DNA of 53,519 nucleotides from Desulfobulbaceae bacterium (GTDB lineage: Bacteria > Desulfobacterota > Desulfobulbia > Desulfobulbales > Desulfobulbaceae). The stretch's first letter is position 1. The number at the start of each line of letters is the position of its first letter. The position numbers and the translations under genes were made by a program. Location of the stretch: positions 1 through 53,519 of the forward strand of contig JAAYIE010000036.1 of assembly GCA_012744275.1 (NCBI GenBank), given 5' to 3'. Positions 1-53,519 of the stretch are shown piece after piece. The notes beneath the pieces were generated by a model, which made no database searches, was not told the DNA's origin, and saw nothing but the letters and a program-made list of their open reading frames with translations.

Positions 1-354
1 CCTGGTGAGTTGCACGGACAGGCGTATGTTGCAATTTTTATAATGATATTTCAATATGTTAATTGCAGAGGCAAACAACTTTCGTTGATGAATGCTCACG
101 GATTCAGGTAATAAAAAGGGCCAAGTACCGTTCTCATCCCCAAAGAAAGGGTTCCTGTCCGCCAAGTGAAAGTGTATCTTATGTCGACAGCGTTTGCTGA
201 CTCGCAAGTATTAATCAAAAATTAACAAGTTACTATACGTGATACAGACTGTGACATGAAGAAAATTTTGCCACATTTTTTCAGCTTTCCTATTTGTGAA
301 TACATGGAACGCAAGGCCGTTACGTTGGGTCATTTTCAGGGAACAGGAATAAAA
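1..354. other. Intergenic region, no gene recognised
   Basis: No reading frame here resembles a known protein on either strand. The stretch becomes AT-rich toward its right end (about 205-255), which fits a promoter region for the thermonuclease gene that follows, but I could not fix -35 and -10 boxes with confidence. I also see no tRNA-like cloverleaf and no riboswitch that I recognise. Confidence 0.4.
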
Positions 355-864
355 ATGCAAGGTATCGGGAGATTATTTGTTTTTTTGCTGATGCTTTCCG
401 TGTTGTTTCATGCTGCTTCGGCCGTAGCATCTTCGTGGACAGCCGAGGTGATCAGGGTCAACGATGGGGATTCGATCACAGTTAAGCATGATAAACGCAT
501 CGTTAAAGTGCGTTTGTATGGCATTGATAGCCCGGAAATTGAACAGCCCTATGGCCGCACCTCCCGTAGCATTGTCCGTCAATGGCTGGTTGGAAAGCGC
601 GTGAAGGTAGAACCGATGTATCGGGATAGCTATGGCCGTACTGTGGCGCAGGTTTGGGCGGGAGACGCATTGGTTAATGCAGAACTGGTGAAAAACGGCG
701 CCGCCTGGGTGTACCCGCGCTTCTGTCGCGAGCGCGACATATGCGAACCCATGGCCAGAATGCAGCAGAACGCCCAGCAGGCTCGCCTTGGCCTGTGGCA
801 GAATGAAAAACCTGAACCGCCCTGGCAGTGGAAAAGAAAGCAGCGCCAGCAAAGCCGGCGCTAA
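355..864 (+). CDS. Secreted thermonuclease-family (SNase-like) nuclease
   Basis: Predicted Ca-dependent nucleic acid phosphodiesterase of the staphylococcal nuclease fold, acting outside the cytoplasm. The ATG at 355 gives a 169-residue protein with a clear signal peptide (hydrophobic FVFLLMLSVLF, then an Ala/Ser cleavage region). An in-frame ATG at 256 would put a non-signal-like extension in front, so 355 is preferred. The mature part carries the family core: VIRVNDGDSITV, then VRLYGIDSPE with the metal-binding Asp and active-site Arg, then a YGRTVAQVW stretch with the second Arg. The C-terminal tail is rich in Trp, Lys, Arg and Gln. The gene stands alone, upstream of the sucrose genes on the same strand, with about 105 bases between them. 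The family is secure; the physiological role (nutrient DNA use or repair) is not shown by the sequence. Confidence 0.9.
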   Translation: MQGIGRLFVFLLMLSVLFHAASAVASSWTAEVIRVNDGDSITVKHDKRIVKVRLYGIDSPEIEQPYGRTSRSIVRQWLVGKRVKVEPMYRDSYGRTVAQVWAGDALVNAELVKNGAAWVYPRFCRERDICEPMARMQQNAQQARLGLWQNEKPEPPWQWKRKQRQQSRR

Positions 865-969
865 CGGGTAGCAGCCACTTTCTTGACAAGTCGGGCATGA
901 CCGCTATGGTAGTAAGTGAGTTGCCGTTCAAAAAACACTCATTTTATCATCCATATATCGACCAAACAC

Positions 970-1884
970 ATGCCCTTTGCATCAGCACCAGTGCTCATTT
1001 TTGGCGAAGTTCTGGCAGATATCTTTCCAGAGCGCACAACTCTTGGCGGAGCTCCCTTCAACGTGGCCTGTCATTTAGCCGCCTTTGGCGAGAATCCGCT
1101 TTTTATCACCCGTACGGGAAAGGATCCGTTGCAGGATGCGCTGTTGCAGCGCATGCATAAATTTAACATGTCTACCAAAGGTGTGCAGATTGATCCTGAC
1201 CACGCAACCGGTCAGGTCGAGGTGCACATCGACAATCAGGGTGGACATGTCTTTAGCATTAAGGCGGATCAAGCCTACGACTATATTGATGCGGATCAGG
1301 CGCTTGCCGTGGCGCGAGAACACCAGCCGCATCTCTTTTATTTTGGTACCCTGGCGCAACGGAACAAAGTATCGCGAATGGCATTTCGAGCGCTGCATAC
1401 ACATCTGCGTTGCAAACGGGTAAGCGATATCAACCTGCGGCTGCCATGGTATACCGTCCCAACCATCATGGATACGCTTACCGCCTCCGATGTGGTCAAG
1501 ATGAGCCTGGAAGAGTTGCAGTTGCTTGCCCATGAATTGCAACTTTCTGGCTCTGCACAAGAACAATGGGCCAGGGACCTGGCTGAACGCTTTAGCCTTG
1601 AGCGCCTCCTGATCACTTGTGGCGGCGATGGAGCCTGGCAGTGGCGACAGGAAGGCAAAACTCTGCATGCACCTCCAGCCCAATCTTCAAGTGCAGTGGT
1701 CGACACGGTCGGTGCAGGCGATGCCTTTACTGCGGTTATCCTACTGGGCTTGTTGCACAACTGGCCTGATCAACTTAGCCTTAACCGGGCAAATGCCTTT
1801 GCCCGAGCGATATGCACAATTCGGGGAGCCATCCCAGACGATTCGTCCTTTTACACACCATTTTTGGAGGCCTGGCATGGATGA
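970..1884 (+). CDS. PfkB-family carbohydrate kinase, probable fructokinase
   Basis: ATP-dependent sugar kinase of the ribokinase/PfkB family, 304 residues from the ATG at 970. An upstream in-frame ATG at 916 adds 18 residues that do not fit the family, whose proteins begin directly with a strand like PVLIFGEVLADIF. Visible motifs are the N-terminal sugar-binding GGAPFNVACHLAAFG and the C-terminal anion-hole/catalytic-base motif DTVGAGDAFTA. The gene overlaps the next start by 8 bases, so it is translated with sucrose-phosphate synthase. That context makes fructose the likely substrate: sucrose synthase downstream releases fructose, and the fructose 6-phosphate made here would feed sucrose-phosphate synthase. 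Specificity is inferred from context; adenosine or another ketohexose cannot be excluded from sequence alone. Confidence 0.86.
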   Translation: MPFASAPVLIFGEVLADIFPERTTLGGAPFNVACHLAAFGENPLFITRTGKDPLQDALLQRMHKFNMSTKGVQIDPDHATGQVEVHIDNQGGHVFSIKADQAYDYIDADQALAVAREHQPHLFYFGTLAQRNKVSRMAFRALHTHLRCKRVSDINLRLPWYTVPTIMDTLTASDVVKMSLEELQLLAHELQLSGSAQEQWARDLAERFSLERLLITCGGDGAWQWRQEGKTLHAPPAQSSSAVVDTVGAGDAFTAVILLGLLHNWPDQLSLNRANAFARAICTIRGAIPDDSSFYTPFLEAWHG

Positions 1885-4039
1885 AAAACCGAAAAACAGG
1901 CAGAAAAAACTTGTTATACTGATGATCAGTGTACACGGACTTGTACGCGGGAGCGATCTGGAGTTGGGACGCGATGCGGACACCGGGGGCCAGGTGACCT
2001 ATGTAGTCGAATTGGCCAGACAACTCGGGCGGCATTCCGGGGTTGAACGGGTTGACCTGCTGACCCGGCGCATTGAAGACGATCGGATTGATGCTTCCTA
2101 TGGGCGGGCGGAAGAGCCTTTGGGGCCAGGCGCACGCATCGTACGTTTACCGTGTGGCCCAAAACGATATATTCGTAAAGAATTACTCTGGCCGCATCTC
2201 GATGAACTGGTGGACAATTGCCTCTTGTTTATTCGTCAACAAGGGCAGCTACCAGATCTGCTCCACAGTCACTATGCCGATGCGGGCTATGTTGGTCAGC
2301 AGCTTTCAGGTATACTGGGAATACCGCTTATCCATACCGGCCATTCCCTTGGCCGCCCAAAGCTTGAGCGCCTGCTCGCCAGCGGTCGCAAAGCGAGTGC
2401 TATCGAGCGGCAGTTTAACCTTGCTCACCGCATTGCCGTTGAAGAAGATCTACTTACCCACGCATCCATGATTGTTACCAGTACGCGGCAGGAAGTGGAT
2501 GAACAATACGGTTTGTATGACAACTATAGCCACGGTCGCTTTGAAGTTATTCCTCCAGGCACAGACACTTCCCGTTTTGCCCCGTCTGCCAATACCAGAA
2601 AAAGTAAATTTTCTCTGCCCTTTATCGACCGTTTTTTACACGAACCCAATAAGCCCATGGTGCTGGCACTGTGCCGACCCGATCCGCGTAAGAATATCCG
2701 CGGGCTGATAACCGCTTTTGGCGAAGATACTGAACTGCAGACATGGGCAAATCTGGTGATCGTGGCCGGAAATCGTGATGATATCAGAAAGATGGACACT
2801 TCGTCAGCAACTGTGCTGACCAATATGCTGCTTGATATAGACCGTTATGACCTTTGGGGAAGGGTTGCTATCCCCAAGCATCACTGCCCCGAAGATGTAC
2901 CGGATATTTACCGGCTGGCAGCCAGGCGGCGGGGAGTATTTGTAAACCCGGCTCTAACTGAACCTTTTGGGCTGACCTTGATTGAAGCAGCAGCCAGCGG
3001 TCTGCCTTTTGTTGCCACCGAGGATGGTGGTCCACAGGAAATTGTCGCTAATTGCAAGAGTGGCGTTTTAGTCGACCCGCTTGATCCGCCTGCTTTAGCC
3101 CAAGGCCTCAGGTACCTTCTGGAGGACCGGAAACGCTGGCTGCAATATTCTCGCAATGGGATTGCCGGTGTTCGCAACCACTATAGCTGGAGTGCTCACA
3201 GTGCACAATACGTAAAAAATGCGAGAAAATTATTGCACCGCAGCCGCAAGCGACTGCGTCGGCAGCAGGCCTTTACCCTGCAAGACGGGAGATCCCCCGT
3301 CCCTCTGGCACAGAATGCCCTTATCACTGACATCGACAACACGCTCCTGGGAGATAAGACCAGTTTACGGCGCTTGATCGCATGGCTTGAAAAGCAGGCC
3401 GGTACAGTTGCCTTTGGTATCGCCACCGGCCGTAGCTTGGAAAGTGCACTAGCTGTGCTCGATTTGTGGAATGTCCCCCCCCCTAACGTATTGATCACCT
3501 CGGTGGGCAGTGAAATCAACCATGGGCCTGATCTGCATCCGGATGCCGGCTATCGTAATCATATCCGTTATCGCTGGCGTCGCAGCGACCTGGTAAAGGC
3601 GTTGACCGATTTTCCCGGATTGCAGCTTCAGCCTGCTGATAATCAACGGGAATTTAAAATCAGCTTTGATGTAGACCCCACGTCCTTCTCCTCAGTGGCT
3701 GAAATGCATGCGCTGTTGGGCAGGCACAAGCTTCATGCAAATCTGATTTATTCCCACGAAGCTTATCTGGATGTGTTGCCTGTACGCGCCTCCAAGGGGC
3801 ATGCTGTACGTTATTTGGCGTACCGCTGGGGCTTGCCGCTGCATGCCTTTCTTGTTGCCGGAGATTCAGGCAATGATATTGAAATGATGGTCGGCGATAC
3901 CTTGGGTGTGGTGGTTGGCAATCACAGTCCAGAGCTTGCGCGACTGCGGGGTCGCAGCAAAATTTATTTCGCCCAAGGTACATACGCCCAAGGCATTTTG
4001 GAGGGCTTGAACCACTATGGCCTATCCGAAACAATCTGA
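1877..4039 (+). CDS. Two-domain sucrose-phosphate synthase (GT4 + HAD domain)
   Basis: Makes sucrose 6-phosphate from UDP-glucose (or ADP-glucose) and fructose 6-phosphate. The ATG at 1877 has GGAGG seven bases upstream and gives 720 residues; the frame is open further upstream only because it runs inside the kinase gene. Residues about 10-470 form a GT-B glycosyltransferase: nucleotide-sugar loop RDADTGGQVTYVVELA, HSHYADAGYVG, HTGHSLGRPKLERL, and the EPFGLTLIEAA E-x7-E motif near residue 362. From about residue 485 there is a HAD phosphatase-type domain with DIDNTLLGD, an ATGRS motif and GDSGNDIEMM, as in two-domain bacterial and plant synthases. The catalytic Asp pair DxD is intact, so it may also dephosphorylate sucrose phosphate; no separate phosphatase gene lies nearby. 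A run of nine C (3475-3483) sits inside the HAD part. Confidence 0.93.
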   Translation: MDEKPKNRQKKLVILMISVHGLVRGSDLELGRDADTGGQVTYVVELARQLGRHSGVERVDLLTRRIEDDRIDASYGRAEEPLGPGARIVRLPCGPKRYIRKELLWPHLDELVDNCLLFIRQQGQLPDLLHSHYADAGYVGQQLSGILGIPLIHTGHSLGRPKLERLLASGRKASAIERQFNLAHRIAVEEDLLTHASMIVTSTRQEVDEQYGLYDNYSHGRFEVIPPGTDTSRFAPSANTRKSKFSLPFIDRFLHEPNKPMVLALCRPDPRKNIRGLITAFGEDTELQTWANLVIVAGNRDDIRKMDTSSATVLTNMLLDIDRYDLWGRVAIPKHHCPEDVPDIYRLAARRRGVFVNPALTEPFGLTLIEAAASGLPFVATEDGGPQEIVANCKSGVLVDPLDPPALAQGLRYLLEDRKRWLQYSRNGIAGVRNHYSWSAHSAQYVKNARKLLHRSRKRLRRQQAFTLQDGRSPVPLAQNALITDIDNTLLGDKTSLRRLIAWLEKQAGTVAFGIATGRSLESALAVLDLWNVPPPNVLITSVGSEINHGPDLHPDAGYRNHIRYRWRRSDLVKALTDFPGLQLQPADNQREFKISFDVDPTSFSSVAEMHALLGRHKLHANLIYSHEAYLDVLPVRASKGHAVRYLAYRWGLPLHAFLVAGDSGNDIEMMVGDTLGVVVGNHSPELARLRGRSKIYFAQGTYAQGILEGLNHYGLSETI
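3475..3483 (+). repeat. Homopolymer C9 inside sucrose-phosphate synthase
   Basis: Nine consecutive C residues at about codon 533, roughly 48 codons after the DxDxT motif of the HAD domain. In this sequence the frame is open through the tract. Gain or loss of one base would leave the glycosyltransferase domain intact and cut the phosphatase-like domain. It could be a slippage site or simply a place prone to sequencing error. Confidence 0.8.
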
Positions 4040-4076
4040 TCTGCACATATAACAATCAAGACACTGAGGTGGGGCC

Positions 4077-4184
4077 ATGAGTGCCACCGGTTGTGTCATT
4101 GAGCTTATTCGTCGATATTTCTGCTGTTGCCTCCGCTTGCTCAGGCCATCACTGTATAAGCGCTTGCTGGGCGCACAGCTATAG
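4077..4184 (+). CDS. Small ORF, 35 residues, between SPS and sucrose synthase
   Basis: A short frame with a good ribosome site (GAGGTGG about five bases before the ATG), lying 37 bases after sucrose-phosphate synthase. It ends in a TAG that is itself part of the TAGGAG ribosome site of sucrose synthase, nine bases before that ATG. The product is basic and mildly hydrophobic, with a Cys cluster ([13 protein letters not shown]). I do not recognise a family. Its placement suggests either a small protein of the sucrose operon or a translated leader that couples the two large genes. It may also be chance, since a 35-codon frame is not significant by length. Confidence 0.4.
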
Positions 4185-4192
4185 GAGTTCCC

Positions 4193-6589
4193 ATGTTAAG
4201 TCTTGCTCAAAAAGCTGTTAGTGAAAACCGTAACGCGATCTATACACTGCTGCGCCGATATTTTTCTTATGAACACTCTATCCTTCTGCAGTCTGATTTA
4301 TTAGACGGTTTGAGTGAATTGCGTGATGAGGTAGAATATGGTCAGGAAGGCCTGGCAGATGACTCTGCCCTGTTCCGTTTTATTCTGCGAGCTCAAGAAG
4401 GTCTCTTTCGGGCGCCGTGGGCCTATTTTGCCGTACGACCAGGGGTCGCCAGCATGGAATATCTGTGTATCCATGGAGAAACCTTGGTTCCCGAAACGCT
4501 CTCCGCCTCCCAATTCCTCCAATTCAAGGAAATGCTTGCCGAAAACCGGGAGGAAGCATCGCCTTCCGTGCTGGAAGTCGATTTCGCACCTTTTGGTCGC
4601 AATATTCCCCGGCTTGCCGATGCGCGGAGTATTGGCCAAGGCATGCTTTTCCTCAACCGGCAACTTTCCAGTTCCATGTTCGGTAACCGCCGCGCTTGGG
4701 CAGACAAAATGCTGCACTTTCTCACCTTGCACGCCATTGACGGCATGCAGTTGATGGTCCATGACGATACTTTTAAAGACATTGGCAGTTTTGGTGGGGC
4801 TCTGAGGCAGGCAATTACTTTTGTGGAGAAAATCGATGGCAATACCCCTTGGGTAGATTTTGCTTCTCCCTTGGCCAAAATGGGTTTTGAACCGGGTTGG
4901 GGAAACAATGCCGAACAAACGGCAGAAACCATGAATCTGCTTGCAGATGTGCTAACCGCGCCATCGCCAAGCGCGCTGGAAGAGTTCCTGGCCCGCATCC
5001 CTATGGTCTCCAGGCTGCTTATTATTTCTCCCCACGGGTATTTTGGTCAGGACAATGTTTTGGGCCTGCCGGATACCGGCGGACAGGTCGTCTATATCCT
5101 GGATCAGGTGCGCGCCCTTGAGCGGGAAATGCGGGCACGCTTGGAACAGCAGGGTGTACGCGTGGATTCGAAGATTGTCATTGTCAGTCGACTGATCCCT
5201 GAGGCAGGCGATACAACTTGCCATCAGCGCCTGGAAAAGGTCAGCGGCTGTGAAAATGTGTGGATTTTGCGAGTGCCTTTTTATCGGAAAAATGGAGAAA
5301 TTGTACGGCATTGGATTTCTCGTTTTCAAATTTGGCCCTACCTGGAGCATTTTGCCGAGTCTGTGCAACGAGAGGCGTTGGCCGAACTGGGCGGTCGTCC
5401 GGATTTGATTATCGGCAATTATTCCGATGGCAACTTGGTTGCTTCACTGCTTAGCCGCAGGCTCGGGGTCACCCAGTGCACTATTGCCCATGCCCTGGAA
5501 AAGACAAAATACCTGCATTCCGATCTCTATTGGCGGGAAAATGAGGCACAGTACCATTTTGCCTGTCAATATACGGCAGATTTAATTTCCATGAATATGA
5601 CGGATTTCATTATTTCCAGCACCTATCAGGAAATTGCCGGAACCGATGAAACGGTTGGCCAGTATGGCAGTTACCGAGCCTTTACCATGCCAGGCTTATA
5701 CAGGGTGGTGGATGGCATTAATCTCTATGATCCAAAATTCAACATCGTTTCTCCCGGAGCCGATGCCTCGGTTTATTTCTCCCATACTGACAGCGACAGG
5801 AGGTTGACCGGTCTGCAGTCGGAAATCGACGCGTTGCTGTTCGACCCGGAAATCAAGCTGTCGCGCGGCCATTTTGCCAACCCGGATAAGCCAATTTTGT
5901 TCACCATGGCCAGGCTTGATCGGGTGAAGAACTTGACCGGCCTGGTCTCGTGGTTTGGTGCTGCAGAAGAGTTGCGCCAACAGGTCAACCTGCTGGTAGT
6001 TGGCGGCTTTCTTGATGCTGCCTTTTCTTCAGATCATGAGGAGCAGGAACAGATTCGTCGCATGCACGCCCTGATGGATGAGCATGGCCTTGACCAGGAA
6101 ATGAGGTGGCTGGGTATGCGATTGGATAAAAACCTCGCCGGCGAACTATACCGTGTCATTGCGGACCGACGGGGTGCCTTTGTGCAGCCGGCACTGTTCG
6201 AGGCCTTTGGCCTCACCATTATCGAGGCTATGGCTTCAGGATTACCGGTCTTTGCCACCAAGCATGGCGGACCCATGGAGATTATCCAGCACAACAAGTC
6301 TGGTTTTCACATTGACCCTAATTATGGCACACAGGCTGCAGCACAGATGGCCGCATTTTTTGAGCAGTGCCAACACGACCAGAACGAGTGGGTGCGCATC
6401 TCGCACGGCGCACTCAGGCGGGTTGCCGAACGCTACACCTGGGAACTTTATGCCAAGCGCATGATGACGCTTTCGCGCATCTATGGTTTTTGGAAATTTG
6501 CACACGGGGTGGAGCGGGAAGATATGTGTCGTTACCTGGAGATGTTTTACCATCTCCAGTTGCGGCCGCTCATGGGGGAGAAAGAGTAA
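4193..6589 (+). CDS. Sucrose synthase
   Basis: Reversibly converts sucrose plus NDP to NDP-glucose plus fructose. The 798-residue length matches the bacterial/cyanobacterial/plant family. The N-terminal region of about 270 residues is the regulatory part found in sucrose synthases. The GT-B core starts near residue 276 with [20 protein letters not shown], continues with the fructose-site and helix motifs ([31 protein letters not shown]), and ends with the nucleotide-sugar motif [18 protein letters not shown] near residue 670 and KHGGPMEII. The start has TAGGAG upstream. It is the last gene of the kinase-SPS-SuSy set and ends 12 bases from the convergent citrate synthase gene, with no intrinsic terminator between them. 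With its neighbours it can mobilise stored sucrose into UDP- or ADP-glucose for glycogen-type metabolism. Confidence 0.95.
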
Positions 6590-6600
6590 GGCGCTGGCTG

Positions 6601-7749
6601 CTAGGAACGGGAGCCGATATCCACATAATTGGTCAGCGATGGGCCAATATAGTGCGCTTTTGGCCGGATGAGGCGGTTGTTCTTCCACTGCTCCAAGATA
6701 TGTGCGGTCCAGCCCACCGCCCGACTGATGGCAAAGATTGGGGTGAACAATTCAGTGGGTATACCCATTGCGTTGTAGAGCGGGGCGGAAAAGAAATCTA
6801 CATTGGGAAAGACCTTGGAATAGTGCAGCATAGCCTTTTCCACTTCCTGCGCAATTTCGAAGTAGCGGGGTTTACCAACCAGATTGGTGATTTGCCGTGC
6901 AGAATCCCTGAGCACAGTGGCGCGCGGGTCTTCGCAGCGGTACACCCGGTGACCAAATCCCGGCACCTTTTTCTTCTCTTCCAATTGCCGTTTCACCCAG
7001 CCCTCGGCCCTGTAGGCTTCTCCTATTTCCTCCAGCATCTTCATAACCTCCGCATTGGCACCGCCATGCAGTGGGCCTTTGAGGGCAGCTATGGCGCTGG
7101 TCATGGCCGAGTAGATGTCGGTCAGAGTGGCGGCAGTCACCCTGGCGGTAAAGGTAGAAGCATTCAGCTCGTGGTCGGCGTGGAGGATCAGGGAGGTATC
7201 CATGGCCTTGACCATGATGGGATCCGGTTCCTTACCGGTAAGGGTATAAAGAAAGTTAAAGGCAATGCCGCAATTGCTGCGCGGTTCCACCGGTTCGTGT
7301 CCACCCCGGAGACGCTGGTGCGAAGAGATGATCAGGGGAATGCGCTCGGTGATGCGCTGGGCCTTGCGCAGCAAGGCATCGAGACGGGTGTTGCCGCTAT
7401 CCGGATCCCAATGGCCCATGGAGGAAACTGCGGTGCGCAGCACTTCCATAGGGGTGGCAGCATGGGGAAACATGCGCAGGATCATGACGGTTTCAACCGG
7501 CAGGTGCATGGAACCGGTAAAGCCACCAAGAAACGCCTCAAATTCGGTTAGTCCGGGCAAACGCCCGTACCAGAGCAGATAGGCAACTTCTTCGAAGGTG
7601 GAATGCTGTACCAGGTCGGCGACATCGTAACCGCGGTAAAGCAGTTGGCCCGCCTGGCCGTCAACCAGGCAGATGGAAGAATGGCAGGCGACCACGTCGG
7701 CTAGGCCGGGATCGCGGACGCTTGTTTCAGTTTGCTTGTTGTCCGACAT
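6601..7749 (-). CDS. Citrate synthase (or 2-methylcitrate synthase)
   Basis: Condenses acetyl-CoA (or propionyl-CoA) with oxaloacetate. The 382 residues are typical of the shorter citrate/methylcitrate synthase group. Family signatures are visible in order: an N-terminal GQLLYRGYDVADL, HADHELNASTFTARV with a substrate His, GPLHGGANAEVMKML with the catalytic His, KVPGFGHRVYR with the oxaloacetate His, and VDFFSAPLYNAMGIP carrying the catalytic Asp. All three catalytic residues are present. It lies downstream of the D-Ala-D-Ala carboxypeptidase gene on the same strand with a 58-base gap. Sequence inspection does not separate citrate from methylcitrate synthase, and I saw no prpB/prpD neighbour, so plain citrate synthase is the default reading. 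Confidence 0.93.
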   Translation of the reverse strand: MSDNKQTETSVRDPGLADVVACHSSICLVDGQAGQLLYRGYDVADLVQHSTFEEVAYLLWYGRLPGLTEFEAFLGGFTGSMHLPVETVMILRMFPHAATPMEVLRTAVSSMGHWDPDSGNTRLDALLRKAQRITERIPLIISSHQRLRGGHEPVEPRSNCGIAFNFLYTLTGKEPDPIMVKAMDTSLILHADHELNASTFTARVTAATLTDIYSAMTSAIAALKGPLHGGANAEVMKMLEEIGEAYRAEGWVKRQLEEKKKVPGFGHRVYRCEDPRATVLRDSARQITNLVGKPRYFEIAQEVEKAMLHYSKVFPNVDFFSAPLYNAMGIPTELFTPIFAISRAVGWTAHILEQWKNNRLIRPKAHYIGPSLTNYVDIGSRS

Positions 7750-7807
7750 TGATTCGTGTCCTTATTGATGAAGCGGTACAGAGGAAAATTTGATCCTTTC
7801 GCCTCGA

Positions 7808-8920
7808 TCAGCCCCGCCGGAGGTAGTGGTTATCATCCCGTCGACGCTGCAAGTAGCGGCCGACAAGCAGGACAATGGCAAGAAAGGTGAAGAGGCCCAG
7901 GCCGAGGCCCAGGAAAAATTTGCCCCAGCCACTGGATGCGCTGGTTGGTGCAGGTGTAACGCCAGGGGCTTTTGCAGCATCTTGACCTCCACCCGGAGCA
8001 GGGACAGGATCGGCTGAGGAACTGGTTGCAATTGGCTCTGGGCTTGCCAAGGCAGGCGGGGCGTTCTGTGCCTGCTCTGACTGTGCGGGCAGTTGGGTGA
8101 TGGCCTTACCGAGGAGTTCCAGAGCCTTGGCATCCCGCTCTTTTCTGTCGGCGCTCCCCATTACCAGGGTGATCACCCGTTGACCATCTTTCTGGGCAGT
8201 GGCAGCAATGGAAAAGCCAGCAGCTTGAAAAAACCCTGTTTTTAGACCGTCGACTCCAGGCGGTTTTCCCAGCAGGGCATTGTGGTTACGCATGATGAAA
8301 GTATCGTTGCGAAACCCCCGGGTGGTGGTGCTGGTATACTTGAAAACTTCCGGCTTTTTTACCAGTTCACGGCAGAGGATTGCCATATCTCTGGCTGTGG
8401 TGACATCTGTTTTTCTATCCCTTGTTGGCGGCAAACCATGTTCGCTGTAAAAGGTGGTGTTGTTCATGCCAAGTTGCTTTGCGGTGGCATTCATGAGTTC
8501 AACAAACGCCTCTTTTGACCCCGAAATATGCATGGCCAGTGCAGTGGCGGCGTCATTGGCCGATTGCACCATCAGTGCATAGAGCATTTCCTCCACTGTA
8601 AATTGCTCTTTTGGATCGAGATACACCTGTGATCCACCCATCCTGGCCGCTTCAGGTGTTACCTGCACCATGTCGGTCAGAGCGAGTTTCCCTTCCTCGA
8701 TACGAGTTAGGACAATATAGAGATCCATCAGCTTGAGTACACTGGCAGGATAAACCAGGGCGTCGGCGTTGTCCTCAAATAGCACTTCGCCGGTGGCGGA
8801 GTTGACTGCCAGGGCAGAAATATAAGGAGCCTTGGCGATCGTCTGTCGGGTGTTTTGTGCTGCAAACACAGTACTGCTGACCAGAACAAGGCAGGCAACT
8901 AAAACAACAATGCGCTTCAT
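7808..8920 (-). CDS. D-alanyl-D-alanine carboxypeptidase (PBP5/6 family)
   Basis: Periplasmic, membrane-tethered DD-carboxypeptidase that trims peptidoglycan stem peptides. The ATG at 8920 (with GGAG upstream) begins a standard signal peptide MKRIVVLVACLVLVSS; a longer frame to 9010 lacks a signal start. The product has 370 residues. The three active-site motifs are present: SVLK (Ser60, Lys63), the SAN triad in QSANDAAT, and KTG in DGLKTGFF. After the catalytic domain comes a Pro/Ala/Ser-rich linker, then one C-terminal transmembrane helix (GLGLGLFTFLAIVLLVG) ending in a short Arg-rich cytoplasmic tail. E. coli PBP5 instead uses an amphipathic helix, so this is a true single-span anchor. It appears to lack the full second beta domain of PBP5. 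Confidence 0.92.
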   Translation of the reverse strand: MKRIVVLVACLVLVSSTVFAAQNTRQTIAKAPYISALAVNSATGEVLFEDNADALVYPASVLKLMDLYIVLTRIEEGKLALTDMVQVTPEAARMGGSQVYLDPKEQFTVEEMLYALMVQSANDAATALAMHISGSKEAFVELMNATAKQLGMNNTTFYSEHGLPPTRDRKTDVTTARDMAILCRELVKKPEVFKYTSTTTRGFRNDTFIMRNHNALLGKPPGVDGLKTGFFQAAGFSIAATAQKDGQRVITLVMGSADRKERDAKALELLGKAITQLPAQSEQAQNAPPALASPEPIATSSSADPVPAPGGGQDAAKAPGVTPAPTSASSGWGKFFLGLGLGLFTFLAIVLLVGRYLQRRRDDNHYLRRG

Positions 8921-9168
8921 GACACGACTCCGGGCACGGCAAAGAAAGGCAGGAAATTCAAACAGGTCTGGCAAAGGTTGCACACAGCGCGATAAGGCCG
9001 CAGGCAACATCAGATATATATTTCAAAGCCTATAAAAATACCGGACAGAGCTGGCGCTGTCAATGAATCAGCAGGGATTTCCTGGTTGAAAACCGCTGAA
9101 CAAGACAAACAGAATCCGAATAATAATGGAGGGAGAGCAGCACGCTCCTCAAATGACAAGCAGTACTT

Positions 9169-9978
9169 TCAGCTTCGCACCTGCAGACAATCGAAACGAA
9201 TGGCCTTGCCTGTAATGGAGTAGCTGGGCTTCAATCCGGCAAAGGGTGCTCCTTTCAGCGGCCTTTTAATGACTAATTTTTGAGGTTGAGCAGCCAGGGC
9301 CGCCTGCAAAAGCGCAATTTCGTCTGTACAGGGCTGCTCTACCATCTGCAGCAGTTGCAATTTTTTTTTAACCTTGGCGCTCTTATGCCTGGCTGGAAAC
9401 ATCGGATCCAGGTAAACAAGATCGGGCGGGCTGTGCAGCCCCTGCAACAGCTGGATACTGTCACCACACTGCAGTTGCATGCGCGCACAAATAGTGGCAA
9501 GTTCGGGCAGCATTTGCGCCTTCCGGAGAGCATCCTCCAAAAGCACTGCAATAAAGGGGTTGTATTCAAAGAGCAACACTTCAAAGCCCGCGGCGGCCAG
9601 CAGAAAGGCGTCTTCGCCAAGGCCGGCGGTGGCGTCGACTGCAAGCAGAGTCGTGCTGCGCCGTTTACGTATTTTTGCCGCCCGAACCAGCAGTTCACTT
9701 TTGAGCCGCTGTGGTTGAATACGCGGCAGGATCCGGCTGAAATCGGCTCGCAGCATGTGTCTACAAGGCATGTCAGACAGCCCCAGGGCAAGGCCATCCG
9801 CATCCAGAAAAAGTACCAGAGTCTGGTGAGCTGGTTTTCCCCTGATCAGCGGCAACTGCAGACGTTCTGCCAGCGTTTCTGCCTGCAGGCAGGGCGCTCC
9901 AGCATCTGCCCAGAGCAGAACCGGGTGCGCTGCCGATAGCTGAACACAGTGACTGGAAACAGCAGAATCCTTGATCAT
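9169..9978 (-). CDS. rsmJ: 16S rRNA m2G1516 methyltransferase RsmJ
   Basis: SAM-dependent methyltransferase acting on a guanine of helix 45 in small-subunit rRNA. At 269 residues it is close to the usual size. The SAM-binding motif is VDATAGLGEDAFLLAAAGF, followed by an acidic strand VLLFEYNP, and the catalytic-site motif reads YLDPMFPARHKSAKVKKK, which is very characteristic of RsmJ. The C-terminal VIKRPLKGAPFAG matches the family's closing motif. A T9 run on the plus strand (9361-9369, encoding Lys-Lys-Lys) lies in this gene but the frame is intact. It is divergent from kdsB with about 70 bases between starts. A general methyltransferase reading is certain and the RsmJ assignment strong. 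Confidence 0.9.
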   Translation of the reverse strand: MIKDSAVSSHCVQLSAAHPVLLWADAGAPCLQAETLAERLQLPLIRGKPAHQTLVLFLDADGLALGLSDMPCRHMLRADFSRILPRIQPQRLKSELLVRAAKIRKRRSTTLLAVDATAGLGEDAFLLAAAGFEVLLFEYNPFIAVLLEDALRKAQMLPELATICARMQLQCGDSIQLLQGLHSPPDLVYLDPMFPARHKSAKVKKKLQLLQMVEQPCTDEIALLQAALAAQPQKLVIKRPLKGAPFAGLKPSYSITGKAIRFDCLQVRS

Positions 9979-10048
9979 TGCCTTTTCAAATTCATGCCAG
10001 TATGTTTACAGCAATCCTCAATAATGCAACCCTTGCACAGGTGTTTTC

Positions 10049-10804
10049 ATGACTGCAGCCGTCCATGCCATTATCCCGGCCCGATATCAATCAAGCCGCT
10101 TCGAGGGTAAACCTTTAGCCCTGATTCAGGGGAAGCCCATGATTCAGCACGTGGTGGAGCGGGCCAAGGCCTCAACCATTTTGGCCCAGGTTGTGGTTGC
10201 GACCGATGACGAGCGCATTGCCCGCACAGTGGAAGGGTTTGGCGGTCAATGGGTTATAACCAGGCTGGATCACCACAGCGGTACCGACCGCCTGGCCGAG
10301 GCCGCCACACAGTTGGGGCTTGATGATGACGATGTGGTCGTCAACATTCAGGGCGACCAGCCCCTGTTTGCACCGGAAATCGTGGCGCAGGTGGCCAGAC
10401 CCATGCTGGCTGAACCAGATCTGCCGATGGCAACTCTTATGTACAAAATTACCCGACCCGAAGAAATAACCAATCCCAATCATGTGAAAACAGTATTCGA
10501 CAGTCGGGGCCGGGCACTATATTTCTCGCGCTCAACCATTCCGTACTGCAGGGATAAAGGCGAGACAGGTGCTGAATATTACCGGCATCTTGGTTTTTAC
10601 GCCTACCGTAAAAAATTTCTCGACACCTTTGTTTCTCTGCCGATGGGCCAGTGGGAACGGCTGGAAAAACTGGAGCAATTGCGCGCCCTGGAATACGGCT
10701 ATACTATTCGGGTGGTGCTCACCGAGCACGACTCCATTGAAGTGGACACACCAAACGATATCCAGAAGATTGAACAAATGCTACTGAAACAGGTGCGGGG
10801 CTGA
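10049..10804 (+). CDS. kdsB: 3-deoxy-manno-octulosonate cytidylyltransferase
   Basis: Activates Kdo as CMP-Kdo for lipopolysaccharide inner-core synthesis in the cytoplasm. The 251-residue length and sequence fit KdsB throughout: N-terminal nucleotide-binding IIPARYQSSRFEGKPLA, the HHSGTDRLAEAA segment, NIQGDQPLF with the metal-binding Asp, and HLGFYAYRKKFL near the C-terminus. The stop (TGA) shares one base with the ATG of the next gene, so the YvcK/CofD-like protein is translationally coupled to it. Its presence shows that the host is a Gram-negative bacterium with Kdo-containing LPS. Confidence 0.96.
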   Translation: MTAAVHAIIPARYQSSRFEGKPLALIQGKPMIQHVVERAKASTILAQVVVATDDERIARTVEGFGGQWVITRLDHHSGTDRLAEAATQLGLDDDDVVVNIQGDQPLFAPEIVAQVARPMLAEPDLPMATLMYKITRPEEITNPNHVKTVFDSRGRALYFSRSTIPYCRDKGETGAEYYRHLGFYAYRKKFLDTFVSLPMGQWERLEKLEQLRALEYGYTIRVVLTEHDSIEVDTPNDIQKIEQMLLKQVRG

Positions 10805-13167
10805 TGCAGAACACAAGCCAGCTGATAGCCGACACTCTGGAGGAACTGCGTGCCTCCCGCTACAGCGCCCTGGATTTGCTGGCTGAAAACAGCGAAGAAG
10901 AAAACCTGGTTTCCCTGTTTCTGGGCACCAAGGCTCAGGCGGTTTCACCGGCACTGCTTGCGCAGTTCAGCCGCTATCGGGAGCAGATGGAGCGTACCGA
11001 TACATCCGGCGTCAAGGTGGTGGTTTTTGGTGGAGGTACAGGCCTTGCCACCCTCATCGGCGGCGATTCCCGCCGAGAAGACTGGCCACAGCAGCCTTTT
11101 ACCGGGATGAAACAGCTCTTTGCTGACCTGCACAGTGTGGTCTGCGTCTCGGATGATGGTGGGTCCACAGGAGAATTGCGTAAACTGCTGCCGCTGGTTG
11201 GGCTTGGCGATTTGCGCCATGTACTGTTGGCCTCCATCCGGCGGGATGCGCTTATCCGCACCTATGCTTTAAGTGAGCCCGGTGCGCAGCAACTGGTGCT
11301 GACCCTGCATGGCCTCTTTAACTATCGGTTCACAGGACGGCCACAGTCCCTTGATGCACTGCTTGAGGCCAGTGCTGTTCGCCCACATGTGCTGCCAGGG
11401 CAAATGAGAATTTTATTCATGTCCCTTTTGGATGCCCTCTTCACCGACAAACGCCTTGAGCCAGTACTCGATTTTCCCCAATGCCTGGGCAATCTTCTAC
11501 TGGCAAGCGCCATCTACAAGCATCTTGATCCAGTTCTGACTACGAATGCTCTGCTGCATCGACCAGAGGCTCTGCACCGAGCCACTGGGCATGGGCTGGC
11601 GGAGGTGGCGAGGGTACTAGGTATGGCGGAAGATGCCGTATTACCCGCTTCCCTTACGCCTGCTGAATTGTGCTTGTTGTATAGCAATGGCGTCCTCGCG
11701 ACCAGTGAAGACAAATCAAGCACAGCGCGGCGGCACTACCCTGTGGACCGGGTTATGACCGCTTTTTGTGATACTATGACCCTGCATCCACGCTTGCTTG
11801 GCCTGATTGCCGAGGCCGACATCCTGCTCTTTGCACCCGGAAGTCTGTATACCTCCATCATACCTATCCTGCAGATACCCGGCGTGCCCGAGGCCATCCG
11901 TGCCAACCAGCGGGCGATGAAGCTTTTGGTGGCCAATATCTGGGTGCAGACCGGGGAGACCGATGCCACCCGTGAGGCACCGGAACGGAAATTCTATGTT
12001 TCCGACATGATTTACGCCTATCACCGCAATATTCCAGGCGGTGTGGAACGTTTGTTCTCCCACGTCATTGCCTTGAACATGGCAGATATCCCAAGCTCCG
12101 TGCTACAGGGCTATGCCCTGGAAGCAAAGGAACCTATTTTTATTGACCGGGAGCGCGTACAGCAGCTGGGTTTTGGCCTTATTGAAGCAGCAGTGTTTTC
12201 CCGGGAACTTTTGCGGCGACAAAATCGTATCCAGCACGACCCGGATGCGCTGGCCAAAACCATCAAAACCTTGTGGATACTGCGCTCCTTTAATCTGCTC
12301 AATTGCCATGCACCTCAGAAGCAGCTGCCGGAACCCATAGCGACAAACACAATGGGATGTCCAGCAAGGCCGATTCCCTGCAGCCGCTATCAGGCCCTGC
12401 AAGACCGGCTGCAGGCCCTGAAAATGGGCCGGATCAGTACGACAGCTCAGGCTGATACAGAAGCACCGGAGCCCCTGTCGCCAATGAAACACCACGCCTT
12501 TGTACGGGCTTTACTCAACATCCTTTGGCGACATCCAGACATTCCGGTGGCGCACCTCATGGCGCTAAAGAAGATTTGGCTGATTGACACCACCGTCTGG
12601 GAACGCGCCCAGGAGTGGGATAATATCTATTCAACCTACCAGCCTGACACGCAGCGTATCCTTATAAGGGAGGATCAATGCCGGAACGCGCGTCAACTTG
12701 AAATAGCCTTTCTGGTCGCCCTTGGACAGTCTTTATTGGGAAACTATGTGGCCAAAAAAAGCATGGAACCACTGCTGTTTCGCGGCGCGGCGGTTGGGCT
12801 GCTCTACCGTCTGCAGCTGCAATCTGCACATAAACTGGATGGATATCTTGCCCATGGGGACATAGGCCAGTATCTGCAACTCACGCGCATGCATCCAAGC
12901 CCTGTTGAAAGCGGTGTGTTTACCCGAGCAGTGAACCTGGCCGAAGGCTTTACCCCACCCGGACTTTTTTTCGGACTTTTTTACGCCTGGTATCTGGACA
13001 GTACGCTTGCGCCAAATATTGAATATAAAATGTCCATCATGCGGCACGAACAAGCAGCCATGATCCCGGAGCAGATGCGAATATCCCGGCGACGCAGCGA
13101 TACCATTGATTTTTTCAGGGAAAAGGTTTTTCGACAAATCACAATGCCGCATGTTGGGCAGGAATGA
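10804..13167 (+). CDS. YvcK/CofD-like protein with long C-terminal extension
   Basis: 787 residues, about twice the size of a normal YvcK. Residues about 71-480 carry the YvcK/CofD Rossmann-type core: VVVFGGGTGLATLIGG (76-80 is GGGTG), CVSDDGGSTGELRKL near 116, LGDLRHVLLASI, FAPGSLYTSIIPIL near 345 and NIWVQTGETD. YvcK binds UDP-sugars and affects gluconeogenic growth and wall synthesis; CofD is a phospholactate transferase. The sequence does not show that either activity is present. The first 70 residues and the last 300 match nothing I recognise. The C-terminal part is mostly helical-looking, with Trp-rich and Arg-rich segments. It is coupled to kdsB by a one-base overlap. The family assignment for the core is good; function is open. 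Confidence 0.8.
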   Translation: MQNTSQLIADTLEELRASRYSALDLLAENSEEENLVSLFLGTKAQAVSPALLAQFSRYREQMERTDTSGVKVVVFGGGTGLATLIGGDSRREDWPQQPFTGMKQLFADLHSVVCVSDDGGSTGELRKLLPLVGLGDLRHVLLASIRRDALIRTYALSEPGAQQLVLTLHGLFNYRFTGRPQSLDALLEASAVRPHVLPGQMRILFMSLLDALFTDKRLEPVLDFPQCLGNLLLASAIYKHLDPVLTTNALLHRPEALHRATGHGLAEVARVLGMAEDAVLPASLTPAELCLLYSNGVLATSEDKSSTARRHYPVDRVMTAFCDTMTLHPRLLGLIAEADILLFAPGSLYTSIIPILQIPGVPEAIRANQRAMKLLVANIWVQTGETDATREAPERKFYVSDMIYAYHRNIPGGVERLFSHVIALNMADIPSSVLQGYALEAKEPIFIDRERVQQLGFGLIEAAVFSRELLRRQNRIQHDPDALAKTIKTLWILRSFNLLNCHAPQKQLPEPIATNTMGCPARPIPCSRYQALQDRLQALKMGRISTTAQADTEAPEPLSPMKHHAFVRALLNILWRHPDIPVAHLMALKKIWLIDTTVWERAQEWDNIYSTYQPDTQRILIREDQCRNARQLEIAFLVALGQSLLGNYVAKKSMEPLLFRGAAVGLLYRLQLQSAHKLDGYLAHGDIGQYLQLTRMHPSPVESGVFTRAVNLAEGFTPPGLFFGLFYAWYLDSTLAPNIEYKMSIMRHEQAAMIPEQMRISRRRSDTIDFFREKVFRQITMPHVGQE

Positions 13168-13309
13168 TGCGACCTCGGTCCTGCATCCAGGTGCAGCCCG
13201 CATCTGGGTTACCTGTACACCCATAATCCTTGCGCAATTTTTCGTTCATGCACATAGTTAAGGAACTGTTTTATTGTCGTCTCCACCTTATTAAGAGAAT
13301 GAGTAGTCG

Positions 13310-13678
13310 ATGAAAGTTCTTGTAATAGATGATGACGCACAAATCCGCCTAATGCTGCGTGAAGTGCTTGGCTGGGCCGGATACGAGGTGTTGGAGGCCG
13401 AAAACGGGCGGAAAGGTCAGCTGGCACAGCGACAACACCGGGCGGATCTGGTTATTACTGATCTGATCATGCCTGAACAGGAAGGACTGGAAACCATAGC
13501 CGCTTTGAAAAAGGAATTTCCGGACCTCAAAATAATCGCTGTCTCCGGCGGTGGTCGGGTCAGCCCCGAGATGTATCTGCCCACGGCCCAAGAACTCGGA
13601 GCTGATGTGGTCTTTAGGAAACCCTTTAACATCCAACGCCTGAGTGCCGCTGTCAAGGAACTCCTAGAAACAAAGTAA
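13310..13678 (+). CDS. Single-domain response regulator (CheY-like receiver)
   Basis: A 122-residue protein that is a receiver domain only, with no output domain. Key positions are present: acidic pocket VIDDDAQ (Asp 7-9), phospho-acceptor Asp51 in LVITDLIMPEQEG, a Ser in VSGGG at the place of the switch Ser/Thr, and Lys in VFRKPF near residue 105. The start has a GAGAATGAG stretch upstream. No histidine kinase gene is adjacent, so its partner is elsewhere; it may signal by protein contact. A possible weak hairpin terminator follows at 13687. Confidence 0.93.
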   Translation: MKVLVIDDDAQIRLMLREVLGWAGYEVLEAENGRKGQLAQRQHRADLVITDLIMPEQEGLETIAALKKEFPDLKIIAVSGGGRVSPEMYLPTAQELGADVVFRKPFNIQRLSAAVKELLETK

Positions 13679-13686
13679 AAAACCTT

Positions 13687-13709
13687 GGGCTGCCTTTTGC
13701 CGGCAGCTC
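13687..13709 (+). terminator. Weak hairpin after response regulator
   Basis: Eight-pair stem (13687-13694 with 13702-13709, one G-T pair) and a seven-base loop, eight bases after the response regulator stop. The downstream bases (ACCGTTTCGTT) give only a poor U tract, so it may attenuate rather than stop transcription. Confidence 0.35.
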
Positions 13710-13743
13710 ACCGTTTCGTTCATTCTGCAGTAGCTACGTATGC

Positions 13744-14760
13744 ATGTATCTTGCCCGGAAGGAAAACGGCCTGAACCGTTATGAATTTGTCTTGCGGGAA
13801 TCGTACCCCCAGGGCGATTGGTTTGCCTGTCGTGATGTGGCCAGTCTTGGTCAGGATCCGGGAGAGCATCTGGTGTACATTGGTGGCAATTCCTTTTACA
13901 TCGACGAAAAACTGATTCAACGCCTGCGGGCCCAGGGGGTCAGCACTCCCTACGCCGATCTCGAAGATCTTTTTTTCCCCTATGTGGATCCGGAAATCCG
14001 GATGCAGCTCGAACCGTTTCGCGAACGAAGCCGTTACCGGAACTGGAAACGCTCCGATGAGAGCCTGCGCAGGCGCGCCCTTGAAGAAACGCATCCCTTT
14101 GACCGCCGCCGTTTGCACTATCTCAGACTGGGTCGCAGCTCGGTACAGGCAGTGGAAAAAACTCCGGCCCTCTATATTACCCTGCTCGACAAGTCACGTG
14201 ATGAAATTGAACAACTCATCCTCATGCAGGAGCAAATCCTGCAGGTTCGGGACTATCAATACTACCTGTTTTCGGTGTTTGATTTGCAGAGTCACTTCCA
14301 GGAAAGCTATGCCCGTTCCATGCCCCACGCCCTTGAACGGGAACGGGTAGATGCCTGTTTTCTGGAGGAGTTTTGTGCTCTAGCCAAGGATGAATATTTC
14401 TGGCAGGGCTTTCCCCGTACCGAAGATCTGCCGCAGTATCTGCTGCGCTATCTGTTCATCTATTTTGACCTGATTCCGGATGAGCTGCCCCACTGGCGAC
14501 CTTCCTTCGGCGCCCGCAGCAGGCGCTTCAGCAGTGGCAGCAGCGGTGCTACAGGAACTGCCGGTCGCAGCATGACCCGCCGGGAAGCACTTGCCGTCTT
14601 TTCCTTGAGTGCTGAAGAACTCGGTACCATGGACAAAAAGGCCCTTACTCGCCTGTACCGTAAAAAGGCGCAGGACATGCACCCGGACAAGGGTGGTGAT
14701 GCGGAGGGCTTCATCCGCCTGACCAACGCCTACGAGCAATTGTTGCCTTCCCTGTTATGA
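13744..14760 (+). CDS. J-domain protein with unassigned N-terminal region
   Basis: 338 residues. The last 60 or so form a J domain: REALAVFSLSAEELGTMDKK, then LTRLYRKKAQDMHPDKGGDAEGF, with the HPD motif near residue 312 that stimulates DnaK-type ATPases. The first 260 residues are not a family I recognise: rich in Tyr, Arg and Glu with predicted helices, followed by a Ser/Gly linker. A J domain at the C-terminus is the arrangement of DjlA/TerB-like and several adapter proteins, so this is probably a dedicated Hsp70 recruiter rather than a general DnaJ (no Gly/Phe region, no zinc fingers). Its TGA overlaps the ATG of the following ABC transporter (ATGA), pointing to co-translation with the exporter genes. 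Confidence 0.85.
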   Translation: MYLARKENGLNRYEFVLRESYPQGDWFACRDVASLGQDPGEHLVYIGGNSFYIDEKLIQRLRAQGVSTPYADLEDLFFPYVDPEIRMQLEPFRERSRYRNWKRSDESLRRRALEETHPFDRRRLHYLRLGRSSVQAVEKTPALYITLLDKSRDEIEQLILMQEQILQVRDYQYYLFSVFDLQSHFQESYARSMPHALERERVDACFLEEFCALAKDEYFWQGFPRTEDLPQYLLRYLFIYFDLIPDELPHWRPSFGARSRRFSSGSSGATGTAGRSMTRREALAVFSLSAEELGTMDKKALTRLYRKKAQDMHPDKGGDAEGFIRLTNAYEQLLPSLL

Positions 14761-16532
14761 ACAGCACACCGGCAGCAGTGGAAGAAGCCGGACTGGGCGT
14801 GCTATGGGCCATGGTTGTGCCCATTTTCCGCAGGCATTGGCTGCGGCTCGGCTTTGGTCTGGGCACCCTGATTGCGGTCGATTTTCTGCAACTGCTCATT
14901 CCCCGCCTGGTGCAGGAAGCAGTGGACGCCCTGGCTGCTGGCACAGCCACCTCTGCACTGCTTGCCCGCATAGCCGGGGTGATTCTCCTCTTTGCCGTCA
15001 CCATGGCTGGCCTGCGGTTTGTCTGGCGCTATATGATCATCGGTTTTTCCCGCCTGCTGGAGCGCAATCTGCGCAACCGGCTCTTTGATCATCTCCTGCG
15101 CATGGATCAGCCCTTTTTTGAGCGCCGCACCACTGGTGATCTGATGGCGCATGCCAGCAACGACCTGAGTGTCATTCAGACAGCCTTTGGCATTGGTGTG
15201 GTAGCAGCGGTGGATGCCTTTGTTATGTCATTGGCTGCTTTGGGCTTCATGCTGGCCATTGATGTACGCCTGACCCTGATAGTGCTTTTGCCCATGCCTA
15301 TTCTGATCTTCTGTACCAAGAAGCTCTCCGGCATGCTGCACAACCGCTTTAACCTGGTGCAGGAGCAATTTTCTCTGCTGACCGAATTCGCCCGGGCAAG
15401 CCTGACTTCCATCCGCCTGATCAAGGCCTACACCCTGGAAGACTTCCAGAGCCGCCATTTTGAGCGTCTGGGCAACGATTATGTACGCAGCAATCTACGA
15501 GTTGCCCGGATACAGGGCTTGCTTTCCCCTACCTCCACGTTGGTGGGGAGCGCTGGCATGCTGCTTCTGGTGTATTTCGGCGGCATTTTTGTGATAGAAG
15601 AGCGTATCACCATCGGCGCCTTTGTTGCCTTTATCAGTTACCTGACCATGCTCATCTGGCCAATGATGGCAGTGGGCTGGGTAGCAAATATTGCTCAACG
15701 CGGTATTACCAGCCTACGACGGATACACCGCGTACTGGCAAGCGAGCCCAGTGTGGACTTCGGCCCCACCCGTACCCTGCAGCGGGCACATGCGGTCAGC
15801 TACAGGTGCCGTAATCTGCACTTCTCCTATGCCGAGGGCGGCCGGCCCGCTCTGTCGAATATCGACCTTGAAATCTGCCCCGGTCTGCTCGGGCTGACCG
15901 GTCGCACCGCTTCGGGAAAATCCACCTTGTGCAAGTTGCTTTTGCGGATGTATCCGCTTGCGCCGGGCATGCTCTATTTCCAGGGGGAAGATGTCACCAC
16001 GCTGGCGCAGTCCTTTATCCGCAGTCATATCGCCTATGTAAGCCAGGAAACCTTTCTCTTTGCCGACAGCATTGCCGCCAACATCGCCCTGGGCATGCCA
16101 GAGGCCGGCATGGAGGAAATCCGCGCAGCAGCAAGCCTTGCTGCCATTGACGGGGAGATTTGCGCCTTCAGCGGCGGCTACAAGGCAGCTATTGGCGAGC
16201 GGGGGGTCAAGCTTTCGGGCGGGCAGAAACAGCGTATCGCACTTGCGCGCGCGCTGCTCTGTAAGCGGCCCATGCTGGTTATTGATGATGGTCTGTCTGC
16301 TGTGGATGTGGAAACCGAACAGGAGATTATCCACAATCTGAAGAATCATTATGGAGATGGGAAAGCAGGCAGCACGATTCTTTTGGTATCCCACCGGGTG
16401 AATGTGCTGCGCCATTGCGATCGCATCGTGGTACTTGATGAGGGCAGGATCAGCGGCAGCGGCACCCACAACGAGCTGCTGTCGCACGATTTTTACCGAA
16501 TCATGGTGGAGAAGCAGCGTAACCATGCTTAA
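14757..16532 (+). CDS. ABC exporter half-transporter, subunit 1 (degenerate Walker B)
   Basis: 591 residues: six-helix type I exporter membrane domain (about 20-320) fused to an ATPase domain (about 340-591). Walker A is GRTASGKST, the signature is canonical LSGGQKQRIALARALL, and the H-loop His is in LLVSHRVNVL. Walker B reads LVIDDGLSAVD, with Asp where the catalytic Glu should be, so this subunit's own ATP site is expected to be non-hydrolytic. The partner gene overlaps by eight bases and has the complementary defect, as in MdlAB/TM287-288/LmrCD-type heterodimers. Substrate unknown; lipid or drug export is usual for the family. The gene starts within the stop of the J-domain gene. Confidence 0.92.
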   Translation: MNSTPAAVEEAGLGVLWAMVVPIFRRHWLRLGFGLGTLIAVDFLQLLIPRLVQEAVDALAAGTATSALLARIAGVILLFAVTMAGLRFVWRYMIIGFSRLLERNLRNRLFDHLLRMDQPFFERRTTGDLMAHASNDLSVIQTAFGIGVVAAVDAFVMSLAALGFMLAIDVRLTLIVLLPMPILIFCTKKLSGMLHNRFNLVQEQFSLLTEFARASLTSIRLIKAYTLEDFQSRHFERLGNDYVRSNLRVARIQGLLSPTSTLVGSAGMLLLVYFGGIFVIEERITIGAFVAFISYLTMLIWPMMAVGWVANIAQRGITSLRRIHRVLASEPSVDFGPTRTLQRAHAVSYRCRNLHFSYAEGGRPALSNIDLEICPGLLGLTGRTASGKSTLCKLLLRMYPLAPGMLYFQGEDVTTLAQSFIRSHIAYVSQETFLFADSIAANIALGMPEAGMEEIRAAASLAAIDGEICAFSGGYKAAIGERGVKLSGGQKQRIALARALLCKRPMLVIDDGLSAVDVETEQEIIHNLKNHYGDGKAGSTILLVSHRVNVLRHCDRIVVLDEGRISGSGTHNELLSHDFYRIMVEKQRNHA

Positions 16533-18342
16533 CTACGGTTATTCGGAAGAAGGCGTGCAGGTCTCGGTGGGTGATCTCACCTTGTGGCGACGCATCCTTA
16601 CCTACAGTGCCCATTACCGGGGCGCAATGACACTGGCCGTGCTACTCGCCCTGGCGGTGAGCATTTCCACCCTGATCATGCCGCAGCTCATGCAGCGAGG
16701 TATCGACCACTACATTCTGGCCACAGATCTGGCCAGTGACACGCGGGTGCAGGGCTTGGGCCGGATCGTCATGCAGTATGGCATGTTGGTGGTACTGGTT
16801 TTTGTCTGCACCTTCGCCCAAATGGTGCTCCTGGAATGGGTAGGGCAGTCGGTCATGCATCGCATGCGTCAGGACCTGTTTGTTCACCTGCTTGGCCTTG
16901 ATCTGCGTTTTTTCCACAGCCAACCAGCTGGTCGCCTGGTCACCCGCCTCACCAACGACATCCAGAATATGCACGAGATGTTCACCTCGGTGATGGTGGT
17001 CCTCTTCAATGAGGCCCTGAAACTGGCCGGTATCTTTGTTTTTCTTTTCTGGATGAATGCCCGTCTGGCTATGGCCATGCTGATTTTTGCGCCGATTGCC
17101 CTGGGGGCGACCTGGCTGTTTTCGAGGCTGGCCCGCGATCGCTTCAGGGATATCCGTATCCAGCTGGCGAAAATCAACGCCTTTCTGGCCGAAAACCTGG
17201 GCGGCATCAGCGTGATTCAGGCCTTTGACGCACAGCTGCGCAGCAGTGCGCATTTTCACCGCCTCAACCAGGAATACCTGCACCGAACCTTCAGCCAGAT
17301 CAAGGTATTTGGCATCTTCATGCCTTTTACCGAAATGCTGGGTGTGGTGGCCATTGCCGTCATTGTCTGGTATGGCGGTGGCGAGGCCCTGCGTGGCAGT
17401 CTGACCATCGGTGAACTTGCTGCCTTTATCACCTATATGCGGCTTTTCTTCCAGCCCCTGCGGGAACTGTCTCAGAACTATTCCATTGTCCAGTCGGCAA
17501 TGGCCTCGGCGGAACGCATCTTTGAAACCTTGGATGCCCGTTCTGAGATTTTGCTGCTCCTGCAAGAGGATGGCGCGTCGCATCCAGCAGATGCAACACT
17601 GCAGGCGGCAAAAGGTTGTGAGATTGAGTACCGGGGCGTAGATTTCGGTTACAGGGCAGACGAACTGGTATTGCGTGGGGTTAATCTGACCATTGCCCCT
17701 GGCGAAACCGTGGCTCTGGTCGGCGCCACCGGTGCAGGTAAGACCAGCATGATTTCACTCCTCATCCGTTTTTACGATCCGGTACGGGGGGCAGTACTGA
17801 TCTGCGGCCAGGATATCCGCACTATGCCGCTTGCCCAACTGCGCCGCCGTATTGGTCTAGTCATGCAGGATATCTTCATTATGCCCGACACCGTGCTTGC
17901 CAATATAATTCTGGATCAGACCCATGATGAGGCGCGACTTGACGATATCCTGGCACAAACCGGCCTGCACCGTTTCATCGATCGCCTGCCCCAGGGCCTG
18001 CAAACCCGGATTGGCGAAGGGGCCCTGAACCTGTCATTGGGGGAAAAACAACTGCTTTCTTTTGTGCGTGCCCTCTACCGCAACCCTGAGATTCTGGTTC
18101 TGGATGAGGCCACGGCCTCAATTGATTCCGAATCGGAAAACCTGCTGGAACAAGCTGTTGCCGCAGGTTTTGCCAATCGCAGCTCCCTGGTGATTGCCCA
18201 CCGGCTTTCCACCATCCGCCGCGCCAACAGAATCGTGGTGATGGATCAGGGTCGCATTGTTGAAATTGGCAGCCACGACGAACTGTTGAGCCGGGATTCG
18301 TACTACCGCAAGCTAGTCCACATTGACCTGCAATCAAGTTAA
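16525..18342 (+). CDS. ABC exporter half-transporter, subunit 2 (degenerate signature)
   Basis: 605 residues from the ATG at 16525. An open frame reaches back to 16402, but that part lies in the first subunit gene. Membrane domain about 30-340, ATPase about 365-605. Walker A GATGAGKTS, Q-loop VMQDIF, Walker B LVLDEATASIDSESE with the catalytic Glu, and H-loop His in LVIAHRLSTIRR are all canonical, but the signature reads LSLGEKQLLSF instead of LSGGQ. The degenerate signature pairs with the degenerate Walker B of subunit 1 in one composite site, leaving one good ATPase site formed by this Walker A/B and the other subunit's LSGGQ. It ends 60 bases from the convergent yejE. Confidence 0.92.
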   Translation: MLNYGYSEEGVQVSVGDLTLWRRILTYSAHYRGAMTLAVLLALAVSISTLIMPQLMQRGIDHYILATDLASDTRVQGLGRIVMQYGMLVVLVFVCTFAQMVLLEWVGQSVMHRMRQDLFVHLLGLDLRFFHSQPAGRLVTRLTNDIQNMHEMFTSVMVVLFNEALKLAGIFVFLFWMNARLAMAMLIFAPIALGATWLFSRLARDRFRDIRIQLAKINAFLAENLGGISVIQAFDAQLRSSAHFHRLNQEYLHRTFSQIKVFGIFMPFTEMLGVVAIAVIVWYGGGEALRGSLTIGELAAFITYMRLFFQPLRELSQNYSIVQSAMASAERIFETLDARSEILLLLQEDGASHPADATLQAAKGCEIEYRGVDFGYRADELVLRGVNLTIAPGETVALVGATGAGKTSMISLLIRFYDPVRGAVLICGQDIRTMPLAQLRRRIGLVMQDIFIMPDTVLANIILDQTHDEARLDDILAQTGLHRFIDRLPQGLQTRIGEGALNLSLGEKQLLSFVRALYRNPEILVLDEATASIDSESENLLEQAVAAGFANRSSLVIAHRLSTIRRANRIVVMDQGRIVEIGSHDELLSRDSYYRKLVHIDLQSS

Positions 18343-18401
18343 CCTATTATTTACACAGCAAAAGACCCCCAGCGACACCTACCTGTGCATACGCCGGAAG
18401 A

Positions 18402-19463
18402 CTACTTTCGTGGGTCAAAGGCCTCACGTAGGGCGTCGCCGATAAAAATTAAGAGGATCAGGGTGCCAACCAGTACCAGAAACGTGGAAAGAGAGAGCCA
18501 CCAGGCGTCAATGTTAGCCTTGCCTTGTGCGAGCAATTCACCGAGACTAGGGGTAGTGGGTGGTGCCCCCAGACCGAGAAAATCAAGGCTGGTCAAGGCA
18601 AGGATTGCACCGGACATGCGAAAGGGCAAAAACGTAATAACTGGGGTCATGCTGTTGGGCAATAGATGGCGGTGCATGATGGTAAAGTTACCTACGCCCA
18701 ATGCCTTGGCGGCCCGCACATAGTCCTGATTTCGCCCCCGCAGGAACTCGGCCCTGACATAGTCAGACAAGCCCATCCAGCCGAAAAGTGACAGCAGCAC
18801 CAGAAGCAGGAGCATACTGGGTTTGAAAATAGAGGCAAAAATGATCAGCAGATACAGTTCGGGCATCGCTCCCCAGATCTCGATAAAGCGCTGCGCAACC
18901 AAATCGATCTTGCCGCCGAAATACCCCTGCACCGCACCGGCGACAATCCCCAGCAGGGTGCCAATCACAGTCAGGGCCAAACCAAAAAGAACGCTGAGGC
19001 GAAAACCGTAAATCAAGCGGGCAAGAACATCCCGGCCCCGGTCATCGGTGCCCAGATAATTCTCCTTGGTGGGAGGCGAAGGCACCGGTTGGTTAATGTG
19101 CAGGTTAATAGAATTATAACTATGTGGGTTAACGGGAAAAAGGACAAAGTTGCCGTTCTCCTGAAGGCGAGAGAGCATATACGGATCGCGATAATCTGTC
19201 TGGGTTTCAAAGTCGCCACCAAACACCGTTTCAGCGTAGTCACGCCAGATTGGAAAGTACCAGTTATTTTCGTAGTGCACTACTATCGGCTTGTCGTTGC
19301 TGAGTACCTCGGCGAACAGGCTGATCACAAAAAAGAACAGGAAAATAAAAAGAGAATAACGGCCACGCCGGTTGGCGGCAAAACGCCGCCAGCGGCGGCG
19401 ATAGAGCGATGCTGAAGCTGCGTCTGTGGAATTTTTTGATATCGATGCCGATCGTGCTGCCAT
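18402..19463 (-). CDS. yejE: Oligopeptide-type ABC permease (YejE/OppC family)
   Basis: 353-residue inner-membrane permease. One N-terminal helix (YSLFIFLFFFVISLFAEVL) is followed by a periplasmic segment containing the YejE-typical NPHSYNSINL and LGTDDRGRDVLARLIYGFR, then the core of five helices with the permease motif region around RAAKALGVGNFTIMHRHLLPN (EAA-loop). The ATG at 19463 lies one base after the yejB stop, so the two are coupled; a longer frame to 19589 overlaps yejB and is not used. YejABEF imports peptides such as microcin C in E. coli. Neither the binding protein yejA nor the ATPase yejF is in the window. Confidence 0.9.
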   Translation of the reverse strand: MAARSASISKNSTDAASASLYRRRWRRFAANRRGRYSLFIFLFFFVISLFAEVLSNDKPIVVHYENNWYFPIWRDYAETVFGGDFETQTDYRDPYMLSRLQENGNFVLFPVNPHSYNSINLHINQPVPSPPTKENYLGTDDRGRDVLARLIYGFRLSVLFGLALTVIGTLLGIVAGAVQGYFGGKIDLVAQRFIEIWGAMPELYLLIIFASIFKPSMLLLLVLLSLFGWMGLSDYVRAEFLRGRNQDYVRAAKALGVGNFTIMHRHLLPNSMTPVITFLPFRMSGAILALTSLDFLGLGAPPTTPSLGELLAQGKANIDAWWLSLSTFLVLVGTLILLIFIGDALREAFDPRK

Positions 19464-19464
19464 G

Positions 19465-20508
19465 TCATTCCCTGGCCTCAAAACTGATGCGCGGATCAAC
19501 CAGCACGTAGGAAAGGTCGGAAAGCAGCCTGGAGACCAACCCAAGAAGGGTGAAGAAGTACAGCGTACCCAATACCACCGGATAGTCACGATTCATAACC
19601 GATTCATAGGCCAGAAGCCCCATGCCATCAAGGGAAAAAATGGTCTCTATCAGCAGGCTGCCGGTGAAGAAGGCAGTGATGAAGCTGCCGGGAAAACCAG
19701 TAATGATGGGGATAATCGCATTGCGGAACACATGCCCGTAAAGCACCTGATTGTCGCTCAGCCCTTTGGCCTTTGCTGTAATGACATACTGCTTGCGTAT
19801 ATCTTCCAAAAAGGAATTTTTGGTGAGCAAAGTCATAACCGCAAGGCTGCCCACGGTTGAGGACAGAACCGGCAAAACCATGTGCCAGAGGTAGTCGAGG
19901 ATTTTTTGTATCAAGCCCAGTTCCTGCCAATTATCCGAGACCAAGCCTCGCAGGGGAAAAATGCTCCAGAAGCTGCCACCACCAAAGAGCACAATCAGGG
20001 CAATACCCAGCACAAAACCCGGGATAGCATAGCCGATAAGCAGTACCGTGCTGGTGAACACATCAAAACCAGAACCCTCGCGTACAGCTTTGGCAATACC
20101 CAGAGGAATGCACAGCGAATACACGATGAGAAAGCTCCAGAGCCCCAGAGACATGGAAACCGGCATCTTGGAGATCACCAGCTGTGCCACACTCATGTGG
20201 TGATAATAGGACTGGCCGAAATCAAAAACCAGGTAGGAACGCATCATACTGACGAAGCGTTTTAGCGGCGGCTGATCAAAGCCGTACAGTTTTTCCAGTT
20301 GTGCCAGGCGTTCGGGATCAAGCCCCTTTTTTCCCTGGTACACGCCGGTACTGCCAACTTCTCCACCGGCACCGTAGCCACTCATCTGGGCCACCATTCG
20401 TTCCACCGGCCCACCTGGCACAAACTGGGTGATCATAAAGGTGATGAGCATGATGCCGAACACCGTCGGAATCATCAGCAAAAGCCGTTTGGCGATATAG
20501 CGCAGCAT
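19465..20508 (-). CDS. yejB: Oligopeptide-type ABC permease (YejB/OppB family)
   Basis: 347 residues with the standard N-terminus of the DppB/OppB group (MLRYIAKRLLLMIPTVFGIM, then TQFVPGGPVERM). The inserted segment before the second helix, with Tyr/Gly-rich and Lys/Gly-rich parts, is a YejB feature. The core helices and the EAA-type loop (AKGLSDNQVLYGHVFRNA) follow. It is coupled to yejE. Upstream on the same strand, 49 bases away, lies a DUF4177 gene that is probably co-transcribed. Confidence 0.9.
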   Translation of the reverse strand: MLRYIAKRLLLMIPTVFGIMLITFMITQFVPGGPVERMVAQMSGYGAGGEVGSTGVYQGKKGLDPERLAQLEKLYGFDQPPLKRFVSMMRSYLVFDFGQSYYHHMSVAQLVISKMPVSMSLGLWSFLIVYSLCIPLGIAKAVREGSGFDVFTSTVLLIGYAIPGFVLGIALIVLFGGGSFWSIFPLRGLVSDNWQELGLIQKILDYLWHMVLPVLSSTVGSLAVMTLLTKNSFLEDIRKQYVITAKAKGLSDNQVLYGHVFRNAIIPIITGFPGSFITAFFTGSLLIETIFSLDGMGLLAYESVMNRDYPVVLGTLYFFTLLGLVSRLLSDLSYVLVDPRISFEARE

Positions 20509-20557
20509 AAAGAATCAGCTAGGCGGCAAGATTTGCTGCAGATGAAGCAGCACTGGC

Positions 20558-21031
20558 TCAGGAGATACGAATACCGCCGATGCGATCATTGTCTGAGGCA
20601 GGAGCTTCCCGCTGTGAACGCTCCTGGGCTGACGGCTCCTCATGCTGCCGCACCTTTTCGCGCAGATGCTCGACATTGATGGGCGAGCGTGGTGAACGGC
20701 CGCTACGGAAAGGTGCATGCTGCAATGGCGGTTGGGTAGTCGGCGTGCGTAGTGCTGGCTGGACTGCTGTGGTCGGGCGAGCCGTGTCCGCCACAATCTG
20801 CTCTTTGGATGAGAGTTCGGCGAGCAGAGGCGTATTAGCAGCGGGCCGTTTCATAAAGGCCAGGAGCCCATCCTGGAGCAAAGACACATTGACAAGCTCC
20901 CAGCCCTGCTGTCCCAGCTGGTTGAGATTGTTTTCCATCTCCTCATCATCCACGTACCGGTCACTGAGCAGGCCGTCCTTGGAAAACTCGAACAGGACTG
21001 TTTTATACTCCCAAATCATTGTGTTACTCAT
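20558..21031 (-). CDS. DUF4177 domain protein with disordered basic tail
   Basis: 157 residues. The first 60 fit the small DUF4177 fold (MIWEYKTVLFEF near the start, then LNQLGQQGWELVNVSLL), whose function is unknown. The remaining 95 residues are low-complexity, rich in Pro, Arg, Ser, Thr and Gln, and look disordered. No signal peptide or membrane helix is visible, so it should be cytoplasmic. The start at 21031 has GGAGAAGAGG directly upstream; an alternative ATG is four codons later. It lies upstream of yejB with a 49-base gap and may share its transcript, though a functional link is not evident. Confidence 0.78.
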   Translation of the reverse strand: MSNTMIWEYKTVLFEFSKDGLLSDRYVDDEEMENNLNQLGQQGWELVNVSLLQDGLLAFMKRPAANTPLLAELSSKEQIVADTARPTTAVQPALRTPTTQPPLQHAPFRSGRSPRSPINVEHLREKVRQHEEPSAQERSQREAPASDNDRIGGIRIS

Positions 21032-21130
21032 CCTCTTCTCCGTGACTCATCCCGGTCTCAATCCGGTACAATACAATTTCAATTTCAGATTAAAGATGCC
21101 CTTTCAGGGAAGCCAGGAAAGTTCGGCACA

Positions 21131-21153
21131 GACGTACAGGTACGTCCCCCCCC
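21131..21153. repeat. Perfect inverted repeat GACGTAC-AG-GTACGTC followed by C8
   Basis: Seven-base arms (21131-21137 and 21140-21146) with a two-base spacer, running directly into eight C (21146-21153). It lies about 100 bases upstream of the DUF4177 start, in the 270-base gap between that gene and the MORN gene. A dyad of this form could be a regulator site. As RNA it would be a poor hairpin because the loop is too short. A second dyad, ACCACAG/CTGTGGT, lies at about 21178-21197. Confidence 0.55.
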
Positions 21154-21301
21154 TGCGAGGATCTTCCGATGCCGCCACCACAGAGAGCGCTGTGGTGTAA
21201 AATTGGAAAGACCTGTCCGCCCTACTACTCGCTGGCAGCGAACTGTTACTCACAACGTTTTACGTATTTCAAAAGCCACTAAGTCGGCAACCATCCCAGC
21301 C

Positions 21302-23134
21302 TTAACGTGCCGGCACCTGTTTGTCATCCTGAAAACGGACGGCGGCACTGCGGCCATCGGGGTAGGTGGTGCGCCCCTTGCCGTCACGCTTGCCTAAGCG
21401 GAACTTCCCCTTGTATGCAGTGCCGTCTTCTTCGATGAGGACCCCTTCGCCATCGGGCAGATCCTGGGCGAATTCGCCTTCATATTTTTTTCCACCTGCA
21501 TAGGTCAGTGTTCCTTTGCCGGAAAAAACGCCTTCCTTAAATTGCCCCTTATACACACTGCCGTCCGAAAAGTGATAGGTGCCCCTGCCGTGGAAACGGT
21601 CATCTTCAAAATCGCCCTCATAACGGGAACTGTCCGGATAAGAAAGCGTTCCCCTGCCATTTTTGCGGTCTGCAGAAAAAGCGCCCGTGTAGGTGCGACC
21701 ATCGGCATGGTTGAGGCTGCCTTCGCCATTCTTTTGTCCTTTGCGAAAACTGCCCTGATACTGATCACCCTTGCCGGATGTCCACAGCCCCTTGCCGTCC
21801 ATGAGGCCGTTTTTAAAGGCACCGCGGTAGGTGCTGCCATCGGCGAAGGTGTTGAATGCTTCACCGGTAAAGGGCTGGGAGGCCTGTTGATCCCGATAGA
21901 GGATACCGTTGAGTGTATAGAGTCTGCCACTTGTCGCCTGTTTTTGCACTGGTGATACTGAAGATGGGGCATGCGTATCGGAACTGTCGCCTGCGGCGGT
22001 CGCGGCACTCTTCGCCGCCTCTTTGGCAGCGCTATCTTCATTACTGCGGCTGCGCACGCTCATGTAGGGAAGAGGACTGGCCTGCTGTTCTGCGGCCACA
22101 GCCCCTAAGGCTGAATCCTCGACCACAGCTTCGGGAACTGGATCTTCCTGCCTTGCGAGAGCGCTGCCATCATCTCTCTTGCTCTTCCGTTTCGCTTTGG
22201 CGGCAGGCACCTCTTCAACCGGTTCGTCGCCTGCAAATTGACCCCGATATCGGCGGCCATCAGCATACTCCATCCTGCCCTTACCACTGCGCAGACCTGC
22301 CTGCCAGTTGCCAATGTACCGGGAGCCGTCCGCATAGCGCATTTCACCCTTGCCTGCCGGCAAACCCTTGCTAAATTCACCCTTATACTCCCGACCATCC
22401 GGCCAGGTTTGTGTGCCCTTTCCCTCCAGAGAGCCAGCCTCAAAATAGCCGTTTTGCACCGATCCATCCGCAGCCTGTAACTGGCCCTTCCCATTAAAAA
22501 GGTCGTTCTTGAAGCCTCCTTCGTAGCGGGAGCCATCAAACCCCTTCAATACTCCCTTACCCTGGCGCTGCCCATCAGCAAAAGCGCCTTCATAGCTGGA
22601 ACCATCGAGGTAGCGCCTGAGACCCTGGCCCGCGGGCTGACCATTGGCGAATTCTCCCTCGTAGGAGGAACCGTCCGCATACTGCATTTTCCCCTGGCCA
22701 TCGATAATATTATCCCGAAAGTCACCAATATATTCACGGCCATCACTGTAAAGAAAAATACCCCGGCCGTGCAGTTTGCCGTTTACAAACTCGCCACGAT
22801 ATTCCGTGCCATCACTGTGCTTCAGTATGCCCTTGCCATGGAATTTACCTTGGGAAAATCCGCCCCGGTAGGCACTGCCGTCCGTGTTTTTAAGATCGCC
22901 CTGGCCGTGGTAGAGTCCGGCCACAAACTGGCCTGTATACACAGAACCATCGGGGTAGGACAAACGTCCTTCGCCCCAGGGCTGGTTGTTTTTAAAAGCT
23001 CCTTCATACACCCGGCCATCCTTGCTGGTCAGCACACCGGGGCCATCGGTACAATTCCCCTTGGCGCAGGCGGCCCAGCCTTCAGCCTGCAAGCCCAGCA
23101 GCACCACCATGATGAGCAGAAACCGGATTGTCAT
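21302..23134 (-). CDS. Exported MORN-repeat protein
   Basis: 610 residues from the ATG at 23134, which has GGAG upstream and starts a signal peptide (MTIRFLLIMVVLLGLQAEGWA). The longer frame to 23188 overlaps avtA and is not used. The mature protein has about 12 MORN repeats (pattern YxGxFxxGxxxGxGxxxxxDG) at residues 42-320. A spacer of about 110 residues follows, first basic (AKAKRKSKRDD), then Ala/Ser/Glu-rich, and then seven or eight more repeats to the C-terminus. MORN repeats form long beta sheets that bind proteins or lipids, often at membranes. In bacteria their roles are mostly unknown. Export suggests a periplasmic or surface scaffold. It follows avtA by 16 bases, so the two are co-transcribed. 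Confidence 0.9.
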   Translation of the reverse strand: MTIRFLLIMVVLLGLQAEGWAACAKGNCTDGPGVLTSKDGRVYEGAFKNNQPWGEGRLSYPDGSVYTGQFVAGLYHGQGDLKNTDGSAYRGGFSQGKFHGKGILKHSDGTEYRGEFVNGKLHGRGIFLYSDGREYIGDFRDNIIDGQGKMQYADGSSYEGEFANGQPAGQGLRRYLDGSSYEGAFADGQRQGKGVLKGFDGSRYEGGFKNDLFNGKGQLQAADGSVQNGYFEAGSLEGKGTQTWPDGREYKGEFSKGLPAGKGEMRYADGSRYIGNWQAGLRSGKGRMEYADGRRYRGQFAGDEPVEEVPAAKAKRKSKRDDGSALARQEDPVPEAVVEDSALGAVAAEQQASPLPYMSVRSRSNEDSAAKEAAKSAATAAGDSSDTHAPSSVSPVQKQATSGRLYTLNGILYRDQQASQPFTGEAFNTFADGSTYRGAFKNGLMDGKGLWTSGKGDQYQGSFRKGQKNGEGSLNHADGRTYTGAFSADRKNGRGTLSYPDSSRYEGDFEDDRFHGRGTYHFSDGSVYKGQFKEGVFSGKGTLTYAGGKKYEGEFAQDLPDGEGVLIEEDGTAYKGKFRLGKRDGKGRTTYPDGRSAAVRFQDDKQVPAR

Positions 23135-23150
23135 TGCTTTTCTCCGCTGA

Positions 23151-24392
23151 TCAGGCCAGGGCACGAATCTCCCCGGCAATGAGTTCAAGACCTCGCTCTA
23201 CCTCGCCATCATCCTGCGAATAGGTCAAACGCAGGCACTCCCGGGTATGCTGCCAGCCCGGCGGCAGGCCTGGAAAAAATTGTTCTCCCGGTACCACCAC
23301 CACACCCTTTTCTTTCAACCTGGCATACAGATTATGACTGCTGATGGGGAGATCTGGCAGCCATAACCAGAAAAACATTGAACCTTCAGGCACATGCACT
23401 TTATAATGCAACCCTTGAAAGTGGTGGCGCAGGGCCGCTAGAGCGCGCTCCATTTTACTTTTATAGAAGGGCCGGATAATTTCTTTACTGACCCGGATAA
23501 TCTCGCCGCTCTCAATCAGATCACTCACCAGCATGGGGCCAAAACTACTGGGAGCCAGGTTAACCACTGCGTTCAGGCCGGAGAGCAGGCGGATAATTTC
23601 CTTGTTCGCGATAATGATACCGGTGCGCGCGGCAGGCAGGCCAAACTTGGAGAGCGACAGGCACAAAACAATCTGCTCATTCCAGATGGGGGTTGCCTCG
23701 GTGTAGATCATGCCGGGAAAAGGCAAACCATAGGCATTATCGAGAATGAGCGGAATGCTGTGATCTGCAGCCATGCTGACCAGACCCTGTACTTCTCCAT
23801 CGGTCAGCACATTGCCGGTGGGGTTGGTCGGGCGGGAAACGCAGATGGCGGCCACGTCGTCTCCGACCTCAAGCCTGGAAAAATCTATCCGGTATTTAAA
23901 CATATCCTGACCGATTTCTTCAATAATCGGCTGATACGAACGGAAAAAACCGTCGCAGAGACCCAAATCTGCATAACCGATATATTCCGGAGCAAGCGGT
24001 AGCAGGATCTTGCGGCAGTCTTGCCTGCGCCGTCCTGCCAGCATATTGAAAAGCAGAAAAAAGGCACCCTGGCTACCGCAGGTCAGGCAGATGTTCTCTT
24101 CATCAAGGTCCCAGCCATACTCCCGGCGCAGTAAGGCTGCCAGCGCCCGCAGCATATCGCCCTCGCCCCTGGGCGGATCGTAAATACCGATCAGCCGACG
24201 CAGGCTGTGGTCATCACCGATCAGGCTTTGCAAACGCTTGCGCATCAGTTCCTGTATTTCCGGCACGTGGCCGGGATTACCGCCACCCATCATAATCTTG
24301 TCACCGGCGGCAAGCGCCTGACCAAGATCATCCATCAGGTGCAAAATGCCCGCCCCTCGACACAGACGCGCACCAAAATCAGAGAGTTCCAT
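23151..24392 (-). CDS. avtA: Valine-pyruvate aminotransferase (AvtA family)
   Basis: PLP-dependent class I/II aminotransferase, 413 residues, expected to exchange valine/2-ketoisovalerate with alanine/pyruvate. The N-terminus MELSDFGARLCRGAGILHLMDDLGQAL and the GGGNPGHVPE segment are distinctive of AvtA. CVSRPTNPTGNVLT carries the PLP-contacting Asn, LDNAYGLPFPG the ring-stacking Asp region, and SLSKFGLPAARTG the Schiff-base Lys. The Arg binding the carboxylate lies in ECLRLTYSQ. The start at 24392 is chosen because it matches the family's N-terminus; the upstream in-frame extension to 24524 does not. Together with leuA at 33 kb it touches branched-chain amino acid metabolism. Confidence 0.92.
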   Translation of the reverse strand: MELSDFGARLCRGAGILHLMDDLGQALAAGDKIMMGGGNPGHVPEIQELMRKRLQSLIGDDHSLRRLIGIYDPPRGEGDMLRALAALLRREYGWDLDEENICLTCGSQGAFFLLFNMLAGRRRQDCRKILLPLAPEYIGYADLGLCDGFFRSYQPIIEEIGQDMFKYRIDFSRLEVGDDVAAICVSRPTNPTGNVLTDGEVQGLVSMAADHSIPLILDNAYGLPFPGMIYTEATPIWNEQIVLCLSLSKFGLPAARTGIIIANKEIIRLLSGLNAVVNLAPSSFGPMLVSDLIESGEIIRVSKEIIRPFYKSKMERALAALRHHFQGLHYKVHVPEGSMFFWLWLPDLPISSHNLYARLKEKGVVVVPGEQFFPGLPPGWQHTRECLRLTYSQDDGEVERGLELIAGEIRALA

Positions 24393-24597
24393 CTGGGCTG
24401 TCGCACTCCAAAAAAGATAGTATCTGAAAAATTGTGCCGAATGATAATGAAGTGTCGGCAAACCACATTGTATCCCGAACGCGAATATCGACGGTAAGAC
24501 CTGAAAAGCGCCTGAGTGTACCAAATTCCTGCAAAATTACCAGGAAAGATCAAACCGCCAGTGTGCCAACATGCTTCGCAACAGCTCACTCGTCCTG

Positions 24598-26604
24598 CTA
24601 CTTCTTTGACTCCAATCCAGGCAAGGTTTGTGGCGCCAGCTCCGCATCTGGGAACGTGCTGTTACCACTGCTGCCGGTAACGCGGCGCACCCGCCTGGTG
24701 CTGATGCGCCTACCTTTGGCACCAACTCCTTTTATCAAAAAATCACTCATATCGAGCTCAAGGGCATTATGCCTGGCGCGTGCTGCAGGCATGAGGCTTA
24801 CGCGCACCCGCACCCCTTCCCGGCCGGTCTGTAAAAAAAGAATACTTGAACGCTTATCCGGTTCAAACAAACGATATTCCCGGTTCAAAATAAACTTTGG
24901 CGTCAGAAAACGTTTGACATAAACCAGGTTATCCAGACCATTGCGGTAAAGCAGGTTGAAGACCACGTCATTTTCGATGGCCCCCATCCAGTACAAATCC
25001 GGACCAACAAAAAATTTATCCACCATGGACAGCACCTTGTACAGGCCATCCTTAAAGATGAGGAGCAGCTTATCGTATTCCGAGGCCTGAAACTCCATCT
25101 CGCCAGCCCCCATCTCCGCCTTGATGCGGTGACCGATAAAACCGCTTTCCCGATGATAGCAGACGGTGAGGTTAGAAAGTGCAGCTGCCCGGGCATCCAC
25201 CTCGTCAAAGGCCTTGAGTTCGCTTACGCGCGGGAAGTCGTTCTGATAGCGCTTTAAAAGTGCCTCGAGATAACCAATAGTGTAGCCCACCATGTCGCTG
25301 AGATGTTTGCTTACAGCGGCAATGGCCTTTTCAATATCGCGCAGCTCCTTTTGCTGGCGATTGATGTCGTAGCGGGAGATGCGCCGAATCCTGATTTCAA
25401 GAAGGCGCTCGATATCTTCTGTAGTCACAGCTCGCTGCAATTCTTCGGCAAAGGGGGCGAGGGAGTCCCGCACGGTGCTAACAACCGCCCTGGCGCTGGT
25501 GATTTCCTCAATCTTTTTGTACAGGCGCTCTTCTATGAAAATCTGCTCCAGTTTGCGAGCATGCCATTTCTCGCGCAGCCGACCCAGTTCTATTCCCAGT
25601 TCACTTTCAAGATTTTTCAGCAAGAGCGAGGTGTTGCGCCGCAGTACCTCCTCCACCTGCAACTGCCTGGGCATGTTGTCTTCAATGGCTACCAGGTTAG
25701 GTGAAATGCTCAGCTCGCAGTCGGTGAAGGCATAAAGCGCGTCAATGGTTTCCTCCGCATACATGCCCCTGGCCAGCTTGATCTCCACCTCCACCTTTTC
25801 AGCGGTGTAGTCGTTGATGGAGGCTATCTTGAGCTTACCTGCCTTGGCTGCCCGTTCAATGGAATCAATCAGCGACTGGGTGGTGATATTATAGGGCAGT
25901 TCAGTAATGACAATGGTCTTGTCATCGGGCTGATTAAGCCGCACCCGGCAGCGCAGGCGGCCGTTGCCATGGTCGTATTCGCTGACGTCCACAATGCCGC
26001 CGCGGGGAAAATCCGGGTACAGAGTAAAATCTTCTCCACGGAGGCAGGTAATCTGCGCCTGCAGAAGCTCGCCAAAATTGTGTGGCATGATTTTGGTAGC
26101 CATGCCCACAGCAATGCCCTCCGCACCCATCATCAGCAAGAGTGGAATCTTGGCGGGCAGACGCAGGGGTTCCTGCATGCGGCCATCATAGGATTCGGTA
26201 AACTCGGTGATATCCTTATTAAAAAGTGTTTCCTTGGCCAGCGGGGTCAAACGGCATTCAATATAGCGGGCGGCCGAGGCCTGATCACCGGTAAAAATAT
26301 TGCCAAAATTGCCCTGGCGCTCAATCAGGTAGCCCTTGTTGGCAAGATTCACCAGGGCATCGAAGATGGACTGGTCGCCGTGGGGATGGAGTTTCATGGT
26401 CTCGCCCACTACGTTGGCTACCTTGTGGAAGCGGCCATCATCCATGTTAAAAAGCGTTTGCAGAATGCGGCGCTGTACCGGTTTCAGGCCGTCATCCACA
26501 TCTGGAATAGCACGATCACGAATAACATACGAAGTGTAATCCAGAAAATTGCTGTCAAAGAGGCGGTGTAAAACCCCGCGCACTTCCATCAGTTCGTCGC
26601 TCAT
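24598..26604 (-). CDS. parC: DNA topoisomerase IV subunit A
   Basis: 668-residue type IIA topoisomerase breakage-reunion subunit that decatenates chromosomes with ParE. The N-terminal winged-helix/tower core shows DGLKPVQRRIL, HPHGDQSIFDALV and the catalytic Tyr in AARYIECRLTP. It is shorter than E. coli ParC (about 750 residues): the C-terminal DNA-wrapping beta-pinwheel is reduced to a short segment, so it is of the non-gyrase, parC-like type. The start overlaps the parE stop by four bases (ATGA), so ParE and ParC are made together. No gyrase genes are in the window. Confidence 0.92.
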   Translation of the reverse strand: MSDELMEVRGVLHRLFDSNFLDYTSYVIRDRAIPDVDDGLKPVQRRILQTLFNMDDGRFHKVANVVGETMKLHPHGDQSIFDALVNLANKGYLIERQGNFGNIFTGDQASAARYIECRLTPLAKETLFNKDITEFTESYDGRMQEPLRLPAKIPLLLMMGAEGIAVGMATKIMPHNFGELLQAQITCLRGEDFTLYPDFPRGGIVDVSEYDHGNGRLRCRVRLNQPDDKTIVITELPYNITTQSLIDSIERAAKAGKLKIASINDYTAEKVEVEIKLARGMYAEETIDALYAFTDCELSISPNLVAIEDNMPRQLQVEEVLRRNTSLLLKNLESELGIELGRLREKWHARKLEQIFIEERLYKKIEEITSARAVVSTVRDSLAPFAEELQRAVTTEDIERLLEIRIRRISRYDINRQQKELRDIEKAIAAVSKHLSDMVGYTIGYLEALLKRYQNDFPRVSELKAFDEVDARAAALSNLTVCYHRESGFIGHRIKAEMGAGEMEFQASEYDKLLLIFKDGLYKVLSMVDKFFVGPDLYWMGAIENDVVFNLLYRNGLDNLVYVKRFLTPKFILNREYRLFEPDKRSSILFLQTGREGVRVRVSLMPAARARHNALELDMSDFLIKGVGAKGRRISTRRVRRVTGSSGNSTFPDAELAPQTLPGLESKK

Positions 26605-28433
26605 ACCGGGTTCACCACCAGGTGCTCCATAATATACTGCTTACGTTCCGGCGTGTTCTTACCCATATAGAACCTGAGCACCCGGCCGACCTCGCTTAAG
26701 CTGTCGAGCCGCACCGGCTTGATCCGCATATCTGCACCGATAAACTGTTTGAATTCTGGTGGTGAAATCTCGCCCAGGCCCTTGAAACGGGTAGTTTCAA
26801 TGGCGCGGTCGCCCTTGCCTTTGGCCTTTAGTACCTGGATGGCCTCGTCCATTTCCTTGTCTGAATAGCAGTAGATGGTTTTTTCACGGTTACGTACCCG
26901 AAAAATGGGGGTTTCCAGGATATAAACCCGACCGCGCAGCACCAGTTGTTCAAAGTACTGCAGAAAAAAGGTGAGCATCAGGTTGCGGATATGCAGGCCA
27001 TCCACGTCAGCATCGGTAGCGATGATAACCTTGTCAAAACGCAGGTTGTCGATGGATTCCTCAATATCCAGGGTCTGCATGAGGGCGTACATTTCTTCAT
27101 TTTTATAGAGCACGTCAAGGCGCTGACCCAGCACGTTGAGCGGCTTGCCCTTGAGGCTGAACACCGCCTGCACCATGGGGTCGCGCGCACTGACAATGGA
27201 ACCTGCCGCAGACTGACCTTCGGTAATAAAGAGCATATTTTCCTTGCCGGGCCGCGAAGGCTTACCTGCTGAAGGGTGGTATTTACAGTCTTTCAGCTGC
27301 GGAATCTTGAAGGCAATTTTCTTGGCCTTGGCCTTGGCCTCGCGCCGCACCGACTGCAGTTCGCGCCGCACCCGCTCGTTACGCTGCACCTTATCCACCA
27401 GCACTTCCGCGCTTTCCGGAAACTTATACAAATGGGTGGCCACCGCATCTTTCACCGCATTGACAATACCGGCGCGGATTTCGGTGTTGCCGAGTTTGTT
27501 CTTGGTTTGCGATTCAAACACCGGCTCCTGCACCTTGACCGCCAGGATACCGATAACCCCGTCGCGCACATCCTGGCCATTGAATTTTTTGCCGGTAAAT
27601 TCGTTGATCCCCTTTAAAATACCTTCGCGAAAGGCAGACAGATGGGTGCCACCCTCGCTGGTATAGGTGCCGTTGACAAAGGAAAAATAGGTTTCCCCGT
27701 AATCGTCCTTGTGGGTGAAGGCAAATTCCAGGGTATTATCTTTAAAATGCAGGGCTGGATAGAGCGGCTCTTCCCGCATTTCCCGCTCCAGCAAATCCAG
27801 AAGGCCTTTTTTGGAGACAAATTGCCCGCCATTGCAATGCAGGCTCAGACCCGCATTCAGATACGCATAGCGCCACAGGCGTTCGTCCACTAGGAGCGGG
27901 TCAAAGGTAAAGCCGGGAAAGAGTTCCGCATCGGGCAGAAACTCCACCAGGGTGCCGTCTTTTTCCTCGCTTGCGCCCTCCTCTTCATGGGTCAGCTTGC
28001 CCTGAACAAATTCAGCCTGCTTAAAACGGCCCTCGCGGAAGGCGGTAACGGTAAAATTTGCAGAGAGCGCGTTCACCGCCTTGGTACCGACCCCGTTCAA
28101 ACCCACGGAAAACTGGAACACCTCGGTATTGTACTTGGCGCCGGTATTGATGACCGACACGCATTCCACCACCTTGCCTAAAGGGATGCCACGACCATAA
28201 TCGCGCACCGTGCACAACCCGGCATCGCTTAAGCTGATGTCGATACGCTTGCCAAAGCCCATGATGTATTCGTCTACCGCGTTGTCGAGTACCTCTTTCA
28301 GCAGAATATAGATGCCATCATCCGGGTGGGAGCCATCGCCCAAACGACCGATGTACATGCCCGGCCGCTTACGGATATGCTCCAGCGAGCTCAGGGTTTT
28401 TATTTTAGATTCATCGTACTGATGTTTGCTCAT
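26601..28433 (-). CDS. parE: DNA topoisomerase IV subunit B
   Basis: 610-residue ATPase subunit. The GHKL domain is visible: KRPGMYIGRLG, LKEVLDNAVDEYIMG with the Mg-binding Asn, RDYGRGIPLGK, and the ATP-lid GLNGVGTKAVNALS. The TOPRIM domain follows, with FITEGQSAAGSIVSARD and DADVDGLHIRNLML, and the closing QYIMEHLV motif is intact. It is coupled at both ends: its start overlaps the stop of the AI-2E family gene, and its stop overlaps parC. Confidence 0.94.
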   Translation of the reverse strand: MSKHQYDESKIKTLSSLEHIRKRPGMYIGRLGDGSHPDDGIYILLKEVLDNAVDEYIMGFGKRIDISLSDAGLCTVRDYGRGIPLGKVVECVSVINTGAKYNTEVFQFSVGLNGVGTKAVNALSANFTVTAFREGRFKQAEFVQGKLTHEEEGASEEKDGTLVEFLPDAELFPGFTFDPLLVDERLWRYAYLNAGLSLHCNGGQFVSKKGLLDLLEREMREEPLYPALHFKDNTLEFAFTHKDDYGETYFSFVNGTYTSEGGTHLSAFREGILKGINEFTGKKFNGQDVRDGVIGILAVKVQEPVFESQTKNKLGNTEIRAGIVNAVKDAVATHLYKFPESAEVLVDKVQRNERVRRELQSVRREAKAKAKKIAFKIPQLKDCKYHPSAGKPSRPGKENMLFITEGQSAAGSIVSARDPMVQAVFSLKGKPLNVLGQRLDVLYKNEEMYALMQTLDIEESIDNLRFDKVIIATDADVDGLHIRNLMLTFFLQYFEQLVLRGRVYILETPIFRVRNREKTIYCYSDKEMDEAIQVLKAKGKGDRAIETTRFKGLGEISPPEFKQFIGADMRIKPVRLDSLSEVGRVLRFYMGKNTPERKQYIMEHLVVNPV

Positions 28434-29743
28434 ATTTGTGATTCTTCCTGGTATTCCTGGGGCAATTGTGCCGCAGCAGCTGTAACCGGATCCTCGTCTG
28501 GTGCCGCTGGGTCTGTCTGTGGTGCTGCTGGCGATATTTTTTTCTTCGGTTTTTTGTCAGGCCAGATGGCGTAGCCGAAAATATAGGTACAAACCGGCAC
28601 GCCCAGGAGCAGGCCCCAGAACCCGAAAAGTTTGCCACCCAGGGTGAGAATGATAAGGATAATTACCGAGTTGATACGCATGTAGCTGCCGTACACCCGT
28701 GGATTTAAGATGTAGCCCTCCACCAAATGAATAACCGTGATCATCACTATGGCCAAGATCATGGTGTGCAACCCCTGGGACTGCAGGGCCACCAGGCAGA
28801 TAGGTATGGAACTGATAAATACGCCCACCACCGGAAAAAAGCTGAAGAAAAACACAATCACCGACAAAAAGGCAACGTTCTGCCCCAGGCCCAGCAGGCT
28901 GATACCAATGGCAGTAAGGCCGCTGTTGATAATGGCAATGATAAGTTGTGCCTCCAAGGCCCTGCCCAAGACCAGGGAAAACTCGCGGATGTTGTCGGCC
29001 ACGGCCAGGTAGATAAAGCGGAGCCTGGTTTTGGCCAGACCGCGGACATGCCTGCCCAGGACTGGCAGATCCAGTACGATGAGAAAGGAAAAAAGCAGGG
29101 AGAGGAGAAAGTTGGTGGTGATGGAGAGCACCTTGCCGCCGACATTGCCCAGGGTATCGATGAACTGGTTGATGTTCTGGATACCGTTGGACGACTCTCC
29201 CAAACCTAAAAATTGCTGCAGCAACGCCGCGGTGGGCGAGTGGCGCAAGCTCTTACGTGGTTGCGTTTGCGGCGGCGCTTCTGCGGTGGCGCCCACCTCC
29301 TGCTCTTTAATCTGCGCGTTGTGAGCGGCCACCAGTTCCGGCAGTAATTCGCCCAAAATCGGGTATTTTGCCTCCAGCCGGTAGAGTTCTTCGTCCACCC
29401 TGATCACATACATAGTAAACTGACTGGCGAAGATCTCTGTTTGCGTCTTGACCTTGGGCGCCAGAAAAATACCGGCTGAGGTGAGGACGCTGATAAAGGC
29501 AAGGGCCACCAGCGTTACGCGTACGATGCGGTTTTTAATGTACGGTTTCAGCCGTATCGAACCGCTGGCCTGGATGTAGGAGAAGACAAAGGTGAGAAAA
29601 ATAAGCAGGAAAAAGGAGCGGAGCAGATAGATTAACCCGATAAGCACGCCCCAGGCAAAGATATTGGCAGCGTAAGGAAAAATGCGGTTCCAGGGCGGTG
29701 GGAAATGTTCGGAAAAGGGATGCGGCGTATGCATAACAACCAT
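28430..29743 (-). CDS. AI-2E family (PerM-type) membrane transporter
   Basis: About 437 residues, polytopic inner-membrane protein of the PF01594 family, whose members include the AI-2 exporter TqsA and Na+/H+ antiporter-like proteins. Hydrophobic helices occur near 25-65 and 70-95 and again in the C-terminal half, with the family-conserved GLGQNVAFLSVIVFFFSFFPVVG region and a closing LGGKLFGFWGLLLGVPV. A long soluble segment (about 150-210) and a Pro/Ala-rich C-tail are present. The start is uncertain: ATG at 29743 or 29734, neither with a good ribosome site; the frame is open to 29869. It overlaps parE by four bases. The transported substrate is unknown. Confidence 0.82.
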   Translation of the reverse strand: MVVMHTPHPFSEHFPPPWNRIFPYAANIFAWGVLIGLIYLLRSFFLLIFLTFVFSYIQASGSIRLKPYIKNRIVRVTLVALAFISVLTSAGIFLAPKVKTQTEIFASQFTMYVIRVDEELYRLEAKYPILGELLPELVAAHNAQIKEQEVGATAEAPPQTQPRKSLRHSPTAALLQQFLGLGESSNGIQNINQFIDTLGNVGGKVLSITTNFLLSLLFSFLIVLDLPVLGRHVRGLAKTRLRFIYLAVADNIREFSLVLGRALEAQLIIAIINSGLTAIGISLLGLGQNVAFLSVIVFFFSFFPVVGVFISSIPICLVALQSQGLHTMILAIVMITVIHLVEGYILNPRVYGSYMRINSVIILIILTLGGKLFGFWGLLLGVPVCTYIFGYAIWPDKKPKKKISPAAPQTDPAAPDEDPVTAAAAQLPQEYQEESQI

Positions 29744-29974
29744 GAAAAGGAGGAAAAGCTGTGCGGGGTTTGTTCGGGCACATGTCGTATCATTGTACAG
29801 AAGTGCCGGGAACTTGTCGAGTTGGCACTTTGACTGCGGCAAAAAAAGGAAAAAGTACGCAAAGAGCACTTTTCCGGCCTAGGCGCCAGCATTATACTTT
29901 TAGGGAGGAAACAGCTGCGGAGCTGACCAGCACAATCCTTTTCCTGGAAACAACCACAGATGCGGATTAGCACG

Positions 29975-30770
29975 CTCCGGATTCTTCAGGGCGATCTCGT
30001 ATCATACCGCCATAGAACCCTGCCGCGCCTCACCATAACCTTTGCAGGTGAATTGAATATGCCAGAGTCAAATCCATCCTGCCCCAGGGCGTAGCCTTTG
30101 CGGTTATCGCTGGCACGCCACCGGAATACGGATCTGTATACGGCCATACTGATCAACCTGAGCCAAGGCAAGGAGGTGGCCAACCTTGCCTTGGCTGGCG
30201 CCCTACCCTCCTCTTTGCCGCCCTTGTCCGCGTCAAGCTTTACCCTGGGCAATGTCCGTATTCTCGCTCCTGCGGTACTCGCCACCACCTTGCTTGCCCT
30301 AACCGAGGCGGTCTCCATCGCCCGTTCACTGGCAGACCGCAGCGGGCAGCATCTGGATAGCAACCAGGAATTTATCTGCCAGGGCTATCCAATATTATAG
30401 GCTGCTTTTTCCCAGCTACGTGACCACAGGCTCCTTCAATCGCAGCAGCATCTCAACAACAGAAAAACCTGCTGATCATCGCCAAGGGCATCAACTCCAT
30501 TGACATGACCGGGGCGGAATATTTGGTGCTGCTCGCGCGGGAACGGGTGAGAAATGTGACAAATTGCACATGCTTGGACTGAAAGAAGGCATTTGCAGGC
30601 ATTTCCGTCTTGCTGGTTATCTGATTGATATCGGCGTGGAAAACCTTTTGAAGCCAAATTCGAAGCCCTGGAGAAAATCTTTGAACGGCTCGACCGTTGG
30701 TGTGCGACAGCTGCACCACACGCATCTTTCTGGAGTGCGGTTCCTTACCCCCTTCCCAGAGTAAACGCAC
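29975..30770 (+). pseudogene. Decayed SulP-family anion transporter
   Basis: Fragments of one SulP (SLC26-like) transporter occur in the right order but in several frames. Near 29989 a piece reads ILQGDLV, like the LRGDLLAG start of the family. About 30080-30140 reads ILPQGVAFAVIAGTPPEYG, the SulP signature. From about 30128 the next frame continues DLYTAIL and jumps to the middle of the protein: FTLGNVRILAPAVLATT, LLALTEAVSIARSLADRSG, LDSNQEFICQG. After a frameshift comes SYVTTGSFNRS (about 30412-30445). From about 30440 parts of a C-terminal STAS domain remain (NLLIIAKGINSIDMTGAEYL). Large internal deletions and at least three frame changes mean no functional product. An intact homologue elsewhere would explain its loss. 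Confidence 0.8.
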
Positions 30771-30800
30771 CGGCAAGAGAGAGTGAAAACAGGGTATAAA

Positions 30801-31337
30801 TCAGGGGACAGTACTCCCGGCCTCCACCGGCAACGCATCGGGCACAGCCAGGGCAATGGTTGATATGGAATTTTTCGGTGAACCGTCAATCAGTTTGTCA
30901 CTGTAGGTCAGGTACACGAGTGTATGGCGCTTTTTATCGTAAAAACGTACCACCTGCAGTTTTTTAAACAGGATGGAGGTGGATTTTCTAAACACCTGCC
31001 TGCCATTCTCTCTGCCGGATGAAATTCGTTCCGGCAGACTAATTGGACCGGTCTGGCGGCAGGAGATGGAGGCGTCAGCTGTATCTTCCGCCACCCCCAG
31101 GCTGCCCGAAATACCTCCAGTTTTGGCCCTGCTGACATAACAGGTCGCCCCGGGGATATCAGGGTCGTCAAAGGCTTCGATCACGACCTTGTCGTTTGCG
31201 CCCAGAACCTTAAAGGTGGTGCTCACCTCTCCGATTTCCTCGGCCCCGGCTATTGCGGTAAAGGTCACAAAGAACAGGCCAAGGCAACCGACACCAAGCA
31301 GCCTGCCCAACTTTAAACCATGCATAATCCTGCTCAT
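30801..31337 (-). CDS. creA: CreA family protein
   Basis: 178-residue exported protein of unknown function. It has a signal peptide ([22 protein letters not shown]) and the CreA core: [39 protein letters not shown]-like region, ISCRQTGPI, and the C-terminal [24 protein letters not shown]. Two Cys are conserved. Its ATG overlaps the stop of leuA by four bases, so it is translated as the second gene of the attenuated leu transcript. That pairing looks accidental in functional terms, or CreA expression is simply tied to growth state. Confidence 0.93.
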
Positions 31338-33034
31338 GACGCCACCATTTTCCTTTTGCCCTGGGAGCGGTTGATGGCGCTTAAGAGTGATTTAATTGAA
31401 GCGACAATGATATCGGTGTCCACTCCAGCGCCCCACCAGCTTTCTTCGTCCTCATCTATAATTTCAATGTAGCTCACTGCCTTGGATGAACTGCCGCGGG
31501 TGAGGGCGTGCTCATGGTAGGAGTGCAGGGAAAAATTCAGGCCCAAATCGTTGCGCAGAGCGGTACAAAAGGCGTCGAGCGGCCCATTACCGCCAGCTTG
31601 CACAGCCTTTTCCTGACCCTGATATTCAAGCAGGGCTGCAACCTCTGCACGCGAGGCCTTTTCCTCACGGTCAATGTGGCGTTTCATCACCTCAAAGGCC
31701 TTGAGCCTGTAACCGTTCTGGCCGAGCAGATATTCCTTTTCAAAGGTATGGAAGACCATATCCGGGCTCAGTTCCTCACCGCAGGCGTCGGTTACCTCCT
31801 GGATGACGCGGCCAAAACCTGGGTGCATGTCCTTCGGCAGCTTAAAGCCAAACTCGCGGTCCATGATATAGGCTAATCCTCCCTTACCCGACTGGCTGTT
31901 GATGCGGATAATGGATTCGTAGGTTCGGCCCAGATCCTGCGGGTCAATCGGCAGATACGGCACCTCCCACAGCTCGCTTTCGGTGAGCTCGATGGCTGTC
32001 ATGCCCTTGTTGATCGCATCCTGATGCGAACCAGAAAAGGCAGTGTACACCAGTTCGCCCGCATAAGGGTGGCGCGGATGCACCTTTAACCTGGTGCAGC
32101 GCTCGTACACGTTGATCACCCGGTTGATATTGGAAAAATCGAGATTTGGCTCTATGCCCTGGCTAAACATATTCAGTGCCAAATTGAGGATATCCACATT
32201 ACCGGTGCGTTCGCCATTGCCAAACAGGGTGCCCTCAACCCGATCAGCACCGGCCATCAGCGCAAGCTCCGTAGCCGCCACTGCAGAACCGCGATCGTTA
32301 TGGGCATGCAGGCTGATCTGCACCCGGTCGCGGCTTGATACTTTGCGGCAAAACCATTCGATGCGGTCGGCGTAGACGTTCGGGGTAGACATCTCCACCG
32401 TGGCGGGCAGGTTGATGATAACCGGATTTTCCGGCGTGGGCTGCCAAACATCAAGCACAGCTTCACAAATTTCCAGGGCATAATCCAGCTCGGTGCCGGT
32501 AAAACTTTCCGGTGAATATTCGTAGCGGATACGCATATCACTGTCTTTGGCCTGAGCGTGAATCAATTCTGCGCCATGCACTGCCAGCTCTATAATTTCT
32601 TTGCGCCCCTTTTTGAAAACCACATCACGCTGCAGGGTGGAGGTGGAGTTGTAGAGGTGAACGATGGCCTCAGAAGCACCCGCGATAGCATCATAGGTTT
32701 TGCGAATAAGCTGTTCGCGCGCCTGGGTGAGCACCTGCAGCACCACACCAGGCGGCACCTGCTTGCTCTCTATGAGCAAACGGAGAAAATCATACTCCAC
32801 CTGGGAGGCGGCGGGAAAACCTGCTTCAATTTCCTTAAAACCCACCTCCAGCAGCAGCCGGAACATCTCCAGCTTCTCCTCCAGGTTCATGGGCTGTATG
32901 AGCGCCTGGTTGCCATCGCGCAGATCAACGCTGCACCAGGTAGGCGCATGGGTGATGGTTTTGTTTGGCCAGGTACGATCAGGCAGATCAACAGTAGGAT
33001 AAGGACGATACTTACGGGTTTTGCTTGCGTGCAT
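31334..33034 (-). CDS. leuA: 2-isopropylmalate synthase
   Basis: Condenses acetyl-CoA with 2-ketoisovalerate in the first committed step of leucine synthesis. The ATG at 33034 has GGAG six bases upstream and gives 566 residues; an ATG at 33046 lacks one. The sequence is of the longer LeuA2-type: [18 protein letters not shown], then [18 protein letters not shown] with the divalent metal Asp and catalytic Arg, [19 protein letters not shown] with the metal-binding His pair, [12 protein letters not shown] with Glu/Asn, and a C-terminal regulatory domain of about 130 residues that usually binds leucine. Transcription is controlled by an attenuator in the leader (peptide at 33142-33219, terminator at 33083-33115). 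creA follows by overlap. Confidence 0.96.
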
Positions 33035-33082
33035 GATTGACTCCATTGTGCCGTTCGGCGTAGCCGCGCTGCAGGCGGCCAC

Positions 33083-33115
33083 AAAAAAAGCCACGGTTTT
33101 CAGGAACCGTGGCTT
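33083..33115 (-). terminator. leuA attenuator terminator hairpin
   Basis: An 11-pair perfect stem (33105-33115 with 33088-33098 on the minus strand, AAGCCACGGTT pairing AACCGTGGCTT), six-base loop, and a run of T on the minus strand (33083-33089). It lies between the leader peptide stop and leuA. In the leader transcript the segment at 33164-33171 (CCTGTGGC) can pair with the terminator's first arm (GCCACGG), giving an antiterminator. The same segment can instead pair with CGCAGG (33175-33180) upstream, freeing the terminator. Confidence 0.88.
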
Positions 33116-33141
33116 CGAAGATACAGGTGTTGTCCAACCGT

Positions 33142-33219
33142 TCAGGACATTTCTCTCCTTTCCGCCACAGGCACCCTGCGCAGTCGAGCTAGAAGAAGGA
33201 GGAGAGAAAGATGGTTCAT
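33142..33219 (-). CDS. leuL: leu operon leader peptide
   Basis: Twenty-five-codon frame starting at the ATG at 33219, preceded by AAGGACAAGAC as ribosome site. The peptide reads MNHLSLLLLLARLRRV at its start, with seven Leu codons in the first thirteen (CTT, CTC, CTC, CTT, CTT, CTA, CTG). It stops 27 bases before the terminator hairpin that precedes leuA. This is the textbook arrangement of a leucine attenuator: a ribosome slowed at the Leu codons covers the early segment and lets the antiterminator form. The frame is too short to be significant by length alone; composition, position and the terminator together make the case. Confidence 0.88.
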   Translation of the reverse strand: MNHLSLLLLLARLRRVPVAERREMS

Positions 33220-33257
33220 GTCTTGTCCTTGAAGAGTCGGCGTAAACTGAAGGTTAA

Positions 33258-33286
33258 ATAAACTATTAGGCAGGCATCTTTGTCAA
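33258..33286 (-). promoter_or_regulatory. Candidate leu promoter
   Basis: Minus strand: perfect -35 TTGACA (33281-33286), 17-base spacer, then GTTTAT (33258-33263) as a weak -10. It is placed about 40 bases before the leader peptide ATG. Strand and spacing fit; the -10 matches the consensus at only three positions. Confidence 0.5.
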
Positions 33287-33439
33287 GTTAAAAAGCAGGG
33301 CAAACAACGACAAAACTAAAGCGAATCGGCACTCGCCATTGGCAGCATTGTCATGATATCGTGCCCATGATATAAGAAATTCGATCCCGCTATTAAAACC
33401 AGTATTATTACTCCCTCTTATGCCAATTCCAGATTAAGC

Positions 33440-33901
33440 ATGAAACATCTTACCGCCCTGCAGCACATCCTGCCAGACCTCTTCAAAGAACGGCAATGGC
33501 AACAGCCCTGGCAGGTGCAGAGCCTGTATGCACAGTGGCCAGACATCGCCGGGCCTGAAGCCGGCCGAAGCAGCCTGCCGGTCGCCATCCGCAATCAGAC
33601 ATTATGGCTGTACGTTAGCCATTCAATTTGGGCGCAGGAAATTCACTACCGGCAAAGCGAACTGCTCAAACGCGTCAGACCGCTGGTGCCGGATCAGGAT
33701 ATTCGCGCCATCCGCTGCCAGGTGGACCCATCTTTTTTTGAACAACCCAGACAGGCGCAAACAGGCCGTACAGTGGCGGATATACCGCGAGGCACAGATG
33801 CGCCCGCCCCGAACGCACCCTACAGCGCCGGTTTTGACGCCATTGTCGACCCTGACTGTCGCGAGGCCCTGCGCCGATTATGGCAGGCCTTGTACAAGTA
33901 A
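33440..33901 (+). CDS. DUF721 (DciA-like) protein
   Basis: 153 residues. The first 95 are a DUF721 domain: LQHILPDLFKERQWQQPW, the WPDIAGPEAGRSSLPVAIRNQTLWLYVSHSIWAQEI core, then LLKRVRPLV. DciA proteins with this domain load the replicative helicase in bacteria lacking DnaC/DnaI, which would be the expected role. The tail is Pro/Arg-rich and ends with a short helix. The gene is divergent from leuA, with its promoter in the shared 220-base region, and ends 83 bases from the convergent NlpE-like gene. The domain is clear; the helicase-loading role is inferred from the family. Confidence 0.85.
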   Translation: MKHLTALQHILPDLFKERQWQQPWQVQSLYAQWPDIAGPEAGRSSLPVAIRNQTLWLYVSHSIWAQEIHYRQSELLKRVRPLVPDQDIRAIRCQVDPSFFEQPRQAQTGRTVADIPRGTDAPAPNAPYSAGFDAIVDPDCREALRRLWQALYK

Positions 33902-33984
33902 GGGTAACAGTGACTCGCACTCCGCCACTTAATGCCAGCTCAGCCAATCATGTTCTGCTGGTGCAGAATTCAAAGGGACGCTGT

Positions 33985-35061
33985 TTAGTGACAATAGTAC
34001 TCGGCGGCCAGGGCAAGCACATCTTGCTTGCCTGAAAATTCCAGCAGGTCTTCCTTGCTGCCGCCCTGGTCAATCACCTTGCCGCCAGTAAATGGTTGTT
34101 CATAGTAAGTGACTGCAGACATGGCATACTGTTGCGCCGCACAGTATATCTCAAGATCAGCTTTCAGAGATTGATGCCCGCTATCGGTAGGATGGTCAAA
34201 GTTCATCACGCTCTCTTTAATGCTGACCACCTTTTTCTGTCCGGCCATGCGGGCATCCACCTTGGCGGGGTTCACAAGCAGCACTTCCTGGTTGCCAGTA
34301 AAGGCATCCACCTTGTCCAACCAGTATTTGCTGTTCTCCTCCGGTATATTCTGACCTTCAGAGAGAAAGGAAACAGCCCCCTCACCAATAAACAGCACCC
34401 GGGATTCATCCGCACCCTTGAGCACAAGTGTGCTCCCGTTGTCACCCCATTCTGCCTGACCTGCACTCTGGAAAAAACCCTCTTCCTCTTCCAGGTAATT
34501 TTCCGTCAAACTGTAGCGCACGCTGTTGGTTTGGTCTGTCAGCAAGAGCCAGGTGTCAATACCAGGACAACTGGCGCAGGGAACAACAGCATGGTAGTAG
34601 CCAGGCCAATCCACACTATTTTTGGCATTATGAGCGTCTACCACAGGCGTGGCGGCTTCCGCCGGTTGTTCTGCTGGTGACGGCGTAACGATTGCTATAT
34701 TCAGGGTATACGACTCTTCTGCGCCTTTCCTCGCCAAAGCGCGGGGCATGAGCACGCGTACAGTATACACGCCATCTGCAATCAGGGTGACCGGATCGTC
34801 ATCCGTGAGGAGCTGTTCCATGGGGCCCTGCAGCATGGTATCAGCCTGGCGGGATGTACTGTGCACAGTCAGACGCTGGCCTTTTCGAGCTCGGAGCAGG
34901 TAGTCGCAATACGAATAACCGCTGATTACGCCCTTGACTTGGGCGGTGGTTGCGCCCTTGGCAAAAACGACCTCTTGCCTGCACTCCTTTGCTGCGGCCC
35001 CAAATGGCATGCAGCATGCGGCGGCAAAAAAGAAAAAGGTGGAAACAAGGGTGGTTTTCAT
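33985..35061 (-). CDS. Exported NlpE-like multidomain envelope protein
   Basis: 358 residues from the ATG at 35061 (AGGAG upstream). It has a signal peptide, MKTTLVSTFFFFAAACCMPFGAAAK; the Cys pair in the hydrophobic stretch is not a clean lipobox. Three parts are visible. Residues about 25-155 resemble bacterial P-domain-like or lysozyme-inhibitor-like modules, with GQRLTVHSTSRQADTMLQGP. Residues about 165-270 are an NlpE-type domain: GYYHAVVPCASCPGIDTWLLL with its CxxC. The C-terminal 90 residues resemble the surface-adhesin E domain (LEIYCAAQQYAMSAVTYYE). NlpE in E. coli senses envelope stress and activates Cpx. Here a similar sensing role is possible but unproven. The upstream leader contains a terminator-like hairpin. 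Confidence 0.78.
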   Translation of the reverse strand: MKTTLVSTFFFFAAACCMPFGAAAKECRQEVVFAKGATTAQVKGVISGYSYCDYLLRARKGQRLTVHSTSRQADTMLQGPMEQLLTDDDPVTLIADGVYTVRVLMPRALARKGAEESYTLNIAIVTPSPAEQPAEAATPVVDAHNAKNSVDWPGYYHAVVPCASCPGIDTWLLLTDQTNSVRYSLTENYLEEEEGFFQSAGQAEWGDNGSTLVLKGADESRVLFIGEGAVSFLSEGQNIPEENSKYWLDKVDAFTGNQEVLLVNPAKVDARMAGQKKVVSIKESVMNFDHPTDSGHQSLKADLEIYCAAQQYAMSAVTYYEQPFTGGKVIDQGGSKEDLLEFSGKQDVLALAAEYYCH

Positions 35062-35167
35062 TACATTATTCTCCTGTTGGTAGCACCTGCCCTGCGGGAA
35101 ACTTTGAAATACCGCAACCGCATCAAGCAAAGTTTTAATAGACCGGAACAAACCGGCGCACTTGCAT

Positions 35168-35205
35168 AAAAAACGCAGCACTGCCTTTCGCTTTGCAGTG
35201 CTGCG
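35168..35205 (-). terminator. Terminator-like hairpin in leader of NlpE-like gene
   Basis: Perfect 11-pair stem CGCAGCACTGC/GCAGTGCTGCG (35174-35184 with 35195-35205), ten-base loop, and six T on the minus strand (35168-35173). It lies 107 bases before the ATG of the leftward NlpE-like gene. No leftward gene ends upstream of it. It may be an attenuator or a stabilising 5' hairpin; a plausible promoter (TTGACG, 17 bases, TATTAA) lies just upstream on the same strand, at about 35213-35241. Confidence 0.6.
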
Positions 35206-35756
35206 CATCATTTAATATTACACGATACTCAGACCGTCAACCACAGCCATCACAGCCCTGTGTTTAAAATAATTGCAGCCATGCCGGGGTAGCGCCACGT
35301 ATTCCGGTCCAGGATCAAAGATATTCCTAAAACATGGCAAATGCGACTCAGGTATACATACAGATCTTTCGAGGAATGTTCAGAGGCCTGCTACTCGGAA
35401 GTTTTTTAAGGTGATGCCAGGATTGGAAGAGTTTGGGGTGTGTCAGCCTTGAAAAGTTATGGCGTTGACTGCTCTGTCGTAGACAGGAAAAACTGGATTA
35501 TAGCCCTGTGTTCTACAAGAAAACCAGAGCAAGGGCAGGTAGGCGCCTGTTCTTCCTCTTTACACCCTCGCGGCGCAAAGGCCTCGCTCTTTTCTGAAGC
35601 GACAACAGCCCATTTACGTTTACTTTATTTCGCAGCGTTCTCAACAACTCTGATACCTACCCACTGGATGCTCGCCTGCATGATCCGAGCACAGCACAGC
35701 TTTCGCTTTTTCTCTAGCGGGCAATGAACACATACTATTTTTAAGGAGCAGGCAAT
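35206..35756. other. Non-coding stretch, possible decayed sequence
   Basis: 550 bases between the NlpE-like gene's leader hairpin and the branching enzyme. An open frame at 35440-35727 (+) has no ribosome site and a composition unlike its neighbours, and I recognise nothing in it. The right end must hold the promoter of the branching enzyme gene, whose ribosome site is AAGGAG at about 35742. Confidence 0.4.
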
Positions 35757-37568
35757 ATGGCAACAACAGTAAAAAAGGAGGCGGCAAACAAAGGTGGCAT
35801 GGGCGCAATCCCCCATGAAAGCGGTACAGCCTTTCGTGTATGGGCTCCGAATGCGCAGCAGGCTTTTGTCATGGGTGATTTTAACAACTGGTCCAAAACA
35901 AAAAACCCGCTCGCAAGCGAAGAGAGCGGTTACTGGTATACTGATGTGGCCGGGGCCAAGCCTGGCCAGGAGTACAAATTTTTACTCAAGAACGGTGACA
36001 TAGAGCTGGAGCGCATCGATCCCTATGCCCGCCAGGTAACTAACTCGGTGGGCAACGGCGTTATTTATGATCACGCCAATTTTGACTGGGAAGGAGATAA
36101 TTTCACTCCTCCCTCCCATAACGAACTGGTCATCTACGAGATGCACATCGGCTCCTTTTACGTAGATGAGGACGGTAAACCCGGCGATTTTGACACGGTT
36201 TTGCGCAGGTTCGACCACCTGGTCAAGCTTGGGGTCAATGCAGTACAGGTGATGCCCATAGCCGAGTTTGCCGGTGATTATTCCTGGGGCTACAATCCGG
36301 CCCATATCTTTGCCGTGGAAAGCGCCTATGGCGGGCCGGATGAATTCAAGCGTTTTGTGCGCGAGGCCCACAAACGTGGCCTGGCAGTGATTCTCGATGT
36401 GGTCTACAATCACTTTGGCCCGAGTGACCTGGATCTCTGGCAGTTTGACGGCTGGCAAGAAAACGACAAGGGCGGCATCTACTTCTACAACGATCACCGC
36501 TCACAAACGCCCTGGGGCGATACGCGGCCGGATTATGGCCGGGGCGAGGTGCGGCAGTTCATCCATGATAACGCCTTGATGTGGCTGGAAGATTACCACG
36601 TGGATGGCCTGCGCTACGACATGACCCTCTACATCCGCAGCATTCACGGCGACGGTGGCGAAGATATCCCCGAAGGCTGGAGCCTGATGCAGTACATCAA
36701 CCAGTCGGTGCGCGAACGTTTTCCCGACCGTATCCTCATTGCCGAAGATTTGCACGACAACAGTGCAGTCACCGCTGACATTGAGCACGGCGGCGCAGGG
36801 TTTCATAGTCAGTGGGATGCCCAGTTTGTCCACCCTATCCGCACCATGGTTATTGTAGCTGAGGATGCCCAGCGCTCCATGGAGGCGGTGGCCAAGGCTC
36901 TCTGCTTCCGCTATGAGGATGACGCCTTCCACCGGGTGATTTACAGCGAGTCCCACGACGAAGTGGCCAATGGCAAGGCACGAGTGCCGCAGGAGATCAG
37001 TGGTGAAGACCCGACCGGCTGGTATGCACAAAAACGCTCTACCCTGGCTGCGAGTTTGGTCTTCACCGCGCCGGGTATTCCCATGCTTTTTCAGGGCCAG
37101 GAGTTTCTTCAGGGCGAATGGTTCAGGGATGATGTACCGCTGGACTGGGACTTAAATGAGGAATTTCACGGCATCGTGCGGCTCTACCGCGACCTGATCA
37201 GGCTGCGCCTTAACCACAAGGGCCTTACACGCGGCCTCTCAGGCCAGCACATACAGGTGAGCCATGTAAATGAGGCTGAAAACATCATTGTCTTCCAGCG
37301 CTGGGATGAACATGGCGCGGGGGATGATGTGATGATTGTCGCCAACTGCAGTAATACGGCCAAGGAAAACTATCTTATTGGCCTGCCAGAAAGCGGAGTG
37401 TGGGAGCTGCGGCTGAACACCGATGCCAGCATCTACAGCGATGATTTTTCCAACTGCGCCAGCCACGACATTAACGCAGAAACGGGCGAGCGCGACGGTC
37501 TGCAGGCCCAGGGCCCGGTGACCATAGGTCCCTACTCGGTGCTCATCTACAGCAAAGACAAGAGCTGA
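35757..37568 (+). CDS. GH13 glycogen-branching-type enzyme
   Basis: 603 residues: N-terminal CBM48/E-set domain (GTAFRVWAPNAQQAFVMGDFNNW, about 20-105), then a GH13 (beta/alpha)8 barrel and a C-terminal beta domain. The four GH13 motifs are present: LDVVYNHFG, DGLRYDMTLYI with the nucleophile Asp, ILIAEDLHDN with the acid/base Glu, and YSESHDEVAN with the stabilising Asp. The pattern and size match the 1,4-alpha-glucan branching enzyme group of bacterial GH13 rather than alpha-amylase; maltooligosyltrehalose trehalohydrolase is the main alternative. The gene stands alone on the plus strand. It links with the sucrose cluster through nucleotide-glucose and glucan metabolism, although no glycogen synthase is in the window. 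Confidence 0.85.
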   Translation: MATTVKKEAANKGGMGAIPHESGTAFRVWAPNAQQAFVMGDFNNWSKTKNPLASEESGYWYTDVAGAKPGQEYKFLLKNGDIELERIDPYARQVTNSVGNGVIYDHANFDWEGDNFTPPSHNELVIYEMHIGSFYVDEDGKPGDFDTVLRRFDHLVKLGVNAVQVMPIAEFAGDYSWGYNPAHIFAVESAYGGPDEFKRFVREAHKRGLAVILDVVYNHFGPSDLDLWQFDGWQENDKGGIYFYNDHRSQTPWGDTRPDYGRGEVRQFIHDNALMWLEDYHVDGLRYDMTLYIRSIHGDGGEDIPEGWSLMQYINQSVRERFPDRILIAEDLHDNSAVTADIEHGGAGFHSQWDAQFVHPIRTMVIVAEDAQRSMEAVAKALCFRYEDDAFHRVIYSESHDEVANGKARVPQEISGEDPTGWYAQKRSTLAASLVFTAPGIPMLFQGQEFLQGEWFRDDVPLDWDLNEEFHGIVRLYRDLIRLRLNHKGLTRGLSGQHIQVSHVNEAENIIVFQRWDEHGAGDDVMIVANCSNTAKENYLIGLPESGVWELRLNTDASIYSDDFSNCASHDINAETGERDGLQAQGPVTIGPYSVLIYSKDKS

Positions 37569-37960
37569 TGATTTTTTGCATGCAGCGCAAAACCATATTC
37601 ATATCACCCACGAACATCACAGTCGGCGACCAAAACGCAGTTTCAAGGTCTGCGTGTGAGCCGCTAAAAATCTATTGACTATTTTTACATCAAATAAATT
37701 TATCCTTTAACTCCTCCAGCTTATACAAACTAAACAATTAAACTTTACTTTATTTCATAAAAATGATACTGAAATTGTGATTTTGATTATACGAACTGTT
37801 TATTTTTATTACCTTTAGTTACTTTTCAAGCTGATTTTTACGCTTGGGATGTTCTACAGGAACCTCCAGAGCAATTTTGCCTTTATGGAGCAGGCATGTC
37901 CTTTCCTCGCCATAACCCTGTTTCTTGGACGTTCTTTTTTCCTCTTGTGGGAGGGGTCTC
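37569..37960. other. AT-rich regulatory region before the hdr-flx operon
   Basis: 392 bases with no gene, strongly AT-rich between about 37660 and 37840, unlike the flanking genes. A candidate promoter is TTGACT at 37675-37680 with ATTTAT after a 17-base spacer (37698-37703); it would leave a 5' leader of about 250 bases before hdrC. The palindrome-poor AT stretch at 37740-37815 could bind a global regulator. I did not find a clean Rex-type dyad. Confidence 0.4.
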
Positions 37961-38512
37961 ATGAATATTATTGATCTTACCGCCGCTGACTGCGATTTTC
38001 AGGCGGAGGTTGCGTCCCGCAGCGGGCAAGACCTGAAGACCTGCTATCAATGCGGCAACTGTACAGCCGGATGTCCATACACCTTTGCCTACGATGTCCC
38101 GGTGAGCCAAATCATGCGTCTCATCCAGGCTGGCCAGCGGGAAACGGTACTGAACAGCAAATCGCTGTGGTTATGCGCTTCCTGCCAGTCTTGCACTACG
38201 CGATGTCCCAACAGCATTGATGTGGCCAAGGTTATGGACGTGTGCCGGCACATGGCGCGGGAAAACGGCTGTGTTAGCGAGCGTACCAGCAAACTTTTCA
38301 CCGATGCGTTCTTGCAATCTGTGGAGAAACACGGCCGCGCCTTCGAACTGGGCCTGATGGCCACGTACACCATGAAATCAGGGCGTTTTTTTGACAATAT
38401 AGCCCTTGGCCCTCCAGCCCTGCTGCATAACAAGCTCTCGCTCAAGCCACACTCCATCCAGGGCAAAGAGCAGGTGGCCCGTATTTTTGAACGCTTCCGT
38501 AAAGGAGAATAG
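37961..38512 (+). CDS. hdrC: Heterodisulfide reductase-like subunit C
   Basis: 183-residue cytoplasmic iron-sulfur protein. Two [4Fe-4S] motifs: CYQCGNCTAGCP (28-39) and CASCQSCTTRCP (72-83), at the usual HdrC spacing. The ATG at 37961 has GGGAGGGG upstream; a start at 37925 is less likely. It is the first gene of an eight-gene plus-strand operon (hdrC-hdrB-hdrA-flxD-flxC-flxB-flxA-rubrerythrin). HdrC carries electrons from HdrA to the HdrB active site. Confidence 0.95.
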   Translation: MNIIDLTAADCDFQAEVASRSGQDLKTCYQCGNCTAGCPYTFAYDVPVSQIMRLIQAGQRETVLNSKSLWLCASCQSCTTRCPNSIDVAKVMDVCRHMARENGCVSERTSKLFTDAFLQSVEKHGRAFELGLMATYTMKSGRFFDNIALGPPALLHNKLSLKPHSIQGKEQVARIFERFRKGE

Positions 38513-38523
38513 AGGAGAATAGC

Positions 38524-39417
38524 ATGGCAAAAATTGCCTATTATCCAGGTTGTTCCGGGCAAAGCACCTCACTGGAGTACGACCTGTCCACCAGAGCGGT
38601 TTGCCGGGCTCTGGGCATTGAACTCGTTGACATTGAAGACTGGAGCTGTTGCGGCTCTACCCCCGCGCATACGGTCAACCATGTGCTGTCTGCGGCCTTG
38701 TCGGCACGCAATCTGGCCCTGGTTGAACAACAGGGCATGGATACGGTCACTACTCCTTGTCCGAGCTGTTTGAGCAACCTGCGCACCGCCGCCCATAAAA
38801 TGGAAGATGCAAGCTTCCGCGATCAGGCCAACGCCCTTTTGGATACTCCCTGCACCACAAAAATTGAAACGCTGTCCGTGCTGCAAGTGATCGCTGAACA
38901 GGTTGATGCGGAAACAATACGCGCCAAGGTTGTCAGGCCGCTCACCGGCCTGAAAGTGGCCTGTTATTACGGTTGTATCATGAACCGGCCCCCCGCGCTC
39001 ATGCAGTTTGACAACCATGAAAACCCCATGGCCATGGACAAACTTATGGGCCTTTTGGGAGCAGAAGTTGTGCCCTACCCCCTTAAAGTAGAATGCTGCG
39101 GCGCTTCCTTTGGCGTACCCCGGGTGGACATTGTCACCAGGCTAGCAGGAAAACTTCTGGATGCTGGCCGTGATTTGGATGCTGACGCCTTTGTCACTGC
39201 CTGTCCGCTCTGCCAGATGAATCTGGACATGCGTCAGGGGCAGATCAACACTGCCCTGAAGGAAAATTTTCGTATTCCCATATTTTACTACACCCAGTTG
39301 CTCGGTTATGCCCTGGGCATTGACGACAAAGAGCTGAAGTTCAATAAGCTCTGTGTCAATCCGCGGCCCGTTTTCAAAAAACTGAGCGAACTTAAAGAAG
39401 CGGCGCAAGCCGGCTAG
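38524..39417 (+). CDS. hdrB: Heterodisulfide reductase-like subunit B
   Basis: 297 residues with two cysteine-rich CCG domains. The first has YYPGCSGQS, WSCCGSTP and PCPSCLSNLR; the second has YYGCIMNRP, VECCGASFGVP and ACPLCQMNLDM. In methanogen HdrB these hold the non-cubane [4Fe-4S] clusters that cleave a disulfide. The motifs are complete, so a disulfide or trisulfide substrate is expected; in sulfate reducers the DsrC trisulfide is often proposed. It starts 11 bases after hdrC, with its own ribosome site duplicated in GGAGAATAGAGGAGAATAG. Confidence 0.95.
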   Translation: MAKIAYYPGCSGQSTSLEYDLSTRAVCRALGIELVDIEDWSCCGSTPAHTVNHVLSAALSARNLALVEQQGMDTVTTPCPSCLSNLRTAAHKMEDASFRDQANALLDTPCTTKIETLSVLQVIAEQVDAETIRAKVVRPLTGLKVACYYGCIMNRPPALMQFDNHENPMAMDKLMGLLGAEVVPYPLKVECCGASFGVPRVDIVTRLAGKLLDAGRDLDADAFVTACPLCQMNLDMRQGQINTALKENFRIPIFYYTQLLGYALGIDDKELKFNKLCVNPRPVFKKLSELKEAAQAG

Positions 39418-39426
39418 GAGGAAGCA

Positions 39427-41409
39427 ATGCGAATCGGCGTTTTTATCTGTCATTGCGGCAGCAACATAGCCGGCACCGTGGATTGCGAATCGGTAGCGGA
39501 GTTGGCTTCCGGCTTTCCGGAAGTCGTCTACTCCACGGATTCCATGTACACCTGTTCGGAACCGGGCCAGGAAGGTATTATCACTGCAATCCACGAACAG
39601 AAGCTGGATGGGGTGGTAGTGGCGTCCTGTACGCCACGTATGCACGAGCCCACCTTCCGCCGGGCCGTGGAGCGGGCTGGGCTTAATCGCTACATGTTTG
39701 AAATGGCCAATATCCGGGAGCATGTTTCCTGGATCGGCAAAGATAAGGAGCACAACACCAACAAGGCTGCTGACCTGGTGCTCATGGCCGTGGAAAAACT
39801 GCGCCGGAACAGGCCACTGGTGCCCAAGAGCTTTGAAACCATCAAACGGGTTCTGGTAATAGGCGGTGGCGTGGCCGGCATTCAGGCAGCACTTGACTGT
39901 GCCGACGGCGGCCTGGATGTGGTCATGGTGGAGCGCGACCAGAGCATTGGTGGTAAAATGGCCAAGCTGGACAAAACCTTTCCCACCATCGACTGCTCTT
40001 CCTGCGTACTGGGCCCGAAGATGGTGGATATTGCCCAGCACGAAAAAATCACCTTGCACACCTGTGCGGAAATTGAAGCGGTGAGCGGTTATGTAGGCAA
40101 CTTTTCAGTCACCATTCGTCGCAGGGCCACCTATGTAGATTGGACAAAGTGCACGGGTTGCGGGGTGTGTACGGAAAAATGCCCCAGCAAGCGCAGTCCA
40201 GATGTCTTCAACGAATTCATGGGCACTACCACAGCCATCAATATTCCTTTCCCACAGGCGATTCCCAAAAAGGCTGCCATCAATCCGGCTACCTGTACAA
40301 TGATCCAGAAGGGTAAATGCGGAGTCTGCGCCAAAGTCTGTCCGGTGGGCTGTATTGATTACGAGCAGCAGGACGAACTGATTAACGTGGATGTCGGCGC
40401 CATTGTGGTGGCCACCGGCTACGACCTCTTCGATTGGCACAAGTATCCACAATACGGGGAAGGCCGTTACCCTGATGTGATCACCTCGCTGCAATATGAG
40501 CGTTTGCTCTCCGCCTCCGGGCCCACCGGCGGCCACATCAAGCGCCCTTCGGACGGCAAGGAACCTAAAAATGTGGTGTTTATCCAGTGCGTTGGTTCAC
40601 GGGATCGCTCGGTGGACCGCCCCTACTGCTCGGGTTTCTGCTGTATGTACACGGCCAAACAGGCCATCCTCACCAAGGATCATATCCCCGACTCCCAGTC
40701 CTACGTCTTCTACATGGATATCCGTGCTCCTGGTAAGGGCTACGACGAGTTCACCCGCCGGGCCATGGAGGAGTATGGCGCACAATATGTGCGCGGTCGG
40801 GTTGCCATGATTTACCCACATGGCGAACAACTCATGGTGCGGGGTGCAGACACCCTGGCCGGAACCCAGGTTGAAGTACCTGCAGATCTGGTGGTGCTGG
40901 CCACAGGTGTGGAGGCAGCCCAAGGGGCGGTAAAACTGGGAGAAACCCTGCGGGTCGTACCGGATCAGTACGGCTTTTTTGTGGAAAGCCATCCCAAACT
41001 CAAACCCGTGGAAACCAACACCGCCGGGGTGTATCTGGCTGGGGCCTGCCAAGGACCAAAAGATATCCCCACCTCTGTTGGCCAGGGCAGCGCTGCCGCA
41101 GCCAAGGCCTTGGGCCTGCTCTCCAAGGAGCGGCTGGAATCCGATCCGGCGGTCTCCAAGGTAAACCTGAGTCGCTGCGTGGGCTGCCAAAAGTGTATTG
41201 GTACCTGTCCCTTTGGAGCCATCAAGGCGATTACCGATCGCCAGGGCAAGCTCAAAGCAGAGGTCATCGAAACCGTGTGCCAGGGCTGTGGTATTTGTAC
41301 GGTTACCTGTCCGCAGGGAGCGATTCAATTGGAACATTTTACCGATAACCAAATCCTTGCGGAGGTAAATGCCTTATGCCCGCCCAAGATGAACGCGAGC
41401 TTCGAATAG
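39427..41409 (+). CDS. hdrA: Heterodisulfide reductase-like subunit A (bifurcating flavoprotein)
   Basis: 660 residues. An N-terminal domain begins IGVFICHCGSNIAG. An FAD-binding Rossmann motif VLVIGGGVAGIQAALDCADG follows at about 141-160, and a cluster-binding Cys segment FPTIDCSSCVLGPKM. Ferredoxin-type inserts are CTGCGVCTEKCP and CGVCAKVCP. The C-terminal ferredoxin domain has CVGCQKCIGTCP and CQGCGICTVTCP. HdrA's flavin splits electron pairs between ferredoxin and HdrBC in the methanogen complex. Length and motifs are standard. The gene overlaps flxD by 34 bases. Together with FlxABCD it is expected to oxidise NADH and reduce ferredoxin and a disulfide. Confidence 0.95.
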   Translation: MRIGVFICHCGSNIAGTVDCESVAELASGFPEVVYSTDSMYTCSEPGQEGIITAIHEQKLDGVVVASCTPRMHEPTFRRAVERAGLNRYMFEMANIREHVSWIGKDKEHNTNKAADLVLMAVEKLRRNRPLVPKSFETIKRVLVIGGGVAGIQAALDCADGGLDVVMVERDQSIGGKMAKLDKTFPTIDCSSCVLGPKMVDIAQHEKITLHTCAEIEAVSGYVGNFSVTIRRRATYVDWTKCTGCGVCTEKCPSKRSPDVFNEFMGTTTAINIPFPQAIPKKAAINPATCTMIQKGKCGVCAKVCPVGCIDYEQQDELINVDVGAIVVATGYDLFDWHKYPQYGEGRYPDVITSLQYERLLSASGPTGGHIKRPSDGKEPKNVVFIQCVGSRDRSVDRPYCSGFCCMYTAKQAILTKDHIPDSQSYVFYMDIRAPGKGYDEFTRRAMEEYGAQYVRGRVAMIYPHGEQLMVRGADTLAGTQVEVPADLVVLATGVEAAQGAVKLGETLRVVPDQYGFFVESHPKLKPVETNTAGVYLAGACQGPKDIPTSVGQGSAAAAKALGLLSKERLESDPAVSKVNLSRCVGCQKCIGTCPFGAIKAITDRQGKLKAEVIETVCQGCGICTVTCPQGAIQLEHFTDNQILAEVNALCPPKMNASFE

Positions 41410-41873
41410 TCGGCTTTTTGTGTAACTGGTGCTCCTACGGGGGGGCGGATACGGCAGGTGTTGCCCGTTTCACCCAACCCACTGACCTGCGTATTATACG
41501 GGTGCCCTGCTCCGGCAGGATTGATCCGCTTTTTGTCGTGCGCGCCCTACTAAACGGTGCAGATGGGGTATTGGTCTCCGGCTGTCACCCCCGCGACTGC
41601 CACTATGCCGAGGGTAATTTCTACGCTCGCCGGCGTCTGGAGATGCTCAAGCGGTTTTTACCCATTACCGGCATTGACGAGCGCCGCTTCGAATACACCT
41701 GGGTCTCGGCCTCTGAAGGCCAGCGCTGGCAGCACGTGGTGACGGAATTCACCCGTCGCATCCATGAACTGGGCCCGGCGCAGTCTTTTAATCCGGCAAC
41801 CCAGGAGGAGTGGTTTAATCTGGCCCTGAACGAAGCGTCCAAGGGCGAAGCCTGTGCCTGCCACGGCTCATGA
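41376..41873 (+). CDS. flxD: MvhD/FlxD-type electron-transfer subunit
   Basis: 165 residues, MvhD family, binding a [2Fe-2S] cluster. Characteristic segments are VGFLCNWCSYGGADTAG, IRVPCSGRIDPLFVVRAL, and GVLVSGCHPRDCHYAEGN, with four conserved Cys. In methanogens MvhD connects hydrogenase to HdrA; in bacteria the same protein connects the Flx NADH dehydrogenase. A G7 run occurs at 41439-41445 with the frame intact. It overlaps hdrA by 34 bases and is followed by a 91-base gap containing a GCCGG/CCGGC hairpin. Confidence 0.94.
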   Translation: MPAQDERELRIVGFLCNWCSYGGADTAGVARFTQPTDLRIIRVPCSGRIDPLFVVRALLNGADGVLVSGCHPRDCHYAEGNFYARRRLEMLKRFLPITGIDERRFEYTWVSASEGQRWQHVVTEFTRRIHELGPAQSFNPATQEEWFNLALNEASKGEACACHGS

Positions 41874-41964
41874 TATTCTGCACAGCAAACAAGACCACGA
41901 AACAGTCTGTTTTGCCGGGAGCACCGGCACAGACAGTGCGAACTTGCTATCAAGGAGAGGGAAA

Positions 41965-42921
41965 ATGTCCCAATTGGAAGAGTTAAAGGCCGCCATTCGG
42001 GGGCATTTGGACTCGCTGGATTGCGTGATCGGCTGGGAGCAGGGCTATGATCCTCTCCATGCCACCCCGCTTTTTATCCGCAACGAGAGCGATCTTGAAC
42101 GGCTGAGTATCAGCCCGCTGGCTGTACATAATCCGGCCACCTATGCTACCGGCTTTGCAGGTAAAAAAATCGGCATGGTGGTACGGGGCTGTCATAGCCG
42201 CAGCATCATTGAACTCTTGAACGAAAAACTGATTGAACGGGAAAATGTGGTGCTGTTTGGCCTCTGTTGCGACGGTGTGGTCAGCCAGCGCAAAATTCGC
42301 ACTGCCCTGCCCGCTGATCCCGGCTTTGTTGAGGCGGTGGAAATCGGCGATGATGCACTGCACATTACGCTTGCTGGTGAAAAAACCACCATCAAACTCC
42401 AGGATGTCCTGGCCGATAAATGTCGCATTTGCGCCTACCCTGACCCGCTCTTGGCTGATGTGCTGATCGGCAATAAGCATGACTCCCGTCCTGAGGAAAC
42501 ACTGGCCTGTCAGGAAGCCTTTGAGGCCAAACCCAATGCCGAAAAATTTACCTTCTGGCAGGACACCATGAGCCGCTGCATCCGCTGCTACGCCTGCCGC
42601 AATGTTTGCCCCATGTGCGTGTGCCAGGATTACTGCATTGCCGCCAGCCGCGACCCCCTTTGGATGAGCCAGGAAAACAGCCCGGCTGAAAACTTTATGT
42701 TCCAGATGATTCATGTCTCTCATCTGACCGGCCGCTGCACCGAATGCGGTGAATGCGAACGCGCCTGTCCGGTGGACATCCCGCTTATGCTACTGCGTCG
42801 CTACATGAATAAACAGGTGCAGGAGGTGTTCGGGCACCAGGCAGGAACCTCATTGGACAAAACCCCGCCGCTGCTCACCTTTCAGGTTGAAGAAGCGCGC
42901 ATCAAGGAGCGAGACTGGTAA
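41965..42921 (+). CDS. flxC: FlxC-type iron-sulfur subunit (FrhB/FdhB-like)
   Basis: 318 residues from the ATG at 41965, with AAGGAGAGGG upstream; a frame open from 41854 runs inside the previous gene. The first 200 residues resemble F420-hydrogenase beta/FdhB proteins (GMVVRGCHSRSIIELL, FGLCCDGVVS, DKCRICAYPDP). Then come two Cys clusters: CIRCYACRNVCPMCVCQDYC and CTECGECERACPVD. In the described bacterial FlxABCD-HdrABC systems two iron-sulfur proteins of this kind relay electrons from FlxA. The B or C label between this and the next gene is a positional judgement. Its TAA shares a base with the next ATG. Confidence 0.85.
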   Translation: MSQLEELKAAIRGHLDSLDCVIGWEQGYDPLHATPLFIRNESDLERLSISPLAVHNPATYATGFAGKKIGMVVRGCHSRSIIELLNEKLIERENVVLFGLCCDGVVSQRKIRTALPADPGFVEAVEIGDDALHITLAGEKTTIKLQDVLADKCRICAYPDPLLADVLIGNKHDSRPEETLACQEAFEAKPNAEKFTFWQDTMSRCIRCYACRNVCPMCVCQDYCIAASRDPLWMSQENSPAENFMFQMIHVSHLTGRCTECGECERACPVDIPLMLLRRYMNKQVQEVFGHQAGTSLDKTPPLLTFQVEEARIKERDW

Positions 42922-43958
42922 TGGAACGATTCATCACAGAGGCCAATTTGCAGCAGTTTGCTGCAACCTTGGCCGGGAAAAAACACGTGCTGGCCCCGGT
43001 TGCCTCCGGTGGCACCACCTGCTTTCGTCGTTTGGTGCCCGGTATGCGGCTCGACTTTTCCCGCATGGCCGTTATCTCCCCAAAGGATGCCACCTTCCCC
43101 CGCAATGAAACTCTGCTGCTCGTGCAACGTTATGTGGAAGAATCTGGCAAAAAGCTGGAGTTGAAGGAACAACTGCCCGAAGGGGAATGCATTGTCATCG
43201 GCAGTCGCCCCTGCGGGGCCCGCGGCAAACTTATTTTTGATCCGGTGTATGAGACCGAAGCGATCAAGGACCCCTACTATCTCAGGCGGCGAGACAACAC
43301 CCTTTTCATCACCCTGAGCTGTGATCGGCCAGAAAGCACCTGTTTTTGTCACAGTGTGGGCAGCAACCCTGCGGACGGAACCGGCTCAGATGTACTTTTG
43401 ACCGCGGTGGAAGGCGGCTTTTTTGCCCGCGCAATCACTCCCAAGGGCGAAGAGCTGCTTGCAGATGCACTTTTTGAAGAGGCAGGTACACGCGCTGAAG
43501 AAGCGGCGGCCAAGCAGACAAAGGCTAGGGAACTCATGGGCCAAGCTCATGATTTTTCCTCTGCGGCAGCCAAGCTGCTTGAGCGTTTTGATGACATGGG
43601 CTTCTGGCAAGCCCAGTCAAATAAATGCATCTCCTGCGGAGCCTGTACTTACATGTGCCCCACTTGCTACTGTTTCAACATTACCGATGATGAAGCAGGC
43701 CTGGTGAGCCGTCGTTTACGCTCCTGGGATAACTGCATGTCGCACACCTTCACCCTCGAAGGTAGCGGCCATAATCCACGCGGCACCAAAGCGCACCGCC
43801 TGAAGAACCGGGTCGGACACAAGTTCAGCTACTATCCGGATCTGCACGCCAGTCAGATTGCCTGTTGCGGTTGCGGTCGCTGTATCAAACAATGTCCGGC
43901 CGGGGTTGATATCCGCCAGGTCGTGATGGCAGCACAGGAGTACGTCGATGAGCGCTAA
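42921..43958 (+). CDS. flxB: FlxB-type iron-sulfur subunit (AsrA-like)
   Basis: 345 residues resembling the AsrA/HydB-type electron-transfer proteins. The N-terminal half is a ligand-binding-like region (VLAPVASGGTTCFRRLV, IVIGSRPCGARG, FFCHSVG-like Cys segment reading STCFCHSVGSNP). It ends in two [4Fe-4S] motifs: KCISCGACTYMCPTCYC and CCGCGRCIKQCPAGVD. It overlaps flxA by 11 bases and shares one base with the previous gene. It is expected to pass electrons between the FlxA flavin and the Hdr part of the complex. Confidence 0.85.
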   Translation: MERFITEANLQQFAATLAGKKHVLAPVASGGTTCFRRLVPGMRLDFSRMAVISPKDATFPRNETLLLVQRYVEESGKKLELKEQLPEGECIVIGSRPCGARGKLIFDPVYETEAIKDPYYLRRRDNTLFITLSCDRPESTCFCHSVGSNPADGTGSDVLLTAVEGGFFARAITPKGEELLADALFEEAGTRAEEAAAKQTKARELMGQAHDFSSAAAKLLERFDDMGFWQAQSNKCISCGACTYMCPTCYCFNITDDEAGLVSRRLRSWDNCMSHTFTLEGSGHNPRGTKAHRLKNRVGHKFSYYPDLHASQIACCGCGRCIKQCPAGVDIRQVVMAAQEYVDER

Positions 43959-44778
43959 TCCCTATCTTCCCGATATGGCGACTGTGGTCGAAGTTATCGA
44001 AGAAACGCCGAATATTAAATCATTTCGGCTGGTTTTAAACGATGACGACAAAATGAAAACCTTCACCTTCCAGCCGGGCCAGGTTGGCCAGCTTTCGGTT
44101 TTTGGTGCAGGCGAATCCACCTTTGTCATCAATTCCTCGCCAACCCGGATGGACTACCTTCAGTTCAGTGTGATGCGGGTGGGTGAAGTCACCACCCGGT
44201 TGCATCAGCTCAAACCCGGCGACCAGATTGGCGTGCGCGCTCCCTTGGGAAAACCCTTCCCGGTGGAAAACATGAAGGGAAAAAACGTGCTCTTCATCGG
44301 CGGCGGCATCGGCATGGCACCCCTGCGTACCCTGTTTACGTACATGCTCGACAATCGCAGCGACTTTAAAGACATAACCTTACTTTATGGTGCACGCACC
44401 CCGGTAGATCTGACTTACCAGGAGGAACTGCCTGAATGGCTGGGCCGTGAAGATATCAACACTGTACTCTGTGTGGACAACGAATATCCTGGCTGGGAGC
44501 ACAAGGTAGGCCTGATTCCCAATATTTTACTGGAGATGAATCCTTCTCCTGAAAACACGGTGGCCATTACCTGCGGCCCGCCGATCATGATTAAATTTAC
44601 CCTGCAGGCGCTGAAAAAACTGGGATTTGAGGATGAACAAATCATCACCACCCTGGAAAAACGCATGAAATGTGGAGTAGGTATTTGTGGCCGGTGCAAT
44701 ATCGGCACCAAGTATGTGTGTCAGGATGGCCCTGTCTTTACCTATGCCCAACTTAAGCAGCTGCCCTCGGAACTTTAG
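43948..44778 (+). CDS. flxA: FlxA-type NAD(P)H-oxidising flavoprotein
   Basis: 276 residues of the ferredoxin-NADP reductase superfamily. The FAD-binding beta barrel (FQPGQVGQLSVFGAGE; NSSPTRMDYLQFS as the flavin motif) is followed by an NAD-binding domain (FIGGGIGMAPLRTLF, YGARTPVDLTY, ITCGPPIMI). The end carries four Cys for a [2Fe-2S] cluster (CGVGICGRCNIGTKYVCQDGP), as in PyrK-like proteins. It is the likely NADH entry point of the bifurcating complex. It is followed nine bases later by a rubrerythrin-like gene. Confidence 0.92.
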   Translation: MSANPYLPDMATVVEVIEETPNIKSFRLVLNDDDKMKTFTFQPGQVGQLSVFGAGESTFVINSSPTRMDYLQFSVMRVGEVTTRLHQLKPGDQIGVRAPLGKPFPVENMKGKNVLFIGGGIGMAPLRTLFTYMLDNRSDFKDITLLYGARTPVDLTYQEELPEWLGREDINTVLCVDNEYPGWEHKVGLIPNILLEMNPSPENTVAITCGPPIMIKFTLQALKKLGFEDEQIITTLEKRMKCGVGICGRCNIGTKYVCQDGPVFTYAQLKQLPSEL

Positions 44779-44786
44779 GAGCGATT

Positions 44787-45257
44787 ATGGCTGGTATTTT
44801 TAAGGCAACCGACATCCTTCTGGCTGCCCAGGAGGTGGAAACACGGGGCGAGGTGTTTTACAACCGCCTGGTGGAAACAGCAACAGACGAAAAGCTGAAG
44901 GAAACCTTCCGCTTTTTAGCAGATGAAGAAGTCAAACACCGAGAAATCTTCCGCAAACTCTACGAGCGGCTGGGCCAGGTGGAGTTACCTCCTTGGGCCG
45001 AGGAGGACGAATACGCCAGTTATCTGACCTTCCTCATTGACTCCCACACCCTGTTTCGCCTGGGCGATGTGGACAAGATCAGGGAATTTACCGGCAGCCG
45101 GGAAGAAGCTATAGAAACAGCCATGGGCTTTGAAAAGGATACGATTCTCTTTTTCACCGAAATGCGCGACTTTGTGCCCGAGGGAGAAAAGAAATATATC
45201 CAGGACTGCATTGAGGAAGAACGCGCCCATCTGCGCCTATTGGCCAGCCTGCTCTGA
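44787..45257 (+). CDS. Rubrerythrin-type ferritin-like protein without rubredoxin domain
   Basis: 156 residues forming a four-helix ferritin-like domain. Di-iron ligand motifs are visible as AAQEVETRGEVFYNRL, DEEVKHREIF and a closing EEERAHLRLL. No C-terminal rubredoxin domain is present, so it is an erythrin-type protein; it may reduce hydrogen peroxide or bind iron. It is the last gene of the hdr-flx operon, with a strong terminator 29 bases after its stop. Placement suggests protection or iron supply for the iron-sulfur-rich complex. Confidence 0.9.
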   Translation: MAGIFKATDILLAAQEVETRGEVFYNRLVETATDEKLKETFRFLADEEVKHREIFRKLYERLGQVELPPWAEEDEYASYLTFLIDSHTLFRLGDVDKIREFTGSREEAIETAMGFEKDTILFFTEMRDFVPEGEKKYIQDCIEEERAHLRLLASLL

Positions 45258-45285
45258 TTCCTTCCTCCTTGCTGACATTCGATAT

Positions 45286-45318
45286 AAAAATGGGCGATAC
45301 TCTATTCGCCCATTTTTT
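45286..45318 (+). terminator. Intrinsic terminator of hdr-flx operon
   Basis: Twelve-pair stem AAAAATGGGCGA/TCGCCCATTTTT (45286-45297 with 45306-45317), eight-base loop, and a T run at the end. Because the stem begins with A and ends with T, it also works leftward, for the ModE-type gene that ends about 260 bases to the right. Confidence 0.9.
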
Positions 45319-45576
45319 GTGCCTTCCGAAAGACCACCGGCCTTTCAGTTCCAAACCAAAGGTGATCTCAAAGCGTTTTGGGAGTATGGTGTGGACGCAC
45401 TTGCGGCATTCTCCGCTACATTGACCGAGTAACAATTTATAAGGACAAAGGTGGTAAGGGCACTGGCGACAGCTAATGATCGTATTGGCAAAAAGCAGCC
45501 TTCCGACAGTAGCCAAACACCAGGCTATACGGAACAAGTCTAGCGGAGAACAGCCAGGTGAGCTAAGCCAAGCCTA
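45319..45576. other. Non-coding stretch with possible ORF remnant
   Basis: About 258 bases. On the plus strand a reading frame continues FQTKGDLKAFWEYGVDALAA through a TAA into another open stretch up to about 45543, giving the impression of a broken gene. I recognise no family, so it is noted only as possible decay. Confidence 0.3.
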
Positions 45577-45960
45577 TTACTCTATTCGCTCCTGCTCTAT
45601 CCACCCCTGAAATCGCCGCACCAACTGCGCAAAGTCCTCAATGGCCCGCTTGCCTGCGTCAGTCAGCCAGGCCCCCCCGCCGCGCCGTCCGCCCACCTGT
45701 TTTTCTACTAATGGTTCCGGAGCAAGGGCATTCATATCTTCAATGAGATGCCAAGCATGACTGAAACTCATTTGCATGGATTTTGCGGCAGCCGAAACTG
45801 ATCCGTATTCCTCGATACGTTCAAGCAGTACGACCCTCCCCCATGAAAGGTACGTTTTGCCCTCTCTTTCTATCCATACCCGTCCTTTGATCTGCAGGCC
45901 ATTACTGACCTGACTGAAGGCCAAGGCGTTACGCTCATTTTTTTTTGGTAGTTTGGGCAT
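45577..45960 (-). CDS. ModE-family regulator, DNA-binding domain only
   Basis: 127 residues from the ATG at 45960 (136 from 45987; neither start has a good ribosome site). It is the winged-helix domain of the molybdate regulator ModE: GRVVLLERIEEYGSVSAAAK, MSFSHAWHLIEDMN, GGRRGGGAWLTDAGKR. The C-terminal molybdate-binding MOP domains of E. coli ModE are absent, so it belongs to the short ModE-type group, whose effectors are often unknown. It is transcribed divergently from the cytochrome gene; 142 bases separate the two ATGs. A dyad ATGCATGCAT lies at 45982-45991. It is a candidate regulator of the cytochrome. Confidence 0.88.
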   Translation of the reverse strand: MPKLPKKNERNALAFSQVSNGLQIKGRVWIEREGKTYLSWGRVVLLERIEEYGSVSAAAKSMQMSFSHAWHLIEDMNALAPEPLVEKQVGGRRGGGAWLTDAGKRAIEDFAQLVRRFQGWIEQERIE

Positions 45961-46102
45961 ATTAGTCTCGCTATTGGTTGAATGCATGCATGTTGCTAGC
46001 AGGTAAAATTATCTTGCTTTTTCATTATGCTTTTATAAGTATAACGAAAATATGCGCCCCCTTTGCTCGCCACAGGAAAATTTTGCATGTAAGCAGGCAC
46101 CC

Positions 46103-47410
46103 ATGAAAAGAATCTCCAAAAAAATGCTACTGGCCTTGGGTTTAGTCGGTCCGCTCCTTTTGGCGCACGCCAATGCCGAAGAGCAGAAAGCCAAAACCAT
46201 AGCCGAATTGGTCGCCAGGTACGATTCCTCGTCCTGTGTCGACTGCCACATGAAAGAGTATGATGAATGGAATAAATCCTTGCATGCTCGCTCTATTTTT
46301 GGGCCGTTGGAAGTCGGTCGTACAGCAGCTACCTTTATCACCACCATAGAAAATGGTCTCAAGGAGTGGCCACATTCCGGGGTGAAAACTCGAGAAGATG
46401 TTGGCGTCAAACATTTAATGGTTTGCGCTAAGTGCCACCTGCCACAATTGCAGGACGCAGAAGACAGTGTTGCCAGAGAAATCGTGCAAAACCTCTACGC
46501 CTTTGCCGAAGATCCGGAGGATGAGGAGATCAAAGATACCCTGCTCTCCCTGAATATCAACTGTCTGGTCTGCCATAACCGCAACGCTATTACCCACAAA
46601 TGGACAGAAGGCTATCCAGACGTAAAAACTGTCTATGGCTCAAAAACCGGGCCCCATGACGATCCAGCCTATCCCACCATGAAGGCAAGCACAATCATGG
46701 GGGAGAGTATCCTTTGCGGCCAATGCCATGGTTTAGGCCCCAACTTTGAACTGGACAATCCCACCCAATGCGCCACCCTGTATGGCTCGCATCTTTTTGC
46801 CTACATTCCGGATGGCGGCAAGCATACCTGTCAAGAATGCCACATGCGCAAAAGCGGATTGGGCCATGATATGCAAGCCTATCGCTCTCCGGAAATGGTT
46901 AAAATGGCGCTTGATGTGGAGGTAGAGGCAAACGCCTTTCAATGGCGGGATGTCAACACCATGACTCCTGCAGCCCACTTGCTGGTGGAAATCACCAACA
47001 AGGCGGGTCACGCCATTCCGGACGGCTGACCGACCCCAAACCGGGTGGCACTGTATGTGACCGCGAAAACATTGGATAACAAGGTATTCTACACCAACGA
47101 AAAAATCTATATGCCCATACCGCAACAGCTTGGACGTGGGCAAAAAATGGGCCGGGGACCCTATGAGAAAAGCGGCCTGATCCATGATTCAGCCCTGCCG
47201 CCTCGCAAAACAACCAAGGAATCCTTCATGATTCCAGTTTACACAGAGAGCGAGGAGGAAGGGAAACTCATCCGCACCCAGATTGCCCAGGATTTTGTGG
47301 TGGAAGTGGAAATCTGGTACCTGCCCTACGGTAAAAAGGATGACCCAGGCAATGCACAGAAATGGTTTAGTGTGACAAAAAATCTGCATCTTCCGGCTGA
47401 CGAAAAATAA
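46103..47410 (+). CDS. Five-heme cytochrome c, candidate selenoprotein (in-frame TGA)
   Basis: Exported multiheme cytochrome with signal peptide MKRISKKMLLALGLVGPLLL-AHANA. The ATG at 46103 is preferred over 46052 because it begins the signal. Five CxxCH motifs: residues 45-49, 108-112, 154-158, 205-209 and 243-247. The frame meets one TGA at 47027-47029 (residue 309, after NKAGHAIPDG) and then stays open in the same frame for 126 more codons to a TAA at 47410, with no frameshift. Related cytochromes often carry Cys just after this Gly-His motif. A SECIS-like hairpin follows. Read as selenocysteine, the protein has 435 residues. From memory, Geobacter ExtKL is a comparable selenocysteine multiheme cytochrome. 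If TGA is a stop, a 308-residue product remains. Likely periplasmic or surface electron carrier. Confidence 0.8.
47027..47063 (+). promoter_or_regulatory. In-frame TGA plus candidate bacterial SECIS hairpin
   Basis: The TGA is followed by C. A hairpin pairs CGG-U (47042-47046, one bulge) with ACCG (47060-47063) and CAC (47049-47051) with GTG (47057-47059), with two G bulged at 47047-47048. The loop is TGTAT (47052-47056). The loop begins 23 bases after the TGA and has G as its second base, in line with the usual bacterial SECIS rule. The stem is short and bulged, so the call rests on the open frame as much as on the fold. Confidence 0.5.
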
Positions 47411-47442
47411 TCCCCCGTTATTGGCGCTTTAGTCGGATAAAC

Positions 47443-47468
47443 GGGCAGGACGCGGCAGCGTCTTGCCC
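47443..47468 (+). terminator. Strong hairpin after cytochrome gene, no U tract
   Basis: Eleven-pair stem, GGGCAGGACGC (47443-47453) with GCGTCTTGCCC (47458-47468), one G-T pair and a GGCA loop, 32 bases after the cytochrome stop. No T run follows, so it may protect the 3' end or separate expression of the DUF169 gene. Confidence 0.45.
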
Positions 47469-47622
47469 AACTCCTTCCCTTGAAAGACTTTAAAAGCAGA
47501 CCAAGGGAAGGCGGTATGCTCAGTTGCTGTACATGTGTTTCCTCTTATTCAGCAACTACCACAATGGGCTGCCAAAATCCGTGCCAAATCTTATTCTCTT
47601 CATTTCTTCCAGGAGTACACGA

Positions 47623-48408
47623 ATGACGCACCATAATTACGGCGAAGCCCAGGAATTCCTCATGCGTGAGTTGCGGCTCATGACCGCACCCATTGCCATC
47701 AAATATTTTTTTGACGAGCAGGAGCTTGAAGCTTTCCGGGCCAAAGCTTCCCACTATGTGCCGGTTAAACCGATCACCTTCTGCCAGGCCGAAATTGGCG
47801 CTCGCATGGAAGATCTTGCCGTGCTGGTTGAGCCAAAGAAATTAGGCTGTGCCAATGCCCGTTATGTCTTTGGCTGGAAGGACTTTGACGAGGCGGAGGT
47901 AAAAAGCCACATTAAATACTGCCAGGATATGGATCAGGCCCAACGTTTCGTCCAAAGTAAACCCAGGCTGCAGGACGACAGAACACTCCTGGCCGTGGCA
48001 GTGGCTCCTCTGGCGCTCGCTACAGAACAACCTGATGTTGTCCATTTTTACTGTGACAACATGCAGGCCTATCACCTGATTGGAGATTGGATGGCCAGCC
48101 AGGATGTGCATCCATTCAGGCCTTCCCTGTCCATCAATTCCGCAGCCTGCGGCGGTAATGTCTTCAGTCATAACGCCCAACAGGCCAACATGTTTCTTGC
48201 CTGCAGCGGCAGCTACAATTCCGGTAAAACAGAACGGGGAGAACTCAACGTCTCCTTTCCCTTCAGTCATCTGCCGGATATGATTACACGCATGCAAAAG
48301 CGCATTGAAGAAAAGGGTGGTGTTTCCATTACCCGTCTCGGTAACCCCTTTCCAGGGGCGGATATCTGCAAGAACTGCCCCCTGATCAGCTTCAAAAAAG
48401 CCAACTGA
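47623..48408 (+). CDS. DUF169 family protein
   Basis: 261 residues from the ATG at 47623 (AGGAG upstream; a frame open from 47524 has no ribosome site). The family is recognised by AITFCQ-like PITFCQAEIGARM, KKLGCANARYVFGW and the closing GNPFPGADICKNCPLISF. DUF169 proteins occur mainly in anaerobes and archaea; function is unknown, and the conserved Cys suggest metal, heme or thiol chemistry. It is on the same strand as the cytochrome, 212 bases downstream, and ends at a bidirectional terminator shared with trxA. No signal peptide is seen, so it should be cytoplasmic. Confidence 0.85.
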   Translation: MTHHNYGEAQEFLMRELRLMTAPIAIKYFFDEQELEAFRAKASHYVPVKPITFCQAEIGARMEDLAVLVEPKKLGCANARYVFGWKDFDEAEVKSHIKYCQDMDQAQRFVQSKPRLQDDRTLLAVAVAPLALATEQPDVVHFYCDNMQAYHLIGDWMASQDVHPFRPSLSINSAACGGNVFSHNAQQANMFLACSGSYNSGKTERGELNVSFPFSHLPDMITRMQKRIEEKGGVSITRLGNPFPGADICKNCPLISFKKAN

Positions 48409-48495
48409 GCCAGCAGCCAATCACCCCCAAAACAGGACTAGGTCTTGTAGGCCACTTGCAGCTGCAACCCTGAACAACCTTGAAAACGGCATAAA

Positions 48496-48526
48496 AAAAC
48501 ACAGGGCCTGTCTGACCCTGTGTTTT
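48496..48526. terminator. Bidirectional terminator between DUF169 gene and trxA
   Basis: Eleven-pair stem AAAACACAGGG/CCCTGTGTTTT (48496-48506 with 48516-48526) with a nine-base loop, A-rich before and T-rich after. It can serve both convergent genes. Confidence 0.85.
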
Positions 48527-48570
48527 CCTTTCCCTGTGGCGCATAGATGATAGCGCCCTTTTTGCTTGTA

Positions 48571-48885
48571 TCAGCCTTCGTTGATCATCTGCAGAACTTT
48601 TGGCTTCTGCTGCAGACCCTTGACACGCTTGACCTCTTCTCCCTTTTTGAAGAGCAGCAGGGTCGGGTAGCTTTCCACCTTGTATTTGGCTGTAGCATCC
48701 TTGTTGGCATCAAAATCAATTTCGCCAATACTGACGCCATCAACATCCTTGGCAATATCTTTCAAGACAAAACGCAGCATCTTGCAAGGACCGCAGGTCT
48801 TGGAATAAAAAATAACCAGAGCCTTGTCTGCTTTAATGACCTCATCGAGTTGTGCGCTATCGAGTTCCAGTACTTCTGTTGCCAT
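48571..48885 (-). CDS. trxA: Thioredoxin
   Basis: 104-residue thioredoxin fold. The active site YSKTCGPCK has Cys31 and Cys34; the more common WCGPC has Trp in place of Thr here. The cis-Pro is in VESYPTLLLF. It lies 25 bases downstream of trxB on the same strand, so it is the direct electron acceptor of that reductase. The two follow the sulfotransferase gene. Confidence 0.94.
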   Translation of the reverse strand: MATEVLELDSAQLDEVIKADKALVIFYSKTCGPCKMLRFVLKDIAKDVDGVSIGEIDFDANKDATAKYKVESYPTLLLFKKGEEVKRVKGLQQKPKVLQMINEG

Positions 48886-48910
48886 GCAATACCTCCTTAT
48901 GAATGTATGA

Positions 48911-49843
48911 TTACTTTGTCAGGGATTTCACATATCTGGCCGCTGCCTGGGCGGCATAGGCGCCGTCGCTGCAGGCGGTGACAATCTGGCGCAGCATCTT
49001 GCTATTGATATCGCCTGCACCAAAGATGCCCGGCACCTTGGTGGCCATCCACTCATCGGTTTCAATATAACCGAATTTATTAAGAATCCCCAAGTTTTCA
49101 AAGGCCTGTGCAGTCGGTTCAAGGCCAATGTATTCAAAAGCACCGTCCGTTTCGACCACGATTTCCTCGCCGGTCTTAGACGACTTGGCCCGCACCTTCT
49201 CCATGCGTTCGCCACCGATGAATTCAATAATATCGTGCCACTCGTAGATCTTCACATTGGGCATAGCGCGCAGTTTGTCGCAGGCGCTCGGGTCAGCAGT
49301 GAGATCCAGCATGGTGATAACGGTCAGTTCAGTGGCAATACTGGCCAGGTAGAGGGATTCCTCCACGGCGGAGTTACCGCCGCCAATAACCACGACCCGT
49401 TTGCCACGATACTGGGCACCGTCACAGATGGCGCACCAGCTCAGACTGCCTCCGGCAAAATCTTCTTCACCCGGTACGCCCAAACGGCGCGGCATGGTAC
49501 CGGTAGCGATGATGACTGACTTGCAACGATAGATTGGCCCTTCTTCGCAGTGGAGAATTTTGTCGTCGCCATCCAGTTCAATGCGATTGACCGTGCCATA
49601 GTCGAACTCCACGCCCATCTCCTGAGTGTGTTCAAACATCTTGATAGCCAGTTCAGCACCGTTGATGATGCCGGTAGCGGGATAATTTTGCACTTCCAGG
49701 GTGTTGACTACCTGGCCGCCCGGAGCAAGTTTGTCCAGCAGCAACAGATTCAGGTTTGCCCGCTTCGCATAAATTGCAGCGGTCATGCCTGCAGGTCCTG
49801 CGCCAATAATCACCAGATCATAGCTTTTCGTGGTATCACTCAT
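48911..49843 (-). CDS. trxB: Thioredoxin reductase
   Basis: 310 residues, low-molecular-weight flavoprotein. FAD motif VIIGAGPAGMTAAIYA near the start, redox-active CAIC (137-140) in LSWCAICDG, an NAD(P)H-binding GGGNSAVEESLYLA, and the closing GAGDINSKMLRQI-like flavin motif are all present. The pyridine-nucleotide domain cannot be assigned to NADPH or NADH by eye. It is co-transcribed with trxA and lies 73 bases after the arylsulfate sulfotransferase gene. Confidence 0.95.
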   Translation of the reverse strand: MSDTTKSYDLVIIGAGPAGMTAAIYAKRANLNLLLLDKLAPGGQVVNTLEVQNYPATGIINGAELAIKMFEHTQEMGVEFDYGTVNRIELDGDDKILHCEEGPIYRCKSVIIATGTMPRRLGVPGEEDFAGGSLSWCAICDGAQYRGKRVVVIGGGNSAVEESLYLASIATELTVITMLDLTADPSACDKLRAMPNVKIYEWHDIIEFIGGERMEKVRAKSSKTGEEIVVETDGAFEYIGLEPTAQAFENLGILNKFGYIETDEWMATKVPGIFGAGDINSKMLRQIVTACSDGAYAAQAAARYVKSLTK

Positions 49844-49916
49844 GGTGTGCCTCTTTTTCCGTTACTATGAATGAAGGGGTAGCAAATCGCCTTCTCTCCG
49901 TTAATAATGGTCTATT

Positions 49917-51785
49917 TTACAGCGCTACATGTACCCCAGTTTCATACTTTTTGTCATCAACAATCAACCTGATAGCAAAGGAGCCAGCAAGTCCCTTGCG
50001 GCTTATCGGGAACTCCACCGCCCGTTCATCAGCCTCCTGGAAGGTGCCAACGCACATGGCCAGGAAGGGCCGCTTGGTGGTGGGAACAAAGTAGCCAACG
50101 GTTTGCGCCCCCTCCAAAAGGAGCATGACCATCTGCCCCTTTTCAAAGGTGGCCTTGAGAATGATGCGGTCTTCTTCCAGGCCGATCTTGACATTGTATT
50201 TATCCGGCACTTCGCCGCCCGGTTCAGTATCCGGGATGGTGAGGAATTGTTCGGTCACGCCCAGATCACCCAGGAGTTCTCCCTTGCCGAAGCTGAGCAC
50301 ATCCTCCCTGCAGTAGGGTTGCAGCTTCTCGGCACGGTAGTAGTTGGCGGGCAAATGCATCTCGTACACGATCGTGTCGTCCTTGAGCTCGACAGTAATT
50401 GAGTTCAAGACCAGATCCTTTTCATCGTCACCGCGCACCTGCGCCGGCGGCTTGTTCAGGGTTTCACCCTTGAACCGGCCGATACCGCCCGAATGCACCA
50501 TGTAGTGGCCTTCGCCGTAGTATTCCACGTTGCAGATATAGGTGGAGAAAAAGTCTTCGCCGCGCTCCTTGCCAAACTGCCAGACCTGTTCGATCTCCAT
50601 CTTGCTGGTGTCGATGCGGTAGCGCACTCCGCGGGAAAAGTTGTCCTTGGCAGGCACATAGTTTTCCTTACGCTTGCCACGCCAGTGGCCGTTATCAAAA
50701 CACATGATATCGCCATCGGGCACCACCACGCAGGCGTGCTGCTCATACTGCCAGTCAAAATTCTTGACATCGCCCACGGGCTTGAAAAAGTACTTGTCCA
50801 CCATGTCCTGGGGCCAGTTGTCCGGGTCGCCGATAATCCAGTTGAGCTTGCCAGAATCATAGTCAATGTTGATGACCGCGTCCTGATGCCTGCCGGAAAG
50901 AGTGAGGCTGTGGGTTTTCTTGTCGTACCAGACCGCATTGTTGTGGAACCAGTCGTGCTCGTCCTGGCTGCCGGAGCCGCCCACATCCTGGGGCAGCGAC
51001 TTCTGATAATCCCAAGACTTGAGGATAGCGCCGGTATTGCGGTCAACCAGAACGCACATGTCTTCCACTGTGCCCCGGGGCGGGTCCTGGGTGAGGATGA
51101 GCAGGTTGCCATCTTCCATCTCAAACTGATCGTGGTGATAGCCGCCGGGAATGCGGAATTCCTTGTAGATCTTGCCGATCATGCCCATCTCATAGATGCC
51201 GGTGGTGTGGTAGGGCGGCATAAGCAAACGATGGGTGCCCACCAGCAGACGGCCGTTTTTCACCCGCTTGATGTCAAAGGCAAGATTCAGGGTGCAGTAC
51301 CAGCGCGGATCACCCTTGTAGTCATATCCGGCCACCAGGGCCGCGGTGGTGGGGCCGACAAACATGAGATTGTCCTGAAAGTAATCGGACGTGGTCTCCA
51401 TTTTGGTGGGGAGTTTCACCTTGTCCGGCAGGGCTTCGGTCTTGATAATGACACTTTTTTTAGCGCCACTGCCAAGTTTCAGCTCAACCGTATTGTCAGA
51501 GCCGCCGTAGAGGCCATACACCGGGATGACATGCTCGGTGGCAGCGGGAAGATCAAAATGCATGTCTCCGTCTGCCTGCCTGCCCTTCACGTTAACAGTG
51601 ACAGTTTCAGGCTTATCGGTCTTGAACATGATCAGGGCGGTGAGTGGTGCGATCAGGTAGGGGTTGAGTTGCACAAAGGGCTGCTCAAAGCTGTGGCTCC
51701 CTTTTTTGTATGCAGCCAGAAAAGCCTGTTCCGCCTGGTACTGCTCGGTGATGATGTGGTCGAATTGTTTGAATTTAACGCTCAT
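49917..51785 (-). CDS. Arylsulfate sulfotransferase (AssT family), no signal peptide
   Basis: 622 residues from the ATG at 51785, which has AGGAGG upstream. An open frame extends to 52337 but crosses the transporter gene and is not used. The family is recognised from GGYHHDQFEMEDGNLLIL, DEHDWFHNNAVWYDKK, LTLSGRHQDAVINIDYDSG, WQYEQHACVVVPDGD, and YMVHSGGIGRF, with several conserved His expected in the active site of this PAPS-independent enzyme, which moves sulfate from one phenolic ester to another. Well-studied homologues in E. coli and Salmonella are periplasmic; this one has no signal, so it should act in the cytoplasm. It is followed by trxB and trxA and preceded by an SLC13 transporter. 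Confidence 0.9.
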   Translation of the reverse strand: MSVKFKQFDHIITEQYQAEQAFLAAYKKGSHSFEQPFVQLNPYLIAPLTALIMFKTDKPETVTVNVKGRQADGDMHFDLPAATEHVIPVYGLYGGSDNTVELKLGSGAKKSVIIKTEALPDKVKLPTKMETTSDYFQDNLMFVGPTTAALVAGYDYKGDPRWYCTLNLAFDIKRVKNGRLLVGTHRLLMPPYHTTGIYEMGMIGKIYKEFRIPGGYHHDQFEMEDGNLLILTQDPPRGTVEDMCVLVDRNTGAILKSWDYQKSLPQDVGGSGSQDEHDWFHNNAVWYDKKTHSLTLSGRHQDAVINIDYDSGKLNWIIGDPDNWPQDMVDKYFFKPVGDVKNFDWQYEQHACVVVPDGDIMCFDNGHWRGKRKENYVPAKDNFSRGVRYRIDTSKMEIEQVWQFGKERGEDFFSTYICNVEYYGEGHYMVHSGGIGRFKGETLNKPPAQVRGDDEKDLVLNSITVELKDDTIVYEMHLPANYYRAEKLQPYCREDVLSFGKGELLGDLGVTEQFLTIPDTEPGGEVPDKYNVKIGLEEDRIILKATFEKGQMVMLLLEGAQTVGYFVPTTKRPFLAMCVGTFQEADERAVEFPISRKGLAGSFAIRLIVDDKKYETGVHVAL

Positions 51786-51817
51786 AATGTCCTCCTGAAT
51801 AGGTGTTAATACAGCGT

Positions 51818-53296
51818 TTAGAAGAAGAGTTGGGAAACCGGGTAACCCAGCACCAGATACAAACCGATTGTCATGGCCACGATAATCAGGCCGTAACGGA
51901 AGATCTCGCCCGGATCGACCCATTCCTTGTTGCCGTACAACACCGCCGCATAGGGCGAGGCCGCCGGGGTCAGGATGGCGATGTGCAGGGCAAAGGCCAG
52001 GATCGTGGCCGTAGCCGCCGGGTTCGCGCCGTTTTGCAAACTGAAGGCGTAGACAATGGGCATGAGCAAGACGCCCATGACCGCATTGTTGGCGAACTGG
52101 GTGATAACGACCGAGGTTGCCACGATCACTATGGTGAACATGAAGGGGCTCTGGCCCCCCAGAATCGGCCGCAGGGTCTCGGTGAGGAAGGGAGCGATGC
52201 CGGTGGCCGGGTTGGTGAGGGCATCGGAAATCACCATGGCCATACAGACCAGGAAATACACGTCCCAGACAATGTAGCGGCCTGCGATCTCCTTGAAATT
52301 GATCACCGGTTGACCATCTTCGGCCTTCAGGAAACACAGCACGGCCACAAAGACGATCACCACGCCCCAGGGCCCCATTCTGTTGAGCAGGGCGATAAAG
52401 CCAAGCGATTTTGGCAGGATGCTGGGCAGCAGCACCAGGGCGAGGTAACCGAACAGGGAGGCAAAAAGGATCTTCTGGCGCAAGCCCATGGCGGGCAGTT
52501 TGTCCTGCTTGAAACGCTCAATGCTGATGCCTGCAATCTTTGACATATCTGGACGGAAAAAGAAGCGCATCATCAAGACAAACAAAACAAGGCTGGCCAC
52601 TGACATGACCACGCCAAAACCCATGTAGGGCAGATAATCCAGGCCTTGCTTGGCTGCCTTTTCGTAGGCGCCCACCATCATCAGGGCGCTGCCGGTAAAG
52701 GGCTTGGCCGCCTGGCCCGAGATGGCGGCGAACATGGTGCCAATAATCATGACCGTGGTGTATTTATCCCCTTTCTTGTAGCCAACATCCTGCAGAACGC
52801 CATAGAGAATGGCCCACATGAACAGAAGCGCGGGGAGGATATTGGCGGAAAGGGCTGCCAGCACATAGGTGGTGAACAGGAAAATGAAGCTGAAGATGAG
52901 CGGACGGCCGTTGATCATCCTGCGGGTAAGGAACCAGCGGCTGATGTAGTTGGTTACCTTGTGATGCTGAATTGCGCCGAAAAGGACCATGGCAAAGAAG
53001 ACCAGCACCGGCACCACATCGCCAAAGGCACTCAACAGCACCTTGCGCATGGGCGCATAATCCGAAAGCCCAAGGGCAATAATGCCCAAAAGGCTGGGCC
53101 AGAGCACGCTGACAAAGCTCCACAGGTAAATCATGCCGGCGAAAATACCCATAACTTGCATGCCCACCGGGGTCACCGTGCCAAAGGGCGGCAGGTGGCC
53201 AAAACCGAAAATGAGCAGCAGGCCTATGATACTGTGCACGTAGTACATTGTGTTACTTTTTTTAACTGGAGGTGAAGCTGGGGGGCTGGCGGTCAT
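51818..53296 (-). CDS. SLC13/DASS-family anion transporter
   Basis: 492 residues from the ATG at 53296 (AAGGAG upstream; the frame is open to 53362). After a short Pro/Ser-rich cytoplasmic tail there are about a dozen helices. DASS features include an ASxxSN-type membrane re-entrant region (AALSANILPALLF) and a second in TSVVITQFANNAVMGVLL, with the motif PAASPYAAVLYGN near the C-terminus. Members carry dicarboxylates, sulfate or related anions into cells. It begins the transporter-AssT-trxB-trxA transcript, so the substrate may be a sulfate ester or an anion linked to it; this is inference. Confidence 0.9.
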   Translation of the reverse strand: MTASPPASPPVKKSNTMYYVHSIIGLLLIFGFGHLPPFGTVTPVGMQVMGIFAGMIYLWSFVSVLWPSLLGIIALGLSDYAPMRKVLLSAFGDVVPVLVFFAMVLFGAIQHHKVTNYISRWFLTRRMINGRPLIFSFIFLFTTYVLAALSANILPALLFMWAILYGVLQDVGYKKGDKYTTVMIIGTMFAAISGQAAKPFTGSALMMVGAYEKAAKQGLDYLPYMGFGVVMSVASLVLFVLMMRFFFRPDMSKIAGISIERFKQDKLPAMGLRQKILFASLFGYLALVLLPSILPKSLGFIALLNRMGPWGVVIVFVAVLCFLKAEDGQPVINFKEIAGRYIVWDVYFLVCMAMVISDALTNPATGIAPFLTETLRPILGGQSPFMFTIVIVATSVVITQFANNAVMGVLLMPIVYAFSLQNGANPAATATILAFALHIAILTPAASPYAAVLYGNKEWVDPGEIFRYGLIIVAMTIGLYLVLGYPVSQLFF

Positions 53297-53432
53297 CTCA
53301 GGATCTCCTTGCGAGTTGGATGGCGGAGTTGGAAGCACACGAGCACATCGAATGAACTGCATTGATTGTTCATTTATTTTGATAGCAATGCCTAATTGAC
53401 TTTTTTTCCGAAATAAAACAAAACATTAATAA

Positions 53433-53466
53433 TTAAGAAGAGTTAAATTTTTCTTAATGTTAAGAA
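53433..53466. promoter_or_regulatory. Three TTAAGAA boxes upstream of the SLC13-AssT operon
   Basis: TTAAGAA at 53433-53439, its inverse TTCTTAA at 53451-53457 and TTAAGAA again at 53460-53466, in an AT-rich stretch about 140-170 bases before the transporter start. The first two form an inverted repeat with an 11-base spacer. A regulator site is plausible, but AT-rich DNA also yields such words by chance. Confidence 0.35.
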
Positions 53467-53519
53467 AAACGCTAACAAAATCAGCATTGTCCGGTTAGGT
53501 TTTTGCATGAACAATTTCC

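Follow-up and report, generated by a model that had tools for sequence, protein, structure and literature searches.

The window analysed here, a stretch of 53,519 nucleotides from a Desulfobulbaceae bacterium, includes a gene for a multiheme c-type cytochrome whose reading frame is interrupted by a single TGA. This raises the question of whether the codon ends the protein, reflects a defect of the sequence or is a site of selenocysteine (Sec) insertion and, in the last case, what directs the insertion and what the residue might do. An initial annotation, made from the letters alone, had proposed a probable selenocytochrome. This proposal is supported by a PDB selenoprotein with 58% identity which has Sec at the aligned position. 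The gene is a real selenoprotein gene of a known and structurally solved family, ExtKL/MccSep, and the proposal was therefore correct but not new. Relative to prior work, our analysis makes a modest addition: the definition of a probable SECIS element for the family and a description of natural Sec replacements.

A pentaheme cytochrome of the ExtKL family

The gene and its features are listed in Table 1. The single frame, the five CxxCH motifs and the lone TGA at codon 309 described in the initial annotation were all reproduced. The frame starts with an ATG at 46103, ends with a TAA at 47408–47410 and includes no further stop besides codon 309. A second in-frame ATG occurs upstream, at 46052; the start at 46103 and the signal-peptide-like N-terminus are matched by the nearest relative (L001) in the alignment, as judged by eye. 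It had also been claimed that codons past the TGA are of ordinary composition and continue a family-like sequence. Both claims hold: GC3 is 0.571 upstream and 0.563 downstream, and relatives align on both flanks of the TGA.

When the TGA is read through, the protein scores 568.2 bits against the NCBIfam profile NF040886 (cut-off 250), with residues 21–430 covering profile positions 24–422 of 423. This family carries the title "multiheme c-type cytochrome (seleno)protein ExtKL" and is characterized by five N-terminal CxxCH motifs and an in-frame TGA (or Cys) after GHxxPDG, and the window gene has both the motifs and the TGA. Among Pfam profiles, only Cytochrome_C7 is found above cut-off. The source assembly consists of 159 contigs and the window ExtKL is known here from the gene alone.

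Table 1. Features of the ExtKL gene and of its surroundings in the window.
Feature	Position	Strand	Remarks
ExtKL-family pentaheme c-type selenocytochrome gene	46103..47410	+	435 residues with Sec; NF040886, translation with TGA as U, PDB relatives
Probable Sec-type signal peptide, residues 1–25	46103..46177	+	by eye: MKRISKKMLLALGLVGPLLLAHANA; lipobox Cys absent by eye
Heme motif 1, CVDCH, residues 45–49	46235..46249	+	both Cys and the His invariant, 68/68 rows
Heme motif 2, CAKCH, residues 108–112	46424..46438	+	invariant in alignment
Heme motif 3, CLVCH, residues 154–158	46562..46576	+	invariant in alignment
Heme motif 4, CGQCH, residues 205–209	46715..46729	+	invariant in alignment
Heme motif 5, CQECH, residues 243–247	46829..46843	+	invariant in alignment
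HxxPDG-Sec motif, H303 to Sec309	47009..47029	+	C-terminal Ig-like domain, loop joining two strands (AlphaFold model)
TGA codon 309, selenocysteine	47027..47029	+	TGA 102/109, Cys 7/109 distinct copies, window included
Candidate SECIS hairpin	47045..47064	+	apical loop UGUAU, 47052–47056; 22 nt past the TGA; MFE -9.1 kcal/mol
Iron-sulfur/flavin redox genes, then rubrerythrin	38524..45257	+	include MvhD/FlpD-type; read as Hdr/Flox-like
ModE-like HTH gene	45577..45987	-	136 aa; 77 bits against NCBIfam cut-off of 98.5
Arylsulfate sulfotransferase (ASST) gene	49917..52337	-	Pfam 344 bits

Conservation was followed in alignment A1, which includes 68 of 69 selected rows; L119, where the gene is in two pieces and which carries PDD-U instead of PDG-U, was dropped by hand. 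Outside the heme motifs, His is invariant in 68/68 rows at positions 61, 255 and 303 only. With three such residues for five hemes, at least one heme may be without a conserved distal His. Among the Met, Lys, Cys and Tyr residues checked, the other invariants are Tyr178, Tyr234 and Cys223. Cys223 is not a heme-motif residue and is also Cys in the pentaheme cytochrome c552 structure 5ze8, which has Ala at the Sec column.

An AlphaFold model obtained from the 68 sequences (mean pLDDT 91.6) places Sec in a C-terminal domain loop. Its top match among solved folds is 5ze8 (Z 23.5, rmsd 3.2, 313 aligned residues within model residues 10–403; Foldseek E 6e-14). Residues 239–409 match many beta-sandwich domains with Z of about 8 to 10, which is informative only in the sense of "Ig-like". 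The predicted model includes the pentaheme c552-like layout, in which the N-terminal part binds heme and an Ig-like domain comes after it.

Codon 309 in relatives and the selenocysteine machinery

Profile searches identified the NF040886 family over cut-off in 96/257 genomes at the class level and in 43/395 at the phylum level. From 119 loci and the window we drew 109 distinct copies, leaving out L082–L086 (remote and under the family cut-off), L100 (identical with L147) and L010 (which is the window). The phylum set was represented by loci L150–L195, and 11 more rows over cut-off, with one TGA apiece, were left out. The seven Cys codons at position 309 are TGT in four copies and TGC in three, and neither TAA nor TAG occurs at this site among the 109. 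According to the initial annotation, related cytochromes have Cys or Sec directly behind the GHxxPDG motif. This is true of all 109 class-level copies and fails for a few tandem copies in the wider set, which have Pro, Ile or Val.

The seven Cys copies (L062–L068) are found in genomes of the window's own genus and each is one continuous ORF. Two of these genomes (G035 and G050) carry a TGA copy besides the Cys copy. A quick tree unites the Cys copies in a single branch (100) inside the Sec copies; their sister position has a support of 85 and comes with a long-branch warning. The sequences thus favour a single Sec-to-Cys change, which this support and this warning leave unproven. Six of the seven genomes retain selA, the exception (G045) being 76% complete. 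In the phylum set, Cys also occurs in place of Sec in G280, G561 and G524 (the G524 copy has an in-frame TAA), and the Cys copies overall, genus clade included, are from genomes of three families (f1, f39 and f40).

Other replacements are found in the tandem ExtKL pairs L176, L177 and L178, where one copy has Ile (G280), Val (G445) or Pro (G627), the Ile and Val residues being taken from the alignment. The partner copy carries Cys in the G280 pair and Sec in the G627 pair; in G445 the contig ends before this copy reaches the site. These copies indicate that the ExtKL scaffold can persist without Sec. When the Geobacter sulfurreducens pair GSU2937/GSU2936 was proposed as a possible selenoprotein in 2007, the family, if a selenoprotein, was described in the passages concerned as being without non-Sec homologues (PMC1914089). 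Judging from the sequences collected here, such homologues do exist.

The initial annotation had suggested a search for selA, selB, selC and selD, and all four are present over their cut-offs in the genome of the window. Profile search gives 612 bits for selA and 361 bits for selD (L028), which itself has an in-frame TGA. For both selB (364 bits) and tRNA-Sec (selC; 73 bits, ARAGORN anticodon tca), only one of nine matches is over cut-off. The selD gene is itself a selenoprotein gene, with the context AAG-UGA-AAK and a strong hairpin in the 50 nt that follow (-16.5 kcal/mol).

A candidate SECIS hairpin downstream of the UGA

Shortly after the UGA, the window sequence can fold into the hairpin GUGGCAC-UGUAU-GUGACCGC, with a loop of five and a G at loop position 2. 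The bSECIS model, as given in the relevant part of PMC13188914, calls for a loop of 3–9 nt with a G in the first two positions, an upper stem of 4–16 bp, a spacing of 16–37 nt and an MFE of -7.5 or lower. With 7 bp, one bulged base and the spacing and energy given in Table 1, the window hairpin fits this model.

Conservation at the nucleotide level was analysed in six-codon windows over 4157 pairs of UGA copies with less than 60% identity. Synonymous constraint in the gene peaks at codons 315–320, beginning 15 nt past the TGA; the mean excess in synonymous identity is 0.643 there, and the 267 windows average 0.053 (sd 0.088). Codon 308, directly 5′ of the TGA, is GGC in 100/102 UGA copies. In the seven Cys copies the constraint is lost only at codons 315 and 317 (observed 0.24 and 0.33 versus 1.00; 21 pairs), and this comparison is weak by itself since codons 312–314 and 316 remain identical in all pairs and the 21 pairs are of close relatives.

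Covariation was assessed in a set of 61 different 27-nt cores, where 92.3% of the cells are paired and four of the seven base pairs show changes on both sides. None of 500 shuffles reached any of the five measures, and sliding the partner by 1–3 columns gave at most 66.3% paired cells and at most two pairs with both-sided changes. Compensation is exemplified by GAUC/GAUC (L087 and L167) and by the replacement of C-G with G-C (L194) or with A-U (L182).

We also folded the 27-nt segment in 138 distinct 75-nt contexts. All limits of the bSECIS model are respected in 90/127 UGA copies and 0/11 non-UGA copies. The mean energies are -8.7 and -4.9 respectively, and the test p of 3e-7 is not exact because the copies are related. 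The Ile (G280) and Val (G445) copies are outside the 11 because the motif search missed both. Among the UGA copies, 37 fall outside the model: 35 do so on energy alone, most of them with -7.2 to -7.4 against the limit of -7.5 (one, L154, folds into another hairpin), and two (L161 and L152) fail on the loop as well. On average, the hairpin is more stable than re-codings that preserve the protein (mean z -1.81), although only 55/102 UGA copies, and 0/7 Cys copies, beat 95% of their re-codings; for the window hairpin, 9/200 re-codings are equally stable. When 47017–47080 is folded entire (z -0.46), the short hairpin is not outstanding by energy, and the case for a SECIS thus rests on conservation and covariation.

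At gathering scores, Rfam gives no match anywhere in the window, so the hairpin belongs to no curated family. RNAalifold applied jointly to all 102 UGA copies returned no structure (0.0), whereas sub-classes folded apart do give structure. Codon 316 (47048–47050) is GCA in seven UGA copies, the window and its near relatives, and GUC in 94/102. According to the folds, these two base changes shift the bulge from the U of codon 319 to the A of codon 320 and keep the loop-closing C-G. We attribute the joint null result to this shifted register between the GCA sub-class and the GUC class. A limited literature search, which is not proof, retrieved no published SECIS for the ExtKL family. The hairpin at 47045–47064 is probably the SECIS of the ExtKL gene. 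The UGA and the hairpin appear to form a recoding signal which has been retained throughout the phylum and which does not reach the model in any of the 11 non-UGA copies analysed.

Three readings of the TGA dispense with Sec. It could be a true stop, with ExtK and ExtL being two proteins from adjacent genes. This was left open in PMC1914089, where the passages on the pair also report that a SECIS was not found, and a two-gene structure is described, in the part of the article concerned, for ExtKL of G. sulfurreducens and for a homologue from a cable bacterium (PMC11976967). The first ORF does stop at the TGA. However, seven relatives have Cys in its place within a single continuous ORF, no other stop codon occupies the site in any of the distinct copies, the model hairpin is confined, among the copies folded, to those with UGA, and the PDB deposit of MccSep describes a selenoprotein whose Sec occupies the aligned site; two separate genes are therefore very unlikely. 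A UGA read as some other amino acid, through a reassigned code or plain read-through, is more improbable still: TGA terminates 13 of 28 large window ORFs picked by hand, indicating that UGA is not globally reassigned here, the four sel genes are all present, and relatives without Sec most often have Cys, with no Trp seen. Least credible, to the point of being negligible, is a Cys codon that was either misread in sequencing or mutated in a pseudogene. A single base separates TGC or TGT from TGA and the sequence comes from a single draft assembly, but the TGA is shared by 102 of the 109 copies, nearly all from other genomes, and a conserved hairpin lies behind it. The other copies refute an error unless all were miscalled. 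We rejected all three readings on this evidence.

The window gene very probably encodes an exported ExtKL/MccSep pentaheme cytochrome with Sec309, inserted at the UGA by SelA, SelB, SelC and SelD by way of the hairpin as a putative SECIS. The N-terminal part would bind five hemes and the C-terminal Ig-like domain would carry Sec309 in the conserved HxxPDG-Sec loop. Insertion by the Sel system of the genome would be directed by the hairpin 22 nt 3′ of the UGA, within the coding sequence, presumably through recognition by SelB. The protein would then be exported to the periplasm, where electrons may flow between the hemes and Sec.

Genomic context, possible function and known systems

Thirteen neighbouring ORFs (38524–53362) specify a ModE-like HTH protein, rubrerythrin, Hdr-like redox proteins, a DUF169 protein and thioredoxin-reductase-like, ASST and citrate-transporter-like proteins, and one has no profile match. 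In the absence of ext genes among these neighbours, the window gene is an ExtKL gene located outside any ext cluster. Among 34 loci, no gene outside the family has a constant position that recurs beside ExtKL, and a conserved operon partner hinting at function was sought across clades and not found. Only the ModE-like gene (L001 and L032) and the DUF169 gene (L001) recur among the window neighbours near relatives, and neither is near L002, which is 88% identical. Two clusters do recur, in six loci, with distances that vary.

The ModE-like gene is divergent from ExtKL and lies 115 bp from its start. A similar gene is found upstream of ExtKL in L001, where it is divergent, and in L032 and L098, where it is on the same strand. 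From this arrangement, it could be a regulator of ExtKL. The Hdr/Flox-like genes and the ASST gene are also located near the cytochrome gene (Table 1). In three loci of the same genus, L003 (7398–7835), L041 and L032, a small tetraheme cytochrome c3-like gene immediately precedes ExtKL and shares its frame. This upstream gene ends in TGA, and the Pfam assignment is that of the L003 copy.

What the protein does can be approached from the conservation of Sec and from the literature on the Geobacter orthologue. Both suggest, tentatively and with slightly less than even confidence on our part, that the hemes may exchange electrons with a reductive site which depends on Sec and acts on a small inorganic compound, for example selenite or a sulfur oxyanion. 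The section of PMC5877670 where ExtKL is presented as a proposed Sec cytochrome also mentions preliminary work that points to the reduction of selenite. A more specific version, which we consider rather doubtful, would place Sec309, six residues from the invariant His303, at the open sixth position of one heme, either as a selenolate ligand or as an adjacent catalytic residue, in a putative heme-selenium reductase. The protein could alternatively be only a periplasmic electron carrier, a partner of a conduit for extracellular electron transfer, in which Sec tunes or protects and is not catalytic. This is a serious possibility, if not one that we would favour. The sections concerned of two studies point in this direction: extHIJKL was studied as a putative outer-membrane conduit cluster (PMC6148476), and for sulfate reducers of seeps it was suggested that an OetI-type conduit may have ExtKL-like proteins as partners (PMC10553843). 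Tandem copies which persist without Sec also fit a carrier; against it, the site is Sec or Cys in every class-level copy.

These results support the view that an apparent stop in a multiheme cytochrome is a Sec site, and annotation and structural studies that treat ExtKL as two genes therefore need correction. The conserved hairpin provides a testable SECIS element for the family. Natural copies with Cys, Pro, Ile or Val in place of Sec provide matched comparisons for the role of selenium in a multiheme protein of sulfate and metal reducers.

The closest parallels are with previously described systems. Like the window gene, ExtKL of G. sulfurreducens (GSU2937-GSU2936) encodes a pentaheme cytochrome with an in-frame TGA, and the TGA separating ExtK and ExtL is remarked on in the pertinent passage of PMC6148476. 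The Geobacter gene is part of extHIJKLMNOPQS, together with genes for a porin, a rhodanese and other cytochromes, as described in the section on that cluster (PMC5877670). In contrast, no rhodanese, porin or further cytochrome was found in the 13 ORFs scanned around the window gene. The pentaheme cytochromes sPHC and lPHC of cable bacteria belong to a family in which their authors also place ExtKL, in the passages concerned (PMC11976967); "selenocyst" and "selenoprotein" have no occurrence in the main text of that article. The family is also listed, in the relevant part, in a 2026 review (PMC13188914).

At the structural level, the pentaheme c552 of Thermochromatium tepidum (5ze8) has the same overall fold, and the alignment extends over the heme part as well as the C-terminal domain. 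Identity with the window protein is 20% and the Sec column is occupied by Ala in PHAMPTG-A-P (HMMER alignment). The MccSep entries were absent from the fold-search results, whose library ends on 2026-04-08, and were compared by sequence. MccSep ("Multiheme cytochrome c selenoprotein"; PDB 9wt8, 9wta and 9wtb) is 58% identical to the window protein over 412 columns, shares its five CxxCH motifs and has X at the aligned site, in GHxIPDG-X-PTPNR. In the MccSep U325A sequence (9wt9 and 9wtc) Ala stands where 9wt8 has X, and it aligns, unshifted, with window residue 309. Counted from the deposited sequences, the X of 9wt8 and the Ala of 9wt9 both occupy chain position 325. From the deposited names and sequence, we take this X to be Sec, the counterpart of Sec309 in the window protein.
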